From the NCBI GenBank assembly GCA_022842925.1, contig JALHOQ010000010.1, forward strand, positions 1-38,146: a stretch of DNA of 38,146 nt, read 5' to 3'. This document shows, piece after piece, positions 1 through 38,146 of this stretch. Origin of the DNA: Bdellovibrionales bacterium. Its GTDB lineage: Bacteria; Bdellovibrionota; Bdellovibrionia; Bdellovibrionales; UBA1609. The notes beneath the pieces are model-generated. The model was not told where the DNA came from. It searched no databases and saw nothing but the letters and a program-made list of their open reading frames with translations. A program made the translations under genes and the position numbers. Numbering within the stretch: position 1 is the stretch's first letter; each line of letters starts with the position of its first letter.

Positions 1-1157
1 AGTATGGCGGCTGGATTTTTTCCTGGGAGGAGGCGGATAGCCCCGATGCCGCGTACAGTGAAGTCGGAGTGACCTCGAACGTGTTAAATATTTCGCCCGC
101 CAAACTCTCCGATAGTGGCTTTTACCGTCTAAAAATCCAGCCGGACCAGGGCCGCTCTCCCTTTTACTCAGAAACTGTTCAGGTTGCAGTTAGCCCAAGG
201 CCGGTCACTTCACTGCCCGCTCCCCTAACGCCGCCTTGCGAAGTCGCCAACGCATGCAGGGAGTATGCAGATATCAAGAACGGATCGATGATGCTTCTGT
301 ATCGCACCTATACTCTCGAAACCGTAAACCCGGCCATAGACCACCTCGTGATCGTGCTTCACGGGACCGATCGCGACGGCGACAACTATTTCAATCGCAT
401 GGTCGCTTCGGCCAAACTCTCCAACCACCTCGCGCGCACACTTATTGTGGCTCCCTCGTTTAAGGTGGCCGGCGACCCTCGCTTGGCCAACGAGCTGGAG
501 TGGCTGCAAAATAGCGGTGGCAACTCCTGGAAGCGCGGCGGAGATGCAAAAAGCATGGCCTTCAGTTCCTTCGAAGTTGTCGATTCCCTTGTCGAGCGCG
601 TAGCCGCCCCAAATCGATTTCCCAATCTTAAACGAGTAACCATTATCGGGCACTCCGCCGGCGGACAATTTGTGCAGAGGTATGCGGCCGGCACTCGGGT
701 CGACCGCCTTTATCCTCAGCTGGATTTTACGTTTGCGCCGGCAAATCCCTCGTCATTCATGTACTTGAATGATTTACGGCTGGTGCCGGAGACCACGAAC
801 CAGTTCGCCAAGCCCGCCAACTGCGCGGGATACAATGACTACATTTATGGTCTCAACAATCGCAATCGATATATGAACCTGGTGAGCAGCACGGACCTCG
901 TGCAAAATTACATCGCTCGTAAGGTTGTCTATTTCCAAGGCCAGTCCGACATCGTACGTGATAGCAATTTGGATACGACCTGCGCCGCCGACGCTCAAGG
1001 CCTCAACCGTTATGCCAGAGGCCTGGCCTACTTCTCAAAAATGCAAACTTACTTTGCCGGCCACAAGCATCGTTTGGTTTCCGTTCCTGGAGTGGGACAC
1101 TCGTCTTCGGGCATATTCTCATCAGTCGGTGCGCGATCCATTCTTTGGCCAAATTAG
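1..1157 (+). CDS. Ig-like domain / alpha-beta hydrolase, 5' truncated by the window
   Basis: The frame is already open at base 3, so the true start lies upstream; a GTG at 69 is only an internal codon. The part before about base 195 reads like the end of an immunoglobulin-like domain (W near the start, then LSDSGFYRL before a final beta strand), the usual 'D-x-G-x-Y' signature. A short Pro-rich linker follows, then an alpha/beta hydrolase. Counting from the GTG, an oxyanion-type HGTDRDGD is at 98-105, the nucleophile elbow GHSAGG at 194-199 (Ser196), and likely acid Asp294 (GQSD) and His344 (GVGH) complete a catalytic triad. Fold and triad are visible; the substrate is not. Ig-like modules usually sit on exported or surface proteins, so an extracellular esterase, depolymerase or peptidase is plausible. 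Stop TAG is at 1155-1157. Confidence 0.75.
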   Translation, partial: YGGWIFSWEEADSPDAAYSEVGVTSNVLNISPAKLSDSGFYRLKIQPDQGRSPFYSETVQVAVSPRPVTSLPAPLTPPCEVANACREYADIKNGSMMLLYRTYTLETVNPAIDHLVIVLHGTDRDGDNYFNRMVASAKLSNHLARTLIVAPSFKVAGDPRLANELEWLQNSGGNSWKRGGDAKSMAFSSFEVVDSLVERVAAPNRFPNLKRVTIIGHSAGGQFVQRYAAGTRVDRLYPQLDFTFAPANPSSFMYLNDLRLVPETTNQFAKPANCAGYNDYIYGLNNRNRYMNLVSSTDLVQNYIARKVVYFQGQSDIVRDSNLDTTCAADAQGLNRYARGLAYFSKMQTYFAGHKHRLVSVPGVGHSSSGIFSSVGARSILWPN

Positions 1158-1224
1158 TCACGACAAGGCGGGTCCGTTTTAGCCACGTCTCTTACATCTC
1201 CGACGCCTGATTGGATCTCGTCAC

Positions 1225-1240
1225 CGGCACATCAATTGCT
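1225..1240 (+). promoter_or_regulatory. candidate sigma-54 promoter of the PfpI-family gene
   Basis: CGGCAC-N5-TTGCT: GG at 1226-1227 and GC at 1238-1239 have the exact -24/-12 spacing. Transcription would start near 1251. This makes ATG 1276 (GGGAG at 1266-1270 as ribosome binding site) the real start and leaves the upstream in-frame ATG at 1252 without a leader. Confidence 0.65.
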
Positions 1241-1275
1241 GTTCCTGTGGGATGAACCTCAAAACGGGAGTCGCA

Positions 1276-1875
1276 ATGACAGAGAAAAAACTGAACGGAA
1301 AACGGGTGGCCATTCTCGCCACCGACGGATTCGAACAATCCGAACTTTTTGAACCTAAGCAGGCCCTTGAAGAAGCGGGTGCCGAAGTCTTCGTCGTCGC
1401 GCCCAAAGAAGGTTCGATTCGAGCGTGGTCGAAAAAAGATTGGGGCGAGAGTTGCGGGGTCGACATGACACTCGACATAGCGAACCCGGCGGAGTTTGAT
1501 GCTCTCGTTCTACCTGGTGGCGTGATGAGTCCGGACACCCTTCGGATAAACGATAAGGCCATTGAATTTATTCAAGGCTTCACCAACAGCGGAAAACCCA
1601 TTGCCGCCATCTGCCACGGTCCGTGGACGCTGATTGAAACAGGATTTGTCGACGGTCGAACATTGACTTCATGGCCCTCAATTAAAACAGACCTCATCAA
1701 CGCCGGCGCCCAGTGGGTGGACCGCTCTGTGGTCGTGGATAACGGCCTGGTCACCAGCCGTAAGCCAGATGACCTCGCGGATTTTAACCGCAAAATGATC
1801 GAGGAGTTCTGCGAAGGCGCGCACACTCCCCGCCCGGAGGATAACACCCGCATTCAAGACATGGGGCCGGTATAG
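1276..1875 (+). CDS. PfpI/DJ-1 family (class I glutamine amidotransferase-like) stress protein
   Basis: This 199-residue protein has the PfpI/YhbO/DJ-1 fold signature: an N-terminal strand VAILATDGFEQSEL carrying the conserved acidic residue, VLPGG near residue 80, and the nucleophile elbow AAICHGPW with Cys113-His114 (numbered from this start). Family members are reported as glyoxalases, deglycases, chaperones or proteases and are commonly stress-induced; the true substrate is debated, so I do not assign one. ATG 1276 is preferred over ATG 1252 because of its ribosome binding site and the sigma-54-like promoter that would start transcripts near 1251. It is soluble, has no signal peptide, and appears monocistronic; the AAA+ gene downstream is 121 bp away. 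Confidence 0.85.
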   Translation: MTEKKLNGKRVAILATDGFEQSELFEPKQALEEAGAEVFVVAPKEGSIRAWSKKDWGESCGVDMTLDIANPAEFDALVLPGGVMSPDTLRINDKAIEFIQGFTNSGKPIAAICHGPWTLIETGFVDGRTLTSWPSIKTDLINAGAQWVDRSVVVDNGLVTSRKPDDLADFNRKMIEEFCEGAHTPRPEDNTRIQDMGPV

Positions 1876-1996
1876 AAATTGCCTTTTGAGATCCCTTTTT
1901 CACCATATAAGCGTAGACAGTGACTCTGACTGCGAAGCGAGAGAATTTTTCTAAGCCTCCCGCAAAAGCTTCAGGGTCACGATTAGAAGGGATCCC

Positions 1997-4537
1997 ATGT
2001 TTCGCCTCGCCCTGCTCGCCACAGTCGCCCTAACCGCCGTCCCCTCACTGGCCAAATCCGAAGACCCGAGCCATTACCTGATGCATAAATTCCGCGGCGG
2101 TGAGCGAGTCGTTTTTCGCACTGGCGGCAACGGCCTCCAAGGCGTGTACTATGTCGGCCAAGACGATCGTGCCATTTTGATCGATCCCCGCCACCCTTAC
2201 TTCATGGGCCAACCCGAAGGCGCTCGCGAGGCAACCGTCACGATTACCAAGGCCAGCGATATGGCGACGGCCCATTGGAAATTGCAGGGCCTGAAAGGCC
2301 TTGCCTACGCGATCATGGGCGGTGACATTCTTCTTATTAACGAGAAGGGTCAGCATCGTCGCTTCTCGCTTCTGCCCGCCGGGACGCCGAACTTTCAAGA
2401 AATGAATATTCTGGATTGTATGGTCTACGACTTCGACGGAAGGAAACACCTTTACATCGGTTATAGCGTCAACACATACGACAAGGCCACGGGCATCTTG
2501 ATCGATGAAGAGTTCCGTTACGCGAAGAAAGAAGTTTCACGCGCGGAAGGCGCTAACGGTTCTCTGATCGTGGAAGAACTCAAGTCCGCAATGCCCGTCT
2601 TGGCGGATGGAGTCTACTCGGCCGAATCTTTGTACACCGACGCCGACCTTTCTAAAGCCTACCTGAAACGAGAAAGCGCAGATCCGGAGTACGTAACACT
2701 GGCCCACGCGCAAGGTTTGAGCGGTCAGCATAAGCCGTTGGTCGACGTTGAGGTTTTAAACAACGAAGGTAAAACGGTGAGCGCGGTTGAGTTCCTTAAG
2801 ACGTTCTCCGTCAACCTTACCGAGAAGTATAAGAGCGCCCCATTTGGTGGAGTGCACGTCAACGAACGCAAGATTCTTGAAATGGCGGAGGTCCTCGCGG
2901 GATACGAAATCACCAGCGTCGCCTACCTCGGGTACCCTGGTACGGGTAAAACGACCGACATCAACATGATGATCAGCGAGGCGGCCAACGGGCGCGGACC
3001 CGAGTTTCTACGGGAGTATACCTTTATTAAACTTGAGCCCGGCGCCATGGATGCGCAGATGTGGCGGGGGTCAACGGAGGCCAAGATCACCGCATTAAAA
3101 GCGCTCGCCCGTAAGAACAAGGTCATTTTTGTCATTGATGAATTCCATCGGATCAAGGGCATGGCTTCACACCGTGACCGACCGCACGACGTCACCGAAG
3201 ACCTAAAGGACGATATGGCTGAAGGGGTTTTAAAGATCATCGGCATGTCCACGGATTCCGAATTTCATGGCGCGGGGTTCTCTAAACCATTCCAAGAACG
3301 TTTTATCCTGGTCAACAAAGATGAGCCAACGGGTGCTGAGCTGATCGCCATGCTACGCGGGTGGATTCTCTCCCGTCACTTGCAGAATCCGGGTGACGCC
3401 TTTTTGCATGAGGCCAATCGGATCGCTGAACGCTTTGCCGGCATTGGCGCCCAACCTCGAAAAACCACAAAACTCCTCGATGCCGTCTATGCCCGCCTAA
3501 AACTCACCGGCCAGGAAGGCCAGACGCCGGACATTGGTCTTTTGCATGACGTCGCTCGACAACGATTCGGATTCGATCCCGTTCTGATCGACACTAAACT
3601 GGCTCGCCAGCGACTCGAGCAGATGATCCGCTACATGGACAGTCGGATTATCGGCCAGACGGAAGCTCGAGCCCTGCTCGAGCGCGCCACTATCCGCGCC
3701 CTTTCAAACTTAAATTCGGGCCAAGGGCCGCGAATGAAAATTCTGCTTACGGGCGAAGAAGGACAGGGCAAAACCACGATCAGCAAAGCGTACGCGCAAG
3801 GAATGGGACTTCCCTTTCATATTATTGACATGAGCAAGTACCGTCATGGCGCCCCCGTCGGCGCGGGTCCCCTTACAGAGGCCGCTGAGGCCATAGCTCG
3901 CAACGCCTTCACTGTTTTGATTTTCGATAAGATGGAAAGATCGGCCATCGAAATTCAAGAGCAGCTTCTGGAATCGTTGGAAAGCGGGCGAGCCTTGGTG
4001 CAAAAGCATACCAATGGCGGATTAAATAGCGAGCTCGTGGATTTTCGCAATGCCTCGGTGATCTTTAACGTGAACATCAGCGCTGACGAAATCCGACGCG
4101 GCAACCGCTCTGCCGGGTTCGTCAGTTTCGGCAAAAGAAAAGACAGGGAGATTCTGCAGAACGGCCAGATCTCACGCAATGTTTTGGATCAAGTTCCTGA
4201 TCAAGCGCTCGTTGAGGCTCTCAGTCGGGAGGATTTCCGATCCGCCGTCGCCCTTCACGTGGAAGATCTCCTTAAAGAATTTAAGTCTAAGGACTTGCAG
4301 GTGAATTTTCCCGACCGGGAGGTCTTTTTGGACTTTGCCGCTTCTCTCTGGCGCGAGAACATTTCGAACCGACGGATCCACGATATTCTGCAACAGATTC
4401 GGGATTACTTGGCGCAAGAGAAAGTGTTGGCCCAGAATTCTCCGGCGTCGGACACTGTGGAGCTGCGTTTCGACGGCCGAAATCTGCGCCTATCGGGTTC
4501 GGACTCCGCCTACTCGTGTGAAGATCTACTGTTCTAG
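1997..4537 (+). CDS. ClpA/ClpB-like double AAA+ ATPase with an N-terminal signal peptide
   Basis: The 846-residue product begins with a convincing signal peptide (MFRLALLATVALTAVPSLA, cleavage after Ala19). A unique region of about 270 residues follows, then two AAA+ modules in the Hsp100 arrangement. Module 1: Walker A GYPGTGKT 312-319, Walker B VIFVIDE 376-382, sensor-like GMSTDSEFH 416-424 and ERFILV, matching the ClpB 'GATT-DEY...ERRF' layout. Module 2: IIGQ 551-554, Walker A TGEEGQGKT 585-593, and a Walker B VLIFDKMER 640-648 in which the catalytic Glu after Asp is replaced by Lys, so the second ATPase site may bind but not hydrolyse ATP. No M-domain is recognisable. ClpB works in the cytosol; a leader peptide on such a protein is odd because the periplasm lacks ATP. 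The 'signal' might instead be an uncleaved membrane anchor. The ribosome binding site AAGG lies 6 bases before ATG 1997. The stop overlaps that of the convergent gene. Confidence 0.8.
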   Translation: MFRLALLATVALTAVPSLAKSEDPSHYLMHKFRGGERVVFRTGGNGLQGVYYVGQDDRAILIDPRHPYFMGQPEGAREATVTITKASDMATAHWKLQGLKGLAYAIMGGDILLINEKGQHRRFSLLPAGTPNFQEMNILDCMVYDFDGRKHLYIGYSVNTYDKATGILIDEEFRYAKKEVSRAEGANGSLIVEELKSAMPVLADGVYSAESLYTDADLSKAYLKRESADPEYVTLAHAQGLSGQHKPLVDVEVLNNEGKTVSAVEFLKTFSVNLTEKYKSAPFGGVHVNERKILEMAEVLAGYEITSVAYLGYPGTGKTTDINMMISEAANGRGPEFLREYTFIKLEPGAMDAQMWRGSTEAKITALKALARKNKVIFVIDEFHRIKGMASHRDRPHDVTEDLKDDMAEGVLKIIGMSTDSEFHGAGFSKPFQERFILVNKDEPTGAELIAMLRGWILSRHLQNPGDAFLHEANRIAERFAGIGAQPRKTTKLLDAVYARLKLTGQEGQTPDIGLLHDVARQRFGFDPVLIDTKLARQRLEQMIRYMDSRIIGQTEARALLERATIRALSNLNSGQGPRMKILLTGEEGQGKTTISKAYAQGMGLPFHIIDMSKYRHGAPVGAGPLTEAAEAIARNAFTVLIFDKMERSAIEIQEQLLESLESGRALVQKHTNGGLNSELVDFRNASVIFNVNISADEIRRGNRSAGFVSFGKRKDREILQNGQISRNVLDQVPDQALVEALSREDFRSAVALHVEDLLKEFKSKDLQVNFPDREVFLDFAASLWRENISNRRIHDILQQIRDYLAQEKVLAQNSPASDTVELRFDGRNLRLSGSDSAYSCEDLLF

Positions 4538-5124
4538 AACTCGTCACGAATGGAGCTGATCGAAACGCCCGTTAACTCGGGTACCAAATCACACTTGAGC
4601 TGCGTGGGCTTGCAGGGCGTGCCGGCGCTTTTAAAATCGAGCATTTTAGATGCGGACACTGGAATCTTTAGAAGATGAGTTTCATTGGCCCGTACATAGG
4701 ACGATTGCGGGAATGTCAGATCGACTAAATGGGGAATTTTTAAATGACAGAGCGGGCCTGATGGCGTCGACACTTCGCTCTGTCCCCGCGCATAGGTTTC
4801 GAAGTGGGCGGCCGTGACCAAGAAAAGGGCCGGGACCGGGTTTCCAGACGAGTCTACGTTGGGCACGGAGAATTCCAATCCCTTGCCCAACCCTTTCAGA
4901 CTTAAAAGATCTACGGATTTATTTCGGAGCTCGAGACTGACCACTGTTCCATCCTCTAGTACCAGATGGAGGCGCTTCACCGGAACCAGTAAGGCCCGAG
5001 TGAAGGCGTCGATATCCGAAGCGGTTGGGATGTAGGGGCAGGTTTTATCAGGTTTAGCTTCGGCCAGGGGCAGGCAAACAATAAGACTCAAAATGATCAG
5101 GGCTCTTAGTAAACGCGGGTCCAT
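4534..5124 (-). CDS. exported protein of unknown function
   Basis: A 196-residue protein starting at ATG 5124, chosen over an earlier in-frame start because GAGGAG lies 8 bases upstream. The N-terminus is a clear signal peptide (RLLRALIILSLIVCLPLAEA) followed by a mature protein with four Cys residues (TCP near the start, LCHL, PCKP and KCDL), which could form disulfides in the periplasm. The rest is a mix of predicted beta strands; I do not recognise the family. It converges with the AAA+ gene: the two stop codons share one CTAG at 4534-4537, so no terminator fits between them. A sigma-54-like element lies 32 bp upstream of the start. Confidence 0.7.
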   Translation of the reverse strand: MDPRLLRALIILSLIVCLPLAEAKPDKTCPYIPTASDIDAFTRALLVPVKRLHLVLEDGTVVSLELRNKSVDLLSLKGLGKGLEFSVPNVDSSGNPVPALFLVTAAHFETYARGQSEVSTPSGPLCHLKIPHLVDLTFPQSSYVRANETHLLKIPVSASKMLDFKSAGTPCKPTQLKCDLVPELTGVSISSIRDEF

Positions 5125-5155
5125 GCGTGGTTCTCCTCTTTGAGTCACTTAGAGA

Positions 5156-5170
5156 GCAACGCACGCGCCG
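5156..5170 (-). promoter_or_regulatory. candidate sigma-54 promoter for the exported protein at 4534-5124
   Basis: On the minus strand it reads CGGCGC-N5-TTGC followed by T, with exact GG/GC spacing. The predicted transcript start near 5144 lies about 20 bases before ATG 5124, just ahead of the AGGAG ribosome binding site. Confidence 0.55.
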
Positions 5171-5263
5171 ACCCGGTCTATGTTCAATCTTCTCTAACAA
5201 TCGCAATCTGCCACCTGCCTGACAGGCCGACGATTTACTGGGAATCCGTCTCAGAAAAATACG

Positions 5264-5692
5264 CTATCTCCCCCGGTAGCGACCGTGCCCGCGTCCTACA
5301 ACCACGCTGATTTCGCGCAGCAGGTTCTGTATGTCTTGCTGGCGGGAACCGCTGACCGGATCGGGGCCCGAGGAGCTGAAGGCCTGCTCGAGCGATGCCG
5401 CAAGGTGAATCGTGCGGGCCATTAACTGATGGTAGTCGATAATGGCGGCTCGGCGTTGACGTGGCTCCATGGTCGAGATGCTGTGGGGGGTGAGCGCGAT
5501 CGCCTGGGTAAGATGTTCGCGCAGTTCTGCGGATTTATCGGCCGCGACAGAATAGGTCTGCGGATCATTGGCCGCGACCCAAACAGAATCTAGAATATAG
5601 CCCATGGCTGTCATATGCTCTTTTAGAGTCTTGGGAGCGGCTTGGGCGGCCATGGACATTGAAAAAAGTGCGGCTGCAATTAAGTACTTCAT
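5264..5692 (-). CDS. small exported helical protein, unknown function
   Basis: A 142-residue protein with start ATG 5692, supported by AGGAGGG four bases upstream; longer in-frame versions lack this. Signal peptide MKYLIAAALFSMSMAAQA, then an almost entirely helical mature part beginning KTLKEHMTAMGYILDSVW. The helix pattern and length resemble the four-helix cytochrome c'/b562 type, and the HM-x-x-MG start resembles the region that provides an axial ligand there, but there is no CxxCH, so covalent haem attachment is not expected. It is divergent from a real mono-haem cytochrome at 5895, which also has a helical N-terminal part. Function unknown; the structural comparison is my inference. Confidence 0.65.
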   Translation of the reverse strand: MKYLIAAALFSMSMAAQAAPKTLKEHMTAMGYILDSVWVAANDPQTYSVAADKSAELREHLTQAIALTPHSISTMEPRQRRAAIIDYHQLMARTIHLAASLEQAFSSSGPDPVSGSRQQDIQNLLREISVVVGRGHGRYRGR

Positions 5693-5724
5693 AAATTCCC
5701 TCCTCTGGGATCCGCGGTGTAAGA

Positions 5725-5739
5725 GCAATAGCCGCGCCA
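5725..5739 (-). promoter_or_regulatory. candidate sigma-54 promoter for the exported helical protein
   Basis: Minus strand TGGCGC-N5-TTGC followed by T, nearly the textbook sequence with exact spacing. The predicted start near 5713 gives a leader of about 20 bases before ATG 5692. Confidence 0.7.
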
Positions 5740-5767
5740 TGGGTATTTTCGAGCCTAGACTAAAGCC

Positions 5768-5784
5768 TGAGACCTTTTGTCTCA
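5768..5784. repeat. inverted repeat TGAGAC-N5-GTCTCA between divergent promoters
   Basis: A perfect 6+6 inverted repeat with a 5-base centre. It lies 28 bp from one sigma-54-like promoter (5725-5739, minus) and 67 bp from the other (5852-5866, plus), so it could be an activator site serving both, or a weak hairpin. Too short to be certain. Confidence 0.35.
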
Positions 5785-5851
5785 ATGCCGCAGGGAACTG
5801 TGCCGGGATGTCTCGGATGCTATGTCGGAAACAAAATAGTATATTCTGGAG

Positions 5852-5867
5852 CGGCTTGGTGGTTGCA
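5852..5867 (+). promoter_or_regulatory. candidate sigma-54 promoter for the cytochrome c gene
   Basis: CGGCTT-N5-TTGCA with GG at 5853-5854 and GC at 5865-5866. Transcription would start near 5878, giving a short leader that still includes the AAGGAG site ahead of ATG 5895. The -24 half is less canonical than others in the window. Confidence 0.5.
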
Positions 5868-5894
5868 ACGCTTCTTGGTAGGTAAGGAGATCCT

Positions 5895-7019
5895 ATGGTT
5901 CGCTATTTTCTTTTGGTCCTATTTGCTTTCTCAATCCCCTGCTCATCTCAGGATTCAGAAAATGGCCGCGTTAAGGCGACCATGCATACGTTTCTGGTGG
6001 AGATGGCCAAAGTGACGCCCTATCTCAGCACAACCGAAGCTTTCACCTCTAAGGAAGGCAAGGCGGCGATCAGTCCGGCCCTCGAAAGCCTGGCCAAGAA
6101 GGCACGAAATCCACCAGAAAAGCTGAAAGAGAGCGCGGGCTTTCGCATTTCGTTCGGGCTTTTGGCCGACCATATCCAAAAAACAAAAGCCGTTTATGAC
6201 AAGGGCGAAATGGAATACGCCCGTTTGCGATTGAATGGTATGGCCAACCTCTGCGCCTCATGCCATACGCAAACCCCAGTCAAGGCGAAGGGCTCCTTGT
6301 TTCCGCCGGTCGATGACCTCACGTCCAAGGTCAGTTTCGAAAACGCGAATTTCCTTTTTGTGATCCGCCGCTACGAACAGGCACTGGCCCAGTTCGATAG
6401 TTTGCTTCGCGGCTACCCCGATTCGGGATTGCCTTCGGATTTGATTGGCGATGTTTTCCGCCGAAAGGTGGCGGTTTTCGCGCGGGTTTACCGCGATCCA
6501 AAAGCGGCGGTCGCAAGCCTGCGCGCCGACTTAAAGAACGGTAAACTACCGTCCGACGCGCGCGATAACGTAAACGTCTGGATCGCGGGCTTTGAAAAAA
6601 TGGCCAAGGATAAAACAGACCCATCCAAGTACTCGACCACAAAATTGATCGAATATGTTTCCAAAGGCATGCCGAAGGAGCTGAACCGCAAAATCCCGAC
6701 CGGCGATCCGCAGCTTCTGAACCTGCTCTACCTGTCAGGATTGCTCTACGAACGTTTGCTGCAAGAGCCGAACTCCCCACAGACTCAAGAGTTACTTTAC
6801 TATCTCGCCCTGCTGGAGAGGAGCCTAGCTCCCGTCGTCTGGTATTCCATAAGTGAAGTGTATCTTAAGGAATGCGTGGTGGCCTTCGCCCCATCCACCG
6901 CTTCAAAGCGCTGCCTAGACGCCTATGAGAGCGGAATGCGCGAACGGTTTTTCGGTCGAAATATCCCGGAGCCCATTCAAAACAGCATCGATGCCCTCAA
7001 AGAGTACTTAGCTAAATGA
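5895..7019 (+). CDS. exported mono-haem c-type cytochrome with helical repeat C-terminus
   Basis: A 374-residue protein with a hydrophobic N-terminal signal (residues 1-17, ending SIPC; the Pro before Cys makes a lipobox weak). One haem-binding motif CASCH lies at residues 120-124 at the end of a helical region, the layout of cytochrome c'/c556-type domains. From about residue 140 to the end the protein is helical with TPR-like spacing (FLFVIRRYEQALAQFDSLLRGYPDS), suggesting a scaffold. It probably sits in the periplasm or on the membrane surface and transfers or senses electrons; the partner is unknown. AAGGAG lies 5 bases before ATG 5895. The stop overlaps the start of the next gene (ATGA at 7016-7019), so the two are translationally coupled. 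Confidence 0.75.
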   Translation: MVRYFLLVLFAFSIPCSSQDSENGRVKATMHTFLVEMAKVTPYLSTTEAFTSKEGKAAISPALESLAKKARNPPEKLKESAGFRISFGLLADHIQKTKAVYDKGEMEYARLRLNGMANLCASCHTQTPVKAKGSLFPPVDDLTSKVSFENANFLFVIRRYEQALAQFDSLLRGYPDSGLPSDLIGDVFRRKVAVFARVYRDPKAAVASLRADLKNGKLPSDARDNVNVWIAGFEKMAKDKTDPSKYSTTKLIEYVSKGMPKELNRKIPTGDPQLLNLLYLSGLLYERLLQEPNSPQTQELLYYLALLERSLAPVVWYSISEVYLKECVVAFAPSTASKRCLDAYESGMRERFFGRNIPEPIQNSIDALKEYLAK

Positions 7020-7444
7020 GTCTGACCACCATCCCCCATGCCGGACTGGTCCACATGCCACTGGCGCTGGCCGTGCTCATCCCGCTGCTTTACGGACTGT
7101 CGTGGCTCAGCGTGAAGAAAGGCTGGCTCGGCGCCAATATTTGGTACGGAATGGTAATCCTGGGTTTCATTCAGCTTATCTCCATCGTCGTAGGCCTGCA
7201 CAGCGGCGAGAGCGCCGAATTCACTTCCGCAGCGGCAAAAGATGCGGTGGAGAAACACGAACACGCGGCGGAGACCTTTTTCTACGTGTGGATTCTCCTA
7301 GGAATCCTGTTCATCGGGTCGCTTTGGCTCAGAAATAAAAAGTATTTTTGGCTAATGGAGCTGAGCTTAATCATTCTTTTTGGCGTTCAGGCCTATTTAG
7401 CGTTTTCCACGGGTCACCTAGGCGGAGATCTGATTCCGCGCTAA
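7016..7444 (+). CDS. DUF2231-like integral membrane protein
   Basis: A 142-residue protein with about four transmembrane segments (near 15-30, 43-62, 88-108 and 113-133). It opens with IPHAGLVHMPLALAVLIPLLYGLSW, which fits the 'HP-x-LVHFPIAL' start of DUF2231 family membrane proteins; His residues at the membrane edges (HAGLVH, HSGES, HEHAAE, GHLGG) could bind haem or metal. Coupled by a 4-base overlap to the c-type cytochrome, so a small membrane electron-transfer pair is a reasonable guess. The family has no firmly established function. Confidence 0.75.
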   Translation: MSLTTIPHAGLVHMPLALAVLIPLLYGLSWLSVKKGWLGANIWYGMVILGFIQLISIVVGLHSGESAEFTSAAAKDAVEKHEHAAETFFYVWILLGILFIGSLWLRNKKYFWLMELSLIILFGVQAYLAFSTGHLGGDLIPR

Positions 7445-7470
7445 GCGGGGCTTAGGTGGTATGCTACGTC

Positions 7471-7501
7471 TTTTATCGAGAAATAAATTAATTTTTATCG
7501 A
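7471..7501 (+). repeat. direct repeat TTTTATCGA, 22 bp centre to centre
   Basis: TTTTATCGA occurs at 7471-7479 and 7493-7501, i.e. two helical turns apart, in the AT-rich leader of the OmpR-family regulator. OmpR/PhoP-type regulators often bind direct repeats, so this may be an autoregulatory site. Confidence 0.35.
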
Positions 7502-7525
7502 TAGAGGAAAGGAAGGACTTTGAAT

Positions 7526-8230
7526 TTGACCGCTCCTGGGATGTTATCTCAGATACCCATGTCATCCGCTAGAATTTTGATCGTTGAAGACGAAGCCAAA
7601 TTGTTGGCGCATCTTGTTTCGATTATGACCTCAAGTTTGCAGTCCGTTTTTACATGCTCCAGTTTTAAGGAACTCGAGCAAATTCTTGGCGTAAAGGTGT
7701 CACGCTTCGATGTGATTGTCCTCGACCGCTTGCTCAACGGTCGCGACTCGGCCGAACTCCTTCCGCAAATCCGCGAGGCTTACCCCGATGCGCGCATCAT
7801 GGTTTTGTCTGCGATCGATACCTCTGCCGAAAAAGCCAGCCTTCTCAATCAGGGCGCAGATGACTATCTGGCGAAGCCGTTCGACGGCGAGGAGCTTATC
7901 GCAAGAGTGAATGTGCTCCTGCGAAGAGCGCCCAAAGCTCTGAGCTTGGGAAATATCACGCTCCAAGCCGATACCCGATCCTTAATGGTCAACGGGAAGG
8001 ATATCCCGCTGACGAATAAGGAATTTTTACTTTTGAAAACACTAATGCAAGTCCCGGGAAAAGTTTTTCCAAAAAACGAACTTTATGAAAGCGTCTGGGA
8101 AATGGCCGCCGATGTGGAATCGAACGTCGTCGAGGCGACCGTAAATAAACTCCGCCGCCGACTAGAAGAAGTTGGAGCGAACGTGCGTATCAGCAACGCC
8201 CGAAACGCCGGATATTGGATTGAGGTATAG
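7526..8230 (+). CDS. OmpR/PhoP-family response regulator
   Basis: Receiver domain plus winged-helix DNA-binding domain, about 234 residues. Receiver motifs: IVEDEA acidic pair, phospho-acceptor Asp in VLDRLL, Ser in VLSAID, Lys in LAKPFDGEEL. The C-terminal Trans_reg_C domain shows LTNKEFLLLKTLMQVPGKVFPKNELYESVW in two parts followed by EATVNKLRRRLE and an RNAGYWIEV wing. Start is uncertain: TTG 7526 has the best spacing (9 bases) from GGAAGG at 7511-7516; TTG 7520 is too close, and ATG 7541 or 7559 lack a good site. It overlaps the sensor kinase that follows by 11 bases, so the two form a classical two-component operon. Confidence 0.92.
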   Translation: MTAPGMLSQIPMSSARILIVEDEAKLLAHLVSIMTSSLQSVFTCSSFKELEQILGVKVSRFDVIVLDRLLNGRDSAELLPQIREAYPDARIMVLSAIDTSAEKASLLNQGADDYLAKPFDGEELIARVNVLLRRAPKALSLGNITLQADTRSLMVNGKDIPLTNKEFLLLKTLMQVPGKVFPKNELYESVWEMAADVESNVVEATVNKLRRRLEEVGANVRISNARNAGYWIEV

Positions 8231-9584
8231 ATTTTTTCTCGTCATTCTGACTTCGCTGATCCTATCCGCGATCGCCATCAACTTAGTACATTCTACATTT
8301 TTTAAAAGCCAACGACTTAAACTGATCGACCGGCAAATTGCCGAGAGCTCACGGCTCCTACTTCAATCCGAGGAATTTCAGGAGAAGCACCAGCTCCCCT
8401 CGTCCGCACTGGATGACACGATTTCCAAGGTCCTTGGGGGAAGCCGAATTGGGAAACTCTTTATTCTTCGAGATCCGAACGGCGAAATCCTGTTTCAAAG
8501 TTTTAACTTTGGCCTACTCAACATTGATATCCCCTTGGCGCCGGAATGGGTCACCGTCGAAACCGAAGATCAGTATGTACGAGTGCGCAATTGGCCCCTA
8601 CCGCAGAAACCCTCGGTCACTTTACAGGTCGGGCTCGTTCTCGACCGCAATTTTATTAACTGGAAGATTATCGACAATCGAGTGATCTACTACGTGATTA
8701 GCATTGTTCTTCTGCTCTTTGCCGTTGCGGCACTTCTCACGCTGTTCTTGCTGACTCCACTGCGCAGGTTGATCTCGCATGTCAACATGGCGACGGCGAA
8801 CCTGCAGTATCAAAAGAAAGTCGACCCTTTACCCGTTCGCTTGAGTCAGTTTAAGGATGGCTTTTGGGCAAAAAGCGATGAATTCGCCAGCCTTTTGGAG
8901 TCCGTGCAAAAGCTCATTGATCGCATCAATCTCAATTACAGACTCACTCGGTTCTGGACCTCGCAGATGGCCCACGGGCTAAAAACACCTCTCGCCATAC
9001 TTCGTGCCGAAACAGAGGCCAAAGAAAAAGTGGCGATCATACCCTCCCCCTACGCCAAGGATGTGTATAAAGAGATCGCCCAGATGTCCGGCATTGTCGA
9101 TCAGTTCTTGGATTGGGCGGAACTTGAGAACTCACTGGTTCAAAAAGATCTTCATGCCTTGCGCATGAAGAACGTTTTGCAGGGCGTGGTCGCAAGGTTA
9201 GATAAACTGAACCCCGGCCGAATCAGACTGAACCTAAAGTCCGATTTCGCCGTGTTGGCCAACCCCGTCCACCTCGACCAGGTGATTACTAATCTGCTCA
9301 CAAATGCACTTAAGTTTTCGCCGCACGAATCCCCCGTGGAGGTGAGCGTATCGGACTACACTTTGATTGTTAAAGATCATGGACCAGGAATTCCACCCGA
9401 GGTCCAGGAGCGCATTGGTGAGCCATTCAATATCGGGATGTCGGAAACTGACCAGGCTACGGGCAATGGTCTAGGCTTAGCTATGGTGACCACGGTGGTA
9501 AAGCTCTATCAGTGGAACTTCAAGATCGCGAATCATCAGTCCGGCACGCAGGCCGTGGTGCATTTTCCGAAAATGGGAAACTGA
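8220..9584 (+). CDS. PhoQ-like sensor histidine kinase
   Basis: About 454 residues from the TTG at 8220; a longer version would reach deep into the regulator gene and put extra polar residues before the first membrane span. Layout: TM1 immediately at the N-terminus (FFLVILTSLILSAIAINLV), a periplasmic sensor of about 120 residues, TM2 (VIYYVISIVLLLFAVAALLTLFLL, broken into normal length), a HAMP-like stretch, then a dimerisation helix with MAHGLKTPLAIL, whose His is the phosphorylation site. The 'HxLKTPL' form is typical of PhoQ-type kinases rather than the common SHELRTPL. ATP-binding motifs: N box VITNLLTNALKFS, G1 DHGPGIP, G2 GNGLGLAMV. Partner is the upstream regulator; stimulus unknown. 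Confidence 0.92.
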   Translation: MRYRFFLVILTSLILSAIAINLVHSTFFKSQRLKLIDRQIAESSRLLLQSEEFQEKHQLPSSALDDTISKVLGGSRIGKLFILRDPNGEILFQSFNFGLLNIDIPLAPEWVTVETEDQYVRVRNWPLPQKPSVTLQVGLVLDRNFINWKIIDNRVIYYVISIVLLLFAVAALLTLFLLTPLRRLISHVNMATANLQYQKKVDPLPVRLSQFKDGFWAKSDEFASLLESVQKLIDRINLNYRLTRFWTSQMAHGLKTPLAILRAETEAKEKVAIIPSPYAKDVYKEIAQMSGIVDQFLDWAELENSLVQKDLHALRMKNVLQGVVARLDKLNPGRIRLNLKSDFAVLANPVHLDQVITNLLTNALKFSPHESPVEVSVSDYTLIVKDHGPGIPPEVQERIGEPFNIGMSETDQATGNGLGLAMVTTVVKLYQWNFKIANHQSGTQAVVHFPKMGN

Positions 9585-9598
9585 AAATATTTTTCAGT
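9580..9598 (+). terminator. hairpin at the end of the kinase gene
   Basis: ACTGAAAA-TAT-TTTTCAGT, an 8-bp perfect stem containing the stop codon. There is no T-run after it, so it may be a weak terminator or only an mRNA 3'-end stabiliser. Confidence 0.3.
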
Positions 9599-9627
9599 CG
9601 GTCGGCTTCCCGTCCTGCCTCCAGCCC

Positions 9628-9638
9628 GGGGCATTTTT
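9628..9638 (+). promoter_or_regulatory. candidate activator-site motif GGGGCATTTTT
   Basis: Carries the octamer GGCATTTT that recurs near other sigma-54-like promoters (16801-16810; 20327-20336 on the minus strand; 16854-16861 on the minus strand). It lies about 50 bp upstream of the -24 element at 9682, a usual place for enhancer-binding proteins. Motif by eye only. Confidence 0.3.
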
Positions 9639-9681
9639 CCGCCGCTTCGCACTTCTCCTTGAAAGCAACTTAGTTCTGTTT

Positions 9682-9697
9682 TGGCACTGGTATTGCT
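9682..9697 (+). promoter_or_regulatory. sigma-54 promoter of the receiver-HPF-SDR operon
   Basis: TGGCAC-N5-TTGCT, a perfect match to the usual RpoN consensus with exact spacing (GG 9683-9684, GC 9695-9696). Predicted start near 9708, 24 bases before ATG 9732. Confidence 0.85.
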
Positions 9698-9731
9698 CAG
9701 TTTGGTGTTAATTGAAACAGAAAGGCCATCC

Positions 9732-10181
9732 ATGATGACGACAGGAACAACTGACGCCGTTGAGAAGAAGTTTGCGATCCCTTTCGCATCGGCACCCCAA
9801 TCCCTTCTTATTATAGAGGACGACTTATCTGTAATTGAGTTTCTAGAGGTGGTCCTGGACCATCTTAAACCCGGACTGAATTGGGATTACGCCACCAGTG
9901 CAGAAGAAGCCATGGAACTCATTCGAAAGCGGGGCCGGATCGGTGGTGAACCACCTTACAGTCTAGTCATCGCCGATATATTTTTAGATGGAGACATGAC
10001 CGGATTTGATTCCTGGCTGGAGTGTGCTCAGGAATTCCCCGACATGCCCTTTGTCATTACATCATCGCTTTCGCTCGACCGTTATTTGGCGATCTTAAGC
10101 GGTTTCGACAACACGCCGACGTTTCTGCCCAAACCACTCACTGTCGGGCGTTGCAAGTCGGTTATCGAAGAGTACTTCTAG
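9732..10181 (+). CDS. stand-alone receiver-domain protein
   Basis: 149 residues from ATG 9732 (AAAGG about 6 bases upstream, downstream of the predicted transcript start). After a 23-residue polar N-terminus it is a single CheY-like receiver: acidic pair in LIIEDD, phospho-acceptor Asp82 in VIADIFLDGD, Ser/Thr in VITSS, and Lys134 in FLPKPL. No output domain. Such proteins act as phosphate shuttles or sinks or as regulators by protein contact. It opens the sigma-54-controlled operon that also encodes the hibernation factor, 29 bp downstream, so it may feed back on the local phosphorelay. Confidence 0.85.
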   Translation: MMTTGTTDAVEKKFAIPFASAPQSLLIIEDDLSVIEFLEVVLDHLKPGLNWDYATSAEEAMELIRKRGRIGGEPPYSLVIADIFLDGDMTGFDSWLECAQEFPDMPFVITSSLSLDRYLAILSGFDNTPTFLPKPLTVGRCKSVIEEYF

Positions 10182-10210
10182 CAAAAACAACATAAGGTAA
10201 GGAGAACACC

Positions 10211-10573
10211 GTGACCACTCGATTTGTCTCACAAGATTTAGAATGGACCGAGGCCATGAAAGAAACCGTGCGAAGTAAGATCGTAGAGCCCCTGCAGCGA
10301 CACCTGGACAAAGACAATTTTGAGGTGTCCATTCACCTCGGTGCTGAACGTAAACGCATGAACGGCCGCAAACCAAAATTTGAAATGTGGGTGGTTTTGC
10401 AAACTTTCGACGGCCGCAACAATCAGATTGTACGGCGCGAAGGTCACGACTTCGCCGCTCTTGCCAACGAGGTTTCGAGCTGTATGCGATCACAGCTCAG
10501 TAAGCACAAGTTTCGTCGCAAGGGCACTCACAATCCCTTCCGCGCATTGGCCTCGGCCGAGGGGGGCTTATGA
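10211..10573 (+). CDS. HPF/RaiA-family ribosome hibernation factor (S30AE)
   Basis: 120 residues, GTG start with AAGGAG 6 bases upstream. Single S30AE-type alpha/beta domain: a first helix EAMKETVRSKIVEPLQRHL, strands FEVSIHLGAER and KFEMWVVLQTF, then GHDFAALANEVSSCMRSQLSKHKFRRK, where the final basic helix is the ribosome-binding face in the family. Members bind the decoding centre of the 30S subunit and inactivate or dimerise ribosomes during starvation. The short form here has no C-terminal dimerisation domain. Its stop overlaps the next start (ATGA at 10570-10573). A sigma-54 promoter upstream of the operon would make hibernation part of the stress response. Confidence 0.85.
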   Translation: MTTRFVSQDLEWTEAMKETVRSKIVEPLQRHLDKDNFEVSIHLGAERKRMNGRKPKFEMWVVLQTFDGRNNQIVRREGHDFAALANEVSSCMRSQLSKHKFRRKGTHNPFRALASAEGGL

Positions 10574-10773
10574 AGGGCTTCATGCCGATCCTAAACTGGA
10601 TTTTTACAGCCGTCGAATTGCTCACCCAACTGCTGATTTCCCCCTTAGTCCTCATCACCGTCGTCGCGCTTCTGCTAGTCACGAAGATGATGGGTCATCA
10701 GGTTCGCAACAGTCCCTGGCGCGACAACGCCAGCCGACAAAGTCCGTCGGCGGGAGTCCGGTTCGGAACATGA
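10570..10773 (+). CDS. small single-span membrane protein
   Basis: 67 residues, linked by ATGA overlaps to both neighbours. One long hydrophobic stretch (about residues 8-42, LNWIFTAVELLTQLLISPLV then LITVVALLLVT) is followed by a polar, basic C-terminal tail. No family recognised. Tight coupling on both sides indicates that it is a real gene in the HPF-SDR operon. Confidence 0.6.
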   Translation: MKGFMPILNWIFTAVELLTQLLISPLVLITVVALLLVTKMMGHQVRNSPWRDNASRQSPSAGVRFGT

Positions 10774-11681
10774 GGGTCGTCCTTATAACCGGCGCCTCCA
10801 CCGGGATCGGCCTCGCAACAGCCAAAGAGCTTCTTAAGCGCGGTGATTTCGTAATCCTTACCGCTCGAAAAGAGTCACTGAATCGGTTGGCCGGCGCCGA
10901 CTTTCTAAAAAAATATCCTCGCCACTGGATTCGACCGTTAGATGTACGCGAAGCCCAGGAGCGAAATGAACTCTTACAGATGGTGGATATGGAGCACGGC
11001 CGACTCGATGTTCTGATCAACAACGCGGCTGTCATATATAGGGCACCGATCGAGTTCGCCTATGATTTTGAATGCAAGGAACAAATGAACGTGAACTTTC
11101 ACGCGCCACTGGAGCTAATCAAGGCCAGCCTGCCTCTCATGCGCAAATCTGGCGGAGGTCACATCATCAATGTCTCCTCGGCGGCGGGCTTTATGGCCGT
11201 GCCGACCATGGGCCTCTATGCCGCTTCTAAACATGCACTCGAGGCGGCAAGCGAGGCGCTGTTTCATGAGTTAGCAGAATGGAATATTAAGATTTCGTTG
11301 ATCGAACCCGGATTCATATCTTCCGACTCGTATCTTAAGGCCCGACTGTCATTGGCTTTGGACAGAGGATTTCATCCCCAGACGCGAAACTACTCGATGC
11401 AAAGCAATATGATCACCTGTTTGATCGAGCGCGCGACCCGGCTAACCAATGCTTCAAATGAGGATGTTGCCAATCAGATCGCCAAAGTCCTCAATCTCAA
11501 GCACCCTCCTCTTCGCAGTCTTGTCACTCTAGATGCGAAAGTCTTTTCGTTCCTGCGTCGGTTCTTGCCCGGAAGAATTTACGACCGACTTCTGGCGGTC
11601 TGCCTGCGGTCCTTACGAAGTCAGGTGGAAGCCTCGCTTACGGCCCCTTTGCCGGGACGAATGGACGACTTGCGATCATAA
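10770..11681 (+). CDS. short-chain dehydrogenase/reductase (SDR)
   Basis: 303 residues from ATG 10770, which overlaps the preceding stop. Classical SDR motifs: cofactor-binding TGASTGIG at 7-14, LDV near 57-59, NNAAV at 84-88, catalytic Ser in NVSSAAG, and YAASK with Tyr150 and Lys154; EPG at 179-181. The length and the C-terminal hydrophobic/basic part (FLRRFLPGRIYDRLLAV) exceed the 250-residue core and resemble SDRs acting on lipid or sterol-type substrates; the substrate cannot be read from sequence. The last 44 bases overlap the 3' end of the convergent superoxide dismutase gene. Confidence 0.88.
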   Translation: MRVVLITGASTGIGLATAKELLKRGDFVILTARKESLNRLAGADFLKKYPRHWIRPLDVREAQERNELLQMVDMEHGRLDVLINNAAVIYRAPIEFAYDFECKEQMNVNFHAPLELIKASLPLMRKSGGGHIINVSSAAGFMAVPTMGLYAASKHALEAASEALFHELAEWNIKISLIEPGFISSDSYLKARLSLALDRGFHPQTRNYSMQSNMITCLIERATRLTNASNEDVANQIAKVLNLKHPPLRSLVTLDAKVFSFLRRFLPGRIYDRLLAVCLRSLRSQVEASLTAPLPGRMDDLRS

Positions 11682-12297
11682 ACTTTGTCATATTGGGGAC
11701 GCCGTCGAGTAAAAGGCAAGATTCTACAAATTCCCAGTTCACGTAATTCCAAATTCCTTCCACGAATCGGACACGCTGATTTTTATAGTCTAGGTAATAG
11801 GCGTGCTCCCATAGGTCGCAACACCACAGCGGCCGTATCCTTTCAAAACGGAGAGGGTTGGCCGCGTTCTGCGTCGCCGCGAACTCCAACTCGCCCCGGC
11901 CATCAACAGTTAGCCAGACATAACCTGAGCCAAATACTCCGCTGGCGCAATCCTGAAACTTTTCCTGCATAGACGACCAGCCACCGAAGCTCCGTTCCAC
12001 TGCTTGATCCAGATCGCCATTATCCTGAGGAATCCGAGACCGCGTACGGTCGGTCAAGCCGTGCCAAAAGAAGGTGTGATTCCAGGCCTGCGCGGCATTG
12101 TTGTAAATAGGACCGTCGAAATTTTGAATAATACGCTCTATTGATCCGTAGTCGCCGCCCGTCTCACCCAGCAAGGAATTTAAATTATCAATATAAGCTT
12201 TGTGATGCCCCAAGTAGTGGGTTCGAACTGTCTCTCTGGACATGAAAGGCGCGAGCGCATTTTCATCGAAGGGCAGAGTCGGGAGTTGAAAATACAT
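11638..12297 (-). CDS. Fe/Mn superoxide dismutase
   Basis: 219 residues from ATG 12297 (GAGGGG just upstream); the earlier in-frame GTG adds only four residues. It opens QLPTLPFDENALAPFMS, as in Fe/Mn-SODs, and the four metal ligands are in place: His27 (THYLGHH), His74 (WNHTFFWHG), Asp161 and His165 (DLWEHAYY). It dismutates superoxide in the cytosol; no signal peptide. About 25 residues after the usual C-terminus (EFVESCLLLDGVPN onwards) are extra and are encoded in the overlap with the SDR gene, suggesting stop-codon loss and extension. Third gene of the CsbD/YqjD-like group on this strand; a GC-rich hairpin lies just upstream. Confidence 0.93.
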   Translation of the reverse strand: MYFQLPTLPFDENALAPFMSRETVRTHYLGHHKAYIDNLNSLLGETGGDYGSIERIIQNFDGPIYNNAAQAWNHTFFWHGLTDRTRSRIPQDNGDLDQAVERSFGGWSSMQEKFQDCASGVFGSGYVWLTVDGRGELEFAATQNAANPLRFERIRPLWCCDLWEHAYYLDYKNQRVRFVEGIWNYVNWEFVESCLLLDGVPNMTKFMIASRPFVPAKGP

Positions 12298-12310
12298 GAA
12301 TCCCCTCACG

Positions 12311-12342
12311 ATCCCGCGGCGCCAGAAATGCGCGCGCGGGAT
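12311..12342 (-). other. GC-rich hairpin in the leader of the superoxide dismutase
   Basis: ATCCCGCG (12311-12318) pairs with CGCGGGAT (12335-12342), extended by GCGC/GCGC with one bulge. It has no T-run and ends a few bases before the ribosome binding site of the SOD gene. It may process or attenuate the operon transcript. Confidence 0.4.
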
Positions 12343-12357
12343 TGTAAATAATAAACA

Positions 12358-12645
12358 CTAATCGCGGCGTCGGAACATGGTCACACCGATGAGGAAGCCT
12401 AGCACCAGGCCTCCTATAGTGGCCTGAACTGGATACTCACGTACGACCTCGCCTGCGCGTTTATTGGCGCGGGTCACAAGGTCGCCACCCGATTGCAGAG
12501 CCCGCTCATAAACATCACGCGCCGACTCGGTCAAATTCGTCAATTGTTCGCCCGCTTCCGATGCGGCCGCCTTGGCCATCCATTTGCCGTTTCCGTTGGT
12601 TTTACCTTTGTCATGCGAGCCAGGTACGTTGCTATTGTTCTGCAT
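12358..12645 (-). CDS. YqjD/ElaB-like (DUF883-type) membrane-anchored stress protein
   Basis: 95 residues; AAGGA 8 bases before ATG 12645. Polar N-terminus, amphipathic helix (ASEAGEQLTNLTESARDVYE), then REYPVQATIGGLVLGFLIGV with a C-terminal single membrane span and a final FRRRD. This is the layout of ElaB/YqjD/YgaM, inner-membrane proteins that bind ribosomes in stationary phase in E. coli. The gene lies 26 bp downstream of the CsbD-like gene, presumably in the same transcript from the promoter at 12947. Confidence 0.85.
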   Translation of the reverse strand: MQNNSNVPGSHDKGKTNGNGKWMAKAAASEAGEQLTNLTESARDVYERALQSGGDLVTRANKRAGEVVREYPVQATIGGLVLGFLIGVTMFRRRD

Positions 12646-12671
12646 AGTAAAATCCTTTCGATTTGGTTTTA

Positions 12672-12917
12672 TTAATGCTGGGACGTCTTCTGATCTTCGT
12701 CTGATGAGCCAAAGCGCGAAATCATTTCATTTAAGCGTGCGCGCACTTCTTCCTGACCAATTCCATACTTACGTTGGACAATCCCCGATAGGGCGGTCAT
12801 GTCTCCTTTTGCCTTCTCTACTTCGTCGTCGGTCAATCGACCCCACGCTTTCTGTAATTCACCTTTAAATTCGTTCCATTTACCTTTAACCACGTTCTCG
12901 TTGAAAAATTCGGCCAT
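12672..12917 (-). CDS. CsbD-family stress protein
   Basis: 81 residues, AGGAGG 5 bases before ATG 12917. The signature of CsbD/YjbJ proteins is clear: VVKGKWNEFKGELQKAWGRL, then DDEVEKAKGDMTALSGIVQ. These small helical proteins are abundant under general stress (sigma-B in Bacillus, RpoS in E. coli) with unknown mechanism. Here the gene begins a probable CsbD-YqjD-SOD operon behind a sigma-54-like promoter. Confidence 0.9.
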   Translation of the reverse strand: MAEFFNENVVKGKWNEFKGELQKAWGRLTDDEVEKAKGDMTALSGIVQRKYGIGQEEVRARLNEMISRFGSSDEDQKTSQH

Positions 12918-12945
12918 ACGGACCTCCTGTGTGATGGTTACTTAG

Positions 12946-12961
12946 AGCAAACAGCCGGCCA
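12946..12961 (-). promoter_or_regulatory. candidate sigma-54 promoter of the CsbD-YqjD-SOD operon
   Basis: Minus strand TGGCCG-N5-TTGCT, exact GG/GC spacing. Predicted start near 12935, about 18 bases before ATG 12917 and just ahead of its AGGAGG. Confidence 0.7.
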
Positions 12962-13120
12962 TACCATGCAAAGTTTGTATGAGCGTTGAACGCCGAAACG
13001 CGAGGCCATCAGTCCATCGATACCTCATCAACGGGGGAATCTTGAACTTTTGATGGACTTTAAGCGCGCGACGAGGGTAAACAAACTGCTACTAATTCAG
13101 AGAATTAAAAAGAGGTGAGT

Positions 13121-13396
13121 ATGAGCTTGGAGATGGCTATTCCCGAAGAGATTCGTCAGAAGTACTTGCTCCGCAGACAGAAAGATATTGAAACACTGAA
13201 GGCCTCCGTGTCCGCTCGATCTCTGGAAGATTTTAAACGGATCGGTCACCAACTCAAAGGTAACGCCGCTTCTTTTGGATATAATGAATTGGAAAAGATC
13301 GCGGTCGCGATGGAAAATGCGGCGCTTAAAGGCGATCTGTTCGAAGCCAATAAGCAGTTAGATCTTTTTGAGAAATGGTACGCAGAGCGCCGCTAG
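13121..13396 (+). CDS. stand-alone histidine phosphotransfer (Hpt) protein
   Basis: 91 residues from ATG 13121 (GAGG 5 bases upstream; GTG 13115 would overlap that site). All-helical Hpt domain with the phospho-His motif IGHQLKGNAASFGY, His43, and the downstream KIAVAMENAALKGD helix. Hpt proteins carry phosphate from the receiver of a hybrid kinase to a final response regulator. A hybrid kinase (17865-19817) and an NtrC-type regulator (the next gene, convergent, sharing 4 bases at the 3' ends) are close, so it is the natural middle step of a local phosphorelay. No sigma-54-like promoter was found for it. Confidence 0.88.
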   Translation: MSLEMAIPEEIRQKYLLRRQKDIETLKASVSARSLEDFKRIGHQLKGNAASFGYNELEKIAVAMENAALKGDLFEANKQLDLFEKWYAERR

Positions 13397-14826
13397 TTCA
13401 GCGGCTGACTCTGGTGATGTGTCATTTCTTTCACGCGCCGATAGAGGGTTTTTCGATCTACTCCTAGTTCCTTAGCGGTCCTATCTTTAGCACCGTTATT
13501 AATCTTCAGCGCGAATTCAATGTACTTATTAATCAACTCATTCAACGGTAGGATTTTGCTGTCCGAGACCATAAATTTTCCCCGCGCGTCTATCACGCCA
13601 TCAATGGAGGGGGCGTTGAGGTGTTCGGTCAGGCGCATTTCTTCTTCGAATTTCAGCTCCGGCATGTCGATCAAAGAGTTTTTGGCCAAAACCACCGCAC
13701 GTTCAATTACATTTTCCAGTTCACGAACATTTCCACGCCAAGGGTTCTTTAAAAGATACTCGCTTGCGGACTTGGTAAAACCTTTTACCGCCATACCGTT
13801 CAATGCCGCATGTTTCTTTAAGAAAAAATCAGACAACGGCATAATGTCTTCCTGACGTTCTCGAAGAGGAGGCAAGACAATGGGGATTACGTTTAAGCGG
13901 AAGAACAAGTCCTCGCGGAAGCGTCCCTCTTGAACCTCCTGCCGGAGATTCTTGTGGGTGGCGGAAATCACACGCACATCGACACTCCGGGTCTGATTTT
14001 CGCCAATCCGTTTGATCTTGCGCTCTTGCAGCACTCGCAAAAGCTTGGCTTGCAGCGGGAGACTGAGGTCGCCGATTTCGTCGAGGAACAGGGTGCCACC
14101 ATTCGCTTCTTCGAACAAACCGATGCGCTTTTCGATGGCGCCCGTGAAGGATCCCTTAGCGTAACCAAAGAGCTCAGCTTCGAGCAGATTTTCTGGAATA
14201 GCAGAACAATTGATGGCTACAAACGGCCCTTTTTTTCGACCGCCATAGGCATGGATCGCTCGCGCGATTACTTCTTTACCCGATCCGCTCTCGCCCATAA
14301 CTAAGACATGGGCCGCGCTATTAGCCACACGCTTAGCCAAATCCAGCGCCCGCAGGAACTTGGGACTTTTCCCAATAATTCCTTGGGCGGCTCCAGTTTC
14401 GCTGTTGGACACGACGGCCCGAAGAGTTTGATTTTCTTCTTTGATTCGGTTGAAGTGCAGCGCTCGCTCCACTGAAACCTGCAGCTGCGGAAAGTGCAAC
14501 GGCTTGACCACAAAGTCATAGGCGCCGGCTTCTATGGCCTTCAACGCGACTTCCACACCGCGATGAGCGGTCATAATAATAATCGGGATACTAATACCTT
14601 TTTCCTGCAACGCTGTCGTCAGCTCAACGCCACTCATCCTCGGGAGTTTCAGATCCGAAATGATCACGTCGCAAAAATTTGGTTTCTCTGTAATCTGTTT
14701 GTAGGCTTCTTCCGCGTCGTCGAAGGCCACGATCTCAAAACCTTTCGGCCGGAAGAATCCAACCACGATGTCTTGAATATCCAGGTCGTCGTCGATCACC
14801 ACTAATTTAGGCTTTTTATCATTCAT
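13393..14826 (-). CDS. NtrC-family sigma-54-dependent response regulator
   Basis: 477 residues from ATG 14826. Receiver (1-125): IDDD, phospho-acceptor Asp58 (VIISDLKLP), Thr86, Lys108. AAA+ activator domain (about 150-380): Walker A GESGSGKE 178-185, sigma-54 contact loop GSFTGA 225-230 (Ala to Ser variant of GAFTGA), Walker B GTLFLDEIGD 244-253, and the R-finger region FREDLFFRLNVIPI. C-terminal Fis-type helix-turn-helix AKELGVDRKTLYRRVKE. It therefore binds upstream sites and uses ATP to open RpoN promoters. A longer in-frame version exists, but the receiver domain begins right after this ATG; no good ribosome site is seen. Many sigma-54-like promoters lie around it, making it their probable activator. 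Confidence 0.95.
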   Translation of the reverse strand: MNDKKPKLVVIDDDLDIQDIVVGFFRPKGFEIVAFDDAEEAYKQITEKPNFCDVIISDLKLPRMSGVELTTALQEKGISIPIIIMTAHRGVEVALKAIEAGAYDFVVKPLHFPQLQVSVERALHFNRIKEENQTLRAVVSNSETGAAQGIIGKSPKFLRALDLAKRVANSAAHVLVMGESGSGKEVIARAIHAYGGRKKGPFVAINCSAIPENLLEAELFGYAKGSFTGAIEKRIGLFEEANGGTLFLDEIGDLSLPLQAKLLRVLQERKIKRIGENQTRSVDVRVISATHKNLRQEVQEGRFREDLFFRLNVIPIVLPPLRERQEDIMPLSDFFLKKHAALNGMAVKGFTKSASEYLLKNPWRGNVRELENVIERAVVLAKNSLIDMPELKFEEEMRLTEHLNAPSIDGVIDARGKFMVSDSKILPLNELINKYIEFALKINNGAKDRTAKELGVDRKTLYRRVKEMTHHQSQPLN

Positions 14827-14937
14827 AGTTGAGGAACTAACACGAGTACGTGAATTCCCCAAGCCGAAAGTGGAACATTTCCCCAGTTTTAAGTGACGCA
14901 GTACAAAATCGAACGTCAGTGGCGAATAGCCCCAGTT

Positions 14938-14952
14938 TGGCATCAGGTACGC
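14938..14952 (+). promoter_or_regulatory. candidate sigma-54 promoter of the DUF1328-like gene
   Basis: TGGCAT-N5-ACGC: the -24 half is good, the -12 half keeps only GC. Predicted start near 14964, 38 bases before ATG 15002. Weaker than most others. Confidence 0.45.
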
Positions 14953-15001
14953 CCTTTGCTCTAGTGTTCTATTGCAAATGACCTTTTAAGGAGGCGTACC
15001 T

Positions 15002-15184
15002 ATGTTAAGAGCTGCAATTGTATTTTTTGTCCTCGGACTAGTCGCGATTCTCTTGGGAGCCGGCAATATTGCGGGTATTTCGATTGAGATCGGCCAAACG
15101 TTATTGGCCGTGTTTCTGATTCTCGCTGTGATCAGTCTGGTCGCCAGCATGATCACTGGCCGACGCCCGACCCAAATACCGTAA
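15002..15184 (+). CDS. DUF1328-like small membrane protein
   Basis: 60 residues with a perfect TAAGGAGG 7 bases upstream. Two hydrophobic segments (AAIVFFVLGLVAILLGAG and TLLAVFLILAVISLVAS) with a short loop containing AGISIEIGQ: the YtjA/DUF1328 layout (single domain, 50-60 residues, 'FLVLAIIAALLGFGGIA'). Family function is unknown; its members often sit with CsbD-, YqjD- and PA2169-like genes in stress loci, as here. A strong terminator follows. Confidence 0.8.
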   Translation: MLRAAIVFFVLGLVAILLGAGNIAGISIEIGQTLLAVFLILAVISLVASMITGRRPTQIP

Positions 15185-15222
15185 TCCAAATTCGTTTTTC
15201 TCCCCACCAATCATCCCATCCC

Positions 15223-15257
15223 AAGAGCCTAGGCCATATGCCTGGGCTCTTTCTTTT
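15223..15257 (+). terminator. rho-independent terminator after the DUF1328-like gene
   Basis: AAGAGCCTAGGC (15223-15234) pairs with GCCTGGGCTCTT (15240-15251) except one G-T pair, loop of five bases, followed by TCTTTTT. Confidence 0.85.
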
Positions 15258-15279
15258 TGACGACAAGCAAAGCGAAAGA

Positions 15280-15310
15280 CAAAAAAATGGCCCACCGGTT
15301 CGTGGGCCAT
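15280..15310 (-). terminator. rho-independent terminator of the OmpA-type lipoprotein gene
   Basis: ATGGCCCAC (15287-15295) pairs perfectly with GTGGGCCAT (15302-15310); on the minus strand the stem is followed by a run of seven Ts. Confidence 0.85.
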
Positions 15311-15354
15311 GTCCTTCTAAAATGAAGGTAAAGGCTTTGGATCTACAAGATGAT

Positions 15355-16701
15355 TTACATCGATGTTTGAGTCTGCTCTGCGACTCCCGGGGTCATCACA
15401 ACATCCACTCGGCGGTTTTGCGCCCGCCCCTCTTTGGACTTGTTACTGCCGATAGGACGCTTGAATCCATATCCGACCGCTGTAATCTTGTCGTGAGATA
15501 GCCCAGCGGTCTGTAAGTACTGGGCAACCGTCTCGGCTCGCTTCTGTGAAAGGTCGAGATTCATTCGCGGCGAACCGGTCGAATCTGTATGACCTTCGAC
15601 AATCACCATCGACGGCTTAAGAGCCTCTGCTATGGTGCGAACCTTACCCAGTAGCTCGATTGACTCCTGGGGCAGATCAGAGCGACCTACGGCAAACTTC
15701 AAGCCCTTTAGACGGATCAGCAGCTTGTCTCCATCACGGTACACGTCTGCTTCCTCTGGCGCAAACGATTGACGGGCTTGGTCCATAGCCTGCTCAACCG
15801 CCTGAATCTGTCGAGCTCGCTGAATTTGCTGATCCTGAAGCGAGAGAATTTCATCGCCTTTCTCCCGCTGATTTTCCACGACTTTTAACTGTTCGTTCAG
15901 TCCTTTTAGGCGTCGCTCCTGGTTCACGAGTTCGATGGCCACGCCCTCAGGAAGAGTGGATCGACCGGCGCGAACCTTCTGTGTTACAGCCACAAGAAAA
16001 TCGCTACTCGCGTTAGCTTTATCGACAGCTTCCTTAAACGCTTCGGGATTGTGGCGTTGAGCTGTAACTATATTCTGCGCATTCCGCAGATCAATTTCCG
16101 CTCGATTCAAAACTCGCGGAGTGTTGCGCGCGGCATTTTTGGACTTCGCACCCTCAATTCGGCTGCGAGCCGTATTTAAGTGCGCCGCCTGAATGGCCGC
16201 AAGTTCGAGACCCAGATAGCGCGACTGCAAGGTTGAAAATTTCTGCGGCTCAAGCCGTTTCTCCTCTACGATATCGCGGGTGTCTTCGTCTATCCGACCC
16301 AATTCAGCCCGCTGGGCAGGAAAATTTCTTGCCCCCGAGTCGAGAGCCATCTTCCGGGATTGCAGAATTCCTTCAAGCTGGGTCTTGCGACTTTCAGCCT
16401 TTTTGTTAGCCCGATCTAGGTAGGCTCGCGCCTGTCCTAACCGACTGAGCACACGTTCAGACTTGGCGCCGTCCCGCATGTCTTCTCGCGCACGGTCGAA
16501 GTGCTTTTGCGCTTGGGTAAAATCAGAACCAGCCAGCACGTCGTGCTGTTGCTCATATCCTGTCTGAATGTCCGCTTGCATCTGAGTTACAATATCTGTC
16601 GGACTTTCGGTAGCTGAGTAGTTCACCTTCTTAGGCGCATTGGTGCATGCAATCACCAACGTCGTGGCGAACAAAATGGGCAGGGAAATTAGTCGCGTCA
16701 T
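15355..16701 (-). CDS. OmpA-family lipoprotein with a DUF4398-like helical N-terminal region
   Basis: 448 residues from ATG 16701 (AAGGAG 7 bases upstream). Lipoprotein signal peptide ending LVIAC, lipidated Cys19. Residues 40-320 are long helices with coiled-coil character, including FTQAQKHFDRAREDMRDGAKSE split around an alanine-rich region typical of DUF4398-type proteins. Residues 335-440 are an OmpA-like peptidoglycan-binding domain: VIVEGHTDSTGSPRMN, LSQKRAETVAQYL, GYGFKRPIGSNKSKEGRAQN (two pieces) and NRRVDV. It would tether the outer membrane to the cell wall. Same strand and strong own terminator; a sigma-54-like element lies 33 bp upstream, so envelope reinforcement appears to belong to the stress island. 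Confidence 0.88.
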   Translation of the reverse strand: MTRLISLPILFATTLVIACTNAPKKVNYSATESPTDIVTQMQADIQTGYEQQHDVLAGSDFTQAQKHFDRAREDMRDGAKSERVLSRLGQARAYLDRANKKAESRKTQLEGILQSRKMALDSGARNFPAQRAELGRIDEDTRDIVEEKRLEPQKFSTLQSRYLGLELAAIQAAHLNTARSRIEGAKSKNAARNTPRVLNRAEIDLRNAQNIVTAQRHNPEAFKEAVDKANASSDFLVAVTQKVRAGRSTLPEGVAIELVNQERRLKGLNEQLKVVENQREKGDEILSLQDQQIQRARQIQAVEQAMDQARQSFAPEEADVYRDGDKLLIRLKGLKFAVGRSDLPQESIELLGKVRTIAEALKPSMVIVEGHTDSTGSPRMNLDLSQKRAETVAQYLQTAGLSHDKITAVGYGFKRPIGSNKSKEGRAQNRRVDVVMTPGVAEQTQTSM

Positions 16702-16732
16702 AGTGGATCTCCTTTTTCTAAAGGTCCAAGAT

Positions 16733-16748
16733 CGCAACAAACATACCA
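16733..16748 (-). promoter_or_regulatory. candidate sigma-54 promoter of the OmpA-type lipoprotein
   Basis: Minus strand TGGTAT-N5-TTGC followed by G, exact spacing. Predicted start near 16722, about 20 bases before ATG 16701. Confidence 0.5.
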
Positions 16749-16798
16749 GCGCCACGCGAGATTAAGGGACGTATGCGTCAACCCCGTATCAGAATAAC

Positions 16799-16810
16799 GG
16801 GGCATTTTGG
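16799..16810 (+). promoter_or_regulatory. candidate activator-site motif GGGGCATTTTGG
   Basis: The 10-mer GGCATTTTGG (16801-16810) also occurs, on the minus strand, at 20327-20336 between two other divergent sigma-54-like promoters. Here it is again between divergent candidates (16733-16748 minus and 16834-16849 plus). A partial minus-strand copy is at 16854-16861. Confidence 0.35.
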
Positions 16811-16833
16811 CTTTGTGCGGGTATTGGCCGAAC

Positions 16834-16849
16834 GGGAACGACATTTGCT
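16834..16849 (+). promoter_or_regulatory. candidate sigma-54 promoter of the 39-residue gene
   Basis: GGGAAC-N5-TTGCT: GG at 16835-16836, GC at 16847-16848, perfect -12 half but poor -24 half. Predicted start near 16860, just before AGGAGG at 16863. Confidence 0.45.
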
Positions 16850-16873
16850 CTCTAAAATGCCCAGGAGGTACTT

Positions 16874-16993
16874 ATGCACTATAATAAGGACAAGAATGGG
16901 GAGGATCAACCATCGGCCCCGCGCCCACCCGAGACCGTGCCCGAGCCTAAGCCCATCGAACCAACCATGAAGATTACGGGCAAAATTAAGTAA
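16874..16993 (+). CDS. 39-residue proline-rich small protein
   Basis: A short frame with a perfect AGGAGG 5 bases before ATG 16874 and a hairpin directly after TAA 16991-16993. The product is hydrophilic: acidic/basic N-terminus (HYNKDKNGEDQ), a Pro-rich centre (PSAPRPPETVPEPKPIEP) and a basic tail (MKITGKIK). No family recognised. The strong ribosome site, the sigma-54-like element and the terminator argue for a real gene; its size is the caveat. Confidence 0.55.
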   Translation: MHYNKDKNGEDQPSAPRPPETVPEPKPIEPTMKITGKIK

Positions 16994-17032
16994 AAAAAAC
17001 CCCAGAGATACGATTCATGTATCCCTGGGGTT
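16991..17032 (-). terminator. terminator between the small gene and the DUF2383-like gene
   Basis: AACCCCAG (16998-17005) pairs with CTGGGGTT (17025-17032), extended by GATAC/GTATC inside. On the minus strand the stem runs into a T-rich stretch (eight Ts), so it terminates the gene ending at 17048; it may also stop plus-strand transcripts. Confidence 0.85.
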
Positions 17033-17047
17033 CGTTCACTCGTGTGA

Positions 17048-17527
17048 TCATTGCATTTTTGCAAGTTGGTCGAGGAGTGCAATATGCTTTTCCTGCCGAG
17101 GGATGAGCTTTGATCGGACCACACGAAGATCTTCACTATTTAAATTTTCGGTCGCCAGGTCTTCGTAAAGTCGAAGACCGTGTTCTTCGCCCTGCTTCAA
17201 GGCTGTCAGCGCGGGAGAATTACCAAACAGCTTACCCGTACCTACAACAGCTTTAACTACTGTGCCCCATAAACCCGGGTCATGGTCCGGAAATGCACCC
17301 TCATGGGTAATCATGGTTCTCAGGGCCCGTACGCTGTCCACGTGTTCGTCACGTATCGCGGAAAGCCGATAAATTTCAGGTTCATTGGAGAACTTTTCTA
17401 TCACTTGGTCGTAAGCCGACACCGCACTTAGCTCTCCACGCAGAACTTTGTTTAGCTGATCGACCACGCGACTATCGGGACTATAGGTCGTGGCCGTGGC
17501 AAAGGTATTGGGTAACTCATACTCCAC
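17048..17527 (-). CDS. PA2169/DUF2383-like four-helix-bundle protein
   Basis: 159 residues, GTG start with GGAGG four bases upstream. Ferritin-like helical pattern: VVDQLNKVLRGELSAVSAYDQ, then IRDEHVDSVRALRTMI, GEEHGLRLYEDL and LIPRQEKHIALLDQL, with regularly spaced Glu/His (E..., EHVD, EEHG, EKH) as in the PA2169 family of stress-related bundle proteins, named for a Pseudomonas gene. Metal binding is possible but the function of the family is not established. Overlaps the upstream membrane protein gene by 11 bases, so both share a transcript. Confidence 0.82.
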   Translation of the reverse strand: MEYELPNTFATATTYSPDSRVVDQLNKVLRGELSAVSAYDQVIEKFSNEPEIYRLSAIRDEHVDSVRALRTMITHEGAFPDHDPGLWGTVVKAVVGTGKLFGNSPALTALKQGEEHGLRLYEDLATENLNSEDLRVVRSKLIPRQEKHIALLDQLAKMQ

Positions 17528-17786
17528 GGGGCCTCCGATCGTCCAGGGTGCGGCGCTTACGAATATCTTGCGAAATTGCTGTGACTACGAGAACTGTAAC
17601 CGCAGAAAAAACCAGCACTACGAAGAGCACCTGGCCCACGAACATTATGGCTGAAGATGCAAAAAGACTGGTTACCAGCAATGAAAGTGAAGCGAGGGCC
17701 AACAGGCCCGCGGCTATGACCACCATTCCCACACTATGTCTCTTGGCGTCTTTGAAAAGGTCCTTTTCAAAAGTTACGGTCGACAT
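17517..17786 (-). CDS. small two-span membrane protein
   Basis: 89 residues from ATG 17786, six bases after GAAGGAGG; the ATG at 17792 abuts that site and is unlikely. Two hydrophobic helices (VGMVVIAAGLLALASLSLLV and IMFVGQVLFVVLVFSAVTVL) between polar ends, C-terminus basic (DIRKRRTLDDRRPRG). No family recognised. Co-transcribed with the DUF2383-like gene. Confidence 0.7.
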   Translation of the reverse strand: MSTVTFEKDLFKDAKRHSVGMVVIAAGLLALASLSLLVTSLFASSAIMFVGQVLFVVLVFSAVTVLVVTAISQDIRKRRTLDDRRPRGV

Positions 17787-17820
17787 GCTCATCCTCCTTC
17801 TTCTCTTAAGACAGAGGCGA

Positions 17821-17836
17821 AGCAGGAACTCTGCCA
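17821..17836 (-). promoter_or_regulatory. candidate sigma-54 promoter of the membrane protein/DUF2383-like operon
   Basis: Minus strand TGGCAG-N5-CTGCT, exact GG/GC spacing, 24 bases from predicted start (near 17810) to ATG 17786. It lies in the 78-bp gap after the hybrid kinase gene, so the operon need not depend on read-through. Confidence 0.7.
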
Positions 17837-17864
17837 GCGCGCCAAGGAATAGGAAGTAGAAAGC

Positions 17865-19817
17865 CTAAAGGCCGTGGTTAATTTCGACCGAATGCTGAGG
17901 CAAATCCGGACGCGACAAATAACCGGCCACGGCCTCGATAAACTCACGTTCACCAATAGGTTTGGTGATTTGGCCATCGCAACCCGCCTGCAGGCAGCTC
18001 TCTTTTTCCTCACGCATGGCGTGAGCGGTAAGGGCTACGATAGTTGTCATGCACCCTTTTGCACGTAAGCGGCGGGTCGCCTCTTTGCCGTCGATTCCGG
18101 GAATCTGAATATCCATGAGTATCAAATCAAAGGAGCGCGCTGAGCCCCTTTCCACAGCGTCGGGACCATTCTCTACGATGTCCACTTCGACGCCGGCATT
18201 CTTTAAAAAGAAAGTGAAAATCTCCTGGTTATCTACAGAGTCTTCCACCAATAAGATCGCAATGCCATCGAGCCTCAAGGGTACGGGAGCGGCGACAACG
18301 TGCGGATAACTCGGCGACTGAGGAATCGCCAGGTTTTCCAACCACTCGGCACCATCTAAATCTCCCGTAGGGACCATTATCTCAAATACGGTTCCAACGT
18401 CTTTTAAAGACCGGATGAGCCGCAAGCTGCCGCCCAGCTCGTTGGCCAACCGGCTCGAAAGCGCGAGACCCAGGCCGGAGCCGCCATACTTTCTCGTGGT
18501 GGTCTCGTCGCCCTGTGAAAATGGCTTAAACAAATGCCGTTGCGCCTCTTCGGAAATGCCGAGTCCTGTGTCTTCGACATAATAAATGAGATCGCCAGAA
18601 TGCTCTCCCCGCTTGCGGCAGCTCACCGACATCCGTACCGAGCCCCTATTGGTGAACTTCACCGCGTTTCCACAAATGTTAAGAAGGATCTGCTTGAGCC
18701 GTACGTCATCGACAAAAACATGACTCGGCAAAGGTCCACCCGCACGGATTTCGAAAAGCAGATTCTTTTCATTGGCCTTGAGATCGATCACAGCCTTGAC
18801 CTCGGCCAAAAGATTGGAGAGGCGCACCCGCCGGTGATGAATCTTCAGTTTCCCCGCTTCAATCTTGGACAAATCAAGAACATCGTCGATCAAGCGAGTC
18901 AGATATTCGCTGTTCTTGCGTATGGAATTCGCGATACTCAGCCGGCGTACGTCAGCCAGCTGCTTGCCCGCGAGCATTTCTGAAAAGCCCATCAACGCGT
19001 TTAGCGGCGTGCGTATTTCATGGCTCATATTGGCCAGAAAGGCCGACTTAGAGCGGTTTGATGTCTGTGCGCTCTCAATTAAATTGATCTTATCTACTCC
19101 AAGGCCGACATGAGAGATCACATTGTCAAGAAGCTCTTTTTGCAGCTTGGTAAATGGCTGTGCGATATTACCAGACACCATAAGGAACTGATCCGTCCTC
19201 TGCCGGGAAGGAATTAAGCTTACGATCCAATCCTGAGCTTTTGCATAAGGCCCCAGTAGGCGACTCAAAGACGGACCCATTATCTGGTGATCCTTAGTTA
19301 AAGTGTACCGATTGACCATCACCTGCTTCATAAATCCGTAGGAAATTCGATCCGGAAGTACGGAGATATCCTCACATCCCACCCAACTATGAAGGGCCAA
19401 TTGGCCATCTGCCGACGGATGAGCGGCATAAAGATAGGCAAAGCTAATCCCCGCCTCCTGAATCACAGACAGAAAATGAGCCAAAAGATTTTCTTCGTTT
19501 AATTCCTCCGCCACCGAGCGCGAGAACCGATTCAGCAACTCAAGATTGCGAGCCTGTTGAGTAATCAGTTCCTTTTGCGCCAGAAGATGTTCTTTCGTTT
19601 GCGTCTCGGTCGCAAGCTGGCGGCGTACCGAAGAATACAAAGACATCATCGCGACTACAAATACTGCGGCGACAACTACCGCCACTGCACCTAGTACGAA
19701 ACCGGGAAGCTTGAACACCGGAGGCATTGCCATGAAAATCAAGGGAAGCAAGAGCGCCGCCAGGATGAAACCCGGCCTCGCCTTTAAGAATGCAAAAACT
19801 GCCCTGACCCTTCTCAA
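17865..19817 (-). CDS. hybrid histidine kinase (GAF-like, HisKA, HATPase, receiver)
   Basis: 650 residues, TTG start with AGGGG about 8 bases upstream. Two membrane spans (about 15-34 and 39-60) with almost no periplasmic loop, a coiled coil (65-95), a GAF-like region (95-250), HisKA with FLANMSHEIRTPLNAL (His266), HATPase motifs (N box LLNICGNAVKF, G1 EDTGLG, G2 GGSGLGLALS), and a C-terminal receiver (acidic pair VEDS, Asp569 in LILMDIQIPG, Thr in ALTAHA, Lys619). The lack of a periplasmic sensor points to cytoplasmic or membrane-state sensing. With no Hpt domain of its own it needs one, and the lone Hpt at 13121 is the obvious partner. Confidence 0.93.
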   Translation of the reverse strand: MRRVRAVFAFLKARPGFILAALLLPLIFMAMPPVFKLPGFVLGAVAVVVAAVFVVAMMSLYSSVRRQLATETQTKEHLLAQKELITQQARNLELLNRFSRSVAEELNEENLLAHFLSVIQEAGISFAYLYAAHPSADGQLALHSWVGCEDISVLPDRISYGFMKQVMVNRYTLTKDHQIMGPSLSRLLGPYAKAQDWIVSLIPSRQRTDQFLMVSGNIAQPFTKLQKELLDNVISHVGLGVDKINLIESAQTSNRSKSAFLANMSHEIRTPLNALMGFSEMLAGKQLADVRRLSIANSIRKNSEYLTRLIDDVLDLSKIEAGKLKIHHRRVRLSNLLAEVKAVIDLKANEKNLLFEIRAGGPLPSHVFVDDVRLKQILLNICGNAVKFTNRGSVRMSVSCRKRGEHSGDLIYYVEDTGLGISEEAQRHLFKPFSQGDETTTRKYGGSGLGLALSSRLANELGGSLRLIRSLKDVGTVFEIMVPTGDLDGAEWLENLAIPQSPSYPHVVAAPVPLRLDGIAILLVEDSVDNQEIFTFFLKNAGVEVDIVENGPDAVERGSARSFDLILMDIQIPGIDGKEATRRLRAKGCMTTIVALTAHAMREEKESCLQAGCDGQITKPIGEREFIEAVAGYLSRPDLPQHSVEINHGL

Positions 19818-19935
19818 ATTTCAATCCCCTTTAAACACTTCCCACTTTTCAGATAAAGCCGCCAGCAGACGAGTTCAATCGAAAATACTTTACGGAAAAT
19901 GATTCCTCTTTGAATTCGAGACCCTTATGTCTCCC

Positions 19936-20235
19936 CTAAGCGGGCGCCTCTGCGCCGTCGGCTCGTGATTTACGCCAGCCCTCCAGGCGCGACTTGAAAA
20001 TATTCTCCAGACCATTTTTGATGGCTGTGTAGGAACGACTTTCCAAGCTTTCCTTAAAATGCATGGTGGCTGAGTTCAACGTCACGTCTAGGCAAAGTCG
20101 ACCGCCGACCGACAATAAATAAAAATTGAGAAGTGCGTCTGATGGACAGCGATCGAACAGTCGCTCAAAATTCACGACCAAATCTGAAATCAAACTGCTG
20201 GGTAAGGAACTGTCGATGTAGTATTGAAGCCCCAT
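19936..20235 (-). CDS. divergent S30AE/HPF-like protein (tentative)
   Basis: 99 residues, AGGGAGG 7 bases before ATG 20235. The order of elements matches S30AE proteins: first helix (PSSLISDLVVNFERLFD), strands (LLNFYLLSV and LCLDVTLNS), then FKESLESRSYTAIKNGLENIF and a basic final helix KSRLEGWRKSR, where HPF proteins have 'ASAESEDMYAAIDALVDKLDRQLKKHK'. Sequence identity is low, so a related but functionally distinct protein is possible. Preceded by a near-perfect sigma-54 element, as is the clear HPF operon at 9732. Confidence 0.55.
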   Translation of the reverse strand: MGLQYYIDSSLPSSLISDLVVNFERLFDRCPSDALLNFYLLSVGGRLCLDVTLNSATMHFKESLESRSYTAIKNGLENIFKSRLEGWRKSRADGAEAPA

Positions 20236-20289
20236 AATCGCCTCCCTGAGTTGTTAAAAAGGATTTTGTTCTTCCTTGACGCCCGATAC

Positions 20290-20305
20290 AGCAATCCTCG
20301 CGCCA
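20290..20305 (-). promoter_or_regulatory. sigma-54 promoter of the S30AE-like gene
   Basis: Minus strand TGGCGC-N5-TTGCT, exact spacing. Predicted start near 20279 with a 44-base leader to ATG 20235. Confidence 0.75.
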
Positions 20306-20326
20306 CGCATTGGCTCCGCTTTGGCA

Positions 20327-20336
20327 CCAAAATGCC
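20327..20336 (-). promoter_or_regulatory. candidate activator-site motif GGCATTTTGG
   Basis: Identical 10-mer to 16801-16810. It forms an imperfect dyad with the neighbouring TTGGCACC (20321-20328). It lies between divergent sigma-54-like promoters at 20290-20305 and 20420-20435. Confidence 0.35.
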
Positions 20337-20419
20337 TGTTTTTTGGGGTCCTTGCGGACGGATCAAGAGGAAAATAACCCCGCTTCACTTCGAACAATTT
20401 AAAATTCTTCCTCAGGCGC

Positions 20420-20435
20420 TGGCACAGTGACTGCA
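20420..20435 (+). promoter_or_regulatory. sigma-54 promoter of the receiver gene at 20470
   Basis: TGGCAC-N5-CTGCA, perfect -24 half, exact spacing. Predicted start near 20446, 24 bases before ATG 20470. Confidence 0.8.
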
Positions 20436-20469
20436 CTTGACCAGTTTATCCAACAAGTAAGGAGACAGA

Positions 20470-20982
20470 ATGAGTTTGACCTCACCTCTCGAGAGCGCAC
20501 ACCCGATACCAGTCCTACCCAAGAGTATCTTTTCGCAAAAGGTACCTACACATCACGGACACAATATATTAGTGATCGACGATGACCCCGACTTCGCGGC
20601 CGCCTTGAAGAACCAGCTCGAGACGAGCGGGTTGTTTCATGTGGATCTAGCACTCGATCCTTTTGAGGGAGCGAATCTCCTGGCCGACCGGCGGTACGAT
20701 ATGGTGGTGACCGATTGTGTTCTCCAAGACTGGGACGGCGTCACGACTTTAGAAAATGCCGACCACCTGATCGACGTCGATCCTACGGTGGGGGACCAGT
20801 GGATGGACATGACACCCGTTCGCGTGCTGTTTTGCTCAGGGGCACCTATCCGCCTCGTAGATTTGCGGCGTGCGAACAAATTGAAACACTTTGCGGTTGT
20901 TGGTTTCCTGCCGAAGGTCACAGGCCTGGCCTCGATTTGCCGATCTGTTGAAAAATTGATGCGAGGTATGACGGAGGTCTAG
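20470..20982 (+). CDS. stand-alone receiver-domain protein
   Basis: 170 residues; AAGGAG 5 bases before ATG. After about 30 polar residues there is a single receiver: acidic triad ILVIDDDPDF, phospho-acceptor Asp82 (VVTDCVLQDWDG), Ser in LFCSGAP, Lys149 in GFLPKV. An insertion of about 12 residues (DHLIDVDPTVGDQ) separates the Asp from strand 4. No output domain. Like the protein at 9732 it is under a near-perfect sigma-54 element, so two single receivers would be made together with the relay targets; phosphate sink or feedback roles are my inference. Confidence 0.85.
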   Translation: MSLTSPLESAHPIPVLPKSIFSQKVPTHHGHNILVIDDDPDFAAALKNQLETSGLFHVDLALDPFEGANLLADRRYDMVVTDCVLQDWDGVTTLENADHLIDVDPTVGDQWMDMTPVRVLFCSGAPIRLVDLRRANKLKHFAVVGFLPKVTGLASICRSVEKLMRGMTEV

Positions 20983-21023
20983 GTGGGAGTTGCCTTTCAT
21001 CGGTATCGGAGAATACTGAGGGT

Positions 21024-21437
21024 ATGGGCGACTCTTTAAGCAGTATCCGGATTCTTGTGGTGGACGATTCCGCCAGTTTTCTTCAGTCCTTCACGGCTTC
21101 TTTGCACGAAATCGGGTTTACTAAAGTGTTCACCGCGACGAATGGAGCCGAGGCTTTGAAGGTTGCCGAAAGGGCCTACGACGACGGAGCCCCTTTTTCA
21201 GTGATCTTCTGCGACTGGAATATGCCTGAACTGAATGGTCTCGAGGTTTTGAAAAATCTGCGAAATAGCGAAAAACAAAATAGTATTCTGATCGCCATGG
21301 TCACTACGGAGGCGGAAAAGGCGAAGGTGGTCGAGGCCATAACCAGCGGCGCCAACGATTATATCTTTAAACCCGTCGACACACCTACGCTACGGCGCAA
21401 AATAACCCGACTCGTTTCCCTTCTGCAAAAATCCTGA
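21024..21437 (+). CDS. CheY-like receiver protein
   Basis: 137 residues, compact CheY-type domain: acidic pair LVVDDSASF, Asp64 in FCDWNMPELNG, Thr94 (MVTTEAEK) and Lys116 (YIFKPV). The WNMP-x-x-NG and MVTTEA motifs are those of chemotaxis-type CheY proteins, so a switch function in motility or in gene control is possible; no other chemotaxis gene is in the window. It lies 41 bp after the previous receiver gene on the same strand and probably shares its transcript. Confidence 0.87.
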   Translation: MGDSLSSIRILVVDDSASFLQSFTASLHEIGFTKVFTATNGAEALKVAERAYDDGAPFSVIFCDWNMPELNGLEVLKNLRNSEKQNSILIAMVTTEAEKAKVVEAITSGANDYIFKPVDTPTLRRKITRLVSLLQKS

Positions 21438-21470
21438 TAATCTCGCGTTTTATACATCCAGGGGGGGTCG

Positions 21471-22154
21471 ATGAAACAGCTTTTAATGGCAATGGTTTTG
21501 GTTTCGTTCAGTGGAGCGGTTGTGGCTCAGGAAGACAAAGCTAAGAACGTGTTGAAGGAAGATACGAAGACGGAAAAAGTAGAAAAAAAAGAAGATAAGA
21601 AACTGGGCACCGGCGCAAAAGCCGTCACTAAATCTAAAGGAAAAGATATGTACGCACTCATGGAAACTTCAATGGGCAAAATTAAAATCAAACTCTTCGC
21701 CGATAAGGCTCCGAAGACCGTTGAAAATTTCGTAGGTCTAGCGGAGGGCTCCAAAGAGTGGACCGACCCAAAGTCGGGCAAAAAAGAGAAGAAGCCGCTC
21801 TATAACGGAACCGTCTTTCACCGCGTAATTGACGGTTTTATGATTCAAGGTGGAGACCCTGAAGGCACAGGCCGCGGCGGCCCCGGTTACCAGTTCGCCG
21901 ATGAGTTCAGTCCCGATTTGAAGCACAGTAAAAAAGGTATCCTTTCCATGGCAAACGCCGGCCCAGGAACGAATGGAAGTCAGTTCTTTATCACCTTGGG
22001 TCCGACGCCTCATCTTGATAACCGCCACTCGATTTTTGGCGAAGTCGTCGAAGGAATGGACGTGGTTGAGAAGATTGGCAAAACGAAGACGGCCGCTCAA
22101 GATCGCCCGGTCACGGACGTGACCATAAAATCGCTTAAAATCGAAAGTAAATAA
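21471..22154 (+). CDS. exported cyclophilin-type peptidyl-prolyl isomerase
   Basis: 227 residues. Signal peptide [20 protein letters not shown], then a Lys/Glu-rich linker (about 21-58), then a cyclophilin domain (60-225). Active-site motifs [15 protein letters not shown] (116-130), [30 protein letters not shown] and [12 protein letters not shown] are complete, so it should be active. It would catalyse proline isomerisation during folding of periplasmic or outer-membrane proteins. The charged linker is unusual and may tether it at the membrane or cell wall. 33 bp from the CheY-like gene. Confidence 0.92.
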
Positions 22155-22172
22155 CGCGGCCTTTCCGGCCTT

Positions 22173-22196
22173 AAGCCCATGCAGAACGCTGGGCTT
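22173..22196 (+). terminator. hairpin after the cyclophilin gene
   Basis: AAGCCCA (22173-22179) pairs with TGGGCTT (22190-22196) around a 10-base loop, followed by TGTT. A moderate terminator; a smaller GGCC-N5-GGCC stem lies just upstream. Confidence 0.45.
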
Positions 22197-22215
22197 TGTT
22201 CCGATAACTTCTCGT

Positions 22216-22956
22216 ATGAACAAAGCCTTCGTTCTAGTGTTGGCCGTTACCGCGGCGATCATATCGATCGTTGGCGCTACATTTTCGATAATGGGTCTCA
22301 CTAAGCTTTTCTCAGGCGCCCCGATCGCGGTCGGTGTTATGGCGGGCGCCCTCGAATTAGCTAAAATGGTTTCGGCCAGCTTTCTTCACGGCAACTGGAA
22401 AAAATTGAATATGGTCATGAAACTGTATCTGAGTTTCGCCGTCGGGGTTTTGATGGCCATTACCAGCATGGGCATCTTCGGCTATCTCTCGTGGGCTTTT
22501 CAGAACACATCGCGTGAGCTCAAAGAAACTCTTATCCGCATCGATTACCTTCAGTCGGAAGCCAAGCGAATTAAAGACGAGCAAGATCGCGTGCAAAAAG
22601 AACTCGACCAAATTCCTTCAAGCCGCATCACCCGCCGAATGGAACTGCAGAAAGAGCTGGAGCCGCATATCCAGCAGCTGAATAAGCAATCGACAGAAAA
22701 CCAGATGAAGATGCGCAACGAGACCCTGAAGAAAAACTCATTTCAAACCGAAATCGGCCCCGTTATATATGTCGCTGAACTTGTCGGCGCGAATACCGAC
22801 AAAGTGGCGACCTATCTTATTATATTATTCGTGATCGTATTTGATCCTCTGGCCGTGTGCCTGGTCCTTGCCACCGGATTTGCCTGGCGCACCGTTGTGG
22901 ACCCGCACTACGACGGATCAAAACCCGCGGCACCCCCCGCTAAACATGCCGCTTAG
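22216..22956 (+). CDS. membrane protein with a central coiled coil, unknown function
   Basis: 246 residues. Three N-terminal membrane spans (4-28, 33-53 with MAGALELAKMVSASFLH, and 68-92), a coiled coil of about 85 residues rich in Lys/Glu/Gln (LKETLIRIDYLQSEAKRIKD onward), then another span (YLIILFVIVFDPLAVCLVLA) and a polar, Pro/Ala-rich tail. The GALE-K-x-x-ASFLH plus 'FDPLAVCLVLA' combination reminds me of uncharacterised membrane proteins in large tailed phages, but I cannot verify this. No ribosome binding site is obvious before ATG 22216. The 3' end overlaps the convergent RND gene by 17 bases. Confidence 0.65.
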   Translation: MNKAFVLVLAVTAAIISIVGATFSIMGLTKLFSGAPIAVGVMAGALELAKMVSASFLHGNWKKLNMVMKLYLSFAVGVLMAITSMGIFGYLSWAFQNTSRELKETLIRIDYLQSEAKRIKDEQDRVQKELDQIPSSRITRRMELQKELEPHIQQLNKQSTENQMKMRNETLKKNSFQTEIGPVIYVAELVGANTDKVATYLIILFVIVFDPLAVCLVLATGFAWRTVVDPHYDGSKPAAPPAKHAA

Positions 22957-25900
22957 ATTCCAAATTCGATAAAAGCTTATAGAGCGCCGGCACCACAAAG
23001 AGCGTCAGAATTGTGGAGATGATCGTTCCCCCCACAATGGTAAGTCCCATCGGTGTTCGCGTTTCCTGCCCCATCGTGTTGCCGAATACGAGCGGCAAAG
23101 CCGCTGCGATTGTCGCCGTTGAAGTCATAAGAATGGGCCGCAAGCGCACCGGGCAACCCTCCAATAGTGCGTCCGTGACGTTCGCCTTCTTCTTTTCTCG
23201 AACCTGATTGGTAAACTCCACCAACAGAATCGAGTTTTTCTTGGCAATACCCATTAGAACAATAATGCCAATAAAACTGAATAAGTTTAGAGAAACGCCG
23301 AACATCCACAAAGCCAGAATCGCTCCAGACATAGCGAAGGGAAGTGCGACTAATACTGAGATTGGATGGATGAAAGAATTAAACTGAATGGCCAGCACCA
23401 TATAGGCCACCAAAATCCCTAAAAGCAGGGCCACGGTCAGAGAGCGGAAACTTTCCGCCAGACCGGCCGCCGACCCATCGAGCGAGAATCCGTAGCCATC
23501 CGGCAAAACCTCACGCGCGATCTCTTCGGCCCGCTTTACGACTTCCGCTTGCGATTGCCCTGTCGTCAGCTGCCCAAACACTCCAACGGCGCGCTGACGG
23601 TTTATTCGCGTGATGGCCTGAATGGTTCCAATCTCCTTCACACTCACCAAATCCGTGAGCGGAAGGATATTGCCGAACTGATTGCGAACGAAAATTTTTC
23701 GAATATCCTCGCGGCTTAAAATTTCGGCCTCGGGCACCTTCACTCGAATATCGTAGCGGCGCCCGCCCGCGGTATATCGACTGACCCGGCTGCCAGCGAT
23801 AGCAGCATTCAAGGTTTTAGCCACGGATTCGATCGTCACTCCCTTCGCGGCCAATTGGCTACGCAAAGGTTCAATTTCGAGTTCCGGCAATCCCAACCGG
23901 AAATCCGTGTCCATATCTTGAGCCAGACCCTCATCGGTCAGTTGCTTAATAATTGCCTGAGCTTTTTCGTTTAGGATTTTCAAGTCCGGCCCCATAATAT
24001 TAAATGAGACTGGAAACTGCCGACCCGTAGTTAGGTTTCGCGATGAAATGTCGCGCACACTGGCACGCAGGCCCTTGATGTCCTTCACGCCCTTGCGGAT
24101 TTTGTCCATGACTTCGAGATGGGTAACGATTCTCTCCTCTCGATCTTTTAAAGTAATCGGAATGAAGACCTGGTTGGGATTGGTGTTGCCGCCGCCCCCG
24201 CCTCCGACCGAAACCAGGAACCCTTGCACCTCCGGAATATCGCGAAGAACTTTTTCAACTTGCTCGGCGACCTTCGACGTCGTCTCGAGCGAAGTGCCCG
24301 GCGGCAGCTGACCATTAAATAAGATAAAGTTCTGATCCTGAAGAGGGAGAAACTCTTGCCGAACCTGCTGAATCAGAAAAATGGAAGCTCCCCCTAAACC
24401 AAACGAAATCCCTACCACAAGAACGGAATGCTTCAATGTCGGCCGCAAAATGGCCTTATATTTCTCAGCCAGAGCTTCAAACCAATGATCCAATTTGAGC
24501 TCAAACTTCGAAATCTTGGGCGAAGTCGACATAAAGGCCGCGGCTCGCATCGGCGTTATGGTGACGGCTTCAAGCAAAGAAAGTGTGACCGCGATCGACA
24601 TAGCAATGCCGAATTGAAAAAAGAATTTGCCCGTAATGCCGTCCATAAAGATCACCGGAGCGAAAACGGCGATCACGGCCAAGGTCGCAGCGGTGGCCGC
24701 AGGGAGGATCTCCATTGCCCCATCATAGGCCGCCTGATAGGGCGTCTTGCCCATTCGATAATGCCGCACGATATTTTCCAGCAGCATTATAGCGTCATCG
24801 ACCACAATTGAAATGGAGAGCGTCAACGCTAGGAGAGTGAAGAGGTTTAGGGTGAAGCCAAAGAAATAGAGAAAGAGAAAGGTCCCGACAATGGAGGTGG
24901 GGATACTAAACAACACGTTTAGAGCCGCTTGCCAGCTTCCCAAAAACAAAAAGCAAACAAGAATGGTCACAATGCCCGCGACGACAAGTTTTTCCATTGT
25001 CGTATGGACAGTCGCTTCGGTCGGAGCCGTGAAGTTTACGCGCATTCGAACGTCATAGCCTTCGGGCAACATGCCTCTAACTTTTTCCAGGTGCTGAATG
25101 ACCGCGTCCGCGAGTTGAACTTCGTTGGCACCACGCTGCTTGCGTATGGCAACCGAGATCGCTGGCTTCCCGTCGACTCGTGCAATACGACGGATATCCG
25201 AAAGTCCGTCTTCCACGTCGGCGACATCACCGATCGTGAGCCGCACATCTTGAATATTCTGCCCACCCCGTTTTAACAGCCTCAACTTTTTAATCTCATC
25301 GACGCTGTAGGCCTCACCCATCCAGCGCACTCGCAGTTCCTTGCTGCCTTCAACGAACTGACCGGCGGCGGCTTCCACGTGCTGAGTGGTCAAAGCGTCA
25401 ATGACGTCCAAAATCGTCAACTCGAGACGACGTAGCTTGTCGAGATTCGGCCAGACTCGCAAGTTGCGGTCGCTGAATCCGGCGATGCTGACTTCTCCGA
25501 TGTTTGGCAAGAAACGAAATTGATCGAGTAGGAACTGGTCGGCATACACTATCAAATCTCGAACCGACGCTTTCTCAGCAGTCAGCGAGATGAACATAAT
25601 GGGCTGCTCTTCTGGATTGGTCTTACGAACGATGGCGGGATCCACTCCGGTTGGAAAGCGGATCTGAGCGATTGCCGTTTGCACCTCTTGCAAAGCCACG
25701 TCCACATTGCGGTTGATATCGAACTCAAGGCGCACCGTGCCGGCCCCCTGGCGGACTGTGGAGCGCATCTCCTTTACGCCTTCGATGTTTAAGAGCTGAG
25801 TTTCCACACGGTCGATAATCTCAGCTTCTACGATTTCGGGACCGGCCCCCTCGTAATTTACAGAAACATCGATAATAGGAAAATCCACATCAGGCAGTTG

Positions 25901-26005
25901 CGAAACGCCCAGCTTGGTCAACGCGAATCCGCCAAAGGTAATCAAGCCCGCCATTAGGATCCAGGCGAACACCGTGCGCTTGAGTGATATTTCAATTAGA
26001 TTCAT
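22940..26005 (-). CDS. RND-family efflux transporter (HAE1/AcrB-like permease)
   Basis: 1021 residues, the usual RND length. TM1 at the N-terminus (TVFAWILMAGLITFGGFAL), the LGVSQLPDVDFPIIDV segment, two large periplasmic loops, TM4 with the proton-relay pair Asp403-Asp404 (ISIVVDDAIMLLENI), and the TM10 motif LMGIAKKNSILLVEF. A Gly-rich run (about residue 600) lies in the second loop. It is a proton-driven exporter working as a trimer. No periplasmic adaptor (MFP) or outer-membrane channel gene lies in the window; the upstream gene is an MlaC-like protein 56 bp away on the same strand. GGAG four bases before ATG 26005. Confidence 0.92.
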   Translation of the reverse strand: MNLIEISLKRTVFAWILMAGLITFGGFALTKLGVSQLPDVDFPIIDVSVNYEGAGPEIVEAEIIDRVETQLLNIEGVKEMRSTVRQGAGTVRLEFDINRNVDVALQEVQTAIAQIRFPTGVDPAIVRKTNPEEQPIMFISLTAEKASVRDLIVYADQFLLDQFRFLPNIGEVSIAGFSDRNLRVWPNLDKLRRLELTILDVIDALTTQHVEAAAGQFVEGSKELRVRWMGEAYSVDEIKKLRLLKRGGQNIQDVRLTIGDVADVEDGLSDIRRIARVDGKPAISVAIRKQRGANEVQLADAVIQHLEKVRGMLPEGYDVRMRVNFTAPTEATVHTTMEKLVVAGIVTILVCFLFLGSWQAALNVLFSIPTSIVGTFLFLYFFGFTLNLFTLLALTLSISIVVDDAIMLLENIVRHYRMGKTPYQAAYDGAMEILPAATAATLAVIAVFAPVIFMDGITGKFFFQFGIAMSIAVTLSLLEAVTITPMRAAAFMSTSPKISKFELKLDHWFEALAEKYKAILRPTLKHSVLVVGISFGLGGASIFLIQQVRQEFLPLQDQNFILFNGQLPPGTSLETTSKVAEQVEKVLRDIPEVQGFLVSVGGGGGGNTNPNQVFIPITLKDREERIVTHLEVMDKIRKGVKDIKGLRASVRDISSRNLTTGRQFPVSFNIMGPDLKILNEKAQAIIKQLTDEGLAQDMDTDFRLGLPELEIEPLRSQLAAKGVTIESVAKTLNAAIAGSRVSRYTAGGRRYDIRVKVPEAEILSREDIRKIFVRNQFGNILPLTDLVSVKEIGTIQAITRINRQRAVGVFGQLTTGQSQAEVVKRAEEIAREVLPDGYGFSLDGSAAGLAESFRSLTVALLLGILVAYMVLAIQFNSFIHPISVLVALPFAMSGAILALWMFGVSLNLFSFIGIIVLMGIAKKNSILLVEFTNQVREKKKANVTDALLEGCPVRLRPILMTSTATIAAALPLVFGNTMGQETRTPMGLTIVGGTIISTILTLFVVPALYKLLSNLESKRHV

Positions 26006-26061
26006 GGCACTCCGTTCGGCTCGCGCCCGATTGCCAGGCGCGAAGCGAACAGTTTAGCCGG

Positions 26062-26673
26062 TTATGGACAGTTAATAAAATCGGATTGCGATGTTATATG
26101 CTGAATCAACGCCGACACGGGCATCGAATTGACCGGATCTTTTTCAAATTCTCGCTTCATAAACTGCTGAAAATCGCGACCTTGATAAGTCACAGCGCTG
26201 AGACCCATGTACTCGGCGTCATTAATTTTAAATAATCCCGGAGCTAGCTCTTCAATCACAGCGGCTCCGCGATGATCTTTTCCATTTACCGTTACGGTCA
26301 CGCCGACTTCATAAATATTGTTGCCTCGTGATTTTGCGGCTTCATCGACTTTGATCGATCCCTCGCCGCCACCACCAAGCAACGGAATGGCTTTGGTCAT
26401 CATGATGGCGGGAACAAGCTCGGGAAAGCGCGCGACCGCTTGGGCCTCGCGATCCATCTGCCCATAAGTGCTCAACCAAACCCGGGAGATCGCAGCGTTG
26501 CCCATGCTTTCCTTGAGCAATGCGCACATGCCGTTGAGCCGGTCACTTTCGTCTTTTTCGGCTAAAATATTTTGAGCTGAAGTCAGTGTTTGATCGAGGA
26601 ACAAGCTGGCGGCATCTTTGGCGAAAGCCTCAGCCGACAAGAAAATGGCGAATGCCAAGAAAATCCGTTTCAT
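26062..26673 (-). CDS. MlaC/Ttg2D-like periplasmic lipid-binding protein
   Basis: 203 residues with signal peptide MKRIFLAFAIFLSAEAFA and GGGGGAG two bases before ATG 26673. The pattern of MlaC proteins is recognisable: a long helical part (LLKESMGNAAISRVWLSTYGQM, here in pieces, where MlaC has 'D---ISR--LG--W'), FPELVPAIMM, then a sheet with NIYEVGVTVTVNGKDHRGAAVIE and GLFKINDAEYMGLS, ending with RDFQQFMKREFEKD as in 'S----R-EF'. MlaC carries phospholipids across the periplasm. Here no mla ABC transporter is present; the neighbour is an RND transporter, as in hopanoid loci where HpnM (MlaC-like) accompanies HpnN (RND). That parallel is inference. Confidence 0.65.
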   Translation of the reverse strand: MKRIFLAFAIFLSAEAFAKDAASLFLDQTLTSAQNILAEKDESDRLNGMCALLKESMGNAAISRVWLSTYGQMDREAQAVARFPELVPAIMMTKAIPLLGGGGEGSIKVDEAAKSRGNNIYEVGVTVTVNGKDHRGAAVIEELAPGLFKINDAEYMGLSAVTYQGRDFQQFMKREFEKDPVNSMPVSALIQHITSQSDFINCP

Positions 26674-26725
26674 ATCTCCCCCTCTATATATTTTGAACTT
26701 GAGTCGTGGGCTAAGTATGAAACGT

Positions 26726-26756
26726 GACCTTGGTCCGGATCAACTGGACCAAGGTC
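26726..26756 (-). terminator. hairpin terminator after the Tyr/Pro-rich exported protein
   Basis: GACCTTGGTCC (26726-26736) pairs perfectly with GGACCAAGGTC (26746-26756), 9-base loop. It lies 27 bp after the stop of the minus-strand gene at 26784. The T-run is weak (ACGTTTC on the minus strand). Confidence 0.65.
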
Positions 26757-26783
26757 TTAACGCTTATCCGTCTCGATTACGGA

Positions 26784-27323
26784 TTAATAATAGCGGCGGG
26801 GATAGCGCTGATAACGGGGACGCGGATAGTTGTAATAAACTGAAGGTCCGCGGCGATAGTAAGCGCGCGGGTAAACGACCGGCGGCAGAACGGGCGGGGC
26901 CTGATAGTAGGGAGCAGCGTAACCGTAATTGTATCCGGGAACGGCATAAACGCCGCAATTGCTGGCGCACGGATCAACCGGCGGTGGGACACAGTTTACA
27001 CAGGGCTGTTGACACGGATTCGCATAGATCGAGGTGCCGCAGGGGTTGGCGTATCCGTAGCCGTAGCCATAACCCTGGCCGTAATACTGAGTCTTTTCGA
27101 CTTTAGCATCAGTCGGAAGCTCGACGGCTTTGAGTTGAATCCACTGACCGTTTTCTTCCATTTCGGCCACGCCGGTTTCTTCATTGATGCGGATCGTGAC
27201 CACATCTTCTTGGTTCACAGCGCCGACGACGGCACCAGGCAGAGCTACTGCATCGGGGGATGCAACGCCCATCAACAAAGCCGCTGACGAGGTCGCCAGC
27301 ATAATGAGCAAACTGTTTTTCAT
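26784..27323 (-). CDS. exported Tyr/Pro/Gly-rich protein, paralogue of 27455-27898
   Basis: 179 residues from ATG 27323 (AGGAGG four bases upstream; longer versions lack it). Hydrophobic signal segment LLIMLATSSAALLMGVAS. A short conserved-looking core (IRINEETGVAEMEENGQW, then LKAVELP) is followed by a low-complexity tail: YGQGYGYGYGY, several Cys (NPCGTS, NPCQQPCVNC, DPCASNCG) and a Pro/Tyr/Arg-rich end RYQRYPRRYY. The core matches the next gene (VRVNEQTRSGEVSYDEGRTW, then LHAVE), so they are paralogues. The tail suggests a secreted structural or surface protein. Function unknown. Confidence 0.7.
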   Translation of the reverse strand: MKNSLLIMLATSSAALLMGVASPDAVALPGAVVGAVNQEDVVTIRINEETGVAEMEENGQWIQLKAVELPTDAKVEKTQYYGQGYGYGYGYANPCGTSIYANPCQQPCVNCVPPPVDPCASNCGVYAVPGYNYGYAAPYYQAPPVLPPVVYPRAYYRRGPSVYYNYPRPRYQRYPRRYY

Positions 27324-27380
27324 TCTTCCTCCTAGGGGGATTAGGTAATCGCAGAGGAAGCGTATAGGCGCGTCAGACGC

Positions 27381-27416
27381 AGGTTGACAACTACCCAGTG
27401 TGCAAGCTGTCAACCT
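27381..27416. repeat. inverted repeat AGGTTGACA-N18-TGTCAACCT
   Basis: A perfect 9+9 inverted repeat 58 bp upstream of the gene starting at 27323. Each arm contains TTGACA. On the minus strand TTGTCA (27390-27385) and TATACG, 18 bases apart, could be a sigma-70 promoter, with the arms as an operator. Confidence 0.4.
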
Positions 27417-27454
27417 TTCCACATTGGGCGGATTTTACATGTAGCAAATTGCCC

Positions 27455-27898
27455 CTACCATCGTCTTCCGTACCTATAATACACGAAATCTGGAGTGCGA
27501 CGCATGGCATAAGGGCGCGCCTCATATGTGCGGATTCGTGGACGTGCATAGAGTTCAACCGGAGGCGGCAATCGGCGAGGGGGCGCGATAAATACCAAAG
27601 GAAAGCGAGGGATGACGAAAACGGGGCAGGAGATTACGGGCGGGGGACAACCATCTAAATACTGGGCGGGCTGAACAGTCGCTTCCGCTTCCCACGTCGC
27701 CAACCGCTCGTGCTCGACCGCGTGGAGGTCTTTCCACGTCCGGCCCTCGTCATAGGACACCTCACCCGAACGTGTCTGCTCATTCACGCGTACAATCGAC
27801 GGCTCATTTAACGATTCGGAATCCACTTCGGGCGTGGGACACGCGGCATAGCTTGCAAAGGCTTTCGAAAATAAAAGAGCGAGCAACAGGGAGCGCAT
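27455..27898 (-). CDS. exported Pro/Arg-rich protein, paralogue of 26784-27323
   Basis: 147 residues, AGGAGG six bases before ATG 27898. Signal peptide MRSLLLALLFSKAFASYA then Cys20. The core VRVNEQTRSGEVSYDEGRTW-KDLHAVE is related to the core of the neighbour, followed by QPAQYLDGCPPPVISCP, a hydrophobic/Pro stretch (FVIPRFPLVFIAPPRRLPPP) and a basic aromatic end YYRYGRRW. Function unknown; probably secreted or outer-surface. A sigma-54-like element lies immediately upstream; the sister gene has none. Confidence 0.65.
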   Translation of the reverse strand: MRSLLLALLFSKAFASYAACPTPEVDSESLNEPSIVRVNEQTRSGEVSYDEGRTWKDLHAVEHERLATWEAEATVQPAQYLDGCPPPVISCPVFVIPRFPLVFIAPPRRLPPPVELYARPRIRTYEARPYAMRRTPDFVYYRYGRRW

Positions 27899-27934
27899 GC
27901 TTTTCCTCCTGGGAGAAGATCAACCCAGGAGGTC

Positions 27935-27950
27935 TGCAATAGGAACGCCA
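27935..27950 (-). promoter_or_regulatory. sigma-54 promoter of the exported protein at 27455
   Basis: Minus strand TGGCGT-N5-TTGCA, exact spacing, immediately after the rpoD stop codon. Predicted start near 27924, about 26 bases before ATG 27898 and ahead of its AGGAGG. Confidence 0.75.
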
Positions 27951-29780
27951 CTACTCGATAAAAGCTTTTAATTTATTGCTGCGGCTCGGATGACGGAGTT
28001 TACGCAGAGCCTTGGCTTCAATCTGACGAATTCGCTCGCGAGTCACGTTGAAATCCTGACCGACTTCTTCAAGGGTATGGTCGCTTTCTTCCCCGATTCC
28101 AAAGCGCATGCGGAGGACTTTTTCCTCGCGCGCCGTCAGTGTCGCCAATACCCGGCGAGTTTGTTCAGCCAGGTTTAGGTTCACAATGGCTTCGGCCGGA
28201 TTGATGACCTTTTTATCCTCAATAAAGTCGCCCAAGTGTGAATCTTCCTCTTCACCTACCGGTGTTTCGAGAGAGATCGGCTCCTTTGCGATTTTCAAGA
28301 CTTTACGGACTTTATCGACGGGCATGTCCATCTTCACTGCAATCTCTTCAGGTGTGGGTTCACGTCCCAGCTCCTGAACGAGATAACGCGAGGTCCGCAC
28401 AAGTTTGTTGATCGTTTCGATCATATGCACCGGGATACGAATGGTGCGAGCTTGGTCAGCAATGGCCCGTGTGATGGCCTGTCGGATCCACCACGTGGCA
28501 TAGGTCGAAAACTTGTAACCACGACGGTACTCGAACTTATCGACGGCCTTCATCAGGCCGATATTGCCTTCCTGAATCAAATCCAAAAATTGCAGTCCGC
28601 GATTGGTGTACTTCTTGGCGATCGAGACCACCAGACGCAGGTTGGCTTCCACTAGTTCGGATTTCGCTTTGTCGGCCTCGCGCTCCCCTTTCCAAATGGC
28701 GGTGTAGGTGTCGCGGGTCCATTCAAAGGTCATTTCGGTTTCTTGCATCAGACGATCGAGGCGATCTTGGGCGTCGGCGGCTAAAAGATAGTAGGTGCGG
28801 AAGTGATTGAATGAGAGACCCATGGTCTCTTTCGTCATTTTTGCCACTTCCTGATCGGATGTCTCCATCGCCTTAAAGCGTTGAGCCATATGACTGATGT
28901 CTTTGCTGAAGCTCTTTTCAACGCCGGTTTTCACGCGCTTACGTAGCTCCGCCTGACGCGAGACCAAGTTTTTAAACTTAATGACAATGCGATTAATGGT
29001 CTTGCGATTGAAGTTGATGCTCTCGAAATTCTGCATCAGCTCCGTGTTCAGCTTTTCCAGCTCTTTTGAAGCCTCAAGTGAAGCCGGCGATTTATGTGGC
29101 GACTCCTTAAGAGTTTTGAAAAAGAGTGCCGACTTTTTTTGGTACTTCTTCACGTGGCCGATCAGCTCGTGAATTTTTTGAATGTACTCTTGTTCATCAT
29201 ACTGAGTGTCTTCGTCTTCAAGGCCGCGGAAAATGGCCTTAACCTTGATGCGGCCCTCATCGAGTCGCTTGCCGAGTTGGATGATCTCGTTAGTCCCAAT
29301 CGGGGACATGGTGATCGCGCGCACGATTTCGCGCTCTCCGAATTCGATCCGTCGCGCGATTTCCACTTCGCCTTCGCGCGTGAGGAGTGAAACACTGCCC
29401 ATCTTGCGAAGATAAAGGCGCACGGGGTCGTTCGATTTAGCGTCCCCTTCGGACTCTTTCTCTTCTTCCTCTTCCTCGGTGGCCTCTTTATCCGGATCGC
29501 TCAGGAAGAATTGATCTTCCTCGTCGTCTTTCTTATTTTCCGACGGTTCTGTAATTACTACACCGTTCACCTCGAGGGCCTGCATAAAGGTATCGAGAAC
29601 GGTGACCGCGATCAGCTCGGGTGGCAGAAGCTCATTAAGTTCTTCAACCGCAAGAGCTCCGCGCTCCTTGGCCAACTTCACAAACCTCTGAATTTCCTCT
29701 TTAATAAGGTCTTCTTGCTGAGCGAGAGTGAGCTCCTTGACTGGAGTGTCAGAGACTTTGTCCGTCGTATTTTTCGACAT
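27951..29780 (-). CDS. rpoD: primary sigma factor RpoD (sigma-70)
   Basis: 609 residues, full-length sigma-70. N-terminal region 1.1, an acidic stretch (about 85-110, [15 protein letters not shown]) before region 1.2 ([21 protein letters not shown], in pieces), a non-conserved insert, region 2 with [19 protein letters not shown] for -10 recognition and melting, region 3 ([12 protein letters not shown]), and region 4.2 helix-turn-helix [20 protein letters not shown] for -35 recognition. AGGAG about 10 bases before ATG 29780. Downstream of dnaG, separated by 30 bp, so it is the last gene of the rpsU-yqeY-dnaG-rpoD operon. Confidence 0.98.
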
Positions 29781-29810
29781 TAGAAAACGCTCCTCGCGTG
29801 TTGGACGATT

Positions 29811-31604
29811 TTAAGAATCGCGGTTAAGTGACCTGCGGTTCCGATGGATATTCATTATTTGTTCCAGCTTGTCGGTTGAATCAGCCGGGTTCGAGCCCCG
29901 CAAATTAGAAACCAACTCCTTTGATTTCGACTTCAAAAAATTCTCTTTCACGCGCTTTACACAATCCTGCAAGAGTTTGGCCGCGGCGTCTTCCCCGAGT
30001 CCCCGATAGGGTTCGGATAGGTGCCGAGTGACCATTTCTGAAGGTTTTACTTCTCCCGCCAACAAAGCCGATAAAGTATCAAATTTATTAGGCATTAGTC
30101 TATACACTTCCGCGATCCTAGCAAACAGAGCTCGTCCACCGGGATGGGCGATCTGCTCAAATACCCCGGATTCCAGTGCTGTCTTTAGGTAGACCTCTTT
30201 CAGCAGAATTACGTTTAAAAGTTCCTGCTCGGCCCGCTTCAAACTGCCTATATCGATTATACCGGCAGCTGGTTCCACCGAGACCTGTTTCGGTGGCGAT
30301 ACTCGAGCTGCCGGCCGACCTTTGACGCTTTGTTCAATAAGGCTCGGCTTAACGTCGACCATGCGAGCCAGATTTTCCACGTAAAGGGATCGCAGGCGGA
30401 GATCGCCTATTTTCTCAAGGACCGGCGCGATCTCGTCTAAGAAGCGAACCTTGCCACTGGGGGAACCTTTGGACTCGTGCCAGATCTCGTGGCTAATCAG
30501 GTCGAAAAGATCCGGGGCGCCACCTATCAGGGCCTTCATTTTCTCCACCCCATGGGCCTCAATGTACTCGTCCGGATCCAGTTCCTCGGGGAGAAAAAGT
30601 CCGCGCGCCAACAATCCCTGCTCGAGAAGAATAGGCAAGCTGCGGCGGGCGGCCATCTTTCCAGCCTCGTCACCGTCGAATAACAACAAAATTTTATTTG
30701 TATAGCGCTTCACCGTGCGGGCATGGTCCGCAGTCAGTGCTGTTCCAAGAGTAGCCGCGATATTCATAATCCCGGCCTTCGCCAGCGCCAGCCAGTCCAT
30801 ATAACCTTCGACCACGATTAACTCATCGGCTGTACGGATGTGCTTGACCGACGTCTCTAGACCGTAGAAGACCCGCCCTTTATGAAAGAGCGGCGACTCT
30901 GGACTGTTCAGGTACTTTGGTTTCTCTTCGGGGTTGACCACCCGACCGCCAAAACCCAAACACTCTCGCGCGGGAGAGAAGATTGGGAAAATCAAGCGAT
31001 GGCGAAAAAGATCATAATGACCGGATTTTCCACCCGTGCGGCGTTTGATTAAACCTAACTGCTCGGCGTATTGAGCCGGGACTTTTTTGGCATTGAGGTA
31101 GTCGGCCAAATCCGACCATGCCTCGGGCGCGTAGCCGAGCTTATAGGCGTCGACCAACTGTTCATTCAACTTTCTCTTCGCCAGATATTTTTTGACTTCG
31201 TGATCGGGCGGAAGATTCTTGAGTTGCTGGTGAAAGAACTGGGCCGCAAGGGCATTTACGCGGTGAAGAGGTTCTTTGATGTCCCGTACGGCTGGACGCT
31301 CATCGCCGTCCGGTTTAGGCAGCGGGAGGCCCGCGCGCTTGGCTAAATACTCCACCGCTTCGGGAAACGTCATGCCCTGGTACTGTTGAACAAAGGAGTA
31401 AACGTTCCCCGAGGCTTTGCAGCCGAAACAATGGTAAACTTGTTTATCTTCGCTGACCGAGAAACTGGGAGACTTTTCGTGATGGAACGGACAGAGGCCT
31501 TGGTGGTTGCCTCCGCTTCGACGCAGCTCCACGTACTGGCCGATGAGGTCGACGATATTCGCCGACTCACGGACCCGCTCTATAAAATCCTGCGGAAAGC
31601 GCAA
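29811..31604 (-). CDS. dnaG: DNA primase DnaG
   Basis: 597 residues from TTG 31604 (AGGGGA upstream; the alignment of the N-terminus with DnaG supports this start). Zinc-binding domain: Cys38, His41, Cys59, Cys62 (GLCPFHHEKSPSFSV, YHCFGCKASGNV). Catalytic TOPRIM core: VVEGYMDWLALA and LLFDGDEAGKMAARRS hold the acidic metal ligands; the RNA-polymerase domain motif ECLGFGGRVV lies before them. The C-terminal third, which binds DnaB, is poorly conserved as usual. It makes RNA primers at the replication fork. A palindrome lies in its leader. Confidence 0.97.
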   Translation of the reverse strand: MRFPQDFIERVRESANIVDLIGQYVELRRSGGNHQGLCPFHHEKSPSFSVSEDKQVYHCFGCKASGNVYSFVQQYQGMTFPEAVEYLAKRAGLPLPKPDGDERPAVRDIKEPLHRVNALAAQFFHQQLKNLPPDHEVKKYLAKRKLNEQLVDAYKLGYAPEAWSDLADYLNAKKVPAQYAEQLGLIKRRTGGKSGHYDLFRHRLIFPIFSPARECLGFGGRVVNPEEKPKYLNSPESPLFHKGRVFYGLETSVKHIRTADELIVVEGYMDWLALAKAGIMNIAATLGTALTADHARTVKRYTNKILLLFDGDEAGKMAARRSLPILLEQGLLARGLFLPEELDPDEYIEAHGVEKMKALIGGAPDLFDLISHEIWHESKGSPSGKVRFLDEIAPVLEKIGDLRLRSLYVENLARMVDVKPSLIEQSVKGRPAARVSPPKQVSVEPAAGIIDIGSLKRAEQELLNVILLKEVYLKTALESGVFEQIAHPGGRALFARIAEVYRLMPNKFDTLSALLAGEVKPSEMVTRHLSEPYRGLGEDAAAKLLQDCVKRVKENFLKSKSKELVSNLRGSNPADSTDKLEQIMNIHRNRRSLNRDS

Positions 31605-31620
31605 AGGATGTTCCCCTATT

Positions 31621-31645
31621 AAAACGGTATTCGGAATACCGTTTT
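31621..31645 (-). promoter_or_regulatory. 25-bp palindrome in the dnaG leader (attenuator or operator)
   Basis: AAAACGGTATTC and GAATACCGTTTT flank a single G, a perfect dyad. As RNA it forms a 10-bp stem ending in a T-run on both strands. It sits between the yqeY stop and the dnaG start, the place where E. coli has terminator T1 in rpsU-dnaG-rpoD. Confidence 0.65.
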
Positions 31646-31667
31646 CAGCACCCCGAATACGGGTATG

Positions 31668-32114
31668 TTAAGTTAATTTACTCTTTACTAGATCTGAGAC
31701 TGTTTTTCCATCGGCTTGGCCCCCGGTTCGGGCCATCACTTCTTTTACCACTCCGCCCATTTGTTTCATTGTGGTGGCGCCTTGGGCTTTGATGACTTCG
31801 TCGACGATGGTGGCGACTTGCTCGGCTGACATTTGCGCCGGCAGGTACTCTTCAAGTACTCCGAGTTCGAATTTTTCTTTATCAATCAAGTCCTGGCGGC
31901 CGGCTTTTTCGAATTCAGAAATGGAGTCTTTGCGTTGCTTCGCGAGTTTTTTGATCACGCCGATGACTTCCTGATCGGTGATGGCGTTCGGGCGCAATTC
32001 AATTTCGCGATACTTGATCGCGCTTTGAAGAAAGCGGACGGCGGCGAGGCGCTCGGCCTGTCGGCTCTTCATGGCTGCTTTAATGTCGTCGAGAATTTTT
32101 TCTTTTAAACCCAT
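31668..32114 (-). CDS. yqeY: GatB/YqeY domain protein
   Basis: 148 residues, all-helical YqeY domain: LKEKILDDIKAAMKSRQAER, LAAVRFLQSAIKYREIEL, DLIDKEKFELGVLEEYLPAQMS, and the C-terminal MGGVVKEVMARTGGQADGKTV. The domain resembles the tRNA-binding tail of GatB, hence a possible role in tRNA handling or amidation, though the free-standing protein is not well characterised. It lies between rpsU and dnaG, a common order outside enterobacteria. AAGGTGA is 6-7 bases before ATG 32114. Confidence 0.93.
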   Translation of the reverse strand: MGLKEKILDDIKAAMKSRQAERLAAVRFLQSAIKYREIELRPNAITDQEVIGVIKKLAKQRKDSISEFEKAGRQDLIDKEKFELGVLEEYLPAQMSAEQVATIVDEVIKAQGATTMKQMGGVVKEVMARTGGQADGKTVSDLVKSKLT

Positions 32115-32139
32115 TGCAATTCACCTTTGCGGAAGATCT

Positions 32140-32170
32140 GGTCCCTCCGCCCGCTGCCGGGCGAAGGACC
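32140..32170 (-). other. strong hairpin between rpsU and yqeY
   Basis: GGTCC...CGCCCG pairs with CGGGCG...GGACC (with a one-base bulge) around CTGC. There is no T-run, so it is more likely an RNA-processing or stabilising element, or a leaky attenuator, than a full terminator. Confidence 0.5.
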
Positions 32171-32183
32171 CATTAAAGGAAGA

Positions 32184-32381
32184 TTAGTACGAAGGACGGC
32201 GCTGTTTCTTCAACAAACGCTTGCGGGCCGCGATGGATTTCTTTTTCTTGCGGACGCTCGGCTTTTCGAAATGCTCGCGCTTTTTAATTTCGCTGAGCAG
32301 ACCGGACTTTTCGCATGCTTTTTTGAATCGGCGGAACGCCTGTTCAAAAGCTTCGTTGTCACGGATACGGATCAATGCCAC
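32184..32381 (-). CDS. rpsU: 30S ribosomal protein S21
   Basis: 65 residues, GTG start with GGAAGGTGA upstream. Typical S21: N-terminal [23 protein letters not shown], then [19 protein letters not shown] and a very basic tail. S21 binds late to the 30S subunit near the anti-Shine-Dalgarno region and affects initiation. First gene of the macromolecular synthesis operon here; tadA is divergent, with a 64-bp gap for both promoters. Confidence 0.97.
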
Positions 32382-32445
32382 TTAAAATCACCTTCCTTTA
32401 CACGGGCTTGTAGACTTGAGAAGTCCTCCAGGTGTAACAAAGCCC

Positions 32446-32913
32446 ATGCTCTCGGACAACGATTTTAACTTTATGCGCCACGCCCTAGAACTCGCGGCCC
32501 GTGCGGCAGAGGCGGGTGAGGTGCCAGTGGGCGCCGTGGTCGTACACGATAACCAAGTCATTGCCGAGGCTTACAACGAAAGAGAGACCCGCCCATCGGC
32601 CCTCGCCCACGCCGAAATTCTCGCGCTGGAACGGGCCACTGAGAAGCTGGGCCGTTGGCGACTGAGCGGCTGCACGCTTTATGTGACACTGGAGCCCTGT
32701 GTGATGTGCGCCGGAGCCCTCGTGCAGGCCCGAGTGGACCGAGTGGTTTATGGCGCCACGGACCCTAAAGGGGGGGCGGTCGAGTCTCTTTATCAGGTTT
32801 TAGCCGACTCACGCCTGAATCACCGCCCGGACGTAAAAGCGGGAGTGTTGGCGCCGGAATGCGGCACCTTACTTAGCGATTTTTTTAAGAGACGACGTTT
32901 AATAGCTGAATAG
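32446..32913 (+). CDS. tadA: tRNA-specific adenosine deaminase TadA
   Basis: 155 residues from ATG 32446; a TTG 10 codons upstream is less likely. Zinc deaminase motifs: His55 and catalytic Glu57 in LAHAEILAL, Cys85 and Cys88 in LEPCVMCAGAL. It converts A34 to inosine in tRNA-Arg(ACG). The C-terminal VVYGATDPKGGAVESLYQVL (split) and FFKRRR helix are characteristic of TadA rather than free-base deaminases. AGGTG about 13 bases upstream is a rather distant ribosome site. Confidence 0.94.
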   Translation: MLSDNDFNFMRHALELAARAAEAGEVPVGAVVVHDNQVIAEAYNERETRPSALAHAEILALERATEKLGRWRLSGCTLYVTLEPCVMCAGALVQARVDRVVYGATDPKGGAVESLYQVLADSRLNHRPDVKAGVLAPECGTLLSDFFKRRRLIAE

Positions 32914-32926
32914 ACTCGCAGATCCA

Positions 32927-32942
32927 TGGCCCCGATCCTGCA
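32927..32942 (+). promoter_or_regulatory. sigma-54-like element just before the SGNH hydrolase
   Basis: TGGCCC-N5-CTGCA, exact GG/GC spacing (32928-32929, 32940-32941). Predicted start near 32953, only two bases before ATG 32955; no ribosome binding site precedes that ATG. If used, the mRNA would be nearly leaderless; otherwise it is a chance match. Confidence 0.35.
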
Positions 32943-32954
32943 ATTCCCGGCGCT

Positions 32955-34352
32955 ATGAACGTTTTAAAAGCTACAATTCTTGCAGTCACGATTTTGCCAC
33001 TCGCCTCTCTCGCCCAGAACAAGCGCGCATCGGCCAGCTTTCTCTCGCAGCGGGTACCCTTTTTATCATCCTTCCACGCCCTTCAGTACGTGGATCGCTA
33101 TGAGCAACTCACAGAAACCTGTCTAGGGCAGAGTGAGCGCAGCCGCCAACGGGTCGGCCGCTGTTTGGAGCAGGCGGCGGAGCAAGTGGCGGAAATCGCC
33201 AAGGGCGAAAACTTTCGACTATATCTGATTCACCGATTGAGCCGTTTGGCCGACAAAGAACACCTCTCCCTTTTTCAGCTGCCCGATAATTCTAAGCCCA
33301 CGCTGGGAATTGCGGGTGATAGCTTGGCCACCGGAGCCAATGCCGACCTTCGCCTGACGCCGCACTTGTGGAAGCTGGCCGGTCACGGTCTATTCGACTT
33401 TCTCTTTGTTCACGCTGGCGCAAGCCAACGGCTCATGCCTGTCGCAAAAGATCTGCTGCGCGCACCCGAGACGTACGGCGAACGCGGCCGCCGTCATCTT
33501 CCGCCCCTCACCCGCGTTTTCGACACGCCCTCCGATCAGAAGAGTGGTTTTGAACGGGCGATGGAGAATCGCGGCTCGAGCTGGGTGGATTGCGAAGAGT
33601 GTTCATTCGCCTATCTCGTAGGCCGACGGATGGGACTCCCGGCCGAAAACATATTTATGGGCGCCCAGATCGGCAAGCGCGTCAGCAGCCTGGGACAGCA
33701 GCTGGAGCGTCTCGCTCTACCTCTCGGCCACCTTCCCGATATCGTGATCGTATCGTACACGGGGAATGACATGTGCAATATGTCGAATATGAAAGAGACC
33801 CTGGAGTCGAAACGAACAGCTTACGGTAAAGAGATGACCTCGCAGTTGGAAAAAATCCGCAAACTTAAACCTTCGCCGCGCGGAACCCAGGTTTTTGTGG
33901 TGGCCGCAGCCGACGTGGGATACCTAGTCGCGAGCGAGGGCATTTTAAATCGCAAAGTGGAGTACAACTATGGCACCCCGGTTTTAGGTTCGCGCGAACT
34001 TACGTGCCGCGACTTCCGTCGCGAAAGCGCGCCCGGCCTGAAGGATCTCAATGGCATGTGCAATCTGATTTTGCGAACGGCGCCCGACAACTCCGCCCGC
34101 ATCGCCAAAATTCGAGAGCTCCATAGCGCCATCGTATTGGCGCAAAAGGATGCGACAAGCTGGGCGCAGGCGCAGTGGGGAGATCCATCGCTTTCGTTTC
34201 ATTTTGTTGAATCGATTTTAGAAACGCCGTTTGGCGGAGACGATATTTCTAACGACTGCTTTCATCCGTCGGCGCGCGGGCATGAAAAGATCGCGGAGCA
34301 CGTTCTCCCAGATATTCTGAGCGTCTTAAAAAACTCCAAAACTACGCCTTGA
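32955..34352 (+). CDS. exported SGNH/GDSL-family hydrolase
   Basis: 465 residues with signal peptide MNVLKATILAVTILPLASLA. SGNH blocks are present in order: block I GIAGDSLATGA with Ser123, a Gly-containing middle region, block III YTGND with Asn271, and block V NDCFHPSARGHEKIAEH with Asp434 and His437 as catalytic pair. Long for the family because of an insertion (about 160-240) and an N-terminal extension (25-110, Cys residues at 56 and 70). Likely a secreted esterase or lipase acting on lipids or polysaccharide acetyl groups; overall layout resembles eukaryotic-type phospholipase B-like SGNH enzymes, which I cannot confirm. No ribosome site is seen at the start. Confidence 0.82.
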   Translation: MNVLKATILAVTILPLASLAQNKRASASFLSQRVPFLSSFHALQYVDRYEQLTETCLGQSERSRQRVGRCLEQAAEQVAEIAKGENFRLYLIHRLSRLADKEHLSLFQLPDNSKPTLGIAGDSLATGANADLRLTPHLWKLAGHGLFDFLFVHAGASQRLMPVAKDLLRAPETYGERGRRHLPPLTRVFDTPSDQKSGFERAMENRGSSWVDCEECSFAYLVGRRMGLPAENIFMGAQIGKRVSSLGQQLERLALPLGHLPDIVIVSYTGNDMCNMSNMKETLESKRTAYGKEMTSQLEKIRKLKPSPRGTQVFVVAAADVGYLVASEGILNRKVEYNYGTPVLGSRELTCRDFRRESAPGLKDLNGMCNLILRTAPDNSARIAKIRELHSAIVLAQKDATSWAQAQWGDPSLSFHFVESILETPFGGDDISNDCFHPSARGHEKIAEHVLPDILSVLKNSKTTP

Positions 34353-34484
34353 ATTGAGACGGAACTCTTCACAGAATTCTCGATATCAAAACGGGAATAG
34401 ATTTTTCGACGATCTAAACGTTTAATTTTACGAGACTTTGGCATTCATAAGGCGCCTCGATCTTCACAAAAAAGAAACTCCCGG

Positions 34485-34513
34485 TTTACGCAATTAACGC
34501 TTCGCGCTATTAT
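34485..34513 (+). promoter_or_regulatory. sigma-70 promoter of the exported protein at 34590
   Basis: TTTACG (34485-34490), 17-base spacer, TATTAT (34508-34513). The transcript would start near 34520, with a 70-base leader. Among the promoters I can see here this is a clear housekeeping one. Confidence 0.65.
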
Positions 34514-34589
34514 GGTTTTATCGACGCAATGGAACGTAGGCCGAGAGAAAGCGCCGCAGAAGTCACAACACAAATTCCTTGGGGGGAAT

Positions 34590-35063
34590 ATGTCTCGCAA
34601 ATCCATCGTTCCGTTAATGGCACTGACAATGATGATTGGCTACGCACAAATCAGCGAAGCCAAACGAAATCGCGGCGGCCGCAGCGCCACCATCGAAAAC
34701 TCGGCCTCCAGCTCGCAAGATGTCCGTCTGCGCGCTAAGTTTGAAGATGAAACCGATGAAGCCCTGGCCGACGCCGACCTGGCGCCCGAGTTCCACGCCG
34801 ATTACCGCATCAAGAAGGGCACTCCGCAACTGAAAGTGCGTGTAGAAAACCTCGAACTCGGCACCGTAGTCGATGTGTTTATCGGCAACGTGAACATCGG
34901 CTCCGCCACGATTGAAGAAGATGGCGCCGGCACAGAAGCGGCACTCGATTTTAAAAAGGGCGAGTGGCCAGCTGGCCTGCCCATGGAAATCGCCGCCGGT
35001 ACCATCGTTCGCATCATGAGTGGCAACGTGCTCCTGTTCGAAGCTCCGTTTGAAGTAAAATAA
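34590..35063 (+). CDS. exported protein of unknown function
   Basis: 157 residues from ATG 34590, preceded by GGGGGG; an upstream in-frame ATG (34512) lies before the predicted transcript start. Signal peptide ends near ISEA. The mature protein is acidic and beta-rich after a Ser-rich linker: DVRLRAKFEDETDEALADADLAPEFH (in pieces), then KVRVENLELGTVVDVFIGNV, NIGSATIEEDGAGTEAALDFKKGEWPAGL (in pieces), and GTIVRIMSGNVLLFEAPFEV. It resembles a small beta-sandwich carrying one domain. Not a recognised family. A GC-rich terminator follows. Confidence 0.7.
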   Translation: MSRKSIVPLMALTMMIGYAQISEAKRNRGGRSATIENSASSSQDVRLRAKFEDETDEALADADLAPEFHADYRIKKGTPQLKVRVENLELGTVVDVFIGNVNIGSATIEEDGAGTEAALDFKKGEWPAGLPMEIAAGTIVRIMSGNVLLFEAPFEVK

Positions 35064-35121
35064 TTTTAGCTAGAGAAACATCGAGATACACAACCTGTCA
35101 GTCCACCATGTCCACTTAGAG

Positions 35122-35142
35122 GGCCGTCCGCAACGGGCGGCC
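35122..35142 (+). terminator. terminator hairpin after the exported protein
   Basis: GGCCGTCCG (35122-35130) pairs with CGGGCGGCC (35134-35142) with one G-T pair and a CAA loop; followed by a mixed T-rich stretch. Confidence 0.65.
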
Positions 35143-35155
35143 TTCGTCCATTTAT

Positions 35156-35863
35156 TTATAGAATCTGCACGGGCTTGTTGTGTACGACCAAACCTTCCAC
35201 GATAAAATTGTGCGGCTCCTTCTCCACGGTCAATGTCATCACCCGCGCCTGGCCTTCGACGGCGTATTCACCGCGCCGGACCAACAGGGCGTCGCAACCC
35301 GTACCGACGGCCGACGGCGCATGGTTTATTCCGCGCAGCAAATTGGCCGGCTCGACCTCTCCTATCCGTGAATAAAGCCCTTCCTCGGGAAGCAAAAAAG
35401 GATGATGGGGAGAAACTTCAAGAGGGACGCCGGTCGGCGTTCCGTGAAGGCGGCCGAAGATCTCTGAATTGGCTGTATGAATCTGAACGATCCGATTGTG
35501 AACGACCATGTTGATGCGCTCATCCCAAGAATAGACCGTATGGCCCACGCGTAGATTTTCGATTGCCACGTACCCGTTGGGGGTAAGGACACGCATCACA
35601 CAAGTGAAGCAATTCCGTTTTAAACTTTCTCCCGTCAGGTCTTCTACCGCAGCGGCAACTTCTTCGGGCGTGAACTTACGTCCCACCCGCTCCTCCATCT
35701 CGACGACCCGCACGAGCGCGCGGTCATCTGGCTCCTCAAACCATGCCGCCGCCAACTCCACTTTCATGGTTTCGACCCGGTCACTTTGAGCCCCAGCGGG
35801 CGATGTCCCAAGAAGGGTCAAGACCAAGAAGATCGCCCGCAAATTCCACGATAGATTGTCCAC
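35156..35863 (-). CDS. exported protein consisting mainly of a Hint (intein/hedgehog-type) domain
   Basis: 235 residues, GTG start with AGGAGG 6 bases upstream. Signal peptide ends near SPAGA. Residues 28-84 are a helical spacer. Residues 85-229 form a Hint domain: block A Cys85 in CFTCVMRVLTPNGYVAIENL with 'VGHTVYSW', block B SPHHPF (151-156), and block F/G MTLTVEKEPHNFIVEGLVVHN (His228-Asn229, then KP). The GT usually after CFxx is VM here. Hint domains cleave or splice proteins; in secreted toxins they release the C-terminal toxin. Here only six residues follow His-Asn, so no cargo is present downstream. Function unknown; a processing protease relic or a thioester-forming modifier is possible. 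Confidence 0.8.
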   Translation of the reverse strand: MDNLSWNLRAIFLVLTLLGTSPAGAQSDRVETMKVELAAAWFEEPDDRALVRVVEMEERVGRKFTPEEVAAAVEDLTGESLKRNCFTCVMRVLTPNGYVAIENLRVGHTVYSWDERINMVVHNRIVQIHTANSEIFGRLHGTPTGVPLEVSPHHPFLLPEEGLYSRIGEVEPANLLRGINHAPSAVGTGCDALLVRRGEYAVEGQARVMTLTVEKEPHNFIVEGLVVHNKPVQIL

Positions 35864-35873
35864 TATATGCCTC

Positions 35874-35904
35874 CTGGTGCTTTTAGGACTTTACTCAGCA
35901 CCAG
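35874..35904. repeat. inverted repeat CTGGTGCT-N15-AGCACCAG upstream of the Hint gene
   Basis: A perfect 8+8 repeat; one arm touches the Shine-Dalgarno of the Hint gene, so an RNA hairpin could hide it, or the dyad may be an operator. It also lies next to the promoter region of tRNA-Ser on the other strand. Confidence 0.4.
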
Positions 35905-35939
35905 CCATGCCATAATACTGATCGCCGTTCTAAAAATGC

Positions 35940-36029
35940 GGAGAGATGGGAGAGTGGTTTAATCCAGCAGCCTGGAACGCTGCCATGGTCGCAAGGCCAT
36001 CGTGAGTTCGAATCTCACTCTCTCCGCCA
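35940..36029 (+). tRNA. tRNA-Ser (anticodon GGA)
   Basis: 90 bases with a perfect 7-bp acceptor stem (GGAGAGA/TCTCTCC), anticodon stem GCAGC/GCTGC with loop CTGGAAC (anticodon GGA at 35974-35976), the long variable arm typical of tRNA-Ser, T arm GTGAG-TTCGAAT-CTCAC, discriminator G and encoded CCA (36027-36029). A weak promoter (TTTACT at 35890, TAATAC at 35913, 17-base spacer) fits upstream. The following gene is convergent. Confidence 0.97.
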
Positions 36030-36036
36030 AAAATCT

Positions 36037-36843
36037 TTAATAATTAAACCAGTCAATATTTAAACAGCGCACGGTCTCGGAGGGCGAATCGCCGACGATC
36101 CGATGTGCCTTTTGTACGAACTCCAAGAGCAGATCACGGATTACACCCGCGTCCGTTTGGGAGAGTGACATCGGTCCGGTATAGAAGAGGTTCTCAGGAT
36201 CCCGTTGATCCATTTTTTGCAGGCCACGCACGCGCCAGTTTTGATGATGTTTCGCCACCAGCGCGTGATCGGCGCCAATGTGCGTGGCCTTCGCTAGAAC
36301 TTCGTAGCGGCCGTTGGTCAGTCGAATCAATCCGTGATCTAAAAGAAATTGTAGAACCTCTCTCACCTGTCCTTCTGAGATCAGCAAGCGGTGGGCGATA
36401 TCTTCGCTCGTCCAATCCCGCGGGATGCTAATTACGTTCCTCACGCCGGTGTAGGCCCAGCTCGAGTAGTACGTCGCCTTTTCCTCACTGGTGAGTTCTT
36501 TGTCTTTGGCCACTCTTTCAGAGATTTTATTGGCGGCTTGCTGAGCTTCTGTAAGCTGCCCTTTCAGTTTGACTTTCAGTTGGTGGGTGCCGGCCCTCGC
36601 GAACTCGACGAGGAGAAAGAAGTAGCGCTCTTCTTTTACATTTAGACCCAAAAAGTCCGATAACAGGCTTGCCATTTCGAGGCTTAAATCTTTGTCGCCG
36701 TTGAATACGAACGAGATCATTGTGCTGCTCACGCCTAAGTGAGCGGCCATTTTGCGAAATTCTCCGCGGCCCGCCCGAGGCCGTTGATTCACCCAATCCC
36801 GGACAAACTGTTTATAATCCGAATACTTGAAGATCGCTGGCAT
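36037..36843 (-). CDS. TIGR02147-family transcriptional regulator
   Basis: 268 residues. The start IFKYSDYKQFVRDWVNQRP followed by a helix-turn-helix (FRKMAAHLGVSSTMISFVFNGDKDLS, in pieces) and LNVKEERYFFLLVEFARA matches the TIGR02147 family (Y-x-DYR-x-FL--Y... LS--Y---V--GKRNLS... L--KE--YF-LLV-FN-A). The middle part with YYSSWAYTGVRNVISI and a second winged-helix (LLISEGQVREVLQFLLDHGLI) is also typical, as is the C-terminal CLNIDWF. These regulators are multiplied in Bdellovibrio and Fibrobacter, but their targets are mostly unknown. A perfect palindrome seven bases before the start codon suggests autoregulation. No good ribosome site. Confidence 0.88.
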   Translation of the reverse strand: MPAIFKYSDYKQFVRDWVNQRPRAGRGEFRKMAAHLGVSSTMISFVFNGDKDLSLEMASLLSDFLGLNVKEERYFFLLVEFARAGTHQLKVKLKGQLTEAQQAANKISERVAKDKELTSEEKATYYSSWAYTGVRNVISIPRDWTSEDIAHRLLISEGQVREVLQFLLDHGLIRLTNGRYEVLAKATHIGADHALVAKHHQNWRVRGLQKMDQRDPENLFYTGPMSLSQTDAGVIRDLLLEFVQKAHRIVGDSPSETVRCLNIDWFNY

Positions 36844-36850
36844 CTCCGTA

Positions 36851-36870
36851 TTTTAACCCACAGGTTAAAA
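36851..36870. promoter_or_regulatory. palindrome TTTTAACC-N4-GGTTAAAA, probable operator
   Basis: A perfect 8+8 dyad seven bases before the TIGR02147 start and 75 bp before the divergent exported-protein gene at 36946. Its position suggests autorepression and possibly control of the neighbour. Confidence 0.55.
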
Positions 36871-36945
36871 TTCTCATTAATCTTTTAATAAACTAATCTA
36901 GAGTCTGATTGGCGCGCTGTGTTAGAACTGGGGCAAGGAGGTTTT

Positions 36946-37749
36946 ATGAAAAAAACCATGATTATCAGTGTGTTAGTAATGTCCCCAAGTGCCTTTAGCC
37001 AATCCAGCTCGACTTCTGAGTTGGTCCGTCGGGCCTGCCAAGAAGTGGTGAACCGACATGAACTGCGGATTAACACCGCCAAACAAGAACTGGTTCAAAT
37101 TCGCGAAATGCAGGCTCGTGACCGTGTTGAGTTCGTCTACCCCACTTTCGCCGCGACCGCGATCGCCTTCGCGCCACAAGCGCGACAAATCTGGGCTCAG
37201 ATTTCGGACGAAACCAAAACCGTGGCCGCCTCGTACAACCAAGAGTATGAGTCCACGGCTTCCCTACCCCCCGCCCTTCGCAGCACGGCTCGAAACCATT
37301 TATACCTGGTCAACGGTCGAAAGATGCAAAAGCTGATTCTGCGTGATCTCGCCAAGCTGGGTTCGGCTTTCCCCAATGGCAATTCCATGCAATTTGGCGA
37401 CTTCCGCGACGGGTGGAAGGTGAGTTTTGCTCCCACTTCCCTCAAACAACCTGCATTGACCATTGCACAGGTTAGGCATGTGACTCGCGACCAAGGGAAT
37501 ATTTCAAAAATGATCGCTTTGAGGATGGAATTTCGGTTGAATACCGTGACCGAAGAAGTTTCTGGAATTCCCGCTGTCATGAATGAAGCGAATATTGAAG
37601 CCGCACTCACTCCAACTAACGACAACGATCGCCTTGATTCGAGCTACTATATGTTCTCGTCAAACCGCGCCGATGAGCTCTCGCGCGAGATCAAATTTGT
37701 TGAGGAGTTTGCGGAGCTTAAAGAGTGTCGTGAACACCTTCGTAAATAG
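36946..37749 (+). CDS. exported protein of unknown function
   Basis: 267 residues from ATG 36946 with AAGGAGG four bases upstream. Signal peptide MKKTMIISVLVMSPSAFS. The mature part begins with helices (SELVRRACQEVVNRHELRIN, then AKQELVQIREMQARDR), passes through a mixed alpha/beta stretch, and ends in a helix with Cys (EFAELKECREHLRK). Two Cys (near residues 26 and 261) could form a disulfide. Not recognised. It faces the TIGR02147 gene across an operator-like palindrome. Confidence 0.65.
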   Translation: MKKTMIISVLVMSPSAFSQSSSTSELVRRACQEVVNRHELRINTAKQELVQIREMQARDRVEFVYPTFAATAIAFAPQARQIWAQISDETKTVAASYNQEYESTASLPPALRSTARNHLYLVNGRKMQKLILRDLAKLGSAFPNGNSMQFGDFRDGWKVSFAPTSLKQPALTIAQVRHVTRDQGNISKMIALRMEFRLNTVTEEVSGIPAVMNEANIEAALTPTNDNDRLDSSYYMFSSNRADELSREIKFVEEFAELKECREHLRK

Positions 37750-37750
37750 C

Positions 37751-37766
37751 TGGCATGGGGTCTGCA
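37751..37766 (+). promoter_or_regulatory. sigma-54-like promoter of the terminal lipoprotein gene
   Basis: TGGCAT-N5-CTGCA, exact GG/GC spacing (37752-37753, 37764-37765), starting one base after the preceding stop codon. Predicted start near 37777, 11 bases before ATG 37788. Confidence 0.65.
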
Positions 37767-37787
37767 AAGTAGCCGTCTAGAGTATAA

Positions 37788-38146
37788 ATGATGACAAACT
37801 GGCATATGGGCCGAGCTTTAGCGGCCCTATTTTTCGTTATATGGACGGGTTGCGCTCAAAATGAGCGCGGTGGACACTCTATTTACGGTGGCAAAGGAAC
37901 CGCGGATGTTGCCACCAGCCGTCCCCCTGTCGCTCAGGGCACCGTGGATAGCGGCGGAGGGGCGGGATTCAAAGGCCGCCCGCTCGAAGGCCACAGAAAA
38001 GACATTACCACCTTTCCCGAATTCAAGAAATGGGTTGAACCGATTCTTCGCTCCATCGGTCGAATGCACCCGAGCCATCAAAGTCTTTTTGTCTACATTG
38101 TAAAAGAACGGACCTGGCTCTTTCTTGATGCTCCGGTCCCTAAGAT
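37788..38146 (+). CDS. lipoprotein, 3' truncated by the window
   Basis: A frame from ATG 37788 (alternatives 37791 and 37806) stays open to the window edge. The signal peptide has a proper lipobox: ALFFVIWTGC, Cys22. The mature part starts QNERGGHSIYGG, then VDSGGGAGFKGRPLEGHRKD (20 residues) and FPEFKKWVEPILRSI, then FVYIVKERTWLFLDAPVP. This 'SGGG...GKPLE' pattern after a lipobox reminds me of exported Bdellovibrio proteins, from memory only. No ribosome site is obvious. It is probably outer-membrane anchored. The opposite-strand open frame at 37827-38081 is its shadow. Confidence 0.65.
   Translation, partial: MMTNWHMGRALAALFFVIWTGCAQNERGGHSIYGGKGTADVATSRPPVAQGTVDSGGGAGFKGRPLEGHRKDITTFPEFKKWVEPILRSIGRMHPSHQSLFVYIVKERTWLFLDAPVPK

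Follow-up and report, generated by a model that had tools for sequence, protein, structure and literature searches.

In bacteria, chaperones and proteases that depend on energy are assumed to be cytosolic. The reason is that the periplasm is described as being without ATP (PMC4632601), and exported AAA+ machines, which burn ATP, are for the same reason puzzling. The stretch of DNA analysed here (the window; 38,146 nucleotides of a Bdellovibrionales contig) raises this problem with an open reading frame in which two Hsp100-type modules follow what looks like a signal peptide. Is the product exported, and what could such a protein do outside the cytoplasm? The answer that we favor, with a probability of roughly 0.5, is that it is a Sec-exported Hsp100 derivative, driven by its first AAA+ module (D1), that does its remodelling of proteins outside the cytoplasm; a prey-derived compartment is a possible site.

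An Hsp100-like gene with a Sec-type leader

The gene and its N-terminal features are as follows.

1985..1990, + strand: Shine-Dalgarno-like AGAAGG 5' of the leader-encoding ATG (direct sequence reading)
1997..4537, + strand: gene for the predicted exported double-AAA+ Hsp100-like protein, 846 aa (open reading frame, NCBIfam and PDB matches, profile, tree)
1997..2053, + strand: predicted Sec-type signal peptide, residues 1-19, MFRLALLATVALTAVPSLA (sequence; leader rule)
2054..2782, + strand: N-terminal region, residues 20-262 (243 residues), with no Pfam match (Pfam search, models)

Cleavage is predicted between MFRLALLATVALTAVPSLA and the following K, where S17-x-A19 agrees with the -3,-1 rule. 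The next in-frame ATG encodes Met29, and by eye no Shine-Dalgarno-like site lies 5' of it. The leader, the two modules and a change in the Walker B motif of the second module (D2), all noticed in the preliminary description, are real. For the two modules this is borne out by NCBIfam, whose best match is ClpA (TIGR02639, E=1e-38, 133 bits, below the cut-off of 993), followed by ClpB (E=1.6e-35, 123 bits, below the cut-off of 1232), and by PDB matches to ClpC1 and ClpB over both modules. The name "ClpB-like" given at first is loose, since the M-domain spacing is absent and NCBIfam ranks ClpA top. As in ClpA, two AAA+ modules follow in the same order and at close spacing without the ClpB M-domain, and in several family members D2 sensor 1 is followed by an IG[FLI]-like loop. 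The family differs from ClpA in its leader, an unrelated N-domain, a deletion of the D2 pore loop, a C-terminal cysteine tail and its separate clade. Among the hallmarks of the cytosolic ClpA and ClpB, the window protein has the two Hsp100-type modules; it falls below the family cut-offs, is without the Tyr-bearing D2 pore loop and carries an export signal.

The N-terminal region had been described as unfamiliar and 270 residues long; the Pfam search of residues 20-262 matched no model, and the length found is 243 residues. Its start resembles that of other members (Y-x-F-x-N-G), and it is mostly strand in a low-confidence structure model (mean pLDDT 42 for the whole protein and 33 for the N-domain, values at which the models are uninformative).

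Two other genes of the window encode predicted exported proteins. The convergent gene at 4534-5148 (- strand), which with its stop codon overlaps the Hsp100-like gene at its end, encodes a protein of 204 aa with no family assigned, and the gene at 35156-35863 (- strand) encodes one of 235 aa that by eye is Hint (hedgehog/intein) domain-like (CFTCVMRVLTPNG...VVHN).

A fast-evolving accessory family

A profile search of 369 genomes of the phylum, mostly drafts, found family members in 18. The last member scores 458 bits and the first ClpA 361 bits, and the homologues in relatives outscore those genomes' own ClpA by far. In the tree the 18 members form one clade with 100/100 support, apart from ClpA and ClpB. 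Their end branches are mostly 1.5-5.4 changes per column long, those of ClpA about 0.05-0.6, which marks the family as fast-evolving; because many branches are long, its inner order is unsure. The gene is absent from three other genomes of the same genus, so it is accessory, and it was not found in most genomes of the order.

A peptide-pattern scan with the L006/L005 pair found members in two metagenome-assembled genomes, Bdellovibrionales bacterium HKST-UBA12 and uncultured Bdellovibrionales bacterium VK3_bin-0444, which are our G021 and G029 and belong to the window organism's own taxonomic family; the same kind of contig scan with the window protein, a weak one, gave no match. So far the family is known only from some Bdellovibrionota, the view beyond the phylum being that of weak peptide-pattern scans. 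A viral match (L118, IMG/VR contig 3300042892_001479) was rejected as a member: it is an ordinary phage ClpA without a leader, beside DnaJ-like and peptide deformylase-like genes.

Degeneration of the second AAA+ module

We aligned 17 members with 7 controls and located the following motifs in the window protein.

2930..2953, + strand: D1 Walker A GYPGTGKT, residues 312-319 (K318) (alignment)
3062..3064, + strand: D1 pore-loop aromatic position, Trp356; Tyr or Phe in ClpA and ClpB (alignment)
3137..3142, + strand: D1 Walker B Asp381-Glu382, intact (alignment)
3299..3301, + strand: D1 Arg finger Arg435, intact (alignment)
3752..3775, + strand: D2 Walker A GEEGQGKT, residues 586-593 (K592), intact (alignment)
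3830..3895, + strand: site of the D2 deletion that removes the Hsp100 pore loop (GYVGYEEGG) from all 17 aligned members (alignment)
3926..3931, + strand: D2 Walker B Asp644-Lys645 (GAT AAG; AAG at 3929-3931), catalytic Glu replaced, in the window member only (alignment)
4190..4192, + strand: D2 Arg finger position, Gln732 (CAA); Arg in the other 16 aligned members (alignment)
4517..4534, + strand: C-terminal Cys tail CEDLLF, residues 841-846 (sequence, tail comparison)

All 17 members retain the Walker A Lys in both modules. The D1 Walker B reads DE in 13, DD in two and DN in two; Walker A, Walker B and the Arg finger of D1 are kept in most members and the aromatic pore residue in many. One member (L009) is without the D1 Glu and the D1 Arg finger, and in none of the 17 are both rings lost. 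At the D2 Walker B, 15 members have DE, one has EE and the window protein has DK. The D-K pair reported at first is thus present in the window protein, and another loss in this active site, overlooked in the first reading, lends it weight: the D2 Arg finger, Arg in 16 members, is Gln732 in the window protein alone. As a family trait D-K is rejected, being confined to this one protein among the 17. Catalytic Glu and Arg finger are accordingly both present in D1 and both missing from D2 (K645, Q732), where the sensor residue N693 and the sensor-II R792 are intact. The D2 pore loop is deleted in every member and present in 7/7 controls. Our reading of these patterns is that the D2 ring would be structural throughout the family and, in the window protein, without catalytic activity; with the pore loop and D2 functions lost, the protein could be something other than a threader.

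The last point leads to the best of the alternatives, a Torsin-like remodeller: an exported, non-threading protein whose degenerate rings would serve as a nucleotide-switched clamp, perhaps with a partner supplying the Arg finger. TorsinA, an AAA+ protein of the ER, has neither Arg finger nor pore loops and carries a Cys in sensor II (PMC4999309). The likeness lies in a Clp-related AAA+ module of a secretory compartment without those elements, as in the D2 of the window protein, which lacks the Arg finger and, with all aligned members, the pore loop; weak Torsin Pfam matches, below the cut-off, also occur in relatives. Against this, TorsinA has a single module with a Gly-Cys-Lys sensor II, and the window protein has two modules, an intact D1 and Arg792 in place, with its cysteine (Cys841), like that of the family, at the extreme C-terminus rather than in sensor II. 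The motifs kept in D1 across most members, with the aromatic pore residue of many, also speak against it, and we consider a Torsin-like protein unlikely, if worth keeping in view.

A D1-driven exported unfoldase is preferred also over a decaying window copy, in which D-K and the R-to-Q change would begin the loss of an accessory gene that is dispensable. That both D2 losses occur in the window member alone, in a gene of accessory distribution known here from a single draft assembly of 320 contigs, would fit such decay; yet the 846-codon frame is open, and the D1 motifs, the D2 Walker A, N693, R792 and the Cys tail are all intact, which makes decay improbable. Assembly errors are less likely still, as two independent ones in one active site would be needed.

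The leader is conserved in the family

The rule by which leaders were called is our own: it asks for a hydrophobic 9-mer and, after it, a small-x-small site, from any start codon within the first 80 codons. By this one rule they are called in 15 of 16 scored members, against 0/55 ClpA and 0/1 ClpB; the one uncalled member (L134) has a hydrophobic leader by eye, and another (L010) is cut off at a contig end. The window leader is therefore not a chance hydrophobic start. Orthologues without a leader would have spoken against the original claim, and homologues as distant as those in other families of the phylum retain it. Where the N-domain can be recognised, it begins at most about 15 residues from the predicted cleavage site. 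Low Cys content, also considered as evidence of export, was judged not decisive. Taken together, export of the Hsp100-like family is well supported at the level of sequence. An uncleaved anchor or a wrong start, leaving the AAA+ part in the cytoplasm as in FtsH or an ordinary Clp, gains something from leaders that rest on a rule and from three members (L008, L009 and L066) without Lys or Arg in the n-region, but it is hard to credit given the short h-regions, AXA-like sites and n-region Lys or Arg of most members, the Shine-Dalgarno-like site at the start codon and the want of such starts in any of the 55 ClpA.

A candidate C-terminal sorting signal

A Cys stands near the C-terminus in 14/16 members with complete ends and is the only Cys of the sequence in six. 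The pattern C-x-x-[LIMV]-F-x(0,2)-end was found in 10/480 exported, 0/724 cytosolic and 0/147 membrane ORFs outside the family (about 1.7 Mb), and Ser decoys of the pattern are not enriched. With the first sample and first definitions the test was not significant (p=0.19); with a pattern narrowed after that sample, and a larger sample, p=9.6e-5, and the later sample alone gave 4/137 exported against 0/193 others (p=0.029). Among the carriers are a subtilase (Pfam 2.5e-29) and a protein with TPR; at least one that was counted as exported (L163:14588-16183) looks membrane-anchored. A literature search for such a C-terminal tail signal in Bdellovibrio returned nothing relevant. The Cys tail is thus a candidate sorting signal, an unproven lead.

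Unrelated predicted exported proteins ending in C-x-x-[LIM]-F are encoded at L151:18881-19714, L160:11518-15330, L212:4115-5167, L213:1433-2767, L213:7836-8492, L240:12475-13062, L248:3096-4382, L250:3354-4121 and L252:13737-14930. The L240 gene follows an exported AAA+-M41 gene at a distance of 12 bases.

Other AAA+ architectures with leaders

Across the neighbourhoods of 17 members, the gene itself is all that is common; other matches are few, and each links only two neighbourhoods. Next to one member (L064), a gene on the same strand encodes a 1419-aa protein in which a leader is combined with two AAA+ modules and an M41 domain (Pfam 1.1e-11). Relatives of this AAA+-AAA+-M41 protein occur in 26/369 genomes; all 26 have HExxH and Asp as the third ligand, and a leader was called in 19 of the 23 that were scored. 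Of the four without a call, some are fragments or frame-broken. This family, distinct from that of the window protein, resembles FtsH in ending in an M41 domain with a HEAGH-type site and Asp third ligand; it differs in having two Clp-like modules against the one of FtsH, as well as a Sec leader and a Cys tail. Its tails (e.g. GSCKSLF, QTCARLFQ and LCAELFK) share C-x-x-[LI]-[FL] with those of the Hsp100 family. Its members, of about 1300-1450 aa, include L108:2748-7004 (- strand) and loci L167-L192, and their AAA1 Walker B is mostly N-E.

A PrkA-like AAA+ protein with a leader is encoded near another member (L070, in L114). Its relatives, which are without the Cys tail, occur in 27 genomes, the window's own included, and have leaders in 24/27 scored loci. 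They comprise L114:10976-13420 (+ strand) and loci L254-L282, the copy in the window's genome being G000:C186:2878-5082 (L271).

A proposed model for an Hsp100 outside the cytoplasm

In the model that we propose, the leader would be removed and the ring would then assemble outside the cytoplasm. The N-domain may bind clients, which the D1 ring would move via its pore loop by ATP hydrolysis; the D2 ring would bind nucleotide only and stabilise or gate the assembly, and the Cys tail may anchor or sort the protein. ATP would be drawn from wherever the protein acts, for example a prey-derived compartment or the prey cytoplasm. The Bdellovibrionota include the predator Bdellovibrio; the organism is presumed from its relatives to be a predator itself, and any role of the family in predation is speculation.

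The precedent is Plasmodium HSP101 of PTEX, an ATP-dependent Hsp100 that works in a host-derived vacuole (PMC8896661). Like it, the window protein would be an Hsp100/ClpB-type unfoldase outside its own cytoplasm, and HSP101 chains match it at E of about 1e-22; unlike it, HSP101 is a ClpB homologue with an M-domain. Such a system would need a leader, which is present, and an active Hsp100 ring, which is putative here; the 17 neighbourhoods offered no conserved neighbour as a pore partner at adjacent loci, a distant locus being possible.

The two other AAA+ architectures with leaders support the model. Counting against it are a periplasm held to be without ATP, the pore-loop and D2 losses, the patchy occurrence of the gene, the want of conserved neighbours and the lack of an exported ClpP in the window's genome, where a search for a ClpP with a leader found one ClpP, without a leader.

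A wider proposal, which we put forward tentatively and as somewhat doubtful, is that Bdellovibrionota export ATP-driven machines (Hsp100-like, AAA+-AAA+-M41 and PrkA-like) via Sec, that two or more of these carry as a tag a Cys tail not described before, C-x-x-[LIMV]-F/L, and that the bacteria would use the machines to unfold and degrade proteins outside their own cytoplasm, fuelled by ATP from the prey or from a sealed prey compartment. That one phylum has three separate AAA+ architectures with conserved leaders suggests that some compartment outside the cytoplasm is supplied with nucleotide, which is testable, and the Cys tail could lead to further exported factors, possibly predation factors.

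In one genome with an exported Hsp100 (G019), a ClpP/S14-like protein with a lipoprotein-type leader (L095, G019:C107) is a possible periplasmic protease partner; such an S14-like lipoprotein was seen only there.
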